A model generated the notes under the pieces. The model worked only from the letters and a program-made list of their open reading frames with translations, ran no database searches and was not told where the DNA came from. 64,000 nt of DNA from Peptoniphilus sp. GNH. GTDB lineage: Bacteria > Bacillota > Clostridia > Tissierellales > Peptoniphilaceae. Every line of letters starts with the position of its first letter. Position 1 is the first letter of the stretch. The DNA is taken from positions 1,760,979-1,824,978 of the forward strand of contig CP089931.1 in NCBI GenBank assembly GCA_021307325.1. The letters run 5' to 3'. Shown here piece by piece: positions 1-64,000 of the stretch. The translations under genes were made by a program, and so were the position numbers.

Positions 1-987
1 AAGATTAATGTAGAAGTTCTTTCAAGTTCAAACGTTGTTGCAGCTATGAAGGCTCACAAGTATGATATCCTTTCAGAAGTACCTTCAAAGGCTGTTAACG
101 AACTTAAAGAAGTGCCAGGATATCAAATGGTTGGCAAGGGTCAATTCTACTATTCATATCTAGGATTCGCTCTTGGACACTATGACAAGGAAAACGAAAA
201 TATAATTCCAAATCCTGATGCTAAGATGGCAAATGTAAATCTTAGAAAAGCTATGGGTTATGCTATTGACCAAATGTCAATTGCAGAAAAATTCTACAAG
301 GGCAACAACACTCTTGCTAAGTCAGTAATACTTCCTGTATTTACAGACTTCTACAACCACGACATTGAAGGATACACTTATGATGTAGAAAAGGCAAAGA
401 GCCTTCTTGATGAAGCTGGTTACAAGGACGTAGACGGAGATGGATTCAGAGAAGATCCAAAGGGACAACCTCTAGTAATAAAACTTGCTATGATGTCTGG
501 TGGAGATACTGCTGAACCACTTTCACAATATTATTTACAATGTTGGGAACAAATTGGTCTAAAAGTTGAACTTTCAACAGGCAGACTAATCGAAATGAAG
601 AACTTCTATGAAATGGTTCAAAACGAAGATCCTGAAATAGATGTATTTGCAGCTGCATGGGGCGTTGGAACAAACCCATCACCAAAGGAATCTTATGGTA
701 ATCACGCAGCATTTAACCTTTCAAGATACACTTCTGAAACTCTTCAAGAGCCAATCGACAGAATCACATCTGATAAGGCTTCAGATCCTGAATTCTTAGC
801 TAAGGCTTACAAGGATTTCCAAAAGGCTGTATTTGATGAAGTTCCAGTTATTCCAATGCAATGGAGAAATGAATGGACAATTGTAAACAAGCGTCTTTTG
901 AATGTTGATGCAGGTTATGGTAATGGTGCAGAAGTAACTAGCACAGGAGACTGGAAAGTTACATCTGACAAGCCGATTGAAAAATAA
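1..987 (+). CDS. Oligopeptide ABC transporter substrate-binding protein, C-terminal part
   Basis: This is the 3' part of a gene that begins before the window; the frame is open from base 1 and stops with TAA at 985-987, giving about 328 residues. The protein resembles the C-terminal half of the family 5 (OppA/DppA type) extracytoplasmic peptide-binding proteins: a conserved stretch around NVNLRKAMGYAID, a segment reading EAGYKDVDGDGFRED typical of the lobe that closes over bound peptide, and a late region EVPVIPMQWRNEW. Such proteins are lipid-anchored at the cell surface and hand peptides to an Opp permease. The N-terminus with its expected lipobox lies outside the window. The substrate cannot be read from sequence. 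A hairpin with a T-tract follows about 45 bases downstream. Confidence 0.9.
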   Translation, partial: KINVEVLSSSNVVAAMKAHKYDILSEVPSKAVNELKEVPGYQMVGKGQFYYSYLGFALGHYDKENENIIPNPDAKMANVNLRKAMGYAIDQMSIAEKFYKGNNTLAKSVILPVFTDFYNHDIEGYTYDVEKAKSLLDEAGYKDVDGDGFREDPKGQPLVIKLAMMSGGDTAEPLSQYYLQCWEQIGLKVELSTGRLIEMKNFYEMVQNEDPEIDVFAAAWGVGTNPSPKESYGNHAAFNLSRYTSETLQEPIDRITSDKASDPEFLAKAYKDFQKAVFDEVPVIPMQWRNEWTIVNKRLLNVDAGYGNGAEVTSTGDWKVTSDKPIEK

Positions 988-1026
988 GACAAATAAAAAA
1001 GGACAGCCTCAGGCTGGACTACAAAT

Positions 1027-1070
1027 AAAAAATACCGGACTTGGTTTTATTCAAGCCGGTATTTTTTATT
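1027..1070 (+). terminator. Rho-independent terminator after the peptide-binding protein gene
   Basis: ATACCGG (1032-1038) and CTTG (1040-1043) pair with CAAG and CCGGTAT (1052-1062) around an 8-base loop with one bulged A. The stem is followed by a run of T. A run of A precedes it, so it could also act on the minus strand, ending the TRAP operon whose last stop codon is at 1233. Confidence 0.85.
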
Positions 1071-1232
1071 TGCCTATAAGAGTGTGAATATGAATTTTAT
1101 ATAGGGCCATGTAGCCAAAATATTTCTACAAATTTTTGCATAAGTTTATTTCATCTAAATTTTTTTATAAATTTCTAAACGAGAAAATTTTCGTTTCAAA
1201 ATTTTTGATAGGAATTTTTCTATTTAGAAAAA

Positions 1233-2186
1233 CTAATTTGCTCCAAGGACACCTATTTCTTTGAAATATTTTTCAGCTCCTGGATGGAGGGGGATATTGG
1301 CAAGGTCTTTGGTAGCATTTTGAGGGCTTACTTCTCTAAGAGATGGGTTTGTCTTTTTCAAATCTTCCAAATTTTCAAAAAAAGACTTTGTGAGCCTATA
1401 AGCCAGATTCTCATCCATATCCGAGCTTGTATAAAGGACCATTTTAATTGCGGATGTTTGGATATCGCGGGCTATGCCTTCGTAGCTGGAAGCCTTTATT
1501 ATATAGGTCGAGTACCAGGGGTAGGAGGCTTTTAACTTTTTCAAGAAATCATCATCAAGGCTTAAAAGTTTCATAGAGGCTGTGGAAGTAAGTTCCATAA
1601 CTAGCGAGTTGGGAGCTCCGCTCATAAGCCAAAGGCCATCGAGATTTTTATTTCTAATCATATCTGCTGCCTCTTGGGGACCCATGTATTGCAAGTGCAT
1701 TTTTTTTCTATCAAGACCTGCAATTTCAGCATGAGCCTTGAACTCGTCTAAACTGGTCGAGCCTGCAGCGCCTGGAGCAAAGGATAAATTTTCCAAATCT
1801 TTTATATTTTTTATAGAGTCAGAATTTTTGACCAAAATTTGATTGGGATTGTAGTAAAGCCCAAAGAGAATCCTAAGCTTTGGGTTAGGTCTTCCTTCAA
1901 ATATGCCTTCTCCTTTAAAGGATTGGTAGATGATGCTTGTGACGCCCATTGAAACATTGGCTTCCTTGGAATAAATCAAGTTCAAATTTTCTATGCCTCC
2001 GTTTGATCCTTGACTTACTGCTCTTATATCTTTTAAATCTTTATTCCAAATAGATGCTATAGAAGACCCGAGCCCATAAAGAACGCCAGAAGATGAGGCG
2101 GTAGGCATATTTATAGGCGTTTTCTTTTCACATCCTGTCAAAAGCATAAGGCTTAGGGCAAGTAGAATTTTAAATTTATTTTTCAT
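1233..2186 (-). CDS. TRAP transporter solute receptor, TAXI family
   Basis: A lipoprotein of about 317 residues. It has a lysine-rich start, a hydrophobic stretch and a lipobox-like LLTGC near residues 15-19. The mature part matches TAXI-family TRAP receptors (family known to hand organic acids or amino acids to fused TRAP permeases): IASIWNKD, SQGSNGGIENL, the NPNQILVKNSDSIKNIKDL region and GPQEAADMI. The permease gene lies immediately upstream on the same strand, and the two genes overlap by 11 bases, so translational coupling is likely. I start it at the ATG 2184-2186 because GGGAGGAAAT sits just upstream; the in-frame start 12 bases earlier lies on top of that ribosome binding site. The substrate is not identifiable. 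Confidence 0.87.
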   Translation of the reverse strand: MKNKFKILLALSLMLLTGCEKKTPINMPTASSSGVLYGLGSSIASIWNKDLKDIRAVSQGSNGGIENLNLIYSKEANVSMGVTSIIYQSFKGEGIFEGRPNPKLRILFGLYYNPNQILVKNSDSIKNIKDLENLSFAPGAAGSTSLDEFKAHAEIAGLDRKKMHLQYMGPQEAADMIRNKNLDGLWLMSGAPNSLVMELTSTASMKLLSLDDDFLKKLKASYPWYSTYIIKASSYEGIARDIQTSAIKMVLYTSSDMDENLAYRLTKSFFENLEDLKKTNPSLREVSPQNATKDLANIPLHPGAEKYFKEIGVLGAN

Positions 2187-3987
2187 ATTTCCTCCCAAAG
2201 ATTATAAATGCCAAAAGGGCTAGAAGTGATATGAGATCTGTCATAAGACTTGGATGTATGAGCAAAAGTCCAATTAGCATAAGTAAAATAGAACTTATTT
2301 TTGAAAGCTCAACTCTAAAATAACCTATTGTAGCACTTGTTATCAAAAAGCTTCCCAAAAACATAGTAAGGACCTTTATTATGAAGGTAAAAGACAAGTG
2401 AACATTTGAAACCAAGTCCGGACTTAGCAAGAAAAAAAGCGGAAGTATAAATCCAGCGGCAGCAATTTTCATAGCATAGATTGACGTTTTTTTTATGTCT
2501 GAGTTTGCAATTGAAGATGCCACATAGGATGATATGGCAACTGGAGGAGTTATATTGGCAAGACAGGCATAGATAAGGCAAAACATGTGCGAGGCAATCG
2601 GATTGGCACCAGATTTTATAAGAATAGGAACTGCGATGGAAGATACAACTACATAGGCGGCGACACCTGGTACTCCCATGCCAAGTACAATTGAAACCAG
2701 CATGACCAAAAGACCGGTAAAAAAGAGGTGATTTGTACCAAGCAGGCTAATTATAAAATTGCCAGCGATGAGTCCAAGCCCTGTAAGGGATACGCTTCCT
2801 ATTATAAGACCTATCATCATGCAGGAGATGCCTACGTTAAGCATGGATAGAGCTGCATCGTAAAGAGCATTAAAAATCTCAGCAAGTCCCATTTTATTTT
2901 TAGTAAAATGCGAACTCAAAATAGCTACCAAGATAGCTACACTAGATGAAAAGACGGGTGTGAATTTTAAAAGCAAAAGTCCAATTATTGTGGGAAGGGG
3001 CAAGAACAAAATCCAGTCTTTTTTGAGAGTATTTAAAAAATCGGCTTTGCTTATCTCAAAATTATTGTAGAGTTTGTTTTTCTTTGCCATGAGATGCACG
3101 CCCGTATAAATGCCAAAATAGTATATAGAAGCTGGTATGGCTGCGGCAAGCATTACATACTTATAGGGTAAGGATAAAAGCTCTGCCATTATAAAACCTG
3201 CAGCGCCCATGATAGGAGGGGTAAATTGGCCTCCGGTAGATGAAGCTGCCTCAACAGCTGCTGCGAATTCTGGATTGAAACCAGATTTTTTCATAAGTGG
3301 GATGGTAATAGTTCCAGTTGTTGCGACATTGGCAACTGCCGATCCATTTATCATGCCCAAAAGAGCAGAGGAAATTACAGCTACCTTGCCAGCTCCGCCG
3401 CAGGAATTTTTTACAAAATAGAGGGCGGTTTTATTTACTAAGTCTGAAAAGCCAGAATTTTTTAAAAAAGAACCTAAAACTACAAAAAAAAGAATGTAGG
3501 AAGAAGATGCAGAAATCCCCACACCAAAAATACCCTGAGAACCCCAGACCATATAATTTAAGACCCTTCTTAGGCTATAACCATTGTGTCCTAAGATACC
3601 AGGGATAAATCTTCCCCAAAAGGTGTAAGACAAGAAAACCATAGATAAGATAGAAATTGAGGGGGCCTTTAGATGCCCAATTATAAAAAGAAGGGCTAAA
3701 ATTATTAAAGCTATCAATAATTCAGGTCTTCCTGTGAGTCCGAACATTTTAGAAACGGCCTGATATTTAAAAAAGTATAAAGAGAAAAACAAAAGGCTTA
3801 AAAAGACTAGAACAAATCTAATTCTCGGTTTAAGACTCTCGGTTTGATAAAATCCAAAACATACTAAAAATGCTGCATGAAAGATTCTTATATTCATAGA
3901 TGAAGTTTTTGCAAAAAGTATTAAATAAAATTGAAATATGACAAGAAACCCGATTAGGGCTTTCTTGAAACTTATATTTGTCTTCAT
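2176..3987 (-). CDS. TRAP transporter permease, fused 4TM/12TM (DctQM-type)
   Basis: About 603 residues, almost entirely hydrophobic helices. It has the layout of TRAP permeases in which the small (DctQ-like) and large (DctM-like) subunits are joined. Family motifs visible include a GMINGSAVANVATTG-like stretch, GGQFTPPIMGAAGF, and near the C-terminus GMGVPGVAAYVVV and NITPPVA. The protein uses an ion gradient to import substrate delivered by the TAXI receptor encoded next to it. The ATG at 3985-3987 has AGGAGA eight to nine bases upstream; the earlier in-frame ATG at 4005 overlaps that site and is rejected. Its 3' end overlaps the receptor gene. Confidence 0.9.
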   Translation of the reverse strand: MKTNISFKKALIGFLVIFQFYLILFAKTSSMNIRIFHAAFLVCFGFYQTESLKPRIRFVLVFLSLLFFSLYFFKYQAVSKMFGLTGRPELLIALIILALLFIIGHLKAPSISILSMVFLSYTFWGRFIPGILGHNGYSLRRVLNYMVWGSQGIFGVGISASSSYILFFVVLGSFLKNSGFSDLVNKTALYFVKNSCGGAGKVAVISSALLGMINGSAVANVATTGTITIPLMKKSGFNPEFAAAVEAASSTGGQFTPPIMGAAGFIMAELLSLPYKYVMLAAAIPASIYYFGIYTGVHLMAKKNKLYNNFEISKADFLNTLKKDWILFLPLPTIIGLLLLKFTPVFSSSVAILVAILSSHFTKNKMGLAEIFNALYDAALSMLNVGISCMMIGLIIGSVSLTGLGLIAGNFIISLLGTNHLFFTGLLVMLVSIVLGMGVPGVAAYVVVSSIAVPILIKSGANPIASHMFCLIYACLANITPPVAISSYVASSIANSDIKKTSIYAMKIAAAGFILPLFFLLSPDLVSNVHLSFTFIIKVLTMFLGSFLITSATIGYFRVELSKISSILLMLIGLLLIHPSLMTDLISLLALLAFIIFGRKYEK

Positions 3988-4031
3988 GTAAAAATCTCCT
4001 TTCAATTAATTGTAAAGGTCTTTGAATAAAA

Positions 4032-4060
4032 TTTAAAGCTTTAATAATTTTTGATATAAT
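4032..4060 (+). promoter_or_regulatory. Sigma-A type promoter for the flavodoxin-like gene
   Basis: TTTAAA (4032-4037) and TATAAT (4055-4060) are separated by 17 bases and lie about 30 bases before the start codon. The -10 is perfect and the -35 matches four of six. Confidence 0.6.
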
Positions 4061-4088
4061 ATATTTGCAAGTAGAATCGGAGGATGAA

Positions 4089-4616
4089 ATGGAAAATCTT
4101 ATAATTTATAAAAGTACATATGGACATGCAAAAAAGTATGCGTTTTGGTTGCAAAAAATTCTAAAATGCCCCATGGTAGATCTTATAAAGATAGAAGGCG
4201 AAGAGAAAATAGACATAGCAAAATATGACAGGATTATTTTCATTTGCGGAGTTTATAGCCTAAATCTGCCGATAGTTACTTTTATCAGAGATAATTATGA
4301 GCTGATAAAGAACAAGTCTATTTACATTTTGGCTGTGGGTCTTGCTGATAAAGATGAAGAATATTTAGAGAAGCTAAAGAAGAGAAATAGAATAGAAGAT
4401 TTTAAAGTCTTTTATGCTTTTGGAGGTTGGCCTGGCGAAGACATGACCATAACTGATAAGACTGCCATGAAAATTATGGCAGATGTGAGAGGCTTTTTGG
4501 AAAAAGACTTCAAGTATTGGCAAAAAATTGCTAGCAAGTATAAAAGAAAGCCGGTTGATCTTACAAGTAAAGATCAGCTAGAAGAGCTTGTAAATGATAT
4601 AAAAAATGAGAAATAG
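4089..4616 (+). CDS. Flavodoxin-domain protein
   Basis: About 175 residues with a flavodoxin-like fold. The N-terminal strand is followed by a phosphate-binding loop KSTYGHAKKYA, where flavodoxins have T/S-x-T-G-x-T. Later come YDRIIFICGVYSLNLP and YAFGGWPGED, typical of flavodoxin/HemG-like proteins. Small FMN proteins of this kind shuttle electrons or act on quinones and porphyrinogens; nothing here decides which. The ATG at 4089 follows GGAGGATGAA; the longer frame from 4065 has no binding site. It stands alone between the TRAP operon (divergent) and a secreted protein gene with its own -10. Confidence 0.75.
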   Translation: MENLIIYKSTYGHAKKYAFWLQKILKCPMVDLIKIEGEEKIDIAKYDRIIFICGVYSLNLPIVTFIRDNYELIKNKSIYILAVGLADKDEEYLEKLKKRNRIEDFKVFYAFGGWPGEDMTITDKTAMKIMADVRGFLEKDFKYWQKIASKYKRKPVDLTSKDQLEELVNDIKNEK

Positions 4617-4639
4617 CCAAATTATGGGCTTTATGGTAT

Positions 4640-4645
4640 TATAAT
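4640..4645 (+). promoter_or_regulatory. Candidate -10 element for the stalk-domain protein gene
   Basis: A perfect TATAAT lies 21 bases before the ATG at 4666, with GGGGG as the ribosome binding site in between. No convincing -35 is visible, so this is tentative. Confidence 0.4.
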
Positions 4646-4665
4646 ATCTTGACAGGGGGTTAAAG

Positions 4666-5601
4666 ATGAAAAATACTTTAAGAAACACCATAATTTGCTT
4701 ATTGATTTTTATGAGCTTTTTATATGAAGTCGGGGCTGAAAATGCAAGAGACTTTCAACCGATGTCAATCGATTTTGAACACATGGAAAAGGTTGAAGCT
4801 GGCGAAGAATTTTCAATCATGAAGTCTAGATTTTCTATCCAGATAAACATGCCTGGCAGGGAAGGCCTTATTACTAAAAAATATAATATGGTTGGCAAAA
4901 ATCCGACCATTGTAGATGTTAAAGAAACTATAAATAATAAAGAAGTTGTTCTAAAGGATATTTTCGTTGCAAGGGTTAAGGCTGAAGACGGAAAAAATGC
5001 GGAATGTCATTTGATTTACAGTCCGTCCTTGACTTCAGAAGGTTTTGTGAAGCCCTATATGCTCTACAAGGGCAAGAAAATTATGGGGCCGATTTACAGA
5101 TATTCTACTTATTTTGACGAAATAGAAGATAGTGTAGTCGCTGATAAGAATCCAGAAAAAGAAAATATCAAGAGAGATTCTAATAAAGATGAGACCAAGC
5201 AGGTTGAAGATTTAAAAACAGAATTTCAGCTCATGATACTTGGCAAAAACATTGGCCTTTCAAAAGAAATGGGAAGTCCCTATATAAAAGATGGAAGGAC
5301 TATGGTACCTATAAGGTTGATTTCTGAAAGTCTTGGCTATGATGTGAAATGGGAACAAAAGACGAAAACTGTTGCAGTGATAGACAGATCTATTGGTAAG
5401 GCTTTGACCTTTAAAGTGGGAAGCCAACTTGTAAATCTCAATGGAAAAGAAGTGCCAATAGAAGCAAAAGATGCATTGCTTGTACCAGAGATTGTAGGAG
5501 GAAGGACTTATCTGCCGCTTAGATTTATTGTCGAAGCTATGGGCCTAAATGTCGCCTACAAACGTGATAATGGAAAGCACATTATAAAAATTTACCAATA
5601 G
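4666..5601 (+). CDS. Secreted protein with C-terminal stalk (copper amine oxidase N-terminal-like) domain
   Basis: 311 residues. An N-terminal signal peptide (positively charged start, hydrophobic residues 9-20) is followed by an unassigned region of about 170 residues and a charged linker. From about residue 195 to the end there are two copies of the stalk-domain pattern: KDGRTMVPIRLISESLGYDV and later GGRTYLPLRFIVEAMGLNV. In Firmicutes this domain (Pfam Cu_amine_oxidN1) is common in secreted and surface proteins without oxidase activity and probably serves as a wall or protein-binding module. The LRR protein at 32348-34390 ends in the same module. A small GC hairpin follows the gene. Confidence 0.8.
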   Translation: MKNTLRNTIICLLIFMSFLYEVGAENARDFQPMSIDFEHMEKVEAGEEFSIMKSRFSIQINMPGREGLITKKYNMVGKNPTIVDVKETINNKEVVLKDIFVARVKAEDGKNAECHLIYSPSLTSEGFVKPYMLYKGKKIMGPIYRYSTYFDEIEDSVVADKNPEKENIKRDSNKDETKQVEDLKTEFQLMILGKNIGLSKEMGSPYIKDGRTMVPIRLISESLGYDVKWEQKTKTVAVIDRSIGKALTFKVGSQLVNLNGKEVPIEAKDALLVPEIVGGRTYLPLRFIVEAMGLNVAYKRDNGKHIIKIYQ

Positions 5602-5604
5602 ATG

Positions 5605-5623
5605 CCGGCCTTGAGCCGGTTTT
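5605..5623 (+). terminator. Short hairpin with T-tract
   Basis: CCGGC (5605-5609) and GCCGG (5615-5619) pair around a 5-base loop and are followed by TTTT. The stem is short, so read-through into the ABC exporter genes is possible. Confidence 0.55.
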
Positions 5624-5679
5624 CCTTATTGCATAAAAAATTTAAACTTGGCACTACAAGCATACTTAAGGGGATAATT

Positions 5680-7386
5680 ATGAAAAAATTTAAATATTTT
5701 CAGAAAAACAAGATGACAATTTTTCTTGTAATTTTTTTAACTTTATTAAATTCATTTGGTGAGATGGGTCTTCCCAGCTTAATGGCTGTGATCATAGATA
5801 AGGGGATTGCAAGATCTGATTTAAAAGTCGTGGTAAGAACTTCTGAGCTGATGCTTATAGTCACAGTCTTTACAGTCTTGGTACGTTCATCTGCTGCGTA
5901 TTTTTCTTCTAAGGTGGCAATGGGTTATGCAGCTTCTCTTAGAAATGAGCTTTACACCAAGATAAATTATATGACCTACAAGGATATGTCCTACTTTGAA
6001 CCATCATCTCTTATAACTAGAACAACAGATGATGTATCCAAGGTGGAACAAATGATTTTAATGGCCCTAAGACCCATGGTGAGATGTCCCTTGCTCTTTT
6101 TGGGAGCCTTTATTATGACTTTTTCAATAGATGCTTATTTGGCAATGATATTTCTTACAATCCTTCCTTTTATGGCATGGTCCTCATTTTATATAAAAAC
6201 CAAGGCACTCCCATATTTTCCAGAAATTCAAAAAAAGATGGATGCCTTAAATATGCTTTTTAGGAGAAGACTATCTGGAATTTTGCCCATAAGAGCTTTT
6301 TCCAAAGATGCCTATGAAGAAGATGAGTTTGATCGAATAAATACCGAGTACACAGAGCTTGGCATAGAAGCCGACAAGAAAATAGACTGGGCAAGAGCTA
6401 TTGCCTATGTGCCTTTGGCATTTGGGATGGGGCTTTTGCTAATCTTTTGTATGAAAAAGATAAATGCATCTACTATGACAATAGGCCAGATGGTCGCCAT
6501 TTGCTCGTACATGGGGCAAGGTTTCATGGCGCTCATAATGCTTATTAATTTGACCTATATGATTCCAAGTTCTACAACTTCCTATAAAAGAATATCTGAA
6601 GTCCTAGACCACGAAAATGAAAAGCTGACTGGAGACTATGTTTTAGATGAGAAAATAAAGTCGATAAGAGTTTCTAATCTTTTTTTTCATTATAGTGGGG
6701 CTGAAAGAGATGTCATATCTGATTGGAATTTTACAATAAAAGAGGGCGAAAGCCTGGGTATCATAGGGGGTATAGGCTCTGGCAAGACGACATTTTTGAA
6801 AATTCTCTTGAGATTTTTAAAGCCTAGCTCCGGCAAGGTACTAATAAATGATATAGATATAAATGACTTGGACTACAAGTCTTACAGAAGGCGACTTTCT
6901 TATGTCAATCAAGATAACTACTTCTTTACTAAAAGCTTGGGAGAAAATCTCTCCTATGCAGATAAAAGTGCAGGCGAGGCAAAATTAATAAAGGCCTTGA
7001 AGCTTTCAAAGGCTTTGGACTTTTTATCCGAAAATCCCCTAGAAGACAAGGTCATAAGAGGGGGGAGCAACTATTCTGGTGGACAAAGACAAAGACTATC
7101 CATAGCCAGGGCGCTTTCTAGAAAAGCTGATGTATATATTTTTGACGACTCTTTCTCTGCCCTAGACTACATTACAGACAGCAAGGTCAGGGAAAATTTG
7201 AATAAGAATTTGCAAGGCTCTATAAAAATTATAGTTGCACAAAGGATTGCCACTATAAAAAAACTGGATAAAATCTTAGTCTTAGACGACGGAAAACAGC
7301 TCGGCTTTGGCAGTCATGATGAACTTATGAAGACTTGCAAAACTTATATTGATATAGCAATTTCACAAGGAGAAGATCAAGAATGA
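5680..7386 (+). CDS. ABC exporter half-transporter, subunit with degenerate catalytic site
   Basis: 568 residues. Six transmembrane helices lie in roughly the first 300 residues, followed by an ATPase domain with Walker A GGIGSGKTT (about residues 363-371) and an intact signature YSGGQRQR. Its Walker B reads IFDDSFSALD, with Asp in place of the catalytic Glu, and its switch position reads VAQR, with Gln in place of His. This is the pattern of the non-catalytic subunit of heterodimeric exporters such as TM287/288, LmrCD and BmrCD. The partner gene starts inside its stop codon (ATGA overlap). The ATG at 5680 follows AAGGGGA; the upstream in-frame extension covers the preceding hairpin and is not coding. 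The exported substrate is unknown (drugs, peptides or lipids are all seen in the family). Confidence 0.92.
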   Translation: MKKFKYFQKNKMTIFLVIFLTLLNSFGEMGLPSLMAVIIDKGIARSDLKVVVRTSELMLIVTVFTVLVRSSAAYFSSKVAMGYAASLRNELYTKINYMTYKDMSYFEPSSLITRTTDDVSKVEQMILMALRPMVRCPLLFLGAFIMTFSIDAYLAMIFLTILPFMAWSSFYIKTKALPYFPEIQKKMDALNMLFRRRLSGILPIRAFSKDAYEEDEFDRINTEYTELGIEADKKIDWARAIAYVPLAFGMGLLLIFCMKKINASTMTIGQMVAICSYMGQGFMALIMLINLTYMIPSSTTSYKRISEVLDHENEKLTGDYVLDEKIKSIRVSNLFFHYSGAERDVISDWNFTIKEGESLGIIGGIGSGKTTFLKILLRFLKPSSGKVLINDIDINDLDYKSYRRRLSYVNQDNYFFTKSLGENLSYADKSAGEAKLIKALKLSKALDFLSENPLEDKVIRGGSNYSGGQRQRLSIARALSRKADVYIFDDSFSALDYITDSKVRENLNKNLQGSIKIIVAQRIATIKKLDKILVLDDGKQLGFGSHDELMKTCKTYIDIAISQGEDQE

Positions 7387-9128
7387 AGAAAAAAGAAATT
7401 TTAAAAAATATCCTTGGTCAAATTTTCGAATACAAGCTGATCATGCTTGGAGTTTTTATAAGCTCTTTTCTTTCTGCCCTAACAGACATAGTAAATCCTA
7501 GACTACTTGGAAATATAACAGATATAGCAGTAAATGATATAAAAAACTCTGGTCAGATTGATTTGAGAAAACTATTATTTCCCATAGGTCTAGTTGTCTT
7601 GACATATCTTGGGACAGGAATATTTGATTATTTATCTTACAGATGTATAATTATCCTTGCTAGAAATTTTGTTAGAAATCTCAGAAGACAAGTGAGCGAA
7701 AAAATTGGCAAGATATCCATAAGCACCTTTGACAAGTACAGAAAAGGGGATCTGCTATCTAGGCTCACCAATGACATAGAGACCTTGGGACAAAATGTAG
7801 AAATGTTCGCAGGTTATGCAATAAATGCAATTCTAATGCTAGTGGGAGTAGCCATCATGATGATATACACCTCTGCATTTTTGAGCCTTATCTACTTTTT
7901 GGGTTTTCCATTTTTATATCTCACAGTCAAATTTATCACATCAAAATCACAAGCTTTTTTCAAGAGAAAATCCAAAGAAACTGGTGATATGGTCTCATTT
8001 ATAGAGGAGTCTTTTTCTGGAGCAGATATAATAAAGGCCTATGGCTATGAAGAAGAAGCTCTAGAAGAATTTAAAGCCCATAATAAAAAGCTCTACGAGT
8101 CGTCCTACAAGGCATCTTTTATGGCTGGAATTATGCAGCCCCTATCAGTTTTCATATCAAATTTAAGCTATGTTGCAATTTGTTTGGCAGGAGGTCTGCA
8201 AGTCTTAAAAGGAAACCTTAGAGTGGGTGATGTCCAAGCCATGCTTCAATATATAAGAAAATTTTCTTGGCCTCTAGATGCCCTAGTTGAAATGTCAAGT
8301 TCCATTCAAGGCGGCTTGGCAGCTGCAGAAAGAATCTACAAGTTTCTTGGTGAAGAGGAAGAAGAAATAAGAACAGATAAAATTCAAGCCCCCATAAAAA
8401 CGATTGATTTTGAACATCTGCTCTTTGCCTATGAAGACGGAAAGCCTGTAATAAAAGATTTGAATCTAAATGTAAAAAAGGGGCAGACCCTTGCCATAGT
8501 AGGACCTACAGGAGCAGGAAAGACAACCCTTGTGAGTATTTTGATGGCGTTTTATGACAGCAAAAAGGGCAGCATAAAGATAAATGGCAAAGATATAAAA
8601 TCCATAGACAGAGAAAATCTCAGATCTTATTTTGCCATGGTACTCCAGGACACATGGATTTTCGAGGGCAGCATATACGAAAATATAGCCTATTCAAAAA
8701 CAAATGCAACTAGAGAAGAAGTAATAGAAGCGGCAAAAAGATCATATTGCCACAGTTTTATAGAAACTCTGCCAAAAGGATATGATAGCATCCTAAAAGA
8801 AAATGGAAGCAACATTTCAAAGGGACAAAGACAACTTATCACAATTGCCAGAGCCTTTCTAAAAGATCCAGAAATTTTAATCCTAGACGAAGCCACATCT
8901 TCAGTCGATACCAGAACCGAAAAATTGATTCAAAAAGCCATGGGAAAACTAACAAAAGATAGAACGGGCTTTATAATAGCCCATAGACTCTCCACCATAA
9001 GAGATGCCGATAACATACTAGTGCTAGAAAATGGAGACATAGTAGAAAAAGGAAACCATGAAGAACTTATAAGAAAAAATGGAATCTATAAAAAATTATT
9101 TGATGCTCAATTTGCAAACGAAGTTTAA
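7383..9128 (+). CDS. ABC exporter half-transporter, catalytic subunit
   Basis: 581 residues with an N-terminal six-helix membrane domain and a C-terminal ATPase domain. Walker A is GPTGAGKTT, Walker B is ILILDEATSSVD with the catalytic Glu, and the switch His is intact (IIAHRLST). The signature motif is altered to ISKGQRQ. In a head-to-tail dimer its altered signature would face the degenerate Walker B of the upstream subunit. The other site combines its own Walker A/B with the intact SGGQ of the partner and would be the active one. It overlaps the upstream gene by four bases, which fits equal synthesis of the two chains. Confidence 0.93.
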   Translation: MKKKEILKNILGQIFEYKLIMLGVFISSFLSALTDIVNPRLLGNITDIAVNDIKNSGQIDLRKLLFPIGLVVLTYLGTGIFDYLSYRCIIILARNFVRNLRRQVSEKIGKISISTFDKYRKGDLLSRLTNDIETLGQNVEMFAGYAINAILMLVGVAIMMIYTSAFLSLIYFLGFPFLYLTVKFITSKSQAFFKRKSKETGDMVSFIEESFSGADIIKAYGYEEEALEEFKAHNKKLYESSYKASFMAGIMQPLSVFISNLSYVAICLAGGLQVLKGNLRVGDVQAMLQYIRKFSWPLDALVEMSSSIQGGLAAAERIYKFLGEEEEEIRTDKIQAPIKTIDFEHLLFAYEDGKPVIKDLNLNVKKGQTLAIVGPTGAGKTTLVSILMAFYDSKKGSIKINGKDIKSIDRENLRSYFAMVLQDTWIFEGSIYENIAYSKTNATREEVIEAAKRSYCHSFIETLPKGYDSILKENGSNISKGQRQLITIARAFLKDPEILILDEATSSVDTRTEKLIQKAMGKLTKDRTGFIIAHRLSTIRDADNILVLENGDIVEKGNHEELIRKNGIYKKLFDAQFANEV

Positions 9129-9240
9129 ATACACCACTGATTAGCCTTAACGAAATAAATCATTTGTGAATGTAAGCAGACTTGATGAATGAGGGCATTT
9201 TAAAAATAAAAGTAAAAAGCTGAAAAATTAGCTGAAATGC

Positions 9241-9269
9241 TTGACTTGCATAAGTTTGAGTGTTAAACT
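9241..9269 (+). promoter_or_regulatory. Candidate promoter of the str operon
   Basis: TTGACT (9241-9246) and TAAACT (9264-9269) are spaced by 17 bases, about 70 bases ahead of rpsL. The transcript would carry a leader containing the hairpin at 9286-9304. A TATAAT at 9322-9327 is too close to the start codon to be the operon promoter. Confidence 0.5.
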
Positions 9270-9285
9270 TTATAAGTACGTTTAG

Positions 9286-9304
9286 GACTAGCAGACTGCT
9301 AGTC
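9286..9304 (+). promoter_or_regulatory. Leader hairpin upstream of rpsL
   Basis: GACTAGCAG and CTGCTAGTC form a perfect 9-base inverted repeat around a single A in the presumed 5' untranslated region. It is followed by TTAAATTT rather than a strong T-tract. It could be an attenuator, a binding site for a ribosomal protein or an mRNA-stabilising element; the sequence does not decide. Confidence 0.5.
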
Positions 9305-9340
9305 TTAAATTTGCGTAAAATTATAATAGGAGGTGCAAGA

Positions 9341-9757
9341 ATGCCAACAATTAATCAACTTGTCAGAAGAGGAAGAAAAAAGGTTGAATCCAAGTCTAAA
9401 TCACCAGCACTTGATGTAAACTACGATTCTTTAAGAAAGGTTGAAACTGATGTAAACTCTCCACAAAAAAGAGGGGTATGCGTAGCTGTTAGAACTGTAA
9501 CACCTAAGAAGCCTAACTCAGCACTTAGAAAAGTTGCCAGAGTTCGTCTTACAAATGGATATGAAGTAATGGCTTACATTCCTGGAATCGGACACAATCT
9601 ACAAGAACACAGTGTAGTGCTTATCCGTGGTGGAAGAGTAAAGGACCTTCCAGGTGTGAGATATCACATCGTAAGAGGTACCCTAGATACAGCTGGAGTA
9701 GATTCAAGAAGACAGGCAAGATCAAAATACGGTACTAAGAAACCGAAGAAAGCTTAA
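9341..9757 (+). CDS. rpsL: Small ribosomal subunit protein S12 (uS12)
   Basis: 138 residues starting [12 protein letters not shown], the hallmark N-terminus of S12. It carries the universally conserved [16 protein letters not shown] stretch of the decoding centre, where streptomycin-resistance mutations arise, and the [12 protein letters not shown] motif. S12 lies at the tRNA-mRNA interface of the 30S subunit. The ATG at 9341 follows AGGAGGTGCAAGA; an upstream in-frame extension to 9260 has no homology and is rejected. It is the first gene of the str operon, with rpsG 94 bases downstream. Confidence 0.98.
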
Positions 9758-9851
9758 TTAGAATTATACAAAAAATCGATATAGATTTTTTGGCTAACGA
9801 CTAAAGTCGAGTACCAGTGAATCGACTAATAAATGGTTAAGGAGGGAAGTT

Positions 9852-10322
9852 ATGCCAAGAAAAGGACATGTTCCAAAGAGAAAAGTACTGGCTGATCCTG
9901 TCTATGATGATGTAGTAATCACAAAACTTATAAACAACGTGATGCTAGATGGCAAGAAGGGAACAGCTCAAAGAATAGTATATGGTGCTCTTGAAACAAT
10001 AAAAGAGCAAACAGGAGAAGACCCAATCGAGGTTTTCTACAAGGCATTGAACAATGTAATGCCTGTGCTAGAAGTAAAAGCAAGACGTATTGGTGGGGCT
10101 ACTTACCAAGTACCAATGGAAGTAAGACCAGAAAGACGTCAAACCCTAGGACTTAGATGGATAGTAAAATTTGCAAGAGAACGTGGCGAAAAGACCATGG
10201 ATCAAAGACTTGCAAAAGAAATACTAGACGCATCCAACTCCTTGGGAGCTAGTGTAAAGAGAAAAGAAGAAATGCATAGAACAGCGGAAGCTAACAAGGC
10301 ATTTGCACACTATAGATGGTAA
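9852..10322 (+). CDS. rpsG: Small ribosomal subunit protein S7 (uS7)
   Basis: 156 residues starting [18 protein letters not shown], with the conserved [16 protein letters not shown] and [14 protein letters not shown] stretches. S7 starts assembly of the 30S head by binding the 3' domain of 16S rRNA and contacts the E-site tRNA. The start follows AAGGAGGGAAGTT. The 94-base gap after rpsL holds a small AT-rich inverted repeat (AAAAAATC/GATTTTTT near 9769-9790). In other bacteria S7 represses its operon through the rpsL-rpsG spacer; whether that holds here is not evident. Confidence 0.98.
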
Positions 10323-10334
10323 GAGGGGGATATA

Positions 10335-12410
10335 ATGCATAGAGACGTAGATCTAAAGCATGTGAGAAACATAGGTATCATGGCCCACATCGATGCGGGC
10401 AAGACAACTACTACCGAACGTATTCTTTTCTATGCAGGTAAAATTCACAAAATAGGTGAAACTCACGAAGGTGGGGCCCAAATGGACTGGATGGAGCAAG
10501 AAAAGGAAAGAGGTATCACAATAACCTCTGCTGCTACCACAGCTCGTTGGAAGGGTTACAGGTTAAACATCATTGATACACCTGGACACGTTGACTTCAC
10601 AGTAGAAGTTGAAAGATCCCTAAGGGTATTGGATGGTGCAGTTGCTCTATTTGACGCTAAAAGCGGTGTAGAACCACAATCAGAAACTGTTTGGAGACAA
10701 TCAGACACCTATCATGTACCAAGAATTGCCCATATAAATAAGATGGACGTTACAGGAGCAAATTTCTTTAGAAGTGTAGACACTATCAAAGATAAGCTTC
10801 ATGGAAACCCAGTTCCAATTCAAATTCCAATGGGAGCAGAAGAAAACTTCATCGGAATGATTGACCTTGTAACAATGAAGGCTGAAATTTACAAGGATGA
10901 AATGGGTAAAGAAATAGAAATCACTGACGTACCAGAAGAATACAAGGATGAAGCTGATTCATGGCATGAAAACATGATTGAAAAAGCTGCAGAATTTGAC
11001 GAAGATTTGATGATGGCTTACCTTGAAGGGGAAGAAGTCACTGAAGAAATGATAAAAAAAGCCATAAGAAAGGGAACAATTGACTGTAAACTAAACCCTG
11101 TAACTTGTGGATCTTCATACAAAAACAAGGGTGTACAATTACTTTTGGATGCTATAATCGACTACCTACCATCACCACTTGATATTCCGTCAATTCACGG
11201 AACAAGCCTAGATGGAGAAGAAGATCTTGTAAGACACGCATCTGATGATGAACCTTTCTCAGCTCTTGCCTTCAAGATTGTAACAGACCCATATGTAGGA
11301 AAACTTTGCTACTTCAGAGTTTATTCAGGAACTCTACAAGCAGGCTCTTATGTATATAATGCAACCAAGGGCAAGAAAGAAAGAATCGGACGTATTCTTC
11401 AAATGCACGCCAACAAGAGAGAAGAAATCGACGAAATCCACGCAGGTGAAATTGCAGCTGCAGTTGGATTAAAAGACACTACAACAGGTGACACACTTTG
11501 TGATGAAAAGAATCCTATCATTCTTGAAAACATGGAGTTCCCAGAACCTGTAATATCAGTAGCAATAGAACCAAAGACCAAGGCATCTCAAGACAAGATG
11601 GCACTTGCACTTCAAAAATTGTCAGAAGAAGATCCTACCTTCAGGACTTATACTGATGATGAAACTGGACAAACAATAATAGCAGGTATGGGAGAACTTC
11701 ACCTTGATATTATCGTTGACAGACTTTTAAGAGAATTTAAGGTTGAAGCCAATATCGGTAACCCACAAGTATCTTACAGAGAATCTATAACTAAGCCTGC
11801 AGAAGCAGAAGGTAAATATGTAAGACAATCAGGTGGACGTGGACAATACGGACATTGTAAGATTAAGATTGAACCACTTGAACCAGGTAGCGGTTTCCAA
11901 TTTGTAAATGCTATAGTCGGAGGAGCAATTCCAAAAGAATTTATAGGACCTACTCAACAAGGTATAGAAGAAGCCCTAAAGAGTGGTGTACTTGCAGGAT
12001 ATGAAATACTTGATGTAAAAGTAACTCTATATGACGGATCTTTCCACGATGTCGACTCATCAGAAATGGCATTTAAAATCGCAGGTTCAATGGCACTTAG
12101 AAATGCAGTTGAAGCAGCTCATCCAGTTTTACTAGAACCAGTAATGAAGGTTGAAATTGTAACTCCAGAAGAATACATGGGAGATGTAATCGGAGATATC
12201 AACTCAAGACGTGGAAGAATGGAAGGTATGGAATTAGTTGCAGGAGCACAAAATGTTCACTGCTTCGTACCCCTATCTGAAATGTTTGGATATGCAACAT
12301 CCCTTCGTTCAAACACTCAAGGTAGAGCAAATTATACAATGCAATTTGACCACTATGAACAAGTTCCAAACAGCATAGCTGAAGAAGTTATAGGAAAGAA
12401 AAAAGCTTAA
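10335..12410 (+). CDS. fusA: Elongation factor G
   Basis: 691 residues, normal length. The GTPase domain carries P-loop [15 protein letters not shown], switch [17 protein letters not shown] and the NKMD specificity motif. Domains II-V follow, including [11 protein letters not shown] in domain IV and the C-terminal [17 protein letters not shown]. It drives translocation of tRNAs and mRNA on the ribosome. It starts 12 bases after rpsG with GAGGGGG as binding site and is followed 19 bases later by tuf. Confidence 0.98.
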
Positions 12411-12429
12411 TTTTTAAGGAGGAATAAAA

Positions 12430-13623
12430 ATGGCAAAAGGAAAATTTGAAAGAACAAAACCCCACGTAAATATAGGCACAATAGGCCACGTAGACCACGG
12501 TAAAACAACCCTAACAGCAGCCATAACCCTAGTAATGAACAAGAGATACGGCAGCGGAGAATTCGTAGACTACGCCCACATAGACAAGGCACCAGAAGAA
12601 AGAGAAAGAGGAATCACAATCTCAACATCACACGTAGAATACGAAACACCAAACAGACACTACGCTCACGTAGACTGCCCAGGCCACGCCGACTATGTAA
12701 AGAACATGATCACAGGAGCAGCCCAAATGGACGGAGCCATCCTAGTAGTATCAGCAGCAGACGGCCCAATGCCACAAACAAGAGAACACATCCTACTAGC
12801 AAGACAAGTAGGCGTACCAAAAATAGTAGTATTCCTAAACAAACAAGACCAAGTAGACGACCCAGAACTAATCGAACTAGTAGAAATGGAAGTAAGAGAC
12901 CTACTATCAGAATACGACTTCGACGGAGAAAACACTCCAATAGTAGTAGGCTCAGCCCTAAAAGCCCTAGACGATCCAGAAGGAGAATGGGGAGACAAAA
13001 TAGTAAAACTAATGGAAGAAGTAGACTCCTACATTGATGAACCAGTAAGAGACATCGACCACCCATTCCTAATGCCAGTAGAAGACATCTTCTCAATCAC
13101 AGGAAGAGGAACAGTAGCAACAGGAAGAGTAGAAAGAGGAACAGTAAAAGTCGGCGACACAGTAGAAATCGTAGGCCTAACAGAAGAAAAGAGAAACGTA
13201 GTAGTAACAGGCGTAGAAATGTTCAAGAAAATGCTAGACCAAGCTCAAGCAGGAGACAACATAGGAGCCCTACTAAGAGGCGTACAAAGAAACGAAATCG
13301 AAAGAGGACAAGTACTAGCAAAACCAGGAACAATCCACCCACACCACAAATTCCAAGCAGAAGTATACGTACTAACCAAAGAAGAAGGCGGAAGACACAC
13401 ACCATTCTTCAACGGATATAGACCACAATTCTACTTCAGAACAACAGACGTAACAGGCGATATCCAACTAGCAGAAGGCACAGAAATGGTAATGCCAGGA
13501 GACAACGCAACCTTCACAGTAACCCTAATCACACCAATAGCAATGGACGAAGGATTGAGATTCGCCATAAGAGAAGGTGGAAGGACAGTAGCATCAGGCG
13601 TAGTAACAAAGCTACTAGACTAA
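12430..13623 (+). CDS. tuf: Elongation factor Tu
   Basis: 397 residues, full length. P-loop [10 protein letters not shown], effector region [32 protein letters not shown] in the NKxD position, and the C-terminal domains with GMFRTTDV-like RTTDVTGDI. It delivers aminoacyl-tRNA to the ribosome as a GTP complex. The codon choice is extreme compared with neighbours: Leu almost only CTA, Val almost only GTA, and two-fold codons mostly C-ending. This also creates long spurious antisense reading frames. The start follows AAGGAGGAATAAAA, and a strong terminator ends the str operon 20 bases after the stop. Confidence 0.98.
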
Positions 13624-13642
13624 GACAAATAAAAAACAAAAT

Positions 13643-13667
13643 GAGCGGCGAGAGTCGCTCTTTTTTT
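13643..13667 (+). terminator. Terminator of the str operon
   Basis: GAGCGGC (13643-13649) and GTCGCTC (13654-13660) pair (one G-U) around a GAGA tetraloop and are followed by seven T. It lies 20 bases past the tuf stop codon. Confidence 0.93.
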
Positions 13668-13670
13668 GTA

Positions 13671-13704
13671 TTAAAATGCATGTAATCTTAAAATGCATGT
13701 AATC
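13671..13704. repeat. Tandem 17-base direct repeat with ATGCAT core
   Basis: TTAAAATGCATGTAATC occurs twice back to back (13671-13687 and 13688-13704) directly after the tuf terminator. Each copy contains the palindrome ATGCAT. No promoter is apparent beside it; function unknown. Confidence 0.8.
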
Positions 13705-13783
13705 GGAAAGTTATTTAATAGGCACAAATAATAAGTAGAAGCTCTTAGCTTTTTAATTACAAATACAAGTATAGATAAAATAA

Positions 13784-13824
13784 AAAGAACCCTGTCTTTT
13801 TACTAAAATAGACTGAGTTCTTTT
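13784..13824 (-). terminator. Probable terminator of pyruvate carboxylase gene
   Basis: AGAAC (13786-13790) pairs with GTTCT (13817-13821), and inner bases continue the stem with two mismatches. On the minus strand the hairpin runs into a T-rich tract. It lies about 80 bases beyond the stop codon of the carboxylase gene. Confidence 0.5.
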
Positions 13825-13904
13825 AAATTTTAAAATATAAGTAGCATAGACTGAGTTTTACTTTAAAACATCACACTAGATACTAAAATTTCAACTTGCT
13901 ATAA

Positions 13905-16900
13905 TCAATGCAGTTCAATAATAAGCTGACCACTTTCTACCATGTCCCCTACATCGACAAGCAGAGATTTTATCTTTCCTGAACTTGCTGCGATTACATT
14001 TGTTTCCATCTTCATAGCCTCTATTACCATGATGGAGTCGCCCTTTTTGATTTCTTGATTTTCTTTTACTAGAAGGGCCACTACTTTTCCTGGTATAGAT
14101 GCCCCGACTTCCTTTTCATTGTCAGGATCTGCCATGACTATTTTTTCTCTTTTAATTCCAGTAGATAGAGCATTCTTGTCTTCTATCTTTACGCTTCTTC
14201 TGTTGCCATTTATTTCAAAAGTTACATTTCTATAACCTTTTTCGTCCAGCTTGCCAACTTCAATCAAGCTTACTATTAGATTTTTGCCTGCATCCAAACT
14301 TATTTCTGCAGTTTCCCCCTCCATAAGACCATGGAAGAAAACATCAGAAGGCATGCCTGAAAGATCGCCATGTTTTTTCTTGAACTTCAAATAATCTTCA
14401 AATACTTTTGGATAAAGTCCGTATGCCAACAAGTCGTCCTCGCTTGCTTCCAAACCAAATTTTTCTTTGAGATAGGCCTTGTCTTTTTCAAAGTCCTCTG
14501 CATCAAGTAAAAGACCAGGACGTACACTTATTGGGCTTTGGCCCTTTAAAATCAGTTTTTGTAAATCTTTTGGAAAACCACCCAGAGGTTGACCCATCAT
14601 ACCTTTGAAAAATGATACAACTGAGTCGGGATAGTGTAAATTTTTCCCTTTTTCATAAATATTTTCTGGAGTTAAATCATTTTGTACCATAAAAATTGCA
14701 AAATCGCCGACCATTTTTGACGAAGGTGTAACCTTTATCAAATCTCCCAACATATCATTTACCTTTTTATACATCTCTTTAACTTCTTTGAATTTATACC
14801 CGAGACCAAAAGATTCAACTTGAGGTTTCAAGTTGGAGTACTGACCACCGGGGATCTCATACTTATAAATTTCAGTAGATCCGGCCTTCAAATCAGATTC
14901 AAACTCCTTGTAAATTGGTCGGATGCTTTCCCAGTATTTAGAAATTTCTTCAATCTTATCAAGATTCATTCCGCTTGCTCTATCAGTATTTTCAAGAGCT
15001 GCGACAACTGAATTAAGAGCAGGTTGAGATGTAAGACCAGACATGGAGTTTATAGCCAAATCGACTATATCAACACCTGCTTCAGCAGCCATCAAGACGC
15101 TGGCAACGCCATTGCCTGTGGTGTCATGGGTGTGGAGGTGGATAGGTATGGATAATTCATTTTTCAAGGCGGCTATTAGCTTTCTAGCGGCATAAGGCTT
15201 TAAGAGGCCCGACATATCCTTGATGGCAAAAATATTTGCTCCAGCCTTTTCTAATTCTTTGGCACCTTTTATATAATAATCTAGACTGTACTTGTCTTTT
15301 TTTTCATTTAGAATATCGCCAGTATAGCACATGGCAGCCTCGGCGATTTTTCCATTATTTCTGACTTCATCTATGCTGAGGCGAACATTTTCGATCCAGT
15401 TTAAGGAGTCGAAGATTCTAAATATATCAACACCTGAATCAGAAGCTGCTTTTATGAATCTCTTTACTACGTTGTCTGGATAATTTTTGTAGCCGACAGT
15501 ATTATTGCCCCTTATAAGCATTTGTGTGAGAATATGGGGAATAGCCTCTCTTAATTTTCTAAGTCTTATCCAGGGATCTTCATGCAAGAATCTGTAAGCC
15601 ACATCAAAAGTTGCCCCACCCCACATTTCAACAGAGAATAACTCTCCCATAAGTGAGTCTGTGGCAGCTGCTATTTTTAAAAGGTCTAGAGTCCTTACCC
15701 TTGTAGCCATTAACGACTGATGAGCATCTCTCATAGTAGTGTCTGTTATCAGAAGCTTTTTCTGTTCTAAAATCCACTTTGAAAACTTTTCAGCTCCCAG
15801 CTTGTCGAAAATTTGCTTGCTGCCCTCAAAGCTTTGTATTTCAAAAGAAGGTACTTGTGCCAAATCATAGCGTTTATCCTTCTTGGAAGGCTTGTTGACG
15901 ACTATATCTCCTATAAAATTCATAAGTCTTAGCTCTGCATCGACTTGGCTTGTGAAATCAAAAAGCTCTGGATGCTTTTCTATAAAAGATGTTGTGCAGG
16001 TGCCTTTTTTGAAGTCATCAGAATTTAAAACATTAAGTAGGAAGCCGGAATTTGTTTTGACTCCGCCGATTTTAGTTTCTCTAATGGCTCTAGATGCCTT
16101 GGAAATGGTGTCTTCCCAAGTGCGGGCATGGCTTATGACCTTGACTAGCAAGGAGTCATAATAGGGGGTGATGATAGAACCTGTGTAGGCATTGCCACCA
16201 TCAAGCCTTACTCCGAACCCCGAAGAAGACCTATATAGATTTATCTTGCCAGTATCTGGAGAAAAGTTTTTTTGAGGGTCTTCAGTTGTAATTCTGCATT
16301 GGATGGAGTAGCCGTTTACATGTATGGAATCTTGCGACTTTATATTTATCTCATCAGAGTCTAAAGAATATCCCTCAGCTATTAGAATCATGCTTTGTAC
16401 GATATCTATGCCAGTAACCATTTCTGTAACTGTATGTTCGACTTGTATTCTGGGATTTACCTCTATGAAATAGTGGTCATTATTTTTATCGACTAAAAAT
16501 TCAACCGTACCAGCAGACTTGTATTTTAATTTTTTGGCGATTTTTAAAGCATCAGTTAAGATGGCATCCTTGACATCTTGAGGTAGGGTCAAGGAAGGAG
16601 TAAATTCTACAACTTTTTGGTGGCGCCTTTGAATTGAGCAGTCCCTTTCATAGAGATGGACTATATTTCCGTAGGCATCGCCCAAAATTTGCACCTCAAT
16701 ATGCTTGGGCGATTCCAAATATTTTTCGATAAACATGGCATCAGAACCAAAGGCCTTTTTGGCCTCACTCATAGCAAGGTGGAAATTATCCAAGAGTTCC
16801 TTTTCACTATATACAATTCTCATTCCTCTGCCGCCGCCGCCAGCTGCTGCCTTGACCATCACAGGATACCCAGATTCTCTTGCAAAATAAAGAGCATCCT

Positions 16901-17342
16901 TATCAGATCTAATGGGCTTGTCAATGCCGGGGATAGTCTTAACCTCTGCCTTGTGGGCCATGATTTTAGAGCTTATTTTGTCTCCGAGTGTCTTTATAGT
17001 GTGAGGATCAGGCCCTATAAAACTAATGCCAGCTTGTTCGCATCTTTTGGCAAACTCTGGATTTTCTGACAAAAAGCCATAGCCTGGATGGATGGCATCT
17101 ACATCCTTAGCCAAGGCGAGAGATATGATTTCATCCATGTCCAAATAGGCATCAAGGGGAGATTTTCCTTTACCTATTAAATAAGATTCGTCAGCCTTAG
17201 TTCTAAATAAGGCAAGAGAATCTTCCGTTGAGTATATAGCAACACTTTTTATGCCGAGCTCCCTACAAGCTCTGAAAATCCGAATTGCAATTTCGCCTCG
17301 ATTGGCGACCAAAATCTTTTTAAATTTTTTTATCTTTTCCAA
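13905..17342 (-). CDS. pyc: Pyruvate carboxylase
   Basis: About 1145 residues, the full length of the single-chain enzyme, which makes oxaloacetate from pyruvate, bicarbonate and ATP. In order: biotin carboxylase domain (KILVANRGEIAIRIFRAC near the start, glycine-rich KAAAGGGGRGMRI, EVNPRIQVEHTVTEMVTG); carboxyltransferase domain (DTTMRDAHQSL, MWGGATFDVAYRFL, the metal site HLHTHDTTGNG); and the C-terminal biotinyl domain with EAMKMETN about 35 residues before the end. The start is uncertain. A TTG at 17340-17342 has AAAGGA ten bases upstream, whereas the longer GTG start at 17351 has that site only one base away. With PFOR later in the window it supplies C4 acids from pyruvate. It is transcribed divergently from the metallophosphoesterase gene. 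Confidence 0.95.
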   Translation of the reverse strand: MEKIKKFKKILVANRGEIAIRIFRACRELGIKSVAIYSTEDSLALFRTKADESYLIGKGKSPLDAYLDMDEIISLALAKDVDAIHPGYGFLSENPEFAKRCEQAGISFIGPDPHTIKTLGDKISSKIMAHKAEVKTIPGIDKPIRSDKDALYFARESGYPVMVKAAAGGGGRGMRIVYSEKELLDNFHLAMSEAKKAFGSDAMFIEKYLESPKHIEVQILGDAYGNIVHLYERDCSIQRRHQKVVEFTPSLTLPQDVKDAILTDALKIAKKLKYKSAGTVEFLVDKNNDHYFIEVNPRIQVEHTVTEMVTGIDIVQSMILIAEGYSLDSDEINIKSQDSIHVNGYSIQCRITTEDPQKNFSPDTGKINLYRSSSGFGVRLDGGNAYTGSIITPYYDSLLVKVISHARTWEDTISKASRAIRETKIGGVKTNSGFLLNVLNSDDFKKGTCTTSFIEKHPELFDFTSQVDAELRLMNFIGDIVVNKPSKKDKRYDLAQVPSFEIQSFEGSKQIFDKLGAEKFSKWILEQKKLLITDTTMRDAHQSLMATRVRTLDLLKIAAATDSLMGELFSVEMWGGATFDVAYRFLHEDPWIRLRKLREAIPHILTQMLIRGNNTVGYKNYPDNVVKRFIKAASDSGVDIFRIFDSLNWIENVRLSIDEVRNNGKIAEAAMCYTGDILNEKKDKYSLDYYIKGAKELEKAGANIFAIKDMSGLLKPYAARKLIAALKNELSIPIHLHTHDTTGNGVASVLMAAEAGVDIVDLAINSMSGLTSQPALNSVVAALENTDRASGMNLDKIEEISKYWESIRPIYKEFESDLKAGSTEIYKYEIPGGQYSNLKPQVESFGLGYKFKEVKEMYKKVNDMLGDLIKVTPSSKMVGDFAIFMVQNDLTPENIYEKGKNLHYPDSVVSFFKGMMGQPLGGFPKDLQKLILKGQSPISVRPGLLLDAEDFEKDKAYLKEKFGLEASEDDLLAYGLYPKVFEDYLKFKKKHGDLSGMPSDVFFHGLMEGETAEISLDAGKNLIVSLIEVGKLDEKGYRNVTFEINGNRRSVKIEDKNALSTGIKREKIVMADPDNEKEVGASIPGKVVALLVKENQEIKKGDSIMVIEAMKMETNVIAASSGKIKSLLVDVGDMVESGQLIIELH

Positions 17343-17372
17343 GCCTAGCACATCCTTTCGCTTTTAATTATT

Positions 17373-17402
17373 TTATCATACTTGACCCAAATAGTTTATA
17401 AT
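17373..17402 (+). promoter_or_regulatory. Candidate promoter placing transcription start on the metallophosphoesterase ATG
   Basis: TATAAT at 17397-17402 ends seven bases before the A of the ATG at 17409; TTATCA (17373-17378) at 18 bases is a possible weak -35. If used, the mRNA would begin at or next to the start codon. Confidence 0.4.
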
Positions 17403-17408
17403 TTGTAT

Positions 17409-18152
17409 ATGAAGTGGATTTTTCAATTAATAATATTTTTAAGTTTATACAATTATTTTCAGACCAGAATCTTTAAGCTAGAAAAGCTTGAGCTAAACCT
17501 TGGCAAAGCACCTCTTAAGGCAATCTTTATTTCTGATTTTCACAACAACAAAATAAACCTTTCAAGACTTTCAAAAACTATACAAAAGCAAAATCCAGAC
17601 GCAATATTTTTGGGTGGAGATATAATTTCAAGAAATACAAAAAATTTTCGAAGAGTGGAAAAATTTTTGGCAACTTTTTCGGACTACAAGACCTTTTTTG
17701 TCTTGGGAAATCATGAAGAAGAAAACCCAAAAATAGATGATTTTTTGAAAATATTGTCAAAATATAATATAATTAACCTTTCCGATGGGGGAATTTACCG
17801 AGAAAGAGGTATAAGTATAAGTGGAACAGGTATAAGTACAAAAAATACACCGGAAAATTATGCAAGTAAAGATAAAAACGAGCTAAAGATCTGTCTAGGT
17901 CATAGCATAGAAGAAATTTTTAAAACAAGAGGATATGACTTGGCGCTTTGTGGACATACCCACGGAGGGCAAATTAGATTACCAATTTTGGGACAAGTCT
18001 TAGATCATGGATTTAAACTTTTTCCTAAGTACTCGAAGGGACTCTATAAAAAAGACGGCTCCTATATCTATATATCTTCTGGTTTGGGCAATTCATCACT
18101 TGCGATTAGAACATTTAACAGAATCTCAATAAGTTTTATAAGTATAAGTTAG
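17409..18152 (+). CDS. Membrane-anchored metallophosphoesterase (YkuE/YaeI-like)
   Basis: 247 residues. One N-terminal hydrophobic segment is followed by a calcineurin-like phosphoesterase domain with all metal motifs: ISDFHNN, FLGGDII, LGNHEEE, a LGHS histidine and CGHTHGGQIRLP. The family binds two metal ions and hydrolyses phosphate esters; YkuE-type members are tied to the cell envelope, but the substrate here is unknown. The ATG at 17409 has no ribosome binding site and sits just after a perfect -10, suggesting a leaderless message. A TTG at 17382 would lengthen it by nine residues without a better signal. The DUF1538 gene follows 11 bases later. Confidence 0.85.
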   Translation: MKWIFQLIIFLSLYNYFQTRIFKLEKLELNLGKAPLKAIFISDFHNNKINLSRLSKTIQKQNPDAIFLGGDIISRNTKNFRRVEKFLATFSDYKTFFVLGNHEEENPKIDDFLKILSKYNIINLSDGGIYRERGISISGTGISTKNTPENYASKDKNELKICLGHSIEEIFKTRGYDLALCGHTHGGQIRLPILGQVLDHGFKLFPKYSKGLYKKDGSYIYISSGLGNSSLAIRTFNRISISFISIS

Positions 18153-18163
18153 AATGCGATAAG

Positions 18164-18884
18164 ATGCTTAAAGAAAAACTAAAAGAATCTTTAATGACAG
18201 TTGTGCCAATAGTAATAATAGTTCTTTTTCTATTTTTTACTCTACTAGATATAGATATAAGTCTGCTTTATAGATTTTTGATAGGATCAGTCCTAGTTGT
18301 GGTGGGTATAGCCATATTTTTGTGGGGAGCGGAGCTTGGCATTGAAGAAATAGGAAAGCTCATGGGCAAGATAGTGGCTAGATGCAAGACTCACCTTGGC
18401 ATATTCATCTTCGGAAGCTTTTTGGGCTTTTTAATAACGGTTGCAGAGCCGGATCTCATGATACTTGCAAAGCAGATAGAAGGCGCAACTGGTGGACTAT
18501 TAAATTCTAATTTGACGGTCATTTCAGTAGCAGTCGGTGTTGGAGTAATGGTAGGCTTTGGGTTTGTAAGAATTTTAAAAGATATAGGTATTCATAAATT
18601 TTTTAGTTTCTTTTATGCTCTGGCATTTATACTATTTTTCTTTACAAAAGAGGAGTTTCATTGGAATCGCATTCGACTCGGGAGGAGTAGCATCGGGGCC
18701 TATGACGGCAACCTTTCTATTGGCACTAAATCAGGGCGCCGCATCCCAAATCCAGACGGCAGATTTGTTGATAGATGGATTTGGAGTCATTGCCATGGTT
18801 GCCATGATGCCAGTTCTTTCCATATCAATTTTAGGCTTAATCTTTAAATTAAAAGCCAAAAAGGAAAGTGTTATTATTGAATAA
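18164..18884 (+). pseudogene. DUF1538 membrane protein, interrupted by a frameshift
   Basis: The reading frame from 18164 encodes helices typical of DUF1538 (AIFLWGAELGIEEIG, GSFLGFLITVAEPDL) up to about FFFTKEEF. The family's next conserved stretch, IAFDSGGVASGPMTATF, continues one frame over and runs to a stop at 18882-18884. Removing one base near 18656-18660 (one T of GTTTC) would restore a single protein of about 240 residues. DUF1538 proteins are predicted membrane transport proteins often found next to P-II regulators, and a P-II fragment does follow here. The break is either a real inactivating mutation or a sequencing error. Confidence 0.8.
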
Positions 18885-19035
18885 TTTATCCATGATTCTG
18901 CTTATTGTAAAACCAGGCATGACAAATAAAATAATGGACTTTGCAAGGGAAAACTCAGATGCTCGTGGGGGAACCTTATTTTACGGAGAAGATCTCAACA
19001 GATCTAGCTTTTTAAAGTTTTCGCTATTCTTCTAG
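18877..19035 (+). pseudogene. Truncated P-II-like regulator
   Basis: A frame of 52 codons starts at TTG 18877 (AAGGAAAG eight bases upstream; an ATG follows at 18892) and stops with TAG at 19033-19035. It reads ILLIVKPGMTNKIMDFARE followed by ARGGTLFYGE. This resembles the first half of P-II signalling proteins, where a beta strand and helix are followed by a GxxGGTxxxGR loop. P-II proteins are about 110 residues, so roughly half is missing. DUF1538 genes commonly sit beside P-II genes, which supports the call. Confidence 0.55.
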
Positions 19036-19088
19036 AATAATAGCCTTCTTTATTTGTGCCGCATTTAATTTTATTGCTTATAAATATA

Positions 19089-19117
19089 AAAAGTCCAGCC
19101 TGGGGAGCTGGACTTTT
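19089..19117. terminator. Bidirectional terminator between converging transcripts
   Basis: AAAAGTCCAGC (19089-19099) and GCTGGACTTTT (19107-19117) form a perfect 11-base stem with a 7-base loop. A and T runs on the two sides suit termination from both the DUF1538 side and the thiamin transporter operon. Confidence 0.9.
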
Positions 19118-19188
19118 AGGGATGCCTATAAGTGGTTTGTATGTGTTAGCTTAAAGGTTAAATATTTATATGGCTAGGTTTAAGCTTT

Positions 19189-19911
19189 TCATATTTCTAA
19201 ATATTCGATGATTTGTTCTCTATATTTGCTTTTTTGGTATTCTAAATCTTCCTTGTCATTGTAGCTTAGACAAATCTCGTTTGTGATTTGACCGGGCCTA
19301 TTTTTTAGGATGTAAATTCTGTCGCTTAGGTCTATGGCTTCGTAGATGTCATGTGTTATAAGCAGGCTTGTGAGATCTAGCTTGGCATGGATGCCCTTGT
19401 ACCACTTATGCAAATCTCTTTTTGTCAAGGCATCAAGTGCTGAGAAGGCTTCGTCTAGTAGAAAGAGTTTTTCTTTGAACATGTAAGTCCTTATGAGGGC
19501 TATACGCTGTCTCATACCTCCGCTTAGCTCTTTGGGGTACTTAGCCTTGTAATCTAGAAGGGAGAACTCTCTTAGCATTTCTTCTGCCTGCTTCTGGGCT
19601 TCTTTTTTATTGACTCCTTTTATTATGAGAGGGAGCATGACATTTTTTATAATGGTCTTGTGGTCTAGGAGCAAGTCTTTTTGCAACATATAGCTGACTT
19701 TGCCGACGAAGTTATTGTTTCCATTTACGAGAATTTCGCCAGTTTGCAATTTCTCTATGCCAGATATGATGTTAAAGAGGGTAGTCTTGCCGACGCCGCT
19801 TGCACCTATTATGGAGACTATCTCGCCCTTGTCTACGTGGATACTTATATCTTTTAGGATTTGAACATCCCCGTAGCTATGAGAAAGATTTTTTATTTCT
19901 AAGACTTTCAT
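19189..19911 (-). CDS. thiZ: Thiamin-precursor ABC transporter ATPase
   Basis: 240 residues of a single nucleotide-binding domain: Walker A GASGVGKTT, signature LSGGMRQRIALIRT, Walker B LFLLDEAFSALD and switch His LLITHD. It resembles the SsuB/TauB/ThiZ ATPases that drive import. It is the last gene of an operon with a ThiY-like binding protein and a permease under a TPP riboswitch, so a role in uptake of a thiamin building block, probably the hydroxymethylpyrimidine precursor, is inferred. Its ATG shares one base with the stop of the binding-protein gene. Confidence 0.87.
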   Translation of the reverse strand: MKVLEIKNLSHSYGDVQILKDISIHVDKGEIVSIIGASGVGKTTLFNIISGIEKLQTGEILVNGNNNFVGKVSYMLQKDLLLDHKTIIKNVMLPLIIKGVNKKEAQKQAEEMLREFSLLDYKAKYPKELSGGMRQRIALIRTYMFKEKLFLLDEAFSALDALTKRDLHKWYKGIHAKLDLTSLLITHDIYEAIDLSDRIYILKNRPGQITNEICLSYNDKEDLEYQKSKYREQIIEYLEI

Positions 19912-20951
19912 TATTTCAAGTAGTCGTTTGAGAATCCCATGTTTTCTTCTAGAGGCTTTTCGGTGATTTTATTTTCGTTTAGCCAGTTGTAGAAGGCATT
20001 CCAACGTGCTGGATCTATCTTTCCCCAATTGTTTTTGTCTTCTGCGTATTGCTTGGAGAGATATTTTTGTGATTCTATTACGAAGTCTTTTTTGTCTTTA
20101 AGTTCTGGTGCATATTTGATTAAGATTTCGGCTGCTTCTTCTGGATGATCCATTGCGTAGATGTAACCTTTTTTGATTGCTGATAGGATGTTTTCAGCTT
20201 CTTCTTTGTTTTCTTTTAGGTAGTCATTGTTTGCTATTATGACTGGTGAATAGTAGTCTAATTCTTTGGCGAAGTCTTTTAGGTAGAAGAAGTTGGTGTC
20301 TAGGTTCATAGATTTTGCCATTATGCCGTCCCAACCGTAGTAGATCCAAGCTGAGTCAAAGACCTTGTTTTCTATGGCCACTATGGAGTTGGCATCTGTA
20401 TTTGGAACTAGTTCCAATTTTGAAAAGTCTGCATTTTCTCTTTCCATTATATTTTTAATCATGGCTAGCTCGATGGGGTCATTCCAAGTGCCGTATTTTT
20501 TGCCTTCTAGGTCCTTGGGGCTTAGTATTTCTTTGTCCTTGCTAGATATGATACCTGATGTATTGTGTTCCACTATAGCTGCTACTGCTGTGATGCCAGC
20601 ACCTTTTGCTAGTTTGTTTGCCATACTATCTTGGAAGTAGATAGTGAAGGGAGCCTTGTTGTTTATTACAAGGTCTGATGAGCTATCTTCTGGTGGCAAT
20701 TTGATGTCTAGATCTATGCCGACATCTTTTAGGTAGCCTTTTTCCTTAGCTACATAGATACCTGTGTGGTTGGTGTTTGGTGTCCAGTCTAGGATGAAGT
20801 CAACTTTTTTTAATTCTTTTGCTTCTTGAGCAGCTTGTGTTTGTGTTGCCTTATTGTTTTCTTTGCTTTCCTTGTTTTCTTTTTTGTTTGAACAGCCCAC
20901 TGCGAAAACCATTAGTATGAGGGCCATTAGGGTTGATATTATTCTTTTCAT
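19911..20951 (-). CDS. thiY: ThiY-like substrate-binding lipoprotein for thiamin precursor
   Basis: About 346 residues. A signal peptide ends in a lipobox (VFAVGCSNKK), then a charged linker and an NMT1/THI5-like binding domain beginning VDFILDWTPNTNHTGIYVA, the typical first strand and ligand loop of ThiY. It would capture a pyrimidine precursor of thiamin outside the cell. I place the start at ATG 20949-20951 because AGGAGA lies just upstream and it begins the signal peptide; the frame runs open 59 codons further but only through the permease gene. It overlaps the permease by four bases (ATGA). Confidence 0.88.
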   Translation of the reverse strand: MKRIISTLMALILMVFAVGCSNKKENKESKENNKATQTQAAQEAKELKKVDFILDWTPNTNHTGIYVAKEKGYLKDVGIDLDIKLPPEDSSSDLVINNKAPFTIYFQDSMANKLAKGAGITAVAAIVEHNTSGIISSKDKEILSPKDLEGKKYGTWNDPIELAMIKNIMERENADFSKLELVPNTDANSIVAIENKVFDSAWIYYGWDGIMAKSMNLDTNFFYLKDFAKELDYYSPVIIANNDYLKENKEEAENILSAIKKGYIYAMDHPEEAAEILIKYAPELKDKKDFVIESQKYLSKQYAEDKNNWGKIDPARWNAFYNWLNENKITEKPLEENMGFSNDYLK

Positions 20952-21718
20952 TTCTTTTCTCCTATATATTTCCATTTTAGAAATTTTCTTTCGCTTATTT
21001 TTACCAGTTCCATGCTGGCTAAACTTATCACGGATATCAAGATGATGATTGCAAACATTGTGTCGTATTGAAATAATTTTTTGGAACGAATCATATATAC
21101 TCCAAGTCCTTCGAAACTGCCAAGCCATTCTGATACGACAGCGGCTACAAAGGCGTAGGAAACGCTGACTCTTAAGCCGGCGTAAAAGTAGCTAAGGGCA
21201 TTGGGTATTTTGATGTGCCACATGATTTGCATCTTGCTTGCGTTCATAAGTCTTAGAAGGCAGATGGCATCTTGGTCTGCATTTTTAAAACCGTCCAATA
21301 TACTTATCACGATTGGAAAGGTTGTGGTCAGTATTATGAGGACTATTTTTGGAGCCATTCCGTAGCCTAACCACAAGACTAAGATTGGGGCTATGGCTAT
21401 TGTCGGTATGGTTTGGGTTATTATTAGCAGGGGATAGATGGCCTTATTTAAGACTTGAAAATTATCCATAATTATTGCCAAAAAACAGCCTATTATAATT
21501 CCGTAAAAAAGACCTATGATTGCTTCTATTATTGTGATTTTTGAATGAAATAGAAGATTGTCAAAGTTTTTGTAGAATGCTTGTATTATTTCTAGTGGCG
21601 TGGGAATTATATATTTTGGCAAAAGGTGCAGATTACCTGCTACTTGCCAGATAATTATGATAAGCAAGATGGTGATAAAGCTTATATGAGTGTCAATTAA
21701 ATTTTTTAATTTTTTCAT
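20948..21718 (-). CDS. thiX: Thiamin-precursor ABC transporter permease
   Basis: 256 residues with about six transmembrane helices and the binding-protein-dependent permease signature in the loop KNADQDAICLLRLMNASKMQ...IKIPNALSYFYAG, where the EAA-type contact with the ATPase lies. It resembles SsuC/ThiX permeases. It starts inside the preceding small gene (26-base overlap) with only a weak binding site, so it is probably translated by coupling. Substrate assignment rests on the ThiY-like neighbour and the TPP riboswitch. Confidence 0.87.
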   Translation of the reverse strand: MKKLKNLIDTHISFITILLIIIIWQVAGNLHLLPKYIIPTPLEIIQAFYKNFDNLLFHSKITIIEAIIGLFYGIIIGCFLAIIMDNFQVLNKAIYPLLIITQTIPTIAIAPILVLWLGYGMAPKIVLIILTTTFPIVISILDGFKNADQDAICLLRLMNASKMQIMWHIKIPNALSYFYAGLRVSVSYAFVAAVVSEWLGSFEGLGVYMIRSKKLFQYDTMFAIIILISVISLASMELVKISERKFLKWKYIGEKK

Positions 21719-21971
21719 CGATACTCAAAATTTTCCCATAATTTATTTTGACGTTTGCAAAGATGTTGTCATGTTCGCTGCCAGCCAGGACTATGGCGTT
21801 TTTTAATGACTCCATAAGATAGTCGTATTCGCCTTCGATGACAGTTTCAAAAGGGGTGACTACCATGTCCTTATGCCGACTTGCAAGATAAGAAATTACT
21901 TTGTCAATAACTTCTATTCTACATTCTTTACCGAGCGGCAAAATTTGCAGGGCTATACTACAATTTAACAA
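21693..21971 (-). CDS. Thiamin-binding protein of the MTH1187/YkoF family
   Basis: 92 residues of the small ferredoxin-like-fold family (Pfam PF01910) that binds thiamin or HMP. Visible family features are the start CSIALQILPLG, the central TPFETVIEGEYDYLMESL and the C-terminal IFANVKINYG. It is the first gene behind the TPP riboswitch and probably binds the pyrimidine precursor or thiamin in the cytoplasm. The start is a TTG at 21969-21971 with AAGGAGG ten bases upstream; no ATG is available at a suitable position. Confidence 0.8.
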   Translation of the reverse strand: MLNCSIALQILPLGKECRIEVIDKVISYLASRHKDMVVTPFETVIEGEYDYLMESLKNAIVLAGSEHDNIFANVKINYGKILSIDEKIKKFN

Positions 21972-22052
21972 AATAAAAAAACCTCCTTAAATCTAATACT
22001 TAGTTGTATCAATTTGGGAAGTTCTGCTTTAATCCAAATGGTAAATTTGCTT

Positions 22053-22137
22053 TATACTTACCTCCGCTAGCATTATCTAGATCAGGTTCGGTCAAAACTT
22101 TAAGTTTACTCTCAGACTGTTCACAGACTCCCGTATG
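22053..22137 (-). promoter_or_regulatory. TPP riboswitch (THI element)
   Basis: On the minus strand the conserved thiamin pyrophosphate aptamer can be read: an ATAC/GTAT closing stem (22133-22136 with 22054-22057), GGGAGTCTGT...ACAGTCTGAGAG for the pyrimidine-sensing arm, and GACCGAACCTGATCTAGATA followed by ATGCTAGCGGAGG for the pyrophosphate-sensing arm. It sits about 80 bases before the thiamin-transport operon. No intrinsic terminator is evident between aptamer and first gene; control of translation start is one option. Confidence 0.95.
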
Positions 22138-22170
22138 TTCATACTATCACAAAGATATGCAGCATACAAT

Positions 22171-22213
22171 AAAAAAGCTCTCTAAGAGGAAAAAATAAGG
22201 TCTCCTAAAGAGC
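22171..22213 (-). terminator. Terminator of the glutaredoxin-like gene
   Basis: GCTCT (22177-22181) pairs with AGAGC (22209-22213), and the stem continues inward with two mismatches. On the minus strand it runs into TTTTTT. It separates the 22248-22514 gene from the riboswitch region. Confidence 0.7.
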
Positions 22214-22247
22214 ATGGGTATTTTAAAATAATCAAGTGGGCTAGATT

Positions 22248-22514
22248 TCACCTTGAAAGTTTAGTGAGATCCATGGATTCTTGAAAACTTATAAAGTCCT
22301 TTGCTTCTGCGAGCATTATAAGGGGAATGCCAACTCGGCCTTCTTTTTTGATTTGGTCAAAGTAGGGGCAAGTGTCTCTTAGCTTCAAAAATCTTTTTAA
22401 ATTTTTCATAGACGCTGTGATGTCTACAAGTTCGTAGTTTAATTTAGACTGTTCGAAAGCTTTTATGGCTGGTGGACAGTCTGGACACAGACTCGAAACA
22501 AATAGAGTTATCAT
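22248..22514 (-). CDS. Glutaredoxin-like thiol-disulfide protein
   Basis: 88 residues with a thioredoxin-fold start MITLFVSSLCPDCPPA; the redox motif is CPDC at residues 10-13. The GRVGIPLIML segment carries the cis-proline expected opposite the active site. Such small proteins reduce disulfides or pass electrons to a partner enzyme; the partner is not clear. The ATG follows GAGGTGATATT. It is a single-gene unit with its own terminator. Confidence 0.8.
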   Translation of the reverse strand: MITLFVSSLCPDCPPAIKAFEQSKLNYELVDITASMKNLKRFLKLRDTCPYFDQIKKEGRVGIPLIMLAEAKDFISFQESMDLTKLSR

Positions 22515-22696
22515 AATATCACCTCGAAAGTTTTATACACCAAAAAAAATAATTTTACAAGCGGGTGGGGTGATAAAAAATTAATGTTTAATCGAAAGAA
22601 AAATTAAAAACGTTGTCATATTTTTGCGGTCAAGAGAATATTAAGGTTTTTCCATTTTAAAGTCTATAAATTTAGTGAATAAATTCGTCAAAAATA

Positions 22697-22725
22697 TTGA
22701 CTCAGATTAAGAATTTTGTTATTCT
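22697..22725 (+). promoter_or_regulatory. Promoter of the FMN-binding lipoprotein / flavoprotein genes
   Basis: TTGACT (22697-22702) and TATTCT (22720-22725) with 17-base spacing, 44 bases before the start codon at 22769. Confidence 0.55.
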
Positions 22726-22768
22726 ATTTACGAATTTTAATGATTTATTAAATTATTAGGATGAAAAA

Positions 22769-23056
22769 ATGAAAAATACAATAAGAAAAGCTTTGGCTTT
22801 GGGACTTATATGCTCGAGTGAATTTTCACTGATGGCATGTGGAAAGAAGAATGATGGAGAAGCTATGTATAAGGCTGGTACATATAAGGCTTCTGCCACA
22901 GGTTATAATCAAGATGTGCCTATCGAAATAGAAGTTAAGGTATCTGAAACTGCTATTGAAGACATAAAGGTGCTAAAAGCTGAAGAAACTGAAGGCATCG
23001 GTGCTGTTGCTCTAGAAGAGCTTCCAGCTAAGATGGTCGAAGCGAAGGCAAAATAA
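22769..23056 (+). CDS. FMN-binding-domain lipoprotein, C-terminally truncated
   Basis: 95 residues. A lipoprotein-type signal (LMACGKK) is followed by the first part of an FMN-binding (FMN_bind) domain: GTYKASATGYN...IEIEVKVSETAIEDIKVL and ETEGIGAVALEELPAKMVEA. Intact domains continue with an S/T-G-A-T motif whose threonine is covalently flavinylated by ApbE. Here a TAA comes first, and the 67 bases up to the next gene do not encode the missing part. It probably once supplied electrons to the flavoprotein reductase encoded next. It may now be non-functional or bind FMN only loosely. Confidence 0.75.
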   Translation: MKNTIRKALALGLICSSEFSLMACGKKNDGEAMYKAGTYKASATGYNQDVPIEIEVKVSETAIEDIKVLKAEETEGIGAVALEELPAKMVEAKAK

Positions 23057-23069
23057 AATAGTTAAAATT

Positions 23070-23098
23070 TAGCCGGTGGTGATCTGCCGGCTATTTTT
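23070..23098 (+). terminator. Hairpin with T-tract between the FMN-binding and reductase genes
   Basis: TAGCCGG (23070-23076) and CCGGCTA (23087-23093) pair around a 10-base loop and are followed by five T. It may lower expression of the downstream gene relative to the first. Confidence 0.75.
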
Positions 23099-23123
23099 AG
23101 GAAATTATTTTTAGGAGGTAAAA

Positions 23124-24716
23124 ATGAAGAAAAGAATTATTTCTCTTCTACTTGTGTTAGCCATGGCTTTTAGTCTTTCTGCTTGTGCAAAGACTGAAAA
23201 CAAGAAGGCAGAAGAAGGCAAGAATGAAGCAAATAAGACTGAAGCTAAGAAGGACAGCTATGAAACTGATGTGCTCGTAATAGGAGCTGGTGGAGCTGGA
23301 ATGGCAGCCGCACTTGCTGCTAATGAAGCAGGCAAGAACGTTTTGATTTTGGAGAAGGGTCAAATGACAGGCGGAAACACTACTAGGGCAACTGGTGGTA
23401 TGAATGCTGCAAAGACTCCTTACCAAGACGAAAACAAGTTTGAACCAGCTCAAAAAGAAGCAATTGAAAAGAAAATTGCAATTGCTAAAAAAGATTATCC
23501 TGAGTTGACAGAACTTGCTGACAAGGTGGCTGCTCAATTGGCAGAATACGAAAAGGATTCAAAGGGATACTTTGACTCTGTTGAGCTTTTCATGCTAGAC
23601 ACTATGGTGGGCGGCAAGAATCTAAACAATCCAGAACTTGTAAAGCAACTTACTGAAAATTCATCTGCTGCTATCGAATGGCTAAAGACTTACGGAATGG
23701 AACTTACAAATGTGGGCGCCTTTGGTGGGGCTTCTGTAATGAGAATTCACAGACCTATGAAGGATGGCAAGACTGTTGCTGTTGGACCATATCTAGTTTC
23801 TAATATGACTAAGGCTGTTAAGGACAAGAATATTGAAATAATATTCGAAAGTCCCGCTACTGAAATCCTTGTAGAAGATGGCAAGGTTGTAGGAGCAAAG
23901 GCAGGAGACATAAATATAAAGGCTAAATCTGTTGTAATAACAACAGGGGGATTTGGAGCCAATTTGGAAAAGGTTGCTGAAATCAAACCAGAACTAAAGG
24001 GCTTTGTAACTACAAATGCACCAACAATCACTGGTGATGGAATTTGGATGGCTCAAGCAATAGGAGCTGATGTAGTAGATATGGATCAAATTCAAATTCA
24101 CCCAACAGTAGAACAAGAAACTGCATCACTTATCACAGAAGGGGTGAGAGGAGATGGAGCAATCCTTGTAAACCAAGAAGGAAAGAGATTTGTAGACGAA
24201 GTGTCTACAAGAGATGTTGTATCAGCAGCAGAAATCGCTCAAACTGGTGGCTATGCTTATTTGATTTTCGACCAAAAAATGGCTGATGCATCTAATCCTA
24301 TCCAAGGTTACATCAAAAAGGGCTTCACAAAACAAGGCGACACTGTAGAAGCTTTGGCTAAAGAAATTGGAGTTGACGAAGCAACTTTCAAGGCCACTAT
24401 GGATGCTTGGAATGCAGCTGTAAAGGCTGGAAAAGACGAAGAATTTGGCAGAACTTCTTTCACAACAGAACTTGTAACTGGTCCTTTCTATGCAATCAAA
24501 CTTTCACCTGGCGTACATCACACTATGGGTGGTATAAAGATTAACAAAGACACTCAAGTAATAAACACTGAAGGCAAGGTAATAGAAAACCTATTTGCAG
24601 CAGGAGAAGTTACAGGAGGAGTTCACGGAGCTAATAGACTTGGCGGAAATGCAGTAGCAGATATAATTGTCTATGGTAAAATCGCTGGTCAAAAAGCGGC
24701 TGAAAACGCAAAATAA
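23124..24716 (+). CDS. Secreted flavoprotein reductase of the fumarate reductase / urocanate reductase family
   Basis: 530 residues. A signal peptide with lipobox (LSACAKT) and a charged linker lead into a flavocytochrome c-type FAD domain: VLVIGAGGAGMAAALAANEAG, GGNTTRATGGMNAA, later EGVRGDGAILVNQEGKRFVDE, GVHHTMGGI and GGVHGANRLGGNAVADII. Such lipoproteins sit outside the membrane and reduce small unsaturated acids (fumarate, urocanate, cinnamate-like compounds) as electron acceptors. Many relatives carry their own FMN_bind domain; this one does not, and the separate FMN-binding lipoprotein upstream is truncated. The true acceptor cannot be told. ATG follows TTAGGAGGTAAAA. Confidence 0.87.
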   Translation: MKKRIISLLLVLAMAFSLSACAKTENKKAEEGKNEANKTEAKKDSYETDVLVIGAGGAGMAAALAANEAGKNVLILEKGQMTGGNTTRATGGMNAAKTPYQDENKFEPAQKEAIEKKIAIAKKDYPELTELADKVAAQLAEYEKDSKGYFDSVELFMLDTMVGGKNLNNPELVKQLTENSSAAIEWLKTYGMELTNVGAFGGASVMRIHRPMKDGKTVAVGPYLVSNMTKAVKDKNIEIIFESPATEILVEDGKVVGAKAGDINIKAKSVVITTGGFGANLEKVAEIKPELKGFVTTNAPTITGDGIWMAQAIGADVVDMDQIQIHPTVEQETASLITEGVRGDGAILVNQEGKRFVDEVSTRDVVSAAEIAQTGGYAYLIFDQKMADASNPIQGYIKKGFTKQGDTVEALAKEIGVDEATFKATMDAWNAAVKAGKDEEFGRTSFTTELVTGPFYAIKLSPGVHHTMGGIKINKDTQVINTEGKVIENLFAAGEVTGGVHGANRLGGNAVADIIVYGKIAGQKAAENAK

Positions 24717-24728
24717 GATATAAAAAGT

Positions 24729-24757
24729 AAAAAGCTCCCTTCGGGGAATTTTTTTGA
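24729..24757 (+). terminator. Terminator after the flavoprotein reductase gene
   Basis: CTCCC and GGGA flank a TTCG tetraloop (24736-24748), with outer A-T pairs and a run of seven T. The T-tract ends at the ribosome binding site of the next gene. Confidence 0.75.
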
Positions 24758-24764
24758 GGTGAAA

Positions 24765-25604
24765 ATGAAAAATTTAAAACTAAGAGATGCAGTCTACGGA
24801 TTTTGCCTTGGAGATGCTCTGGGAGTCCCCTATGAATTTAGAAAGAGGGGGTCTTTCGAAGCCAAGGACATGGTAGGATATGGAAGTCATGAGATGCCAG
24901 AGGGAACTTGGTCTGATGATTCTTCCATGATGCTTGCGACGTGCCTTTCTATAAAAATAAATGGCAAATTGGACTTGGAAGATATAATGAAAAAATTTTG
25001 GCTTTGGTATGATAAAGGCTACTATACACCCTTTGGCGAATGTTTTGATGTTGGGATTACAACAGCAAATGTGCTAAGAAATTATGGAGACAGGGGGGAA
25101 ATTTTACCAGAAAAATCTTTTTATTCAAATGGAAATGGGTCACTTATGAGAATTTTACCTCTCATATTTTTGCCAGTTACAAAATCGGACATCTACAAGA
25201 CATCAGCACTGACTCATGGACATGAAATTTCCTTGAGGGCATGCCAACTTTATGTAGAGATTGGAAAAAAACTCTTAAAAGGAGAAGACTTGGCTCAAAT
25301 CTTAAAAAATTTAAAGCTGGATGAAGTTTTCTTTAGACTTTCTAGTCTGCAAGCTTTGCCAGAAGAAAAGATCAAATCGTCAGGCTATGTCGTGGACAGT
25401 TTAGAAGCTTGTCTTTGGTCAATTTTAAAATCCAAGTCCTACGAAGAAACTGTTTTAAGAGCTGTAAATCTGGGAGAAGACACAGACACCATTGCAGCCT
25501 TGGCAGGAGGCCTTGCAGGCATAATTTACGGCTATGACTCCTTCCCAGAAAGCTGGCTTAATAAGCTAAAAGGGAAGGACTTCATAGAATCTTGTCTCTT
25601 TTAA
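24765..25604 (+). CDS. ADP-ribosylglycohydrolase family protein
   Basis: 279 residues of the DraG/ARH fold. The N-terminal GFCLGDALGVPYEF, the metal ligands in GTWSDDSSMM, the internal NGNGSLMRILPL, and the C-terminal NLGEDTDTIAALAGGLAG with the second metal-binding D-x-D-T are all present, so both magnesium sites look intact. Members remove ADP-ribose from proteins, nucleic acids or small molecules. No partner ADP-ribosyltransferase is visible in the window. ATG 24765 is five bases after GAGG; the GTG at 24759 overlaps that site. Confidence 0.87.
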   Translation: MKNLKLRDAVYGFCLGDALGVPYEFRKRGSFEAKDMVGYGSHEMPEGTWSDDSSMMLATCLSIKINGKLDLEDIMKKFWLWYDKGYYTPFGECFDVGITTANVLRNYGDRGEILPEKSFYSNGNGSLMRILPLIFLPVTKSDIYKTSALTHGHEISLRACQLYVEIGKKLLKGEDLAQILKNLKLDEVFFRLSSLQALPEEKIKSSGYVVDSLEACLWSILKSKSYEETVLRAVNLGEDTDTIAALAGGLAGIIYGYDSFPESWLNKLKGKDFIESCLF

Positions 25605-25609
25605 AAATT

Positions 25610-25667
25610 AAATGGATCGGGTTTGACATGCTTAAAAAAAGCCGAATTCAAAACCGATCCATTTTTT
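25610..25667. terminator. Bidirectional terminator with long imperfect stem
   Basis: AATGGATCGG (25611-25620) pairs with CCGATCCATT (25654-25663), with a further TTTGA/TCAAA extension and a T-tract. The stop codon of the minus-strand DUF3169 gene lies at its edge. Confidence 0.8.
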
Positions 25668-26412
25668 ACTTACAGGATTTACCAATGGCAAGTTGAAAAG
25701 AAATCACATTAAAGACATTTATAAAAAGAATTAAAAAAATAGGCAACAAGCCTAAGTCCACCACAAAGCCCGCACATCCTATAAAGATCATAAGATAAAA
25801 CAAAAACCTACCCAACCGCATATAAGCTATAAAACTTGCCTTGGAAAGCTCTGCCAGCTCTTTTTCATCAAAAGTTTCTATAAATTTCTTTTGAAAATTT
25901 AGATTCATAAAATCAGAATTTTTTTCTGGATGATAAATTTTTAAAAGATCAAAACTCTTTTTTGAAAATATTGCATAGACAAGAAGGTCTAATAAAAACA
26001 CAAAAGAGCATATAAAGTACAAATTGCCAAAACTTTTCTCAACATAACCTCTAGTTAAAGACCAAATCGTAATAAAATAAAAACAAAAATTTATAAAAAG
26101 AGAAAGTTTGGAAACTGTCATGGACCAAGCCAGAGTTTTATCTTCAATTAAATCGCACTTATGCTTCAATTGATTTAGAACATCCCTTTTTCCCCTATAA
26201 AACAAGAACAGATAGACAAAAAGACCCAAAAGAGAAACCGCAAAAAATATATAAGAAGAATTGCTATAAAAAGCAAGCGAAATATTTTCGATAAAATAGT
26301 TAAAATCTATAAAAGAACTAGAAATACCAATGACAAGCCCACCGACTCCACCTATAAGAACTCCAAGCAAAATATATACTATAAATTTTTTTAAAAAATT
26401 AGACCATCGCAT
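25666..26412 (-). CDS. DUF3169-like membrane protein
   Basis: 248 residues with about six hydrophobic helices, a basic cytoplasmic loop after the second helix, and a C-terminal helix pair. The overall layout and sequence style (ILLGVLIGGVGGLVIG near the start, a FDEKELAEL-like helix before the last two membrane segments) resemble DUF3169, a Firmicutes family of unknown function. These genes usually follow a small XRE-type regulator, and a decayed one appears directly upstream. ATG 26410-26412 follows TTGGAGGTTTTT. Confidence 0.6.
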   Translation of the reverse strand: MRWSNFLKKFIVYILLGVLIGGVGGLVIGISSSFIDFNYFIENISLAFYSNSSYIFFAVSLLGLFVYLFLFYRGKRDVLNQLKHKCDLIEDKTLAWSMTVSKLSLFINFCFYFITIWSLTRGYVEKSFGNLYFICSFVFLLDLLVYAIFSKKSFDLLKIYHPEKNSDFMNLNFQKKFIETFDEKELAELSKASFIAYMRLGRFLFYLMIFIGCAGFVVDLGLLPIFLILFINVFNVISFQLAIGKSCK

Positions 26413-26414
26413 AA

Positions 26415-26620
26415 AAACCTCCAATAATTAGCCATAAGATTAGAAGAAAATATCTTAAACCTCAAATAAAAAGCCTTAGAAAGCCTAAAACAGACAATAA
26501 GATATAAATCATATCCGATACTTTCTATAAGTCTTATAGTCTGGCGATTCACAAAATCAGCATAACCAAACTCCGCCGATTTATATCTTTTTACTTTTAA
26601 AATCACATAAATTGTGTAAA
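26415..26620 (-). pseudogene. Decayed XRE-type HTH regulator upstream of the DUF3169 gene
   Basis: One minus-strand frame reads LKVKRYKSAEFGYADFVNRQ, then TIRLIES, then a YD-rich turn and CFRLSKAF, LRFKIF. This follows the order of small XRE regulators (RxxK, E-E-x-A-D-x-V, S-R-Q-T-I-x-x-I-E-x, Y-D-P-S-L, F-x-L-A-x-x-F, E-x-I-F). Key residues are missing: about three before RQT, the P-S of the turn, and the ED of the last helix. The frame has no proper start or binding site and runs into the next gene's start. I take it as a remnant, not a working gene. Confidence 0.45.
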
Positions 26621-26695
26621 AGCGACATAAAATACTTCTTAAAAATTGATAAATATCCCTATCGTTCAAAATTTGTTTTTTTATATATGTAGTTT

Positions 26696-28108
26696 TCAAA
26701 CCTCACTTGAAATATCAATATTCAATTCATCCAATTTTCTATAAAGCATAGCCCTAGAAATATTTAAATCGTCGGCAGCTTTTGTTCTATTACCATTATT
26801 AGAGAAAAGGGCATTCAAAATAGCCTGTTTTTCGGCAATGGCTCTAGCCTTAGCAAGAGTTTTTCCCTTGTATAAAGAACTCTTTCTGCTGATTTGTTTA
26901 CTTTCAAAATAATCTCCAATATGGGCCCAGGAAAGAGTATCGGCCCAGGCGAAATTCATTCCTCTTTCAATGACATTTTCAAGTTCCCTTACATTTCCAG
27001 GCCAATCATATTCTTGAAATTTTTCTTTTACAGTGTTTGAAATTCCTGGGACTGCCATACCCAATTGTTTATTTAATTTTGAAAGTAAACTATCTGCCAA
27101 AAGGGGGATATCTTCTTTGCGATTTCTCAAAGGTGGAGAAGTTAGATTAACAACATTTAGCCGATAAAATAGGTCTTCTCTAAATTTTTTTTCTCGTACT
27201 AATTTTTCTAAATTTTGATTTGTAGCAACTATTATCCTGACATCAATTTTTAAGGATGCTTGACTACCTATAGGCTCTATCTCTTGTTCTTGCAAAACTC
27301 TCAATAGCTTTGGTTGAAGCTTAAGAGGTAATTGATGAATTTCATCTAAAAACAAACTTCCACCATTTGCTAGTTCAAATTTTCCTTTTTTACCGCCTGG
27401 CTTAGCACCAGTAAAAGCTCCAGGGCTATATCCAAAAAATTCTGATTCCAATAATTCGGCGGGTATGGCTGCGCAATTTACTTTTATGAAAGGATTTTGA
27501 CTTCTTGAACTAAGTTGATGAATAGAATGGGCGATGAGCTCTTTTCCGGTGCCGCTTTCTCCACTTATTATTACAGTAGAAGATGATCTGGCAACTCTTC
27601 TTATATTAGATTTTAAATTTTTTATAACTTCACTTTTTCCAGTAATAGAATCAATTGAATACCTGGTCTGATTGGTTTCGCAAAAATTTATATTGTAAGA
27701 ATCGAATTTTTTTAGAAGATTATTTATTTTTGAAGTCAGTTCCATCAATTCGCCAGAGCTTTCCAAGGAAGTTATAGTGAATCCTCCTATTAACTTATCA
27801 TTATTAAATAGAGGTGTATATGAACATATACAATGAAACTCTTCTCCATTTTTATTATTTAGAGTTATTATTTGTCCTCTAATAGGAGAACCTGAATTTA
27901 TAACATCTGGAACTAAGCTTTGTGGTATAACATCTTTTACATATTTATTTAAGATATCTTTTTCGTTAAATCCTGTAATGTCTTGCCATTTTCTGGATAC
28001 AAAAACATAACGTCCTTTTTCATCAAACACCATGAATCCATCTAATTCCTCTATAAGACATTCAAATAAAATTTCTTTTGAAAAATTTTTTAATAATAAA
28101 TTCCCCAT
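26696..28108 (-). CDS. Sigma-54-dependent activator with PAS sensor
   Basis: 470 residues. A PAS domain (about 12-115: FMVFDEKGRYVFVSRKWQ, DITGFNE) is followed by a short linker and the AAA+ core with Walker A GESGTGKE (183-190), the sigma-54-contacting loop GAFTGA (230-235), Walker B SLFLDE (251-256) and PGNVRELENVIERG. A Fis-type helix-turn-helix at the C-terminus (GNRTKAADDLNISRAMLYRK) completes it. The protein remodels sigma-54 RNA polymerase using ATP in response to a signal sensed by PAS. The gene diverges from a perfect -24/-12 promoter at 28284-28300, so it most likely controls the cyclase-symporter-BKACE operon. Confidence 0.95.
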   Translation of the reverse strand: MGNLLLKNFSKEILFECLIEELDGFMVFDEKGRYVFVSRKWQDITGFNEKDILNKYVKDVIPQSLVPDVINSGSPIRGQIITLNNKNGEEFHCICSYTPLFNNDKLIGGFTITSLESSGELMELTSKINNLLKKFDSYNINFCETNQTRYSIDSITGKSEVIKNLKSNIRRVARSSSTVIISGESGTGKELIAHSIHQLSSRSQNPFIKVNCAAIPAELLESEFFGYSPGAFTGAKPGGKKGKFELANGGSLFLDEIHQLPLKLQPKLLRVLQEQEIEPIGSQASLKIDVRIIVATNQNLEKLVREKKFREDLFYRLNVVNLTSPPLRNRKEDIPLLADSLLSKLNKQLGMAVPGISNTVKEKFQEYDWPGNVRELENVIERGMNFAWADTLSWAHIGDYFESKQISRKSSLYKGKTLAKARAIAEKQAILNALFSNNGNRTKAADDLNISRAMLYRKLDELNIDISSEV

Positions 28109-28158
28109 AAAAGCCCCCTTGTAAAAATAATTGTATCATAAAATATACGTTTCATAAA

Positions 28159-28171
28159 TGAGACAGTCTCA
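28159..28171. promoter_or_regulatory. Candidate activator-binding site (dyad) upstream of the sigma-54 promoter
   Basis: TGAGAC-A-GTCTCA is a perfect 13-base dyad, preceded by a TCAT-AA-ATGA inverted repeat at about 28152-28161. It lies about 125 bases upstream of the -12 element, the usual distance for an enhancer bound by a Fis-HTH activator. Confidence 0.55.
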
Positions 28172-28283
28172 AATAAGTGCTATTTGTTCTAGATATGTAA
28201 AAAAAATAATACAGTAAAAACGATTTCACGTAAAAAAAGTTTATAGAAGGCTTATTTTATGGGAAATATTTTTTAAATATAAG

Positions 28284-28300
28284 TGGCACGCAATTTGCTT
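28284..28300 (+). promoter_or_regulatory. Sigma-54 (-24/-12) promoter
   Basis: TGGCACGCAATTTGCTT matches the consensus TGGCAC-N5-TTGCW, with the invariant GG (28285-28286) and GC (28297-28298) separated by exactly ten bases. It lies about 50 bases before the cyclase gene, and a sigma-54 activator gene is divergent. Confidence 0.92.
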
Positions 28301-28348
28301 CTGTATATTGTTGCTAGCAAATAGAAAATAAAGAAAAGGGGAGATTTT

Positions 28349-29122
28349 ATGAAAATAGTAGATTTATCAATTTTAATCGAGTCGGATTTACCAAGTGATC
28401 CACCGCCACAAAGACCGCATATTACATATCATACACATAAAGAAACATCAACTCAGATGGTGGATTATTTTAAGGGCTTAATATCAGTCGAAGATTTACC
28501 AGAAGGAAATGGATGGGCAATTGAAGATGTGATGTTGACAACACATTCAGGAACACACGTTGATGCTCCTATACATTATTATCCAACTATGGAGAATGGA
28601 AAAAGAGCATGGTCAATTGATGAAGTGCCTCTTGATTGGTTCATAGGAAATGGTGTGAAATTAGATTTTAGCGATAAAGAAGATGGATACCAAATAAGTG
28701 CAAATGACATAAAAGAGTACTTAAAAAAATTTGATTATACTTTGAAAGAAGGGGATATTGTTCTCTTGCAAACTGGGGCGACAAAGCATTGGGGCACAGA
28801 AAAATTTTTAACTGCTGGGCCTGGAATGACAGCAGAAGCTACAGAATATTTAATTGGAAATGGAGTAAAGGTAATGGGGACTGACGGATGGTCATGGGAT
28901 ATTCCACTTCCTTTACAAGCAAAGATATTTGAAAAACAAAGAGATCCTAAGATAATTTGGGAAGGTCATAGAGTTGGTATAAAACATGCTTATTGCCACA
29001 TAGAAAAATTAACAAATTTGGAAAGTTTACCCTTTACAGGATATACATTCATGTGTCTACCAGTAAAAATAAAGGGCGGTAGTGCTGGATGGTGTCGTGC
29101 AGTGGCGATTTTCAACGAGTAG
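28349..29122 (+). CDS. Cyclase-family metal-dependent hydrolase
   Basis: 257 residues of the cyclase/kynurenine formamidase-like family (Pfam PF04199). The metal motif HSGTHVDAPIH is complete (His66, His70, Asp72, His76), and a later GTDGWSWD and KHAYCHIEKL supply the rest of the pocket. Members hydrolyse amides, lactones, cyclic imides or isatin-like rings. The insert IIWEGHRVGIKHAYC is typical of catabolic subgroups rather than tryptophan-pathway formamidases. It is the first gene of the sigma-54 operon; a symporter starts nine bases after its stop. It probably opens or deacylates the imported compound. RBS: AAGGGGAG. Confidence 0.85.
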   Translation: MKIVDLSILIESDLPSDPPPQRPHITYHTHKETSTQMVDYFKGLISVEDLPEGNGWAIEDVMLTTHSGTHVDAPIHYYPTMENGKRAWSIDEVPLDWFIGNGVKLDFSDKEDGYQISANDIKEYLKKFDYTLKEGDIVLLQTGATKHWGTEKFLTAGPGMTAEATEYLIGNGVKVMGTDGWSWDIPLPLQAKIFEKQRDPKIIWEGHRVGIKHAYCHIEKLTNLESLPFTGYTFMCLPVKIKGGSAGWCRAVAIFNE

Positions 29123-29131
29123 GAGATAATT

Positions 29132-31102
29132 ATGAGTGCGAATACTTATTTTATAGTAATTTTTATAATATTTTGCGGATTCTTACTTTCAGCAGGGCTT
29201 ATAAGCAAAAGTTGGGTCAAAGAATCATCAGATTATGTTTTGGCAGGAAGAGAAATTTCTACAATAATTAATACAGTTGGTGTTTGTGCAATTGGATTTG
29301 CGGGAACAACAGTTACGCTTGCGCCAGCATTTACTGTTCAGTATGGACTTTTGGGCGGACTTGGATGGGGCGGCATATATTCAATCTGCGGTCTATTATT
29401 ATTTGGACTTCTCTATTCTAATTTTATAAGAAGAAGTGGAGCTCAAACTCTTCCTGAATATTTAGAGATGAGATATGACACTAAGACCAGATCTGTTGTA
29501 GCTATAACATCAGTTATAGGTATGTGCGGGATTATGGCTAATAATGTTGTATCTAGTGTAGACAATATTGTAGCTTATACTGGCTGGGACAGATTACTTG
29601 TAACAGCAATTATATTTGGAGTAATTATAATTTTTACATTTATATCAGGACTATGGGCTACAACCATAACTGATTTATTCCAAGTTTTTATAGGTGTTGT
29701 TATGGTACCTACAGCCTTTATACTAATTACAAGAAGATTTGGTTGGGTAGATGTTATTTTTAATTCATGGGAGCCAGGAAATTTCATAAATCAAGGGTTC
29801 CAAGGTACAATACCGGGGTTAAAGCTTACGTATCCATCAATATTTAACTTTGTAATATGTTTTGCAGCGGCTTTAGTCTGGGGAAATAATTACTATTGGA
29901 TGAAAGTTGCGAATTGTAGGAGCGAAAAAGTTGCGAGGAGGTCTTTTGTATATGCTGCTATTATTTTGTTAGTAGTATTTATGATCCCTCTAGCATATTT
30001 GGGCGGATACATGGGAGCCTTTTATCCAGGAGAACTTTTAAGGAATGGTGGTAAAGTTTTAGATACTGGAGTTTATGGATTTTTAGCATCGACATTTATT
30101 CCGATATTAGGTTCTCTTATGGTAATTTCTGCCGTTGCAGCGTCTATATCAACAGCATCAACATCAGCCCTTGGCGCATCCGCAGTAGCGAATAGAGATA
30201 TATATCAAAGACTTATAAATCCAAATGCTGATACAAAAACTCAACTTAAAATGTCAAAAATAATAATGCTAATTGTTGGAGTTGTAACATTTTTACTTTG
30301 TCAATTCCCTGGAGGACCAACTTATTTGTTTGCTTTTGCTAATTGCTGGTTAGTTCCACCGGCAATACTTTTAGGACTTGGAGTTGTATGGAGAAGATTT
30401 AATTCTAAAGGAGCTTTTTGGGGGGCTGTTTGCGGAATGGCAACTATGGTTGTATTTACCATTTTGCAATTAACTAAAGTATTTAATGTAGGTTCATATA
30501 TTTTTCTTGCAACATTGGGCTTTGTAGTAACTTTAATAGTAGCAATCCTGGCTTCTATAGGAGATAAACCTAAATATTTTGGACAAAGTGATTGGCAAAG
30601 AGTTCCTAATAAAACAAATAGGAAAGATGTAAAATTAAACGAAATAGATTTAAATGTACTTAACCTATTGTATGTGGGTCACTCATACATGTCGGACATT
30701 ACTGACTCTTTGGGAGTTGGATCGGAAATATCAAGTGCTATAATTGAAAAATTAGATAAGGGTGGATATCTTTTAAGAAAGGGCTTTATCGGATCTGCAT
30801 TTTATACCTTTGAACTAACTCAAAAAGGAAAAGATGCACTTGGAACAAAAACGGATATAGAGGAAAAACTGGCAAAAGATTATATATCAGTGCAATATTT
30901 AGATTTGTTAAGGCTATTAGAACACGACTCAAACAAGCAAGCTGAATTTATAAAAGAAAATAAAATTCAGTCATTGAGAATGTCTGCTATTTGTTCACAT
31001 CTTACAAGAAGAGGATATGTAGTTGAAAAAGGAATGTTTAAAAGACATTTGTTGATTACGAAATCTGGAAAAGATATTGTAGAAAAATATAAAAACATAT
31101 AG
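29132..31102 (+). CDS. Sodium:solute symporter with C-terminal tandem winged-helix domains
   Basis: 656 residues. The first 480 or so hold about 13 transmembrane helices of the SSS family: YVLAGREIS, NTVGVCAIGFAGTT, QTLPEYLEMRYD, and AASISTASTSALGASAVANR where the sodium-site serines lie. After a basic linker, residues about 503-570 read like a winged helix (LNVLNLLYVGHSYMSDITDS, then a recognition-like helix and a YTFELTQKGKDAL wing). Residues about 580-652 look like a second one (RMSAICSHLTRRGYV, HLLITKSGKDIV). SSS proteins rarely carry such a tail; it could sense the cargo, bind DNA at the membrane, or gate transport. The substrate is unknown but should be that of the flanking hydrolase and BKACE enzyme. 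Confidence 0.88.
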   Translation: MSANTYFIVIFIIFCGFLLSAGLISKSWVKESSDYVLAGREISTIINTVGVCAIGFAGTTVTLAPAFTVQYGLLGGLGWGGIYSICGLLLFGLLYSNFIRRSGAQTLPEYLEMRYDTKTRSVVAITSVIGMCGIMANNVVSSVDNIVAYTGWDRLLVTAIIFGVIIIFTFISGLWATTITDLFQVFIGVVMVPTAFILITRRFGWVDVIFNSWEPGNFINQGFQGTIPGLKLTYPSIFNFVICFAAALVWGNNYYWMKVANCRSEKVARRSFVYAAIILLVVFMIPLAYLGGYMGAFYPGELLRNGGKVLDTGVYGFLASTFIPILGSLMVISAVAASISTASTSALGASAVANRDIYQRLINPNADTKTQLKMSKIIMLIVGVVTFLLCQFPGGPTYLFAFANCWLVPPAILLGLGVVWRRFNSKGAFWGAVCGMATMVVFTILQLTKVFNVGSYIFLATLGFVVTLIVAILASIGDKPKYFGQSDWQRVPNKTNRKDVKLNEIDLNVLNLLYVGHSYMSDITDSLGVGSEISSAIIEKLDKGGYLLRKGFIGSAFYTFELTQKGKDALGTKTDIEEKLAKDYISVQYLDLLRLLEHDSNKQAEFIKENKIQSLRMSAICSHLTRRGYVVEKGMFKRHLLITKSGKDIVEKYKNI

Positions 31103-31164
31103 AAGATAGAATGATCATATTAATCAAAATGTATATGATAAATTATATGAAGAAAGGAATTTAA

Positions 31165-32004
31165 ATGGCAAAGACAATAATTACAGTAGCTACGACAGGC
31201 GCTTGGCCAACAAAAGACAATAATCCGAATGTGCCGATGACACCATATGAAATAGCTGAAGATATATATGATTGCTGGAAGGGCGGAGCAGCCATAGCAC
31301 ATCTTCACATGAGAGATGACGCTGGAAAAGGAACAATGGATGTCAATAAATTTGAAGAAACGGTAAAAATTTTAAGACAAAGGCATCCGGATTGTGATAT
31401 AGTATTAAATTTCACTACATCAGGAGATTTAAACGCCACAGATAAGACAAGGCAAGAACATTTAGAAAAATTGAGACCAGAAATGTGTTCATATGATGCA
31501 GGTTCAATGAATTGGCTACACTCAGGCTTATTTATAAATCATCCTAAATTTTTGGAGGAACTTGGAATAAATACACAAAAATGGGGGATAAAACCCGAAA
31601 TAGAAGCGTTTGATCCAGGCATGATAGGAAATGCAGCTTACTATTTGAAAAAGGGAATATTGAAAGCACCATTACATTTTCAATTTTGTATGGGATGTGC
31701 AAATGGAATTGCAGGCAGTATGAAAAATTTAGTTTTCATGAAAGAAACTATGGAAAGCTTATGTCCAGGATCCACTTGGTCATGTTTTGGAGTGGGTCGA
31801 TCTGCAATGGAAATGATCTATGGAGCAGTTGCTATGGGCGGACATATTAGGGTTGGCATGGAAGATAATGTAATGTATGGAAAGGACCAACTTGCAAAGT
31901 CTAACAGACAATTTGTAGAAAGAGCTGCTAGAATAATAGAAGAATTTGGGAATGAAGTGGCTAGCCCTAATGACGCTAGGAAGATTCTTGGGTTAAAAAA
32001 ATAA
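31165..32004 (+). CDS. BKACE-family beta-keto acid cleavage enzyme
   Basis: 279 residues matching the 3-keto-5-aminohexanoate cleavage enzyme family (Pfam PF05853). The zinc ligands HLH at 46-48 followed by MRDD, the ETVKILRQ helix, CSYDAGSMNW, and the C-terminal RVGMEDN (Arg229, Glu233) line up with catalytic positions of Kce. The family condenses a beta-keto acid with acetyl-CoA to give acetoacetate and a new acyl-CoA. No lysine-fermentation genes surround it, so the substrate is probably not the lysine intermediate. As the last gene of the sigma-54 operon it likely finishes breakdown of the imported compound. RBS AAAGGAATTTAA. Confidence 0.9.
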   Translation: MAKTIITVATTGAWPTKDNNPNVPMTPYEIAEDIYDCWKGGAAIAHLHMRDDAGKGTMDVNKFEETVKILRQRHPDCDIVLNFTTSGDLNATDKTRQEHLEKLRPEMCSYDAGSMNWLHSGLFINHPKFLEELGINTQKWGIKPEIEAFDPGMIGNAAYYLKKGILKAPLHFQFCMGCANGIAGSMKNLVFMKETMESLCPGSTWSCFGVGRSAMEMIYGAVAMGGHIRVGMEDNVMYGKDQLAKSNRQFVERAARIIEEFGNEVASPNDARKILGLKK

Positions 32005-32034
32005 ATTAAAAGTACCCGAGAAAGATAAGATATT

Positions 32035-32074
32035 AAAAAACTGACTATGGTCTTAAAACTTTAGTCAGTTTTTT
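32035..32074. terminator. Terminator after the BKACE gene (also copy of the cofE terminator)
   Basis: AAAAAACTGACTA (32035-32047) pairs with TAGTCAGTTTTTT (32062-32074). Nearly the same hairpin follows the cofE-like gene at 34662-34700, and the two lie within a longer duplicated block. Confidence 0.9.
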
Positions 32075-32100
32075 GTATTGTATATTATATTTTAAGGAGT

Positions 32101-32250
32101 AGTTGCTTGCATGGTTGTCGAAGTGCTTTGGATATATGCTATTGGGGTTTTATTGTAGCTGCTTCCTTAGCTAAAGTCGCTTAATGAACTGATATCTGTT
32201 AGGTCGTGGAGTTGTGCCCAGGGAGACTTTTTGCCTATTGATTTAGCATA
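32101..32250 (-). pseudogene. Decayed duplicate of the 3' end of the cofE-like gene
   Basis: The plus strand from 32027 to about 32250 aligns along its length with 34654 to about 34885, the terminator and last 50 or so codons of the cofE-like gene. Shared blocks include AAGATATTAAAAAACTGACT, AGTTGCTTGC, TTGGATATAT, CTATTGGGGTT, AAGTCGCTTA and GGAGTTGTGCC. The copy's last codons read HFDNHASN against YFDNYASN in the intact gene, but its stop codon and frame are lost. This block, together with the 32251-32314 hairpin, fills the 343-base gap between the BKACE and LRR genes. Confidence 0.8.
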
Positions 32251-32265
32251 TTTTTTGAAATAAAA

Positions 32266-32314
32266 GGCTCTATACTATCTCTTAGAAATTTGTTTCCAAA
32301 GATATTATAGAGCC
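32266..32314 (-). terminator. Terminator of the LRR protein gene
   Basis: GGCTCTATA (32266-32274) pairs with TATAGAGCC (32306-32314), and on the minus strand the stem runs into TTTTATTT. Part of this element (TATCTCTTAGAAATTTGTT) recurs at about 34619-34637, upstream of the LRR gene. Confidence 0.7.
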
Positions 32315-32347
32315 GATTTTAAAATCCACACTTATTCATGTTATATA

Positions 32348-34390
32348 TTATTTTGCAACTTTTCTTGTGATGATAACTTCCTTTGCGCTTGCATCCCAAA
32401 TAATGTCTTTGCCATCTTCTAAGCCCAAGGCTCTTGCAATGTTTGCTATGGGTAGCATTGTTCTGTTATTTTTAAGGACTGGTTTGACATCACTTTCATA
32501 CTCTTTTCCATTTACAATGATTTTGTTTGTGGCTACTGGAATCTTCACTACATTTTCCTTATCGATTAGGACTACAGTTCTTTGGTCATTATCCCACACT
32601 ACATTAAAATCTAAAGCTTCTGCAATAAACCTAATTGGTAGCATAGTCCTGCCATTTTTTATAAATGGAGCAACATCCATAGTTATTCTTTCTTCTATTC
32701 CATCTATTGATTTAATCATTTCTTTCGAGCCAATTACTAATTTTACTTTTAGTTTTATAGTTTTAGCTGCACTTATCCTTAATGGAATGAATGTAGAGTG
32801 ATCGCTTTTAGCTACTGGTAATATTATTATTTTTAAATTGGCTTCAACAATTTCCTTTGGATTATCACACAACTGATATTGAAATTTTATAGGGTTAGTT
32901 GACCTATCCCACTTAAAGCCATCTGCTTCTAAGTCTGCACCTGTAATTGGTCCATCAATCTTATCCTTGTAAAAACCTTGGGGAAGTGCAGTAAAGGGAA
33001 TTTTTGAACTTCCTTCTGCCACTCTTACAGTATATGTTACAGGAGATAATTCCTTTTCAATACCCTCATCAGAATCCTCATTAGGATTTTCTTCAGGTAG
33101 TTTTACATATGTCAACGGATTATTTTTGCCCCCCAAATAATAAAGATGTGTGTTATTGCTTAGATTCAAATTTGTTAGGTAATTACTATGACACTTTACT
33201 AGATAAAGATAAGCGTTTTGGCTTAGGTCTAAATTTGTCAGTTGGTTTTCACTGCAATTCAATCCTCCGAGATTTATATTATTTTTTAGGTCTAATTTTG
33301 TTATTTTGTTGTTACTACATTCAAAGTCATTAAGAGCCGTGTTCTTGCTTAGGTCTAGATTGGTTAGTTGGTTACCTTCACAATCAAGCTTAGTAAGTGC
33401 TGTGTTGTTACTTACATCTAAACTTGTTAGTCGGTTATTCTTACAATGCAAATTAGTAATGATTGTGTTTTTGCTTAGATCTAATTTTGTTATTTTGTTG
33501 TTACTACATTCTAAGTCAACAAGATTCGTGTTCTTGCTTAAATCTAAATTTATTAGTTGGTTATTAAAACAAATCAATTTAGTAAGAGTTGTGTTTTTAC
33601 TTACATCTAAACTTGTTAGTTGATTTTCACAACAATACAATATAGTAAGAGCTGCGTTTCCACTTAGATCTAGACCTGTTAGTTGGTTTCTATCACAATT
33701 CAATTCAGTAAGAGCTGTGTTTTTACTTAGGTCTAAACTTGTTAGTTGGTTATTAAAACAAGCCAATTTAGTAAGGGATGTATTTTCACTTAAATTTATA
33801 CTTGTTAGTTGATTATTATAACAATTCAATTCAGTAAGGGCTGTATTTTTACTTAAATCTAGACTTGTTAGTTGATTATTATAACAATCCAATTCAGTAA
33901 GGACTTTATTTTCACCTAAAACCAAACTACTTAGTTGGTTTTCATAACAATCCAATTTAGTAAGGGCTGTATTATTACTTAGGTCTAGACTTGTTAGTTT
34001 AGTTCCAATACATATCAATTCAGTAAGGGCTGTATTTTTACTTAGGTCTAAACTTGTTAGATTATTATTATTAACACATTGAAGTTTCTTAAGATTTTTG
34101 AAATATTCAATGCCCTTTAAATTTTTTATATCTAATTCCCTATAGGTATGAAAATTATAAAAACTTAAATCCATTTTCTGAACTGCATCAAGTTCTTTCT
34201 GGCTTAAAGTACCATCTTTATCTTTATCAAACCAGCTTACATACCACCTAAATATTTCATCAGGAAAGTTTGCCTCATCTATTTTTACACCGTCATCTGC
34301 ATATGTAAGTATTGGGTTTAGGGGTAGGCAAGCTATAAGCATTGCAAGGGCAAGGAAAAGTCCCATTATTTTGTTCTTGGTTTCTTTCAT
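32348..34390 (-). CDS. Secreted leucine-rich-repeat protein with C-terminal stalk domain
   Basis: 680 residues. A signal peptide (hydrophobic LFLALAMLIACLPL, cleaved near TYADD) is followed by a short region with an EF-hand/dockerin-like loop (DKDKDGTLSQKE). About sixteen 21-residue repeats follow, of the form LTELxCxxNQLTSLDLSKNTA. A linker leads to a C-terminal stalk (Cu_amine_oxidN-like) module: IKNGRTMLPIRFIAEALDF and KNNRTMLPIANIARALGL. No LPXTG anchor is seen. Such proteins sit at the surface and bind host or neighbour-cell ligands. ATG 34388-34390 follows GGAGGTAAAA; an ATG 12 bases earlier overlaps that site. It has its own strong promoter and terminator. Confidence 0.9.
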   Translation of the reverse strand: MKETKNKIMGLFLALAMLIACLPLNPILTYADDGVKIDEANFPDEIFRWYVSWFDKDKDGTLSQKELDAVQKMDLSFYNFHTYRELDIKNLKGIEYFKNLKKLQCVNNNNLTSLDLSKNTALTELICIGTKLTSLDLSNNTALTKLDCYENQLSSLVLGENKVLTELDCYNNQLTSLDLSKNTALTELNCYNNQLTSINLSENTSLTKLACFNNQLTSLDLSKNTALTELNCDRNQLTGLDLSGNAALTILYCCENQLTSLDVSKNTTLTKLICFNNQLINLDLSKNTNLVDLECSNNKITKLDLSKNTIITNLHCKNNRLTSLDVSNNTALTKLDCEGNQLTNLDLSKNTALNDFECSNNKITKLDLKNNINLGGLNCSENQLTNLDLSQNAYLYLVKCHSNYLTNLNLSNNTHLYYLGGKNNPLTYVKLPEENPNEDSDEGIEKELSPVTYTVRVAEGSSKIPFTALPQGFYKDKIDGPITGADLEADGFKWDRSTNPIKFQYQLCDNPKEIVEANLKIIILPVAKSDHSTFIPLRISAAKTIKLKVKLVIGSKEMIKSIDGIEERITMDVAPFIKNGRTMLPIRFIAEALDFNVVWDNDQRTVVLIDKENVVKIPVATNKIIVNGKEYESDVKPVLKNNRTMLPIANIARALGLEDGKDIIWDASAKEVIITRKVAK
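33105..34095 (-). repeat. Sixteen 63-base tandem repeats encoding LRR units
   Basis: Repeats of 63 bases encode 21-residue units with consensus LTxLxCxxNQLTSLDLSKNTA. Adjacent copies differ by scattered substitutions, and the terminal ones are the most diverged. The period and coding frame exclude a CRISPR array. Copy number could change by recombination. Confidence 0.85.
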
Positions 34391-34515
34391 TTTTACCTCC
34401 ATTTTATTTTTCCTTTTTAGATTTATATTTTTATATTTTTATATTTATCTCATAGTAGGTAAGTATTATATTTTCTATCACCCATTTAGCTTAGATTATA
34501 TAAATTTGCCCTTAA

Positions 34516-34544
34516 ATTCTAGAACTTGACTATAATTTTGTCAA
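34516..34544 (-). promoter_or_regulatory. Strong sigma-A promoter of the LRR gene
   Basis: On the minus strand TTGACA (34544-34539) and TAGAAT (34521-34516) are separated by 17 bases. The predicted transcript starts near 34509, giving a leader of about 120 bases. Confidence 0.75.
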
Positions 34545-34661
34545 TATTCTACATCCTCTATTAATCTTTCTATATATTTTCCACTCGAAATACCTTTTTG
34601 AAGTAAAAGACCCTGCAATATCTCTTAGAAATTTGTTGTATATTTTGAGAATTAAGATATT

Positions 34662-34700
34662 AAAAAACTGACTAAGGTCTTAAAACCATAGTCAGTTTTT
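34662..34700. terminator. Terminator of the cofE-like gene
   Basis: AAAAAACTGACTA pairs with TAGTCAGTTTTTT around a loop containing GGTCTTAAAA. The same hairpin, little changed, occurs at 32035-32074. Confidence 0.88.
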
Positions 34701-34723
34701 TGGTTTATATTATATTTTTGGGA

Positions 34724-35914
34724 TCAGTTGCTTGCGTAGTTGTCAAAGTAGCCTTGGATATATACTATTGGGGTTCCCTTGTCGCCGCTTCCTGATGTCA
34801 AGTCGCTTAGTGAACCGAGAAGGTCTGTCAGGGCTCTTGGAGTTGTGCCTAGGGAGGCTTCTTTGCCGATTAATTCAGCGTCTTTTTCTTCGATTTTTTC
34901 TCTCATGGCTTCAATTGCTTCTTCGCCAGATAGATTTTCTAGTTCGGTGTCTGCAATGTATTTTATTTTTATTTCGTTTGGAGTTCCTTCAAGTCCTTTT
35001 GTATAGGCGGGACTTACTACCGGGTCTGCCAGTTCCCAAATTTTTCCGATTGGGTCTTTGAAGGCTCCGTCGCCATAAATCATTACTTCTATATTTTTGC
35101 CGGAGTAGGCGTTTAGCTTTTCTTGGATGGCATTTACAAAAGTTTGTCCATCTCTTGGAAAGAGCTTGACAGAGTGGTTGCTTGAGATATTTGAACCGAG
35201 AACACCGTATTCTGGGTTGTAGCCTGATCCGTCTACGCTGCGATCTAGAATGCCATCTAGAGTCAAGACTTTTTCTGCGCCTCTGTCTATTAGTTTTCTT
35301 TTTATTTCAAATCTGGTGTGGGTTGAGCAAACTATCACATTTTTGGTGTAGTTGAGGATTTTGCAAGGATCGTTTGAGAAGTGGACTTCTACATTGTCTC
35401 CTGCAATTTCTTTGTATAAGCTTACATAGTCTACACCTGTAAATCTGTGTTTTACTTCTTCACCAAAAATCCTACGGTAGTCTTTTTCTTCGAGAAGATC
35501 TGCGTAGGGATTGATTTTCTTTTCATAAATGATTTCAGGATCCATCAGGTGATTTCCAACTTCATCGCTGGGATAGCTTAGGAGAAGGTGGATTTTCTTG
35601 CCAGTTTGTGCAATGCCTTTTAGAATCATTGAAAATCTGTTTCTGCTAAGGATAGGAAATACGAGTCCAATGCTGTCAGAATTTGCGAATTTTTGGGATA
35701 CATCTTTTTCTATATCCTTTATGTCTGCATAATTTCCTTGAGCTCTGGCGACTAGAGATTCTGTAACACATACTACATCTTTGTCACGCATTTTGATATT
35801 TTCGGATTCGAGAGCCTTTTTAACGCTGTCTACAACAATTTCAACAAGGTCATCACCCTTTTTAACTATTGGTGCTCTGAGCCCTCTTACAACAGTACCT
35901 ACATACCTATTCAT
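34724..35914 (-). CDS. CofE-like protein (coenzyme F420-0:L-glutamate ligase family)
   Basis: 396 residues. The N-terminal half matches the F420-0:gamma-glutamyl ligase fold (Pfam PF01996): VVRGLRAPIVKKGDDL, DKDVVCVTESLVARAQGNYA, and a late segment with YGDGAFKDPIGKIWELADP. In methanogens and actinobacteria CofE adds glutamates to coenzyme F420. No other F420 genes are visible here, and low-GC Gram-positives generally lack F420, so this homologue may glutamylate something else. The gene overlaps the 5-formyl-THF cyclo-ligase gene by eight bases, which hints at folate or another glutamylated cofactor, though this is speculation. RBS AGGAGGATATT. A decayed copy of its tail lies at 32101-32250. 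Confidence 0.8.
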   Translation of the reverse strand: MNRYVGTVVRGLRAPIVKKGDDLVEIVVDSVKKALESENIKMRDKDVVCVTESLVARAQGNYADIKDIEKDVSQKFANSDSIGLVFPILSRNRFSMILKGIAQTGKKIHLLLSYPSDEVGNHLMDPEIIYEKKINPYADLLEEKDYRRIFGEEVKHRFTGVDYVSLYKEIAGDNVEVHFSNDPCKILNYTKNVIVCSTHTRFEIKRKLIDRGAEKVLTLDGILDRSVDGSGYNPEYGVLGSNISSNHSVKLFPRDGQTFVNAIQEKLNAYSGKNIEVMIYGDGAFKDPIGKIWELADPVVSPAYTKGLEGTPNEIKIKYIADTELENLSGEEAIEAMREKIEEKDAELIGKEASLGTTPRALTDLLGSLSDLTSGSGDKGTPIVYIQGYFDNYASN

Positions 35915-36473
35915 AATATCCTCCTATTTTGTAAATAGCCTTGTCAGTGCAAATATAATCAACAGCTATATCATGGTCTTCTTCAAAATTTATATCCTCT
36001 ATTTGAAAATCAAAACAAAGTCCCAAGGATCTTGTTTTGTTTGTTTTCAAAAACTTGTCATAGTAGCCTTTGCCGTAGCCTATTCGATAACCTTTTTTGT
36101 TGAAAAGTAAACCGGGTACTAGGGTAAGGTCTATGGGCAAGGTGTAAGGCGTATTTGAAGAAGGCTCCAAGATGCCAAAGCAACCTTTTTTGAGACTGCT
36201 CAGTTTTTCTATTTGAACTGGGATCATGATGTCTTCGCCTTTTAAAATTTTGGGAACGAGCAAGGTTTTGCCGCTTTTTAAGATTTCTTCTATAAGCTCT
36301 AGGCTCGAAATTTCGCTGCCAAAGGAAATAAAAGAAAAAATAGATTCGGAATCTTTGTACAAATTTGAATCTTTTATAAGCGCAAGGGCTTGCTTTGACC
36401 AAGTCATTTTTTGGGCTTGGCATATAGAATCCCTCAAGGCTTTGTAGTGGGGTCTTAAAATAAATTTATTCAA
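35907..36473 (-). CDS. 5-formyltetrahydrofolate cyclo-ligase
   Basis: 188 residues of the MTHFS/YgfA family. The ATP-binding signature GYRIGYGKGYYDKFL is intact, with VPGLLFNKKGYR preceding it; the N-terminal helix starts near KFILRPHYKALRD. The enzyme converts 5-formyl-THF to 5,10-methenyl-THF using ATP and so returns stored folate to one-carbon metabolism. The start is a TTG at 36471-36473, seven bases after GAGG; an earlier GTG at 36497 lies before that site. It is the first gene of a two-gene unit with the cofE-like gene. Confidence 0.9.
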   Translation of the reverse strand: MNKFILRPHYKALRDSICQAQKMTWSKQALALIKDSNLYKDSESIFSFISFGSEISSLELIEEILKSGKTLLVPKILKGEDIMIPVQIEKLSSLKKGCFGILEPSSNTPYTLPIDLTLVPGLLFNKKGYRIGYGKGYYDKFLKTNKTRSLGLCFDFQIEDINFEEDHDIAVDYICTDKAIYKIGGYYE

Positions 36474-36553
36474 AAACTCACCTCGAAAATAATACACTTA
36501 TTTAGTCTAAACTGCAATAAAAAATTTTAATAAATCTTGAAAAAGTAAGTTTC

Positions 36554-36583
36554 TTGAAGATGAAGCTATCTATATAGTATAAT
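36554..36583 (+). promoter_or_regulatory. Promoter of the ftsEX operon
   Basis: TTGAAG (36554-36559) and TATAAT (36578-36583) with 18-base spacing, about 20 bases upstream of the GTG start of ftsE. Confidence 0.6.
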
Positions 36584-36604
36584 AACGTATCGGAGAGTGA
36601 GAAT

Positions 36605-37288
36605 GTGATAATTTTTGAAAATGTTTATAAAGAATATAAAAATGGTGTCATGGCTCTTTACAATTTGAATTTGGAAGTGCCCAGCGGAGATTTTGTTTAT
36701 CTTATGGGTGCCAGTGGAGCTGGTAAGTCTACACTTTTGAAGCTTTTGATAAGAGAAGAAAAACCAACTAGGGGCAGGATACTTTTGGATGGTGTTGATA
36801 TAACTAAGCTACCTAAGTCTAAGATACACAGGCTTAGAAGAAATATTTCCTTTGTATTCCAAGATTTTAGACTTCTAAAGAGAAAGACCGTCTTTGAAAA
36901 TGTGGCTTATACTTTGGAAACTCAAGGAGCAAGCAAGAGTGAAATTTTAAAGGGAGTAGGCAATGCCTTGGAGCTTGTTGATCTTGTTGGCAAGGAAAGA
37001 GAATATCCAGAAAATTTATCTGGTGGAGAAAATCAAAGGGTGTCGATTGCAAGGGCGATTGCCAATGATGCGCCAGTACTTCTTTGCGATGAGCCGACTG
37101 GCAATTTGGACTCGGATACTGCAGCAGGGATTATGGATGCTCTTGTAAATATAAATAAGTCGGGCAAGACTATAATCATGGCCACACATGCCAAGGATAT
37201 TGTAGATACAATAAAGCAAAGGGTAGTTATTCTTACAGATGGCCACGTATCAAGTGATGTTAGAAAGGAAATACTATGCGATATATAA
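36605..37288 (+). CDS. ftsE: Cell division ATP-binding protein FtsE
   Basis: 227 residues of an ABC ATPase: Walker A GASGAGKST, signature LSGGENQRVSIARA, Walker B VLLCDEPTGNLD, switch His MATHAKD. FtsE works with FtsX at the membrane to activate peptidoglycan hydrolases outside. The start is GTG 36605 with GGAG nine bases before it. It overlaps ftsX by 13 bases, and the M23 hydrolase that FtsEX typically activates is the third gene. Confidence 0.95.
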   Translation: MIIFENVYKEYKNGVMALYNLNLEVPSGDFVYLMGASGAGKSTLLKLLIREEKPTRGRILLDGVDITKLPKSKIHRLRRNISFVFQDFRLLKRKTVFENVAYTLETQGASKSEILKGVGNALELVDLVGKEREYPENLSGGENQRVSIARAIANDAPVLLCDEPTGNLDSDTAAGIMDALVNINKSGKTIIMATHAKDIVDTIKQRVVILTDGHVSSDVRKEILCDI

Positions 37289-38178
37289 GACAACTCAGAA
37301 ATATTTTTGTAGAAGGGCTGAGGGGTATTAGAAGAAATTTGGGCATGGGTCTTGCTTCGGCGTTTTCTATTGCATCCATGCTGGTACTTTTTGGCTTGGT
37401 TCTTTTGACGGTTTTAAATATAAATTCTTCTTTGTTCAAGACCAATACCTTGGTTGACAAGGTGGTATTTTTCATAAAAGAAGATGCCCCAGCCAAGGAT
37501 GTCAACGAATTTATAAAGAGAATTGGCGATGATGACAGTGTTAGAAATATAAGATATATATCTAAAGAAGAGGCTTTGGAATCAATGAAAAAGAAGCTTG
37601 GCCAAGATGCAGATTCTCTAGAAGCACTAAAGGGCGACAATCCTCTTCCACCGTCTATAATTGTGGAATTAAAGGAAATTTCTTCTATAAATGACTTTGT
37701 AGATGCCTTTAGGTCTGATCCCTTAGTCTACAAGACCAACTACCACTATGAGCTTATCAACAAGATGAATAGGATAACAAATGCCATAAAATACGGCGGC
37801 TCATTTATAATAGGTGTGCTTCTTTTGGTTGCGGTTTTGATTATGCACAATACAATCAAGATTGCAGTTTCAAATAGAAAAGAAGAAATTGAAATAATGA
37901 GATATGTCGGAGCTTCTAATGGATATATAAGAGGGCCATTTTTGATTGAGGGCATACTTATAGGGTCTTTTGGGGCCTTGGTGGCATTTTTTATAGCTAT
38001 AATGTCCTATAAAAAGTTCTTTGCCTCAGTTAATTTGAAGTTTTTGTCGATATTGAATATTTCTCTTGCCGATCCGAATATCATAAAAATAGATCTTTTG
38101 ATAATATTTTTGGCTATTGGATTGGGAGTAGGTTATCTGGGCTCTTTGTTCTCGACCAAGAGATTTATTGAAGTCTAG
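37276..38178 (+). CDS. ftsX: Cell division protein FtsX
   Basis: 300 residues. One N-terminal helix (MGLASAFSIASMLVLFGLVLL) leads to an extracellular domain of about 110 residues, where the hydrolase binds, and three C-terminal helices. A cytoplasmic SNRKEEIEIMRYVGAS motif typical of FtsX precedes the third helix. It passes the ATP-driven signal from FtsE to a hydrolase outside. RBS AAAGGAAATACT inside ftsE. Confidence 0.95.
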   Translation: MRYIRQLRNIFVEGLRGIRRNLGMGLASAFSIASMLVLFGLVLLTVLNINSSLFKTNTLVDKVVFFIKEDAPAKDVNEFIKRIGDDDSVRNIRYISKEEALESMKKKLGQDADSLEALKGDNPLPPSIIVELKEISSINDFVDAFRSDPLVYKTNYHYELINKMNRITNAIKYGGSFIIGVLLLVAVLIMHNTIKIAVSNRKEEIEIMRYVGASNGYIRGPFLIEGILIGSFGALVAFFIAIMSYKKFFASVNLKFLSILNISLADPNIIKIDLLIIFLAIGLGVGYLGSLFSTKRFIEV

Positions 38179-38187
38179 GAGGCTTAG

Positions 38188-39372
38188 ATGAAAAAGAAAA
38201 TCTGCTTAATTCTAATGAGTCTTATTCTTGTTTTTGCATCGGTGTTTGCAGAAAGCTCTAAGCAACTTCAAGACAAGAAGGACAAGAAGTCTAAAGAAAA
38301 GGATAAGATTCAGGAACAAATTAGCAAGTCTAAGGATAAGATTAAGGAAAATAAAAAGCTAGTAAACAAGACCAAGGATGAAATAGACGTTCTAGATGGA
38401 AAGATTGCAGAAGTTGGCGAAGCACTTACAAAGATAAATGGAGAAATCGGCAAATTAAATCTTGATATAGAAGCAAATACCAAAGAGCTTAACAAGGCTC
38501 AGGCTAATCTTTCTAAGAAAAGAGAAATTTTTAAGGGAAGAATCCGAGCCATGTATATGAATGGCGATATTAGAAACCTAGAAATTATACTAAGTTCTGA
38601 ATCAATAGAAGATATGTTAACTAACAATGAAATGCTCCAAGCCATAGCTAGAAATGACAAGGAGCTTATAGAATTTGTGACTAAGCAAGTCGACACCATA
38701 AAGACCAAGGAGACAGCTCTTAAAAGAGATATGTCGGTCTTAAAGGATAGACAAAAAGAGCAAAAAAATTTGAAATCTTCTTTAGAGACAACAAATGCTC
38801 AAAAAGCGGCATATATGGCGGAGCTTGAAAAGAACACAGACCTTTTGAGTGCTGAGATAGATAAGTTTAACAAACAATCCAAAGATTTGGAGTCTGAAAT
38901 CAGGAGTCTTACTTCGGAAATTGCAAGAAAGCAAAGAGAAGAGCAAAGTGGCAGAAGTGGCGGAGGACCAGCCCCCCAATTGAGAAATGGAAAGTTGTCT
39001 TGGCCAGTGCCTGGACACACTAGGATATCTTCTCCTTATGGCTATAGAACTCATCCAATCTTAGGCTATACCAAGTTTCACTCAGGAATAGATATCCCAG
39101 CTCCAGCTGGCACACCTATAAAGGCTGCTGCAGACGGAGTTGTCATAACAGCAAAGAGAATGGGGTCTTATGGTAATGTGGTCATGATTGATCACGGAGA
39201 TTGCGTTACTGTCTATGCTCACAATTCAGTCTTGAAGGTGTCAGTCGGACAAAAAGTCAAAAGAGGGGACACTGTTTCTCTTTGTGGCTCGACTGGTTTG
39301 GCAACAGGCTCCCACTTGCATTTTGAAGTGAGAATAAATGGAGCGACACAAAATCCACTTTCTTATGTATGA
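38188..39372 (+). CDS. Secreted coiled-coil M23 peptidoglycan hydrolase (EnvC/PcsB-like partner of FtsEX)
   Basis: 394 residues. A signal peptide is followed by about 230 residues of lysine/glutamate-rich coiled coil, a Gly-Arg-Ser linker (SGRSGGG) and a C-terminal LytM/M23 domain with the zinc ligands FHSGIDIPAP and HLHFEVR plus AHNS. Since all metal residues are present it is probably an active endopeptidase rather than an EnvC-like activator. Its position nine bases after ftsX supports control by FtsEX, with the coiled coil docking on FtsX. Confidence 0.9.
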   Translation: MKKKICLILMSLILVFASVFAESSKQLQDKKDKKSKEKDKIQEQISKSKDKIKENKKLVNKTKDEIDVLDGKIAEVGEALTKINGEIGKLNLDIEANTKELNKAQANLSKKREIFKGRIRAMYMNGDIRNLEIILSSESIEDMLTNNEMLQAIARNDKELIEFVTKQVDTIKTKETALKRDMSVLKDRQKEQKNLKSSLETTNAQKAAYMAELEKNTDLLSAEIDKFNKQSKDLESEIRSLTSEIARKQREEQSGRSGGGPAPQLRNGKLSWPVPGHTRISSPYGYRTHPILGYTKFHSGIDIPAPAGTPIKAAADGVVITAKRMGSYGNVVMIDHGDCVTVYAHNSVLKVSVGQKVKRGDTVSLCGSTGLATGSHLHFEVRINGATQNPLSYV

Positions 39373-39380
39373 GGTAAAGA

Positions 39381-40562
39381 ATGAAAAAAAGACATATAGT
39401 AATTTTTGCAATAATTTTGGTACTTACAAATATTTTGACTGGTGTATCTATTTTTGGATATATTCTAAGTGGAAATTCACTTATAGCAAGAACAGCTAAG
39501 CAAAGAGCCCTAGAAAAATTTGTAAAATCCAAGTACCTTTATGACACCACTGATGAGGATCTTTATATAGGCTCTTTAAAGGGGATAGTAAAGGGATTAA
39601 AGGACCCCTACTCTGAATATTACACGAAAGAAGAATTTGAAAAATTAATGGAAATGACTACAGGAGTGTTTTTTGGAATAGGCGTAGAGGTTACAGCTGG
39701 TTCTGATGGCATGATAACAGTCGTAAGTCCTATAAAGGGTGGCCCGGCAGACAAGATGGGAGTCAAGGCAGGAGACAAGATTATCAAGGTTGAGGGTCAA
39801 GATTTCACGGCTGATGAGCTTCAAGATGCAGTAAAGGTCATGAGAGGTGAAAAGGGAACTCCTGTAAAGGTAACTTTTTACAGACCAGGGGCCAAAGACA
39901 AGGATACTTTTGATTTGAGCATAGTAAGAGATGAGGTTCATACAAAAACTGTTGTCAAGGACAAGATAGATGGCTATGGTTATATAGGTATTAGCAATTT
40001 TGACGAAGGAACTGGCAAGGATTTCTTGGATGCTGTAAAAGAATTGGAAGCTGAAAATGTGAAGGGTTATATCCTCGATTTGAGGGGAAATCCTGGAGGA
40101 ATTGTCCAAGGGGCTGTTGAAGTTTGCAATGTTTTTATAAGAGAAGGCAACATAGTCAGCGCTTCTACCAAAAATGGGACAAGTCTTTTTAACTATGATG
40201 CAAAGCCTGGAGATTTCCATACTGACAAGAATTTAGTGGTTTTGATAAATGGAGCCTCGGCATCTGCTTCTGAGATAGTTTCTGGAGCTTTAAAAGATCA
40301 TGAAAGGGCAACTCTTATTGGCACTAAAACTTTCGGCAAAGGAATTGTGCAACAGACTTTTCCTTTTGGAGATGGAGACGGAATAAAGATTACAACGGCT
40401 CAATATTTCACACCCAAGGGAAAGAATATCCACAAAAAGGGGATCGAACCAGATATAAACTTGCCTTTGCCACAAGACACAAAAGGAATAGGCATAAAAT
40501 TTTACAAGGAAGATTTGCAATTGCAAAAGGCAGTTGAAGTATTAAATAAAAAGATAAAATAA
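39381..40562 (+). CDS. Carboxy-terminal processing protease, S41 family
   Basis: 393 residues with an N-terminal membrane anchor, a PDZ domain (about 95-180, starting GIGVEVTAG) and an S41 protease domain. The catalytic Ser lies in NGASASASEIVSGAL and the Lys in GTKTFGKGIVQQ. CtpA/CtpB-type enzymes clip or degrade envelope proteins from their C-termini. It is eight bases downstream of the M23 hydrolase gene, so it may tune that hydrolase, a pairing known from other bacteria. A terminator follows at once. Confidence 0.93.
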   Translation: MKKRHIVIFAIILVLTNILTGVSIFGYILSGNSLIARTAKQRALEKFVKSKYLYDTTDEDLYIGSLKGIVKGLKDPYSEYYTKEEFEKLMEMTTGVFFGIGVEVTAGSDGMITVVSPIKGGPADKMGVKAGDKIIKVEGQDFTADELQDAVKVMRGEKGTPVKVTFYRPGAKDKDTFDLSIVRDEVHTKTVVKDKIDGYGYIGISNFDEGTGKDFLDAVKELEAENVKGYILDLRGNPGGIVQGAVEVCNVFIREGNIVSASTKNGTSLFNYDAKPGDFHTDKNLVVLINGASASASEIVSGALKDHERATLIGTKTFGKGIVQQTFPFGDGDGIKITTAQYFTPKGKNIHKKGIEPDINLPLPQDTKGIGIKFYKEDLQLQKAVEVLNKKIK

Positions 40563-40587
40563 AAAAAGGGCTTGGGCTCTTTTTTTA
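40561..40587 (+). terminator. Terminator of the ftsEX operon
   Basis: AAAAAGGGC and GCTCTTTTTTT flank a TTGG loop right after the protease stop codon. Confidence 0.8.
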
Positions 40588-40631
40588 TTTATTTTCACAA
40601 AGACTCTAGTATAATTAGTTGTGAGGTATAT

Positions 40632-42131
40632 ATGAAAAATTTATTTAATTTACTAGAAAAATGTTACAGAGAAGATAAAGATAAAATTGCCATACTAGAA
40701 GAAAATGGCAAGATGAGTTATGGGGACTTTTATGAAAAATCCATGATTATAGCAAAAGCTTTGGACAAGCTCAAGCTGGATTTAAAAAAGCCAATCTTGG
40801 TTTTAATAAAAGACGAGGGACTAGACCTTTGTGTTTTTATGGCTATCTTGGCTTTGGGAGGATTTTATGTGCCCATAAGTTCCAAAACTCCCGATGCAAG
40901 GCTTAAAAAAATTTTAGAGGATACAGATTTTGCCGGCATAATTTCTGCTGATGCAAAAGAAAATACCTATATAAATATAGAGGAAGAAATTAGAGATTTG
41001 AAATACGACAAAAATTTCAAACCTCAAAATAGTGCCATAGGCTCAGATCCAGCACTTGGACTTTTCACATCTGGCTCCACAGGCAGACCTAAATTGGTTT
41101 TGAAATCGCATGAGTCCATACTTTCTATGTGCCGCTTTTTCAATGAGGATTTTAATTTTAATGACAATAATATATTTGGCAATCAAGTCAGCTTTGAATT
41201 TGACTCTTCCTTGAAGTCTATCTATCTTTGCCTCTACAATCGGGCGAGCTTGGGCCTAATTCCTACTAAATACTTTTCTTTCCCGAAGAAGATTATAGAC
41301 TTGATAAATGAATTTAATGTAGATACACTTATATGGTCAACATTTGCCCTGCGTTTGATGGAAAATTTTAAAGTGTTTTCCTATAAGAAGATTGAAAAGG
41401 TAAAGCTTGTCATGTTTTCTGGGGAAGTAATTCCTGAAAAGACTATTAGATACTGGATGGAGCATGTAAAAGCAGACTATTACAATGTCTATGCACCGAC
41501 TGAATACTCTTTCAATTGCCTTTATCACAAGATAAAATCTGATGAAAATCTAAATAAGATACCGGCGGGAAAAGAAATCACAGGCTCTAGGGTCTTGATA
41601 TTGGATGAAGAGAATAGACCATGCAAGCTTGGAGAAGAAGGAGATCTCTATTTGGAAGGACCCGGTCTTGCCATGGGTTATTATGGAGATATGGAAAAGA
41701 CAAGGCTTTCTTTTATACAAAATCCTCTAGAGAAAAATTTCCCTCAAATAATTTATAAAACAGGCGACAGAGCTTTGATGGATGAAAATGGAGACGTCTA
41801 TTTCAAAGGCAGAAGGGACAATCAAATTAAGCATCAAGGTTACAGAATAGAGCTTGGAGAAATTGAAAACTCTATAAATTCTCAAAAAGGGGTAAACATT
41901 TGTGGAGTGATTTTTGACAAGGAAAAGGAGAGCTTGATTGCCTTTTATGAGGGAGATATTGAGGCAAAAGAACTCAAAAAAGAATTGAAAATCAAATTGC
42001 CAAGGCATTTTTTCCCCAAGGAAATCATAAGGCTTGAAAAACTTTATCTTAATGCCAATAATAAAGTAGACAGAAATAAATTAAAGGAGATATACAATGA
42101 GCAACTTAGAAAAAATAATTCAAATAATTAA
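40632..42131 (+). CDS. dltA: DltA-like amino acid adenylating ligase
   Basis: About 499 residues of an AMP-forming adenylation enzyme: FTSGSTGRPKLVLKS (A3), YAPTEYSFNCLYH (A5 region), YKTGDRALMD (A7), GRRDNQIKHQGYRIELGEIE (A8, split here by function) and the C-terminal lysine in NNKVDRNKL. In dlt operons it activates D-alanine and loads it on DltC. The amino acid cannot be proved from sequence. ATG 40632 follows GTGAGG; a frame open from 40572 overlaps the upstream terminator. A TATAAT at 40610-40615 is a possible -10. The dltC-like gene begins inside its last 35 bases. Confidence 0.85.
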   Translation: MKNLFNLLEKCYREDKDKIAILEENGKMSYGDFYEKSMIIAKALDKLKLDLKKPILVLIKDEGLDLCVFMAILALGGFYVPISSKTPDARLKKILEDTDFAGIISADAKENTYINIEEEIRDLKYDKNFKPQNSAIGSDPALGLFTSGSTGRPKLVLKSHESILSMCRFFNEDFNFNDNNIFGNQVSFEFDSSLKSIYLCLYNRASLGLIPTKYFSFPKKIIDLINEFNVDTLIWSTFALRLMENFKVFSYKKIEKVKLVMFSGEVIPEKTIRYWMEHVKADYYNVYAPTEYSFNCLYHKIKSDENLNKIPAGKEITGSRVLILDEENRPCKLGEEGDLYLEGPGLAMGYYGDMEKTRLSFIQNPLEKNFPQIIYKTGDRALMDENGDVYFKGRRDNQIKHQGYRIELGEIENSINSQKGVNICGVIFDKEKESLIAFYEGDIEAKELKKELKIKLPRHFFPKEIIRLEKLYLNANNKVDRNKLKEIYNEQLRKNNSNN

Positions 42132-42342
42132 AGAAGTTTCACCAATGGGAGATGAAAACATAGAAGCTGATACAGAGCTTATTGAGTCTGGAATTATAGA
42201 TTCTTTCGATACTGTTTCTCTAATCATGGAATTAAATGACGAATTTGAGATAGAAATTGGGGTTGAAGAAATCCTTCCTGAAAATTTTGAAACTCCTGAA
42301 AAGATATTGGCTCTTGTGGAAGAGTTTTTGGGTGAAAATTAA
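42097..42342 (+). CDS. dltC: DltC-like carrier protein
   Basis: 81 residues, acidic, with the phosphopantetheine attachment motif GIIDSFDTV; Ser36 is the expected carrier serine. It accepts the activated amino acid from the ligase and passes it to the MBOAT protein. It starts within the ligase gene behind AAAGGAGATATACA and ends directly before the MBOAT gene. Confidence 0.9.
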   Translation: MSNLEKIIQIIKEVSPMGDENIEADTELIESGIIDSFDTVSLIMELNDEFEIEIGVEEILPENFETPEKILALVEEFLGEN

Positions 42343-43854
42343 TTGAACTTACAAAGCCCTTGGCTGTGTGGGGGACTTATAATTTTTACAATTCTATATT
42401 ATAGCTTATTTAGAAATTTTCAGTGGCTTTGGACTCTTGTAATTTCATATGCCCTATATTTTTATTTAGAAAAATTTTCTATAATCTATATTTTGCTAAC
42501 AAGCATAAGCATCTACTTTCTATCGTTAAAGATAGAGAATCTTATAGATGAGCTTGGAAAGAAAAAGGGCAAGGCTACATCCAAAAAATACTTGATATTT
42601 GGACTTTTATTGAATTTTGGAATTTTGTTTGGACTCAAATATTTGGGTCTTATAAATTTGCTAAGTGATTTCAAATTTGATTTCAAATCCATAGCTGCTC
42701 CTTTGGGAATATCTTTTTATACTTTTAAGGCTGTGGCCTATCTGGTAGATATCTATAGATCCAAGTACAAGGCCCAGAGGAACTTTTTGAAGTTTGCTTC
42801 ATTTATTGCTTATTTTCCAGCCTTTTTGCAAGGTCCCATAGATAAATATGATGAGCTTTCTAAGACTCTCTATAATAAAAAGAAGTTCAAGTATGAAAAT
42901 CTTTTGAGAGGTCTGATTTTGATTATTTTCGGACTTATGAAAAAGACGGTAGTAGCAGATAGGCTAGTGGGACCAGTTGATAACTTAGTAAAAAACTACA
43001 CATCCTATCAGGGAGCTGTACTTCTTTTTGGCATGTTTGTTTTTGGCATCCAAATATATGCAGATTTTTCTGGGGGCATTGACATGGTGAGAGGATTTTC
43101 TAAAATCCTTGGCATTGAGCTTGCTGAAAACTTTAACAGTCCCTATCTTGCCGATTCTGTTGCAGAGTATTGGAGAAGGTGGCATATGAGCTTGGGAGCT
43201 TTCATGAGAGAGTATGTATTTTATCCCATGAGTCTTTCGAGGTCATTTACAAAAATAAATAAGAAATCTAGAAAGCTACTTGGAGCCAAGTATGGGAAAA
43301 TTGTCACACTCTTGATTTCAACTTTGGTTGTCTATTTTCTTATAGGTGCGTGGCATGGAGCAAGAGCCATATCTCTTTTGTTTGGTATTTTCTACGGAGT
43401 TGTAATCTCTCTTTCGCTCATCTTAGAGAATTTTAGAAAAATGATGGATAAGAAAATAAAAATACCAGAAAATATCAAGTACGCATTCAAAATCATATGG
43501 GTTGTTTTTGTGACTAGCATAGGAAGGTATTTTTCAAAAGCGGATACGCCAGCGCAACTGCGTGATATGCTCTCTTACACAGTCTCTAATTTTTTCGGAA
43601 AAGATTTCTTAGCTCATTTCTATCAAGCTATGGGCATGACGAAGATGGGATATCTCATCTTAATAGCGGCAATTATAATTATGTGTTTTGCGGCTTATTA
43701 CAAGGAAAAGGAAGGCAATTTTTTTGACAAGTTGGAAAGGCTTAGTCCTTTAAACTTTTTTATTTTGATGACATTTGTAATAGGTCTTACAGTAGTTTTC
43801 GGCCTTGTATCGGGCGATGTAAAACAGATGGAATTTGTATATCAAAAGTATTAG
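42343..43854 (+). CDS. dltB: DltB-like membrane-bound O-acyltransferase
   Basis: 503 residues with about eleven membrane segments and the MBOAT signature: EYWRRWHMSLGAFMREYVFYPM and a second conserved histidine in GAWHGARAI. It would move the amino acyl group from the carrier across the membrane to a wall polymer. The start is TTG 42343, directly after the dltC stop, with GGGTGA seven bases upstream. The gene order A-C-B-D differs from the common A-B-C-D. Confidence 0.88.
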   Translation: MNLQSPWLCGGLIIFTILYYSLFRNFQWLWTLVISYALYFYLEKFSIIYILLTSISIYFLSLKIENLIDELGKKKGKATSKKYLIFGLLLNFGILFGLKYLGLINLLSDFKFDFKSIAAPLGISFYTFKAVAYLVDIYRSKYKAQRNFLKFASFIAYFPAFLQGPIDKYDELSKTLYNKKKFKYENLLRGLILIIFGLMKKTVVADRLVGPVDNLVKNYTSYQGAVLLFGMFVFGIQIYADFSGGIDMVRGFSKILGIELAENFNSPYLADSVAEYWRRWHMSLGAFMREYVFYPMSLSRSFTKINKKSRKLLGAKYGKIVTLLISTLVVYFLIGAWHGARAISLLFGIFYGVVISLSLILENFRKMMDKKIKIPENIKYAFKIIWVVFVTSIGRYFSKADTPAQLRDMLSYTVSNFFGKDFLAHFYQAMGMTKMGYLILIAAIIIMCFAAYYKEKEGNFFDKLERLSPLNFFILMTFVIGLTVVFGLVSGDVKQMEFVYQKY

Positions 43855-43860
43855 GTGAAT

Positions 43861-45642
43861 ATGAAGGCAAAAAAATCAGTTTTATTAATAGTTTTGGCTT
43901 TTTTGAGCGTTCTTTCAGTGCTTGCTTTAATAAATTATTATTATGACCCCTTCGGAGTTTTTGATAAAAAAGATGGCTGGTACTCTTATAGGATGACCAG
44001 AAACCCAAGAACTGCTAAAATTTCATACTTGAATAGGCACAATAAGGATTACAATGCCTATGTCTTAGGTTCTTCTGGATCTAGTCCTCTAGTGAAGGAA
44101 AGTCTTGATAAGGCTAGCGGAAAGTCTTTTTACAATCTCTTCTACTATGGAGCTGATATGAAGGATGTCCTAGATACTTTTAACTATATAGTAAAAAACT
44201 ATAAGGTTGACGAGGTACTACTGCCTATAACTTTTTCCTTTGCAGAAGAATATGACAAGGGGGAAGATGACCTACACTATAAAATGAAGCCGGAGCTTTC
44301 AGGAAAATCATCTTGGCAATTTTATAAGGACTACATTTTTGCAGATCCTCTCTATGCAAACGACATGAGGAGATCTTATAAAAAGAAGACTTATCTACCC
44401 CAAGTCTATGATGTATTTTTGGAAGAATCTGGCAATTACGATAAGAGGTTAAGAGATATAGAGGGCATAGGTAGTCGGGAAGATTATTTGAAAAAATATC
44501 CAGACTTTCAATGGAAAAAGCCTGCTCTCAAGCTCAAGTACATGAAGGAATTTTTTAGGGATTTAAAAAAAGTTGTGGACACTTGTGAAGAGAAAAATAT
44601 AACCTATAAAATTTTTATGTATCCCTTATATAAGACGTCTTATGAGTCCTATGACCCAAAAGAATTGGAAGAGTTTTTTAGAGAACTAACTAAAATATCC
44701 GATTTTTATGACTTCACTTACTCATCAATTTCAGAAGATCCTAGATTTTTCTATGATACTGCCCATTACAGAAACGATGTGGGCGATATGATGATTAGAA
44801 AAATTTATGGTGGAGATGGCTATATTGCCAAAGATTTTGGGAAATTAGTAAAAAAGAATCAGGTCTACAAGATTGAAAGACCCAAAATAGAAAGTGAAGA
44901 CCAAAAAATTAAAGTTTTCATGTTGCATCACATAGACAAGGATGCTATAAACGCAGCAACCATAACTAGAGGAAAGCTGGAAGAATTATTAAAACTTATA
45001 AGGGATAAGGATTACCACTGTTTGAGTTTAGGAGAAATCAGATCTTATGTGGAAGATGGCGTTGACATACCACAAAAATCTGTCCTCTTGACTTTTGACG
45101 ATGGCTACTTGTCAAATTACAAGATAGTCTATCCCCTGCTTAAAAAATATGGATTAAGAGCTGTATTTTGTCCAATAGGCTCTTCCATAGGCAAGGACAC
45201 CTACAAGGATACGGGAGAAAAAATAATCCCCCACTACAGTTTAGATGAGATAAAGGAAATGGCTAAGTCAGGCATCATAGAGTTTGCCAGCCATGGCTAT
45301 GACATTCATCAGTCTGAAAAGTTTGAAAAGGGGCAATGCAGGCCTTCGATTTTGAAGTTGGATTCAGAGACTGAAGATCAATATATAGCTTATATAAAAA
45401 AAGACTTTGAAGAATTTAAAAAGCTTGAGGATGTTTTGGGTTATAAGATAAGGGCTATGGCATATCCTTTAGGTGAGCATGATGGGCTTTCGGATGTGCT
45501 TGTAAGAGAAGCCGGCATAGACCAAACATTTACAACTGTGGAGGGCGATAGTGTCATCATAAAGGGACTTAGACAGTCTATGTTTGCTCTTAATAGAATA
45601 AATATTTACGAAGATTTGGATTTGAGTGTCTTATTAAAATAA
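43861..45642 (+). CDS. Fusion of an SGNH/DltD-like domain with a NodB polysaccharide deacetylase
   Basis: 593 residues. After a signal anchor (residues 3-25), residues about 30-325 form an SGNH-like domain with YVLGSSGSSPL as the nucleophile block and DTAHYRNDVG as the D-x-x-H block; it occupies the place of DltD. Residues about 350-590 are a NodB-type deacetylase: VFMLHHID, LLTFDDGYLSN, a H-x(3-4)-H zinc site in ASHGYDIHQ, and MAYPLGEHD. One enzyme may thus both help transfer acyl groups and deacetylate a nearby glycan. ATG 43861 follows AGGTGAAT. The operon appears to end here. Confidence 0.8.
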   Translation: MKAKKSVLLIVLAFLSVLSVLALINYYYDPFGVFDKKDGWYSYRMTRNPRTAKISYLNRHNKDYNAYVLGSSGSSPLVKESLDKASGKSFYNLFYYGADMKDVLDTFNYIVKNYKVDEVLLPITFSFAEEYDKGEDDLHYKMKPELSGKSSWQFYKDYIFADPLYANDMRRSYKKKTYLPQVYDVFLEESGNYDKRLRDIEGIGSREDYLKKYPDFQWKKPALKLKYMKEFFRDLKKVVDTCEEKNITYKIFMYPLYKTSYESYDPKELEEFFRELTKISDFYDFTYSSISEDPRFFYDTAHYRNDVGDMMIRKIYGGDGYIAKDFGKLVKKNQVYKIERPKIESEDQKIKVFMLHHIDKDAINAATITRGKLEELLKLIRDKDYHCLSLGEIRSYVEDGVDIPQKSVLLTFDDGYLSNYKIVYPLLKKYGLRAVFCPIGSSIGKDTYKDTGEKIIPHYSLDEIKEMAKSGIIEFASHGYDIHQSEKFEKGQCRPSILKLDSETEDQYIAYIKKDFEEFKKLEDVLGYKIRAMAYPLGEHDGLSDVLVREAGIDQTFTTVEGDSVIIKGLRQSMFALNRINIYEDLDLSVLLK

Positions 45643-45671
45643 AATGGTATATACTAATATAGTAGGATTGT

Positions 45672-45690
45672 GGGGTCACTAGGTGGCCCC
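45672..45690 (+). promoter_or_regulatory. GC-rich hairpin in the uvrB leader
   Basis: GGGGTCAC pairs with GTGGCCCC around a short loop. GATTGTGGGGT occurs just before and again just after it (45667-45677 and 45696-45706). It may end the dlt-like transcript weakly or act in the uvrB leader. Confidence 0.5.
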
Positions 45691-45712
45691 TTATTGATTG
45701 TGGGGTGATGAA

Positions 45713-47680
45713 ATGGAATTTAAAATACATTCAAAATTTAAACCCATGGGCGACCAGGTAGCAGCGATTGAATCTCTAGTCGATGGTGTGAAGAAAAACT
45801 TGAAGCATCAAACTCTTGTCGGTGTTACAGGCTCGGGCAAGACTTTTACAATGGCAAATATAATAGAGAGGGTACAAAAGCCGACTCTAGTAATAGCACA
45901 TAATAAGACTCTAGCCTATCAACTAGTTGGTGAGTTCAAAGAGTTTTTTCCAGAAAATGCTGTGGAGTATTTTGTTTCTTATTATGACTATTATCAACCA
46001 GAAGCTTATGTACCTCAAACAGATACTTTTATTGCCAAGGATTCTTCTATAAATGATGAGATAGACGAACTCAGACACTCTGCAACCATGGCCTTGTTTG
46101 AAAGAAAAGATGTGATAATTGTCGCATCTGTATCTTGTATTTATGGTCTAGGAGACCCCATAGATTATAAAAAGTTAACCGTTTCTCTAAGACCAGGTAT
46201 GCAGAGGTCTAGAGATGATATAATGCGACATTTGGTCGATATTCAATATGTCAGAAATGATATAAACTTTGTGAGGGGGACTTTTAGAGTAAGGGGCGAT
46301 GTGCTTGAAATTTTCCCTGCAGCATCGTCTGAAAACTCAATAAGAGTTGAATTTTTTGGAGACGAAATAGATCGGATAGCAGAGATGAATGCCCTCACAG
46401 GAGAAGTGCTTTCGTATAAAAATTTTGTGAGTATATGGCCAGCATCCCACTTTGCTACATCCAAGGACAAGGTGGATAAGGCTATTATAAGTATAAGAGA
46501 AGAGCTTGAAGAAAGACTAAAAGAGCTAAAGGACCAAGAAAAACTTCTGGAGGCCCAGAGGCTGGAACAGAGGACAGAGTACGATTTAGAAATGCTTTCT
46601 GAGATGGGATTTTGTTCTGGAATAGAAAATTATTCTCGCCACCTTTCTCAAAGACCTGCTGGCTCAAGGCCCTATACTCTCATAGATTATTTTCCTAAGG
46701 ATTTTCTTACTATAATTGATGAATCACACGCCACAATTCCGCAAATAAGAGGAATGTTTAATGGCGATAGGTCAAGAAAGGAAACCTTGGTTAATTATGG
46801 ATTTCGTTTGCCATCGGCTCTTGACAATAGGCCTCTTAGATTCAATGAATTTGAGTCCATGATGAATCAATCAATCTATGTTTCTGCCACACCAGGGCCA
46901 TATGAAAAAGAACACGAAGAAAATAGAACTGAGCAGGTTATAAGACCGACAGGACTTTTAGATCCTAAGATTTATGTGAGACCGAGCAAAAATCAAATTG
47001 ACGATTTGATAAATGAGATAGAGAAGCAAAAGGAAAAAGGCTATAGGACTTTGGTTACAACTCTAACCAAAAAGATGGCCGAGGACTTGACAGATCATTT
47101 TAAAGAAATGGGAATAAAAGTCACCTATATGCATTCTGATGTAGATACAATTGAAAGAATGGAAATCATAAGAGATCTAAGACTGGGAGTATATGATGTA
47201 CTTGTAGGGATAAATCTTTTAAGAGAGGGTCTGGACTTGCCGGAGGTTTCTTTGGTTGCTATTTTGGATGCGGACAAGGAAGGTTTTTTAAGAAGTGAAA
47301 CATCCTTGATACAAACTGCTGGAAGGGCAGCTAGAAATGTGGATTCTTATGTAGTTATGTACGCTGACACTATAACCAAGTCTATGCAAGTTACAATAGA
47401 TGAAACCAACCGTAGAAGAAAAATCCAAGCTGCCTACAATGAAAAAAATGCAATAGTGCCTAAATCTGTATCTAAGGGCATAAGAGAAATTGTAAGCACT
47501 CATATTGCAGCTGAAGAAAGAGTTGGATATGATGAGGATGATTTTGATCCAGAAGAAATAAAAGCCATGATTGAGGGACTTAGGATAGAGATGTTAAAGT
47601 CGGCGGAACTTTTAGACTTTGAAAGGGCTGCTGAAATTAGAGATGAGATAAAAAATCTTAAGCAGATGTTGGAGAGATGA
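45713..47680 (+). CDS. uvrB: Excinuclease ABC subunit B
   Basis: 655 residues: helicase motif [14 protein letters not shown], the DNA-clamping beta-hairpin region [27 protein letters not shown], motif [11 protein letters not shown], and the C-terminal UVR domain for UvrC contact. It verifies DNA damage delivered by UvrA. ATG 45713 follows GGGGTGATGAA; the TTG at 45698 overlaps this site. uvrA follows four bases after the stop. Confidence 0.97.
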
Positions 47681-47684
47681 TAAT

Positions 47685-50501
47685 TTGGAAGATAAAATTA
47701 TAATAAAGGGAGCCAGACAGCACAATTTAAAAAATGTAAATCTAGTCCTTCCCAGAAATAAATTTATAGTCTTTACAGGACTTTCTGGTTCGGGCAAGTC
47801 ATCGCTTGCATTTGATACAATCTATGCTGAAGGTCAAAGAAGATATGTGGAAAGCTTATCTTCGTATGCAAGACAATTTTTAGGTCAAATGGATAAGCCA
47901 GATGTGGATTCCATAGAAGGTATGAGTCCTTCTATTTCGATCGATCAAAAAACTACTAGCCAAAATCCCAGATCAACGGTCGGCACAGTCACAGAAATCT
48001 ACGACTATTTAAGACTTATGTATGCAAAGATAGGAAGACCTTTTTGTGATGATTGCCATGAGGAAATCACATCTTATTCGATTGACCAAATGATAGATGA
48101 GATTTTGAAATTGCCTGAGAGAAGCAGAATTCAGATTCTAGCTCCTCTTGTTAGAAAGAGAAAAGGAGCCTTCAAAAAAATCTTTGAAGGCATAAAAAAA
48201 GATGGATATGTGAGAGTTTTTGTGGACGGAGAAGTTTACGACATAGATGATGTTCCAGAACTTGATAAAAATAAAAGCCATGACATATCAATAGTAGTGG
48301 ATAGATTGATAATAAAAGATGAGATTCGCTCAAGGCTTGCTGACTCTTTGGAGTTGGCACTTGATAAGGCTGATGGCCTTGTGAATATAGATGTTATAGG
48401 AGATGGAATTTTGACTTTTTCGTCAAAACTTCAGTGTCCATCTTGCGGTAAAGTCATAGAAGAAGTCTCACCAAGAACATTTTCTTTTAATTCGCCAATA
48501 GGAGCTTGCCCCAGCTGCAATGGTTTGGGATTTTCGAAAGAAGTCGACAAGGACTTGGTAATACCAAACCCTGAGCTTTCCATAAAGGAAGGAGCCATTG
48601 CATGTTATTCGACAGGGGATGGCACCTACTATTATGAAATGATAAAAAATTTGGCAGCCCATTTTAAATTTCCGATAGACAAGCCTATAAAAGAGGCACC
48701 TGCAGAATTTATAGACGCCCTTTTTAATGGGTCGGACAAAAGGCTGTCATTCGGATTTGATTCTTATTTTTCGGGCTGGAAATCTTATGATGGAGTTTTT
48801 GAAGGAATTTATAAAAATTTAAAAAGAAGATACATGGAGACGAGTTCCGACTCTGTGCATGCTAGGATTAATGAGTTCATGTCAGATGTGGAATGCCCGA
48901 CTTGTCATGGTTCTAGATTAAAATCATCAGCTCTATCTTTTAAGGTTGGCAATTTGAATATTTTTGAGTTGACGGAGCTTGCCATAGCTGATTCATACGA
49001 ATTTATTAAGAATTTAAAATTGACTGAAAAAGAGGCCATAATAGGAAAGCAACTTTTAAAGGAAATAAAATCTAGACTTGGATTTTTAAATGATGTGGGT
49101 CTAGGGTATTTGAGTCTTTCAAGAATGGCAGGAAGTCTTTCTGGAGGAGAGGCTCAGAGAATAAGACTAGCCACCCAAATAGGTTCGCAATTGGTCGGGG
49201 TAATTTATGTTTTGGATGAGCCTTCAATAGGTCTTCATCAAAGAGACAATGCAAAGCTTTTAGGAGCTCTTAGAAATTTAACCGACATAGGCAACACTCT
49301 TATAGTTGTGGAGCATGACGAAGATACAATGTTGATGGCAGACCAAATAGTTGACATAGGTCCTGGAGCGGGCGATGGTGGAGGAAATATAATAGCTCAA
49401 GGCACTGCGAAAGAAATCATGAAGGTTGAGGAATCTATAACAGGTGCCTATTTGAGCGGCAGAAAAAAAATTGAAGTCCCTAATAAAAGGCGAAGTGGCA
49501 ATGGACTTTATATTGAAGTAAAAGGTGCTAAAGAAAACAATTTAAAAGACGTAGATGTAAAAATTCCCCTGGGGATGTTTGTGGCTGTCACAGGTGTGTC
49601 AGGCTCTGGAAAATCTTCCTTGGTAAATGAGGTCATATATAAGTCTTTAGCTCAAAAATTAAACGGATCTAAAATAAAACCGGGAAAGGTTGGAGATATT
49701 TTAGGTCTAGAAAATTTGGACAAGGTTGTGAACATAGACCAAAGTCCAATAGGCAGAACTCCCAGATCAAATCCAGCTACCTATACAGGCGCTTTTGATA
49801 TAATAAGAGATATCTTTTCAGTAACTAATGAATCCAAGATGAGAGGCTACAAGAAGGGAAGATTCTCCTTCAATGTTAAGGGAGGCAGGTGTGAAGCTTG
49901 CAAAGGAGATGGTATAATAAAGGTTGAAATGCATTTTCTGCCGGATGTTTATGTGCCATGTGAAGTTTGCAAGGGAAAGAGGTACAATACTGAGACTTTG
50001 GAAGTGAAGTACAAGGGGAAAAACATTTCAGATGTTTTGGATATGAGAGTTGAAGAAGCAATCAAGTTTTTTGAAAATCATCCAAGGCTTCTTAGAAAGT
50101 TGGAGACTTTAAAAAATGTAGGTCTTTCCTATATAAGTCTAGGTCAACCATCGACTCAACTTTCTGGAGGAGAGGCTCAAAGAATTAAATTGGCTTTGGA
50201 ACTTTCAAAAGTATCAACAGGCAAGACTATTTATATTTTAGACGAGCCGACAACAGGTCTACACACTGCAGATGTTGACAAACTAATAGGAGTCTTGAAT
50301 AATTTAGTAGACAAGGGAAACACCGTTTTGGTAATTGAACACAATTTGGATGTAATAAAGTCAGCGGATTATATAATCGATCTTGGACCTGAAGGGGGCA
50401 GCGGAGGTGGACAAGTAATTGCCACTGGAAGCCCCGAAGAAGTGGCTGAAGTAAAAGAGTCTTATACAGGTCAATTTTTAAAGAAAGTTTTAAAGAGGTA
50501 G
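47685..50501 (+). CDS. uvrA: Excinuclease ABC subunit A
   Basis: 938 residues with two ABC modules: first Walker [17 protein letters not shown], zinc modules with [18 protein letters not shown] and [17 protein letters not shown] cysteine pairs, signature [13 protein letters not shown], second Walker [16 protein letters not shown] and [15 protein letters not shown]. It scans DNA for bulky damage and loads UvrB. The start is TTG 47685, with GGAGAG eight bases upstream within the end of uvrB. Confidence 0.97.
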
Positions 50502-50503
50502 CT

Positions 50504-51313
50504 ATGATAAGTAAAATTAAAAAAACAATCATTGTTCTTATAATGATTTTGATGATTTTGCCATGCTCATCATATGCAGCATATGTGCGACCAAATCATT
50601 TTATGGACAAAAAAGGCTGGGAGAGAATCCATGAGATAAAAAAATTTCAAGCACTCCACAATTTGACCGTCACTGGCAAGTTGGATGAAAATACAAAAAA
50701 AATGCTTAGAAATGACAAGATGTTTGTAAAAGATACAATCACAAGTCCGCCAAGTACGGGACCTTGGATAGCTGTCAATAAGACGCAAAAAATCTTGACT
50801 TTTTATTCTGGGACAAGTCCCAAGTACAAATTTCCAGTTGCTTTGGGCACTTCTGAAACACCAACGCCATCTGCCAAGACAAAAATTGTAAATAAGGCAA
50901 AAAATCCTGCATGGGGAGGCATGGGAGGAAAATATACACCAACTCAAGCAGATGATCCTAAGAATCCTTTGGGTGAGAGATGGATGGGCTTAGGTCTTAC
51001 TGGATATGGCATCCATGGCACTATATATCCCAAGCAAATTGGAGGATATGTATCTAATGGTTGCATAAGGATGTTTAATTATGATATAGAAACTTTTATA
51101 TTTCCAAATTCCAAAGTTGGCATGCCAGTATGGCTTGGAACAGATGAAGAACTCAGAGCCTGGGGCGTAAGTCAGGATTGGGGAGAAATGGTAGAAAAGC
51201 CTAAGGAAGATGCAAAAACTGAAAAAACTGAAAAAACTGAAAAAACTGAAAAGAAACAAGAAGTTAAACCTGTTGAAGAAGAAATAATTGTAAAAGAAAA
51301 TTTAATATTTTAA
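50504..51313 (+). CDS. Secreted L,D-transpeptidase (YkuD family)
   Basis: 269 residues. A signal peptide (cleaved near YAAYV), a short peptidoglycan-binding-like region (FQALHNLTVTGKLDENT) and a YkuD catalytic domain with YGIHGTIYP and the active-site YVSNGCIRM. It forms 3-3 cross-links or attaches proteins to peptidoglycan. The C-terminal tail is low-complexity, with four Thr-Glu-Lys units encoded by 9-base repeats. ATG follows AAGAGGTAGCT two bases after uvrA, but a functional link to repair is unlikely. Confidence 0.93.
   Translation: MISKIKKTIIVLIMILMILPCSSYAAYVRPNHFMDKKGWERIHEIKKFQALHNLTVTGKLDENTKKMLRNDKMFVKDTITSPPSTGPWIAVNKTQKILTFYSGTSPKYKFPVALGTSETPTPSAKTKIVNKAKNPAWGGMGGKYTPTQADDPKNPLGERWMGLGLTGYGIHGTIYPKQIGGYVSNGCIRMFNYDIETFIFPNSKVGMPVWLGTDEELRAWGVSQDWGEMVEKPKEDAKTEKTEKTEKTEKKQEVKPVEEEIIVKENLIF
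51218..51253 (+). repeat. Four 9-base tandem repeats in the L,D-transpeptidase tail
   Basis: ACTGAAAAA is repeated four times (last unit ends AAG), coding Thr-Glu-Lys each time. In-frame slippage would change tail length without breaking the protein. Confidence 0.85.
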
Positions 51314-51319
51314 TGAATA

Positions 51320-51349
51320 AAAGGCTCCTTATAAAAAGAGGAGCTTTTT
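51320..51349 (+). terminator. Terminator after the uvrBA / L,D-transpeptidase genes
   Basis: GCTCCT (51324-51329) pairs with AGGAGC (51339-51344), followed by five T. Confidence 0.85.
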
Positions 51350-51401
51350 GCTTGCCTTTATAGCCACTTTTATTTATGATTTTTCTTAGAGGAGGCTTGA
51401 A

Positions 51402-51746
51402 ATGAAAAAAATATACATAAATATGGATAATTCTATAAGATATGCCGATCAAATCGAGGAATTTTTTAAATTTTTAGATAAGGGTCTTGACATAAAAGCT
51501 TTTTATTCAGGAGATAAACTGGATGAATATTTAGATTTTAAAAATTTCATAATGATGACTTATGAAAGAGATTTTCCGATTTCGTTTTTGCCGCAAGATA
51601 AGGATTTGCTTTCTCTTTTTGAAGATAGGCTTGAAGAAGCAAAAACAGCCTTTGCCAAACTTGTGTATGAAGACGATTTATTTTTAGCATCATATGCATC
51701 GGCAGCGGGCATTGAGCTTGTTCTTCTTGAGGAAAAAATGATTTAA
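51402..51746 (+). CDS. Small protein of unknown function
   Basis: 114 residues, not recognised. It starts MKKIYINMDNSIRYADQIEE, is acidic, has no membrane segment or signal peptide, and shows mixed helix-strand character. It has a good binding site (GAGGAGGCTTGAA) and codon use like its neighbours, so it is probably expressed. It lies between a terminator and the two-component system genes, separated from the latter by about 65 bases. Confidence 0.65.
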   Translation: MKKIYINMDNSIRYADQIEEFFKFLDKGLDIKAFYSGDKLDEYLDFKNFIMMTYERDFPISFLPQDKDLLSLFEDRLEEAKTAFAKLVYEDDLFLASYASAAGIELVLLEEKMI

Positions 51747-51813
51747 TAAAATTTCTTTCTAAATTTAACAAAGTTATCACATTTTAGATATATCTTTTAT
51801 GGGAGGTGAATTT

Positions 51814-52485
51814 ATGTTTAAAATTTTGGTCGTTGATGATGAGGCTAAGATTAGAGAGGTCATAAAAACTTATGCGGAGTTTGAGGGACATGAGGTCACT
51901 CAGGCTTGTGATGGCATTGAGGCTGTGGAATTGTGCAAAAACAATGACTATGATGTGATAGTAATGGATATAATGATGCCAAGACTTGACGGATTTTCAG
52001 CTTATAAGGAAATTAAAAAAATAAAAAATATACCAGTGCTCATGCTTTCTGCTAGAGGAGAAGAATTTGACAAGTTGTTCGGATTTGAAATAGGTATAGA
52101 TGATTATGTAGTAAAGCCATTTTCGCCTAAAGAACTCATGGCTAGACTCAAGGTTATAGTTTCTAGAAACAAAAAAACAATTGATAATGAGATTTTGAAG
52201 TTTGAAGGTCTGGAGATAGATTTAGATGGCAGAGTTGTTTTTGTGGATGGCAAGAAGGTGGATATGACTCCAAAAGAATATGATCTACTAACTTTTTTGG
52301 TAAAGAATGAAAATATAGCTTTATCTAGAGATAAACTCTTAAATAAGGTTTGGGGATATGATTTTTATGGCGATGACAGGACGGTGGATACCCATATCAA
52401 GATGCTTAGAAATTCTATCAAGGAATATAGGAAGTTTATAGTTACGGTAAGAGGCATCGGCTATAAATTTGATACGAGGATATGA
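51814..52485 (+). CDS. Response regulator, OmpR/PhoB family
   Basis: 223 residues. The receiver domain has the acidic pair VVDDE, the phosphorylation site Asp52 in VIVMDIMMPRLDG, and the switch Lys in VVKPFSPKEL. A C-terminal winged helix follows with DMTPKEYDLLTFL and the recognition helix near GDDRTVDTHIKMLR. ATG 51814 follows GGGAGGTGAATTT; the frame open from 51799 runs through that site. It overlaps the kinase gene by four bases. Targets are not evident. Confidence 0.95.
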   Translation: MFKILVVDDEAKIREVIKTYAEFEGHEVTQACDGIEAVELCKNNDYDVIVMDIMMPRLDGFSAYKEIKKIKNIPVLMLSARGEEFDKLFGFEIGIDDYVVKPFSPKELMARLKVIVSRNKKTIDNEILKFEGLEIDLDGRVVFVDGKKVDMTPKEYDLLTFLVKNENIALSRDKLLNKVWGYDFYGDDRTVDTHIKMLRNSIKEYRKFIVTVRGIGYKFDTRI

Positions 52486-53906
52486 TGAATGCTTTGAAAG
52501 AAAAAATTTTTTCGACTATAAAATTCAAATTATGGAAGTATTTCGTTGCCTTTGGGGCAACGATTTTAATTATACTTTGGCTTTTGCAGACCGTATTCTT
52601 AAATTCGTTTTATGAGGTTATGAAACAAAGGGAAATTGTGAAAATAGGTAACACTCTCAAGAATGAATTTAAGTCTGAAGATTTTGAATATACCCTCTAT
52701 AACTATGCCATAAAAAAGGGTGTCAGCATAACTGTTGTCAACAAGGAAGGCAGAATTATATATCCTGTAACTTTTTGGGAATTTTTGCTAAGGCCAGATA
52801 GGATTGACTTTGAAGATGGAGAACTGAACAAGTCTTTTGAGAGGGTTAAAAGTGGCAAGGCCTATGAGGTATCTGTAATAAAATATCCTAGAATAGATAG
52901 CAGAGTTATCGAATATATTGGTAATTTGGGAGATAAGTACAAGGACAGCTACTATATTTTCATATCTTCGGTTTTGGAGCCTGTTGATGCGACAACTGGT
53001 GTCTTGAAAAAAATTCTAGTCTTGGTTTCGATTTTATCTCTATTTGTGGGTGCAATTCTTTCTTATTTTTTCTCGAAGAGATTTTCAAAGCCTTTAACAG
53101 ATATGTCCAACACAGCTAAGGCTTTGGAAAACGGCAATACGCAAGTTTTTTTCAAAAAGGGTTCCTATACTGAAATAAATAATCTGGCTGAAGCTTTAAA
53201 TAGGGCTACCTATGAGCTTAAAAAGACCAACAATATGAGAAGAGATTTAATAGCCAATGTGAGCCACGACTTAAAGACACCTCTTACTGTAATAAAATCC
53301 TATGGAGAGATGATAAGGGATATTTCTGGCGACAATAAGGATATGAGGCAAGAACACATAGGGACAATTATCGAAGAGGCAGACAAATTGACAGATTTGG
53401 TAAATGACCTCTTGGACTTGTCTAAATTGGAATCTGGCATGGCAAAACTCAGAATATCAGAAAATAATCTTGGAGATTTGGCAGAAAATGTGGTTGCAAG
53501 ATTTAAGCTGCAACAAGAACAAGCTGGATATGAATTCAAAATTGAAAAGAGTGGAGATTTGAATATCTGCTGCGATCAAAATAAAATTAGTCAGGTAATT
53601 TATAATTTAATTTCAAATGCCATAAATTATTCCAAGGATGAAAAAAAGATTCTGGTCAAAATAAGTCAAAGAGAAAATGAAGTTGAATTTCACGTCATAG
53701 ATAAGGGCATAGGTATAGATGAAGACCAATTAAAAAGCATATGGGACAGGTTTTACAGAGTCGGAGACAATCATCAAAGGTCTAGTGTGGGAACTGGTCT
53801 TGGCCTTTATATAGTAAAATCTATTTTGGATTTACATGGATTTGACTATGGTGTAAAATCACAAAAAGATAAGGGATCAGATTTTTATTTTGTGGCTAGG
53901 AAATAG
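52482..53906 (+). CDS. Sensor histidine kinase
   Basis: 474 residues. Two membrane helices (about 21-41 and 176-198) flank an extracellular sensor of about 130 residues. Then come a HAMP domain, the phospho-acceptor helix NVSHDLKTPLTVIKSYGE (His262), and the ATPase domain with NLISNAINYS (N box), DKGIGID (G1) and GTGLGLYIVKS (G2). The signal is unknown; the outer sensor is not a standard recognised type. Two ATGs lie together (52482 and 52485); the second is better spaced from GAGG. Confidence 0.94.
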   Translation: MMNALKEKIFSTIKFKLWKYFVAFGATILIILWLLQTVFLNSFYEVMKQREIVKIGNTLKNEFKSEDFEYTLYNYAIKKGVSITVVNKEGRIIYPVTFWEFLLRPDRIDFEDGELNKSFERVKSGKAYEVSVIKYPRIDSRVIEYIGNLGDKYKDSYYIFISSVLEPVDATTGVLKKILVLVSILSLFVGAILSYFFSKRFSKPLTDMSNTAKALENGNTQVFFKKGSYTEINNLAEALNRATYELKKTNNMRRDLIANVSHDLKTPLTVIKSYGEMIRDISGDNKDMRQEHIGTIIEEADKLTDLVNDLLDLSKLESGMAKLRISENNLGDLAENVVARFKLQQEQAGYEFKIEKSGDLNICCDQNKISQVIYNLISNAINYSKDEKKILVKISQRENEVEFHVIDKGIGIDEDQLKSIWDRFYRVGDNHQRSSVGTGLGLYIVKSILDLHGFDYGVKSQKDKGSDFYFVARK

Positions 53907-53965
53907 TTGATAAATAAATAAAAAACTGTGATAATTTTAATATATAAATTTTAAGGAGTGAAAAA

Positions 53966-54694
53966 ATGTCAGGACATTCTAAATGGAATAACATAAAAAA
54001 TAAAAAGGGTAAAGAAGACGCTAAACGTGGCAGGATTTTTACCAAGTTGGGAAGATATATTATGGTTGCGGCTAGAGATGGCGGCCCAGACCCTGACTAC
54101 AATCCATCTTTGAAGGCTGCCATAGACAAGGCAAAAGCTGAAAATATGCCTAATGACAATATAGAAAGAGCTATAAAAAAGGGCAACGGAGAGTTGGGAG
54201 ATTCGAATTTTGAAGAAGTTACTTATGAAGGATACGGACCAGGTGGAGTTGCTGTTATAGTGGAGTGCTTGACAGATAATAGAAATAGAACTGCCCCAGA
54301 TGTGCGCCATGCTTTTGACAAGTTTGGTGGAAATCTCGGAACTAGTGGAAGCGTAACTTTCATGTTTGAAAAAAAGGGTCAAATCGGTATTGAAAAATCG
54401 GATTCTATTGACGGTGATGAGCTTATGATGCTTGCTCTTGAACTCGGGGCAGAAGATGTAATAGAAAGAGAAGAAGCCTATGAAATCTTGACAAAGCAGG
54501 AGGATTATTCTTCTGTAAGAGATGGTCTTGAAAAGGAAGGTTACGATTTTATAGTTTCAGAAGTGGCTTATCTTCCTTCAACAATGGCAGAGATAAACGA
54601 TGAGGAAATCATAGCAAAGTTGGATAAGATGATTGACATGCTTGAAGACAATGATGATGTCCAAGAAGTGTATACAAACTGGGAGAGAGATTAA
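53966..54694 (+). CDS. YebC/PmpR family protein
   Basis: 242 residues starting [22 protein letters not shown], the hallmark N-terminus. [19 protein letters not shown] and [17 protein letters not shown] complete the family pattern. YebC proteins have been described as transcription regulators and, more recently, as factors that relieve ribosome stalling. RBS AAGGAGTGAAAAA. The stop shares one base with the deoC start. Confidence 0.95.
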
Positions 54695-55350
54695 TGAAAA
54701 TAAATAAAATGATAGACCACACTTTGTTAAAGGCAGATGCGAGGCTAGAACAAATAGAAGAACTTTGTAAGCAAGCAGCAGATCACAACTTCAAGTCTGT
54801 ATGTGTAAATCCTTTTTATGTAAAAAAATGTGCAGAGCTTTTAAAGAAAACAGATGTTTTGGTATGCACAGTTATAGGATTTCCTTTGGGACAAAATACT
54901 AGCGAAGTGAAGGTTGCAGAGACTGAAGATGCTCTAAAAAATGGAGCAGGTGAAATAGACATGGTCATAAATATAGGCGCTTTAAAAGACAAGCAATATG
55001 ACTATGTGGAAAATGAGATAAGAAGCATAAAAAATGCTTGTGGCGATAAAGTCCTAAAAGTCATAATTGAAACTTGCCTTTTGACAGAAGAAGAAAAAGT
55101 AAAGGCATGTGAACTTTCTAAAAAAGCTGGAGCAGATTTTGTAAAAACTTCGACTGGATTTTCGACTGGAGGAGCGACAGTAGAAGACGTTCTACTAATG
55201 AGAAAGACAGTTGGACCTGAAATGGGAGTAAAGGCATCTGGAGGAATAAGAGACTATAAGAAAGCTAAGGAAATGATTGAAGCTGGAGCTAATAGACTTG
55301 GAGTTTCTGCAGGTTTGGAGATAGTGAGACAAGCAGATGAAGAAAATTGA
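54694..55350 (+). CDS. deoC: Deoxyribose-phosphate aldolase
   Basis: 218 residues: [10 protein letters not shown] at the start, [18 protein letters not shown], the Schiff-base lysine in [14 protein letters not shown] and the phosphate loop [10 protein letters not shown]. It splits 2-deoxyribose-5-phosphate into glyceraldehyde-3-phosphate and acetaldehyde during nucleoside use. It begins on the last base of yebC and overlaps lgt by 14 bases. Nucleoside phosphorylase genes are not nearby. Confidence 0.96.
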
Positions 55351-56092
55351 TCCAGTTGCATTTAGAATAGGTGGTTTGGAGATTGCCTGGTATGGCGTTT
55401 TGATAGCCTTAGGTGTCCTATGTGCCCTTGTTTTTGCTACAAGAATTGCAGAAAAAGATAAGGATTTATATAAGGACTGTACTATAGATTTTGCTCTTTT
55501 TGGAGTACCTTTGGGAATCATAGGAGCTAGAATTTATTATGTAGTCTTTGAATGGGGCTACTATAAAAATGATCTTAAAAAGATTTTCGCCTTGAGAGAG
55601 GGAGGTCTTGCCATATATGGTGGAATAATCACAGGGATTATAGTTGCATATATATTTTGTAAAAAGAAAAAAATATCCTTTTGGTCTTTTTTGGACTCTT
55701 TGGCACCTGGAGTTGTCCTTGCACAAAGCATAGGAAGGTGGGGAAATTATATAAATGGAGAGGCTCATGGGGGTCCTACTTCTCTTCCTTGGGCGATTGA
55801 AGTGGAAGGGATAAAAGTTCATCCCACATTTCTATATGAGTCCTTGTGGAATTTTGCGATTTTTATTTTTCTCTACACTTATCTTAGCAAGAATAAAAAA
55901 TTCAGAGGACAAGTTTTCGTAGCCTACATCATTCTATACGGTCTTGGCAGATTCTTTATAGAAGCGATGAGAACAGATTCTTTATACATTGGAAGTTTTA
56001 GAGTATCACAATTAGTTAGTCTAGCGGGAATCGCTCTTGGAATAATCCTATTTTTTTACTTGAGAAAGCAAGAAAAGCTTGATAAAAAATAA
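55337..56092 (+). CDS. lgt: Prolipoprotein diacylglyceryl transferase
   Basis: 251 residues with about seven membrane helices and the Lgt signature [14 protein letters not shown]. Other landmarks are [11 protein letters not shown] and [12 protein letters not shown]. It attaches diacylglycerol to the lipobox cysteine of lipoproteins such as the binding proteins and reductase in this window. Its start lies inside deoC, so it is probably coupled to it. Confidence 0.96.
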
Positions 56093-56114
56093 AAAATAAA
56101 TATAAAAAACAAAA

Positions 56115-56145
56115 AAATGACATCAATACAAACGATGTCATTTTT
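56115..56145. terminator. Terminator after lgt (possibly bidirectional)
   Basis: TGACATC (56118-56124) pairs with GATGTCA (56134-56140), flanked by A and T runs. It can end the lgt transcript and, from the other side, the tRNA transcript. Confidence 0.88.
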
Positions 56146-56182
56146 CATTTTCACTTATATTTAATTAATATACAAAAAAATA

Positions 56183-56259
56183 TGGTCGGGATGAGAGGAT
56201 TTGAACCTCCGGCCCCATGCACCCCATACATGTGCGCTACCGGGCTGCGCTACATCCCG
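56183..56259 (-). tRNA. tRNA-Pro (anticodon GGG)
   Basis: The minus strand folds as a complete tRNA: acceptor CGGGATG/CATCCCG, D arm TAGCGCAGCCCGGTAGCGCA, anticodon stem CATGT/GCATG with loop ATGGGGT (anticodon GGG, U33 and G37 in place), T arm GGAGG-TTCAAAT-CCTCT, discriminator A, and an encoded CCA. It stands alone between lgt and phaE. Confidence 0.95.
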
Positions 56260-56550
56260 ACAAATATTTAATGCATTAAGTATAATAGCATATTAAATGT
56301 GAAAACTCAAGAGAAATATAAAACAAGAAAGCTGAAGCTACACCAAAAGAAATTAATAATAATTATAATATAAGGGAAAACATTGCCCCAAAAAATAATC
56401 GGCTCAATTATGCTAAAAATACAGAAAAAATTAAAATTTACTGTTTAAATATTATTTTTTGTGATATAAACTATATAAGAGCTGAAAAGATAAATAAAAT
56501 TATCCGGCTTGCCAATTTTCGTAACACACTATAAAAAGGAGGAAGTAGAA

Positions 56551-57621
56551 ATGGAAAAAGATTTTAACATATTCAATCAGTATTTAGAATCTCAAAAGAA
56601 GTTAATGGATATGTGGAGCCAAATGGCACAAAGTTATGGTGGAAATTTGTCAGCACCATTCTCAACAAATCCGGCAGAACAATATCAAAAATTTTTTAGT
56701 CAATTTTTAAGTTCAAATCCATTCACAGGCTATTATGGCAGCCCTATGGAAGTAATCGGAAAAATGGGCCAAGGATCTGAAGTTTATTACAATATTTATA
56801 AGCTTTGGTCAGATATTTATAGCAAAAACATTGAACCAAATCAAGAAAATCTTGAAAAATTGATAGAAGATACAAAGGCTCAAAGCCTAAACATGCTAAA
56901 TTTGTACTTGATGCCGTATTTGCCTGAAAATATACAACATCTGGTAAAATCTTCAATCAGCGTAAATGACACATTTGTTTCTACAATGAAGACTGTTTAT
57001 GGCCCATGGGTTGAATCAATCGTGGAATTGTCAGACGCTTTCATGAAGGGCGCTTTTAAGGATCCTCAAGGATTCCTAGAATATTTCAATAAGTGGAGAG
57101 TTAACTACGACAAGACTTTTGGAAAATTTCTACAAATGCCTCAAATGGGAATCCAAAGAAATGAACAAGCACAAATTTTAGAAGCTACTGACAGATATGT
57201 AAAGTTCATGGTTTTCTTCACACAATTTATAGTTAGAATGAGCGAAATTATAAGCTCTACAACTTCAGAAATGATAACAAAGAGCTTTAATGATTTAAAA
57301 GAAGGCAAGCAACCGAAGTCTTTTGACGAGTTCTATAAGAACTTTAAAAAGGCAATTGGCGGAAAATTTGATGAAATATTCCTAACAGGTGAATTCTCAC
57401 AACTTCTTTCAACCTTTACAAATTCTCTACTTGATTTAAAGATAGCTTCTGACAAGGTTTTGGAAAGTCAAATAAAATCAGTCCTACCTGTACCAGTAAA
57501 AAGCGACATGGACAGCCTTTACAAGACAGTTTATGAGCTTAAAAAAGAAGTAAGAGCTTTAAAGAAGCAATTGCAAGCTAAGAATGAAGCTAGTAGCGAA
57601 GCAAAAAAGGCTTCTAAATAA
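56551..57621 (+). CDS. phaE: Class III PHA synthase subunit PhaE
   Basis: 356 residues, mostly helical, ending in a coiled-coil and Lys-rich tail (VYELKKEVRALKKQLQAK). The internal KWRVNYDKTFGKFLQMPQMG stretch and the position directly before phaC identify it as the PhaE-type partner. PhaE has no catalytic residues; it stabilises and activates PhaC for polyhydroxyalkanoate synthesis. ATG 56551 follows AAAGGAGGAAGTAGAA; an upstream frame from 56509 contains that site. phaC starts 17 bases after its stop. Confidence 0.88.
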   Translation: MEKDFNIFNQYLESQKKLMDMWSQMAQSYGGNLSAPFSTNPAEQYQKFFSQFLSSNPFTGYYGSPMEVIGKMGQGSEVYYNIYKLWSDIYSKNIEPNQENLEKLIEDTKAQSLNMLNLYLMPYLPENIQHLVKSSISVNDTFVSTMKTVYGPWVESIVELSDAFMKGAFKDPQGFLEYFNKWRVNYDKTFGKFLQMPQMGIQRNEQAQILEATDRYVKFMVFFTQFIVRMSEIISSTTSEMITKSFNDLKEGKQPKSFDEFYKNFKKAIGGKFDEIFLTGEFSQLLSTFTNSLLDLKIASDKVLESQIKSVLPVPVKSDMDSLYKTVYELKKEVRALKKQLQAKNEASSEAKKASK

Positions 57622-57638
57622 TTGAAGGAGGTATAAAA

Positions 57639-58712
57639 GTGGAAAATATCTTTGGAATAAATGCGGAATCTGCTCTTGAAAAAATGGTAGGTTCTCAAGA
57701 AAAGTTATTAAAAGGCATAGAAACACTTATGAATGTGGACTATGTTGAAGAAATGGCTTCTACACCAAAAGAATTGGTTTTTGGAATGGATAAGATGAAA
57801 CTCTATCACTACATTCCAAAAGTAAAGAAGCTCAATAAGACACCTCTTTTGGTTTCATATGCGCTTGTAAATAAGCAATACATGATGGACATCCAACCAG
57901 GAAAGAGCGTAATTGAAAAACTTCTTGAGGGTGGTCAAGATGTCTATATCATAGACTGGGGTTATCCAACAGCTGAGGATAGATACCTTGGCATGGGAGA
58001 CTATATAAATGTTTATATAGATGCTTGTGTAGACTTTATAAGAGAAAAACACAAAGTTGAAAAAATAAATCTACTTGGAATTTGCCAAGGAGGAACATTC
58101 TCTTTCATATATACAGCCCTTCACCAAGAAAAGATAAAGAATTTAGTAAGCATGGTTACTCCAATGGACTTCCATTGCCATGACATAACTCTTTTCAAAT
58201 GGGGTTCTGATTTGAATCCAGCTAAGATGGTTGAAGCTTTTGGCAACGTGCCAGGAGAATTTATGAATGCAGGCTTTGTATTCTTGAAACCTTTTGACCT
58301 ACTTGTAGATAAGTATGTATCAATACTTGACATCTTGGATGATGAAGAAGCTCTGGCAAACTTTTTGAGAATGGAACATTGGATTTTTGACTCTCCAGAT
58401 CAAGCCGGCAGATGCTTTGAAGAGTTTGTTCAAAATATGTTTGTAGAAAATAAACTCTACAAGGGAGAATTCGTATTAGATGGACAAAAGGTAGACTTGA
58501 AGAAAGTGACTTGCCCAACAATCGTACTTTTGGGAACAAAGGACAATCAAGTGCCACCAAATTCAACAAGAGTTATTCCTGATGTGATTGGATCTAAGGA
58601 TGTAGAATTACATGAAATAGAAACTGGTCATATCGGACTTTTCGTAGGTGGTAGAAGCCAAAGAGAAGTTGCTCCAAAAATTAATGAATTCCTAACTAAG
58701 AGGGATAAGTAA
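57639..58712 (+). CDS. phaC: Class III poly(3-hydroxyalkanoate) synthase subunit PhaC
   Basis: 357 residues of an alpha/beta hydrolase-fold polymerase. The lipase-like box GICQGG has Cys149 as nucleophile, with Asp302 (GTKDNQVPP) and His331 (TGHIGL); these positions equal those of the well-studied Allochromatium vinosum enzyme. DVYIIDWGYP and MEHWIFDSPDQAG are family landmarks. It polymerises hydroxyacyl-CoA into storage granules with PhaE. No phaA, phaB, phaJ or phasin gene is seen nearby, so monomer supply must come from elsewhere. The start is GTG 57639 behind AAGGAGGTATAAAA. Confidence 0.93.
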   Translation: MENIFGINAESALEKMVGSQEKLLKGIETLMNVDYVEEMASTPKELVFGMDKMKLYHYIPKVKKLNKTPLLVSYALVNKQYMMDIQPGKSVIEKLLEGGQDVYIIDWGYPTAEDRYLGMGDYINVYIDACVDFIREKHKVEKINLLGICQGGTFSFIYTALHQEKIKNLVSMVTPMDFHCHDITLFKWGSDLNPAKMVEAFGNVPGEFMNAGFVFLKPFDLLVDKYVSILDILDDEEALANFLRMEHWIFDSPDQAGRCFEEFVQNMFVENKLYKGEFVLDGQKVDLKKVTCPTIVLLGTKDNQVPPNSTRVIPDVIGSKDVELHEIETGHIGLFVGGRSQREVAPKINEFLTKRDK

Positions 58713-58730
58713 TATAAAATTGTTTATATA

Positions 58731-58762
58731 AGTAGGTCGGAGTTTTCTGACCTACTTTTTTT
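58731..58762 (+). terminator. Terminator of phaEC
   Basis: AGTAGGTC (58731-58738) pairs with GACCTACT (58749-58756), followed by a T-tract. Confidence 0.9.
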
Positions 58763-58947
58763 GTTTTAGCCATTTTATTAGCTTATGGATTTATTTTCTA
58801 ATCTCATTAAAAATAGTTTTATCCTAAAGCTTAAATTGAACATTAAAATTTTCTTCCGTTAATAAAAAAAGTGTTTTACCCTTTATAAGGCAAATTGAAT
58901 TTAGAAGCTTATGATGTGTATTATTTTATCCTTAATAAAAATTCTTT

Positions 58948-58990
58948 ATGACGAAAAAAATTTAAAATTTGTATGGCGAAAAAAATATTC
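58948..58990. repeat. Direct repeat TATGRCGAAAAAAAT upstream of the IclR gene
   Basis: TATGACGAAAAAAAT (from 58948) and TATGGCGAAAAAAAT (from 58973) lie 25 bases apart, immediately upstream of the -10 of the regulator gene. The spacing of about two and a half helical turns suggests a possible operator. Confidence 0.6.
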
Positions 58991-58994
58991 ATAA

Positions 58995-59000
58995 TATAAT
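58995..59000 (+). promoter_or_regulatory. -10 element of the IclR regulator gene
   Basis: A perfect TATAAT lies 29 bases before the start codon; a weak -35 (TTGTAT, 58970-58975) overlaps the second repeat copy. Confidence 0.5.
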
Positions 59001-59028
59001 ATTAGTATAGAAAGGATGGGAATATATT

Positions 59029-59796
59029 TTGTCATTACATAAACCGACATGGAGAACTTTAAAAGTATTAGAATTAATAGATGACAATTGGGATAAGAAA
59101 TTTAATTTAAGCGACATTTCAGAACAGACCTCTATTCCAAAATCAACTTTATCGCCTATTTTAAGTACCTTGGTAGACTTGAACTATCTAAGTTTAAAAG
59201 ATGGAAAATATTGCATATCATTTAAGCTCTTTCAATTGGGACTTTCTTACTCGGGGGACTTATCTCTTTTATCTTTTATAAAAGAAGAAATGGAAAGTTT
59301 GGTAGAAGACATAGGTGAACTTAGTCAATTTGGCATCTTGACAGAATCAAATGTTTTATATTTGGAAAAGGTCAATTCAAAAGATTCCATAGAAGTTGTA
59401 AGCGCCGTAGGGAAAAAACTACCAGCTCATGTCACTTCTCTAGGAAAGGCCATCTTGGCAGAAATGCCTGTTGAAAAGATTAGAAAAATTTATCCAGATG
59501 GGAAATTGGAAAAAATAGGACCAAATTCAATAACTGATTTCGATGAATTTTTACTTGAACTTGAGAGGATAAGAAAAAGAGGATACTCTATAGAAAAGGA
59601 AGAGGCATCAGCCAATGTATGTTGTGTAGCAGTGCCAATAGAAATTGACGGAAAAATAAAAAGTGCCTTGTCAGTTTCTTATCCTAGCTTTAAAGATTGC
59701 AAAAGCAAAACAGAAGTTATAGCCCAAAAACTTTTGGAAAAGAAAAAACTTATAGAAAAGATTGTAAAAATACAAGGATTTAAACTGGATTTATAA
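59029..59796 (+). CDS. IclR family transcriptional regulator
   Basis: 255 residues. An N-terminal winged helix (LKVLELIDDN, FNLSDISEQTSIPKSTLSPI) and a C-terminal effector domain with VEVVSAVGKKLPAHVTSLGKAILA and NVCCVAVPIEIDGKIKSALSVS, the usual ligand-binding segments. IclR proteins sense small metabolites and repress or activate catabolic genes. The start is TTG 59029 with a loosely placed GGGA upstream. It lies between phaEC and PFOR and could control either, or itself through the repeat at 58948-58990. Confidence 0.9.
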   Translation: MSLHKPTWRTLKVLELIDDNWDKKFNLSDISEQTSIPKSTLSPILSTLVDLNYLSLKDGKYCISFKLFQLGLSYSGDLSLLSFIKEEMESLVEDIGELSQFGILTESNVLYLEKVNSKDSIEVVSAVGKKLPAHVTSLGKAILAEMPVEKIRKIYPDGKLEKIGPNSITDFDEFLLELERIRKRGYSIEKEEASANVCCVAVPIEIDGKIKSALSVSYPSFKDCKSKTEVIAQKLLEKKKLIEKIVKIQGFKLDL

Positions 59797-59809
59797 GCTT
59801 AACTTAAAT

Positions 59810-59842
59810 ACACTATGACTATTACATAGTGTCTTTTGTTTT
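59810..59842 (+). terminator. Terminator of the IclR gene
   Basis: ACACTATG (59810-59817) pairs with CATAGTGT (59825-59832), followed by a T-rich tract. Confidence 0.8.
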
Positions 59843-60053
59843 TTAAAAGTCGGATATTAAAAATTATTAAATTATTTAAAAATAAGTTGCATAAAAGACT
59901 GCTTTAGTAATAAAATAAATATGAACTAAAAAATTAACAATACTTAATAGAAATCTGTATAATTTTAAACAGCACTTCTTTATATTTCTGGGGGCAATTT
60001 GTTTTGGGGACAAGTTGGAATCAAACTTAATTTCATAAAGCTTGTTAAAAAGT

Positions 60054-60082
60054 TTGTTATTTTTTTCTGAAAGGAGTATAAT
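60054..60082 (+). promoter_or_regulatory. Promoter of the PFOR gene
   Basis: TTGTTA (60054-60059) and TATAAT (60077-60082) are separated by exactly 17 bases, 39 bases before the ATG; AGGAGG is the ribosome binding site. Confidence 0.7.
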
Positions 60083-60120
60083 AAAACGAGTATTGTGTAT
60101 AGTAATTTTAGGAGGTAAAT

Positions 60121-63100
60121 ATGGTTAAAAAATTTAAAACTATGGACGGAAACGAAGCAGCAGCTCACGTAGCTTATGCTTTTTCTGATGTGGCTTGTAT
60201 ATATCCTATCACTCCGTCATCACCTATGGCAGAACATGCTGATGCATGGAATGCAGCAGGAAGGAAAAATATTTTCGGACAAGAAGTTCTTGTAAAGGAA
60301 CTTCAATCAGAAGCCGGCGCAGCAGGAGCTGTTCACGGATCACTTCAAGCTGGATCTTTGACAAGCACATACACAGCGTCACAAGGTCTTCTATTAATGC
60401 TTCCAAACATGTATAAGATAGCTGGGGAACTTTTACCGGGAGTATTTCACGTTGCAGCTAGAGCACTAGCATCTCATGCACTTTCTATTTTTGGGGATCA
60501 TCAAGACGTCATGGCAACTAGAGCTTCAGGATTTGCAATGCTTGCTTCAGGTGGAGTTCAAGAAGTTATGGACCTTGCTGGTGTAGCCCATCTTGCAGCT
60601 ATAAAGGGTAGAGTTCCTTTCCTTCATTTCTTTGATGGATTTAGAACATCTCACGAAATTCAAAAAGTAGAAGTTCTTGATTATGATGATCTTGCTAAGC
60701 TAGTTGATATGGATGCTGTAAGAGAATTCAGAAACAGAGCTCTTCATCCAGAAAAACCTGAAGTAAGAGGTACAGCTCAAAACCCAGATATCTATTTCCA
60801 ATCTGTAGAAGCATCTAACAGATATTATGAAAATATCGTTGGAATTACAGAAGAATATATGAATGAACTATCTAAGCTAACAGGCAGAAAGTATGGTCTA
60901 TTCAATTACTACGGAGCAGAAGATGCAGAAAATGTTATCATAGCTATGGGTTCTGTAACAGAAACTATAGAAGAAGTTGTAGACTATCTACTTGCAAAGG
61001 GAGAAAAAGTTGGTCTTTTAAAAGTTCATCTTTACAGACCTTTCTCACACGAACATTTCTTAAATGCTATGCCTAAGACAGTTAAGAAGATAGCTGTTCT
61101 AGATAGGACTAAGGAAAAGGGATCTGCTGGAGAACCTCTATATCTTGATGTAAGAGACGTTTACTATGGTAGATCTGATGCTCCACTTATCGTTGGTGGT
61201 AGATATGGTCTTGGTTCAAAAGACACCAACCCATCACAAATCATGTCAGTGTATGACAACTTAAAGAGAGAAGAACCTAAAAACGGCTTCACAATTGGTA
61301 TAATTGATGATGTTACTCATACTTCTCTTCCAATAGAACACAAGATTGTAACAGAACCAGAAGGAACAATCAGATGTAAGTTCTGGGGATTTGGATCAGA
61401 CGGAACAGTTGGTGCAAATAAATCTGCAATCAAAATAATTGGTGATAACACTGACCTATATGCTCAAGGATATTTTGACTACGACTCCAAGAAATCAGGC
61501 GGGGTTACAATGTCTCACTTGAGATTTGGTAAAAATGAAATAACTTCAACTTATTTGCTTAGTGAAGCAGATTTCATAGCTTGCTCAAGACAATCCTATG
61601 TTCATCTTTATGATCTTCTAAAGGGTCTTAGAAAAGGTGGAACATTCCTATTGAATACTACATGGTCAGACGAAGAACTTGAAAATAATCTTCCTGGCTC
61701 ATTGAAAAAATATATAGCAGATAACAATATCGAATTCTATACAATAAATGCAACTAAGATTGCTGCTGAGATAGGCCTTGGCGAAAGAATAAACATGGTT
61801 ATTCAATCAGCTTTCTTCAACTTGTCAAAGGTACTTCCAGTAGAAGATGCCATGAAATATTTGAAGAAATCAATTGTAAAAGAATACGGTCACAAGGGAG
61901 AAGACATAGTACAAATGAACTATCAAGCAGTTGACCAAGGAGTAAATGCTCTTCACAAGGTTAAAGTACCTGCAGAATGGTCAAATGCTACATCTGATAT
62001 CACTCGTTCACTTGACGGAGCTCCAGAATTTATAAACGAAATTCTAATGCCTATGACTAGACAAGAAGGTAATGATCTTCCTGTATCATCATTTGTAGAT
62101 AAGGCAGATGGAACTTTCCCATCAGGAACTTCAAGATATGAAAAGAGAGGTATTGCTGTAAAGGTTCCAGAATGGAATATTCAAAACTGTATCCAATGTA
62201 ACCAATGCTCACTTGTATGTCCTCACGCAGCTATCAGACCATTCTTGCTAAATGAAGAAGAAAGCAAAAATGCACCTGAAAAGTTTGAAACAAAGCAAGG
62301 TGTAGGACCTGGAGCTAAGGATTACCAATATAGAATCCAAGTATCTCCATTAGACTGTACAGGTTGCGGAAACTGTGCTCAAGTTTGCCCAGCTAAAGAA
62401 AAAGCTCTTGTAATGAAACCTTTCGATGAAATGGCAAAAGCTCAAAAAGAAAATTGGGAATACGCAGCTGAAAAAGTTACTTCAAAAGAAAAAGAATTTA
62501 CACCAAATAACATAAAGAATTCTCAATTCTTTGCACCTCATCTTGAATTCTCAGGAGCTTGTGCAGGATGCGGAGAAACTCCTTATGTAAAACTTATAAC
62601 TCAACTATTTGGTAGCAAGATGAGTATAGCAAATGCCACAGGTTGTACTTCAATTTGGGCAGGCTCAGCTCCATCAACTCCATATTGCAAAGATGCATGC
62701 GGCAAGGGACCATCATGGGCTAACTCTTTGTTTGAAGACAATGCTGAATATGGTTTCGGTATGGAAGTTTCACAAGTACAAACTAGAAACAGAATCAAAC
62801 TTTTGATGGAAAAATTCATCGAACTAAACCTTGACTCAGAAGCAAATGCTGCTTTCCAAGCATGGATTGATAACAAGGAAAACAAAGAAACAATTGTTGA
62901 AAAATGCGAAGCAGTTTATCCTTTCTTAGACAAGGATTACAAGAATCAAGAAGCTAATGATGTAATATATGAACTAAAATCTCTAAAGAAATTCATGCCT
63001 AAGAAGAGCCAATGGATAATCGGAGGAGACGGTTGGGCTTACGATATAGGATTTGGTGGTGTAGACCATGTTCTTGCATCAGGAGAAGATGTAAACATCC

Positions 63101-63657
63101 TTGTTGTAGATACAGAAGTTTATTCAAATACAGGTGGACAATCATCTAAGTCTACACCTACAGGTGCAGTTGCTCAATTTGCAGCAGCAGGTAAGACTAC
63201 AAAGAAGAAAGACCTTGGTCTTATGATGTCAACTTATGGATATGTATATGTAGCTCAAATAGCATTGGGAGCAGACAGAAATCAAGCTCTAAAGGCTATA
63301 AAAGAAGCTGAAGCTTACAACGGACCATCTCTAATCATAGCTTATGCTCCATGTATCAACCATGGAATCAAATCAGGTATGGGAACTTCAATCGAAGAAG
63401 AAAAACGTGCAGTAGCTGCTGGATATTGGCACTTATACAGATTCAACCCTGAATTGAAGAAAGAAGGAAAGAATCCTTTCGTTCTTGATTCAAAAGCACC
63501 TACAATGCCATACAGAGAATTCCTAGATGGAGAAGTTAGATATACTTCACTTTCTAGAATGTTCCCTGAAAGAGCAGAACAACTCTTCGAAATTGCAGAA
63601 GAAGATGCAAAGGACAGATACGAAACTTACAAGAATTTGTCAGAAATGGACAAGTAA
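60121..63657 (+). CDS. nifJ: Pyruvate:ferredoxin (flavodoxin) oxidoreductase
   Basis: 1178 residues, the full single-chain enzyme. Domain I starts KFKTMDGNEAAAHVAYAFSD with YPITPSSPMAE. A central ferredoxin domain carries two 4Fe-4S motifs (CIQCNQCSLVCPH and CTGCGNCAQVCPA), and the thiamin diphosphate domain has SGACAGCGETPY and GGDGWAYDIGFGG. It oxidises pyruvate to acetyl-CoA and CO2 and reduces ferredoxin, the central step of energy metabolism in such anaerobes. Pyruvate carboxylase at 13905-17342 competes for the same substrate, and the thiamin-precursor uptake operon supplies its cofactor. It has its own promoter and terminator. Confidence 0.97.
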   Translation: MVKKFKTMDGNEAAAHVAYAFSDVACIYPITPSSPMAEHADAWNAAGRKNIFGQEVLVKELQSEAGAAGAVHGSLQAGSLTSTYTASQGLLLMLPNMYKIAGELLPGVFHVAARALASHALSIFGDHQDVMATRASGFAMLASGGVQEVMDLAGVAHLAAIKGRVPFLHFFDGFRTSHEIQKVEVLDYDDLAKLVDMDAVREFRNRALHPEKPEVRGTAQNPDIYFQSVEASNRYYENIVGITEEYMNELSKLTGRKYGLFNYYGAEDAENVIIAMGSVTETIEEVVDYLLAKGEKVGLLKVHLYRPFSHEHFLNAMPKTVKKIAVLDRTKEKGSAGEPLYLDVRDVYYGRSDAPLIVGGRYGLGSKDTNPSQIMSVYDNLKREEPKNGFTIGIIDDVTHTSLPIEHKIVTEPEGTIRCKFWGFGSDGTVGANKSAIKIIGDNTDLYAQGYFDYDSKKSGGVTMSHLRFGKNEITSTYLLSEADFIACSRQSYVHLYDLLKGLRKGGTFLLNTTWSDEELENNLPGSLKKYIADNNIEFYTINATKIAAEIGLGERINMVIQSAFFNLSKVLPVEDAMKYLKKSIVKEYGHKGEDIVQMNYQAVDQGVNALHKVKVPAEWSNATSDITRSLDGAPEFINEILMPMTRQEGNDLPVSSFVDKADGTFPSGTSRYEKRGIAVKVPEWNIQNCIQCNQCSLVCPHAAIRPFLLNEEESKNAPEKFETKQGVGPGAKDYQYRIQVSPLDCTGCGNCAQVCPAKEKALVMKPFDEMAKAQKENWEYAAEKVTSKEKEFTPNNIKNSQFFAPHLEFSGACAGCGETPYVKLITQLFGSKMSIANATGCTSIWAGSAPSTPYCKDACGKGPSWANSLFEDNAEYGFGMEVSQVQTRNRIKLLMEKFIELNLDSEANAAFQAWIDNKENKETIVEKCEAVYPFLDKDYKNQEANDVIYELKSLKKFMPKKSQWIIGGDGWAYDIGFGGVDHVLASGEDVNILVVDTEVYSNTGGQSSKSTPTGAVAQFAAAGKTTKKKDLGLMMSTYGYVYVAQIALGADRNQALKAIKEAEAYNGPSLIIAYAPCINHGIKSGMGTSIEEEKRAVAAGYWHLYRFNPELKKEGKNPFVLDSKAPTMPYREFLDGEVRYTSLSRMFPERAEQLFEIAEEDAKDRYETYKNLSEMDK

Positions 63658-63695
63658 TTGCCTAAGACAATATAAGAGATTAAGTATTATAAATA

Positions 63696-63733
63696 AAAAT
63701 GAGTTCGGGATAATCATCCTGAACTCATTTTTT
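63696..63733. terminator. Terminator of the PFOR gene
   Basis: AAAAATGAGTTCGGGAT pairs with ATCCTGAACTCATTTTT across a 4-base loop with one mismatch. A and T runs on both sides make it suitable for the converging gene at 63809 as well. Confidence 0.9.
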
Positions 63734-63808
63734 ATTTACATAAGTATTTAATTAAGCCAAAATTAGCACAAACTACATTAGTCTTTATTAAAGCACACGG
63801 AGTATATA

Positions 63809-64000
63809 TTAAACTAAATCTTTTACATCTAAATTTTTAGCGCACAAATTTTCAAACATGAGATATTTTTCCAAATCTAGTATTACAGTATTGTCTTTGA
63901 AATCCAAAAGTTTTGTCAGATGAATTTTTATTTTAGGCTCATCGAGCTCAAAGGATAAAAACAAATCATCCCATGCCGCGGGGGCGCCGAGATTTATGAC
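63809..64000 (-). CDS. C-terminal end of an unrecognised protein (partial)
   Basis: An uninterrupted minus-strand frame runs from the window edge to a TAA at 63809-63811, giving 63 residues: an acidic, strand-helix segment with LSFELDEPKIKIHLTKLLD and DLEKYLMFENLCAKNLDVKD. Codon use resembles the neighbours, and the PFOR terminator lies between the two converging stops. I do not recognise the family; the start is outside the window. Confidence 0.6.
   Translation of the reverse strand, partial: VINLGAPAAWDDLFLSFELDEPKIKIHLTKLLDFKDNTVILDLEKYLMFENLCAKNLDVKDLV

Follow-up and report, generated by a model that had tools for sequence, protein, structure and literature searches.

Why should a sodium:solute symporter (SSS) end in a pair of winged helices? 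The question is raised by an open reading frame at 29132-31102 (forward strand) of the window, a stretch of 64,000 nucleotides from Peptoniphilus sp. GNH (contig CP089931.1). An earlier note on this DNA had read the end of the protein as two winged helices, in a family whose members usually end in short or kinase-type tails. It had suggested that such a tail could make the transporter a membrane-bound regulator, acting on the region 28109-28348, or that the domains may serve protein contacts.

The transporter and its tandem winged-helix tail

The reading frame encodes 656 amino acids from an ATG start, and by its sequence the product is an SSS-family transporter. Residues 35-435 matched the Pfam SSF model with 83.5 bits (cut-off 22.8). 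The NCBIfam model for the SSS superfamily, TIGR00813, was covered over its whole length (1-411 of 411) at 102.5 bits, short of its cut-off of 184. Because the Pfam model was matched and TIGR00813 fell below its cut-off, the protein was read as a divergent member of the family (TC 2.A.21), with putative sodium coupling. The membrane domain, residues 1-481 (29132-30574, forward strand), was delimited using hydropathy and the positive charges after the last helix. It is expected to contain about 13 transmembrane helices; there are 14 hydropathy peaks, two of them adjacent, which is consistent with that number. As the tail comes after a basic stretch, it is most likely on the cytoplasmic side of the transporter.

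The last 155 residues or so are predicted to form two winged helices. In a structure prediction of the whole protein from 9 sequences, the overall pLDDT was 53.5 and the membrane part was unreliable; the tail appeared as two winged-helix units, each running helix-helix-helix-strand-strand-helix. The same elements were obtained, with pLDDT 94.5 and pTM 0.88, when the tail was predicted by itself with AlphaFold2 from a 55-sequence alignment. This alignment, in which tail position n is protein residue n+477, comprised the window, 51 of the 55 loci from the genome scan described below, and L006, L012 and L013; it omitted the contig-truncated L051 and L069 as well as L045 and L055, which are near copies. 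The first unit, WH1, spans residues 501-570 (30632-30841, forward strand) and was placed from the prediction and from conservation. The second unit, WH2, spans residues 587-656 (30890-31099, forward strand) and has a basic recognition helix and a short wing; VIA-align and charge were used here as well as prediction and conservation.

MarR proteins were the top matches when WH2 (model residues 94-179) was compared using VIA-align. YusO gave Z 11.9 with an rmsd of 2.6 Å over 86 residues, and CouR (p-coumaroyl-CoA) was among the matches. Since these alignments cover WH2 only, the identity of WH1 rests on the prediction, on profile matches and on homology to WH2, the two units being homologous by hhalign (probability 95.9, E 5e-9). 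Against PDB sequences, the tail profile matched a MarR protein (E 1.2e-4) and MntR (E 6.5e-4). A Foldseek search of the PDB with the whole tail listed ScpB, MarR and MntR proteins, none with E < 0.001, so no solved protein having the two-domain arrangement of the tail was listed. The tail alone (residues 495-656) gave only sub-threshold Pfam matches, to HTH_45 (21.4 bits, cut-off 25.5), MarR_2 (20.1, cut-off 27) and HTH_27 (19.6, cut-off 22.2), and NCBIfam likewise gave only sub-threshold winged-helix matches. No kinase domain was matched after the SSS domain in Pfam or NCBIfam up to E 1. The fold put forward in the earlier note is present in the prediction, and the tail is neither short nor kinase-type. 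The segments QKGKDAL and KSGKDIV, which that note had picked out as wing endings, do occupy matching positions, each where the short closing helix of its unit begins.

Compared to MarR-family transcription factors, the tail has the same predicted winged-helix fold, with Z up to 11.9 for WH2, but it does not reach the MarR_2 cut-off, it joins two units in one membrane-anchored chain, and the D-x-R pattern of the MarR wing is absent. MarR proteins have C-terminal dimerisation helices, for which there is no room here, the chain ending soon after the last short helix. ScpB/KITE proteins carry two winged helices in one chain for protein contacts and have a role in chromosome organisation. ScpB was the first Foldseek row for the tail (E 9.9e-3, TM-score 0.29), with no shared arrangement shown.

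The SSS/STAC sensor kinases CbrA and CrbS/MxtR also have an SSS membrane domain followed by a C-terminal cytoplasmic regulatory extension. According to the portions of the sources consulted, theirs consists of STAC, PAS, DHp and CA kinase domains (PMC7918813, PMC13022988), whereas that of the window protein is two winged helices. The STAC-kinase extensions are described in a review of prokaryotic SSS proteins (PMC7918813); in its text the words 'winged', 'extension' and 'DNA-binding' are absent and 'helix-turn-helix' occurs once, in a legend. In the literature searched, by title and abstract and with few subscription papers covered, no SSS protein with a winged-helix tail is described. The earlier note had allowed that the tail might be a common SSS extension of known non-DNA function; the same literature describes no function for such a tail.

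Distribution of the fused form and its split counterpart in haloarchaea

One genome per species (84,980 species) was scanned using the seeds VWGNNYY and GPTYLFAF. Both seeds come from the membrane domain, so the presence of a tail played no part in the selection. The scan yielded 55 loci, which belong to Firmicutes and Spirochaetes. A tail profile, built mostly from those same 55 loci, matched 54 of them, and both winged helices were present in 53; the two exceptions are cut by contig ends, L069 after WH1 and L051 before the tail. With both units in 53 loci and the other two truncated, the tail is not a chance addition, and within the sampled genomes it is a fixed feature of one SSS clade. The tailed transporter occurs in gut anaerobes, including Flavonifractor plautii and Eubacterium ramulus (L021, L031).

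Within the window's family (130 genomes), tail matches of any kind came from two, the genome of the window and that of L004 (54 residues, E 3.3e-4). L004 was set aside, as it is that short, has an internal stop, lies at a contig start and gave no tblastn match to P0001 at E 1e-5; given the contig start, an SSS gene may have stood upstream of it. In the order, 12 of 249 genomes had a tail match. Besides the window, eight have it in reading frames of 595-665 amino acids whose alignment with P0001 spans both the membrane domain and the tail; one of them, L006, has lost its N-terminus at a contig end. The weak matches L014 and L015 were judged by eye to be MarR regulators and set aside. An even draw across the phylum gave 6 of 398 genomes at E 1e-8, the window's included. 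Five of these, again including the window, have SSS and tail in reading frames of 659-677 amino acids, one of them no more than 29% identical. In the sixth (L078, L080), contig ends split the protein into residues 4-594 and 606-656. No free-standing bacterial copy of the tail was seen in this 398-genome draw. As a separate observation, the stretch 26696-32004 of the window may have been laterally acquired. This is suggested by the family count, in which the window and one weak 54-residue match were found in 130 genomes, and by the SSS tree, in which the window protein groups with Oscillospiraceae and Fusibacter and not with Tissierella.

In the alignment, D525, L541 and R549 of WH1 are invariant in all 55 rows. 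In WH2, E632 and G634 are invariant (54/54) and S614 and R638 are found in 53 of 54 rows. The tail evolves faster than the membrane domain, mean identities over 1326 pairs being 38.6% and 52.3%, respectively. Between the window and nine near relatives the tail identity is 49% and that of the membrane domain 73%, compared to 61% and 73% among those nine. At position 530 the window protein has G, in place of the D shared by the 54 other rows. From this faster drift and the loss of D530, the function of the tail in this particular protein could be relaxing.

When plasmids were searched by tblastn with the tail, a single record was found, a Natronococcus megaplasmid (L005). There the tandem winged-helix protein is separate, 190 amino acids long, with its ATG at 5911 and an 8-base overlap with the SSS stop. 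A Halomarina plasmid (L081), whose SSS had been fetched as a tree outgroup, likewise has a separate 183-residue tandem winged-helix reading frame, at 5385-5933, one base after the SSS stop. The profile matched the Natronococcus protein at E 1e-28 and the Halomarina protein at 7e-19, the best of 500 shuffles of the latter giving 0.79, and each gene is by far the best match on its replicon of about 1 Mb (3.1e-27 against 3e-4 for the next in Natronococcus, 1.5e-17 against 0.004 in Halomarina). In the SSS tree, which left out L051, L065, L069, L037 and L017, these two archaeal transporters branch off, one after the other, just outside the 51 fused rows (supports 96/80 and 99/96), a placement made unsure by long branches and midpoint rooting. 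Four other outgroup records (L082-L085) have no winged-helix neighbour in their annotation, and profile matches to them were either lacking or above 0.001 and elsewhere on the record. Both archaeal loci also contain a PF04199 cyclase gene. The only other regulator among the ten reading frames scanned around the Natronococcus SSS was a TetR gene about 5 kb away; in the Halomarina stretch, an IclR gene lies upstream of the SSS at a distance of about 3 kb. When two genes are fused in one lineage and closely adjacent in another, this is a classical sign that their products work together.

Regulators, promoters and the case for DNA binding

In the window, the transporter gene is the second of a presumed operon of three on the forward strand. 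It is preceded by a gene of the metal-dependent cyclase/hydrolase family (PF04199, 28349-29122, Pfam 130 bits) and followed by a BKACE gene (31165-32004, Pfam 344 bits). The operon would be transcribed from TGGCACgcaatTTGCT at 28284-28299 (forward strand), a sigma-54 promoter of the -24/-12 type by its sequence pattern, facing a divergent gene (26696-28108, reverse strand) for a sigma-54 activator with PAS, AAA+ and Fis-type domains. This activator, which scores 417.6 bits with the NCBIfam model PrdR (cut-off 795), is likely the operon's regulator, and the short palindromes TGAGACAGTCTCA at 28159-28171 and CAAATAAGTGCTATTTG at 28170-28186 are candidate sites for it. Further along, at 32348-34402 (reverse strand), a large protein with leucine-rich repeats and a repeated C-terminal domain was noted by eye only. 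The region 28109-28348, on which the earlier note had the transporter acting, thus holds a sigma-54-type promoter beside a divergent AAA+ activator. Activation of a sigma-54 promoter would not be expected from a winged helix that lacks an AAA+ domain, though repression would be possible.

The neighbours of the tailed transporter were counted by tblastn (E 1e-6) at 57 loci (55 bacterial, with up to 8 kb on each side, and the 2 archaeal; the window was not counted). The cyclase was found at 43 loci, BKACE at 29, a thiolase at 21, a CoA-transferase at 11 and an FAH-type hydrolase at 8. Two candidates were discarded: the neighbour cluster c11, apparently a new gene, was revealed by tblastn to be an artefact antisense to the cyclase gene, and a 'minus-strand SSS' was taken for an artefact of the same kind. 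Soluble regulators of three unrelated kinds were seen, namely the sigma-54 activator (30 loci), TrmB (10) and a MalT-like LuxR protein (10); L057, where a TrmB gene adjoins the operon and a MalT-like gene lies 3.6 kb away, is counted twice. All these matches lie within 4.6 kb of the SSS gene. One or other kind is present at 49 of the 55 bacterial loci; the eight loci with none of the three are those of the two archaea plus six bacterial ones whose upstream sequence is shorter than 4 kb.

Upstream regions were compared for 47 loci, 31 of the sigma-54 type (window included), 9 of the TrmB type and 7 of the MalT type; L041, L060, L066 and loci with no regulator found were dropped. The motif TACTAC-N4-GTAGTA occurs at 8 of 9 TrmB loci and at none of 38 others. 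TGTAAAC-N4-GTTTACA occurs at 10 of 31 sigma-54 loci and at none of 16 others, with the window itself below threshold (10 of 14 letters). The sigma-54 pattern, at 9 of 11 letters, was matched in 24 of 31 sigma-54 regions, 3 of 9 TrmB regions and 0 of 7 MalT regions; in a sample of 16 from the 31 sigma-54 loci, a -24/-12-type pattern was present in all except L022. These counts describe rather than test, because the motifs were first noticed in the same regions. No palindrome common to all three classes (exact 5+5 dyads) was found, but as 10 shuffles gave none either, this is weak evidence. The shuffles preserved base composition only. At the TrmB-type loci L040, L049, L050, L052, L056 and L062, the TACTAC-N4-GTAGTA-like palindrome lies upstream of the operon and is a candidate operator of this TrmB subgroup. 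The promoter motifs follow the soluble regulator, and the regulators are swapped around a conserved tail.

Net charges and wing motifs were scored with simple patterns and fixed windows and are approximate. The mean net charge of the recognition helix is +2.0 in WH2 and -0.5 in WH1, compared to +1.0 in MarR controls, and that of the wing is +2.1 in WH2 against +1.2 in the controls. Over whole units, the means for the 55 rows are +4.8 for WH2 (range -1 to +11) and -2.4 for WH1 (-8 to +4). Mostly basic residues are found in the WH2 rows at positions 616, 623, 626, 637 and 638, counting H as basic at 623. The D-x-R wing pattern was found in 25 of 30 MarR_2 controls, at least one of the five misses (L116) being a failure of the pattern itself. 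In 55 tailed proteins, contig-cut L069 included, it was matched nowhere in the WH2 stretch and four times in the WH1 stretch (L039, L049, L050 and L052), on inspection always outside the wing. WH1 has no basic recognition helix and neither wing has D-x-R, whereas the helix and wing of WH2 are more basic than those of the 30 MarR controls, so that WH2 may contact DNA.

Could the tail be a membrane-tethered regulator, with WH2 on an operator, WH1 as its pseudo-dimer partner and the transport state setting access to DNA, ie a one-step transceptor? Its MarR-type fold, the basic helix and wing of WH2 and the free-standing form adjoining the transporter in two archaea would suit that role. However, soluble regulators of three unrelated kinds already accompany nearly all the bacterial loci, the promoter motifs track them, the promoter in the window is of the sigma-54 type, the helix of WH1 is near-neutral and neither wing carries D-x-R. 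We consider such a regulator unlikely. As a first choice, a membrane-bound regulator with its target in 28109-28348 lacks support; soluble regulator and promoter motif change among relatives while the tail stays. A related proposal is that the tail exerts a transport-coupled repression superimposed on the soluble activator, the membrane-anchored WH2 acting as a head on DNA or another nucleic acid, with the unfused archaeal protein representing the ancestral repressor. This we regard as quite unlikely.

Role of the tail and the imported compound

At nine loci the only regulator is MalT-like, and its gene begins within about 155 bases after the SSS gene; at six of these nine (L058, L060, L061, L064, L066 and L067) the SSS stop lies inside ATGA or GTGA. 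At L046, L047, L058, L060, L061, L064, L066 and L067 (Spirochaete, Halanaerobiaceae), a MalT-like TPR-LuxR gene directly follows the transporter, and a coupled regulator-transporter pair is possible. MalK holds MalT in a comparable way, and the tail might similarly be a docking platform, tethering either the soluble regulator or the cyclase, as the first catabolic enzyme, to the transporter. The close MalT-like genes would fit, as would the standing of the cyclase as the commonest neighbour, both archaea included. Yet the fold of the regulator changes between loci while the tail is conserved, and the 12 genomes with a cyclase-free locus all keep the tailed transporter. Elsewhere in those 12 genomes, which are of unstated completeness and include several MAGs, there is a strong cyclase match in 2, only a weak one in 6 (E 6.5e-7 to 9.7e-15) and none in 4. 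The cyclase was ranked low as a docking partner because the tailed transporter is retained where a strong cyclase match is missing, and docking as a whole appears improbable. We are just as doubtful of a sensing tail in which the basic WH2 lies on acidic membrane lipids, or binds a soluble ligand, and activity is set by ionic strength or by a metabolite. The basic WH2 beside an acidic WH1 is what such a tail would show, but the charge pattern suits several other partners equally well and varies widely between rows.

The reading ranked first takes the tail as a cytoplasmic module for regulation or assembly that works through protein contacts, not as the transcription factor of the operon, and derives it from a co-encoded tandem winged-helix protein. 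We give it about an even chance. It was placed first because of the swapped regulators, the promoter features, the absence of D-x-R and the non-basic helix of WH1; DNA or lipid binding by WH2 was kept as a possibility because the basic recognition helix and wing are conserved. The protein contacts that the earlier note offered as its alternative fit better than a DNA regulator. The ancestor would have been a small protein of two winged helices whose gene adjoined that of the transporter, as it still does in the two haloarchaea; its fusion to the SSS C-terminus would have occurred in the ancestor of the bacterial clade. The two units would lie beneath the transporter, in the cytoplasm, where the acidic WH1 and the basic WH2 may bind to one another, to a second protomer, to the membrane or to cytoplasmic loops of the transporter. 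Such contacts would stabilise the transporter or gate it on a cytoplasmic cue. Natural candidates for the cue would be the compound taken up or its CoA ester, as binding of such compounds is known from some MarR-type proteins, for example CouR, which binds p-coumaroyl-CoA.

In favour of a regulatory module are the predicted fold, its fixed association with one clade, the unfused archaeal neighbours and the exchange of regulators and promoter motifs around a conserved tail lacking D-x-R in its wings. Against it, the model of the full protein is not a confident one, and contact, gating and stability effects are proposals; WH2 has the basic recognition helix and wing of a DNA binder, a small winged-helix gene beside an archaeal transporter also resembles a local repressor, the archaeal branches are insecurely placed in the tree and the window tail has drifted. 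Overall, control of the transporter is the probable function of the tail, with DNA binding as a less well supported possibility.

FeoC, from the FeoABC ferrous iron transporter, is a single domain with a winged-helix fold. Like the proposed module it acts on a transporter, being a small protein that reportedly shields FeoB from FtsH, but it has an iron-sulphur cluster (PMC10710835, in the part available) and its transporter is unrelated. In the same part of that source, FeoC and the PII proteins are earlier examples of small proteins with an action on transporters (PMC10710835).

A ring-shaped 1,3-dicarbonyl or a beta-keto acid is probably what the transporter imports; the cyclase would open it and BKACE would cleave it. 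The available part of a published account of the phloroglucinol pathway has a 'cyclase' opening dihydrophloroglucinol and a BKACE-family enzyme cleaving triacetate (PMC10470551). The Clostridium scatologenes cluster for this pathway also contains a cyclase-family hydrolase, a BKACE-family enzyme and a thiolase homologue; its transporter, by contrast, is given there as a 'major family transporter' (PMC10470551). The window BKACE is below the cut-offs of all four NCBIfam models it matched, scoring 213.5 bits against the 3,5-dioxohexanoate equivalog NF053538 (cut-off 430), and phloroglucinol was not adopted as the substrate for this reason. On the haloarchaeal megaplasmid (L005, 1-4104), genes for the C-terminal part of a kynureninase, an indoleamine 2,3-dioxygenase-type protein, a cyclase and an FAH protein lie beside the transporter. 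Judged by sequence, this cluster suggests tryptophan or kynurenine breakdown, and in view of its kynureninase and dioxygenase-type genes substrates may differ between lineages.

Control of transporters by kinase, CBS or PII-type modules is known (PMC10710835, PMC7918813, in the parts available); to these a winged-helix pair, fixed as a domain of a transporter, would add one more control module. With the split form in archaea, two genes suffice for a clean test of where the winged-helix protein acts, on the transporter or on DNA. In gut anaerobes, the tailed SSS marks a tractable uptake system for what is probably a ring or beta-keto compound.
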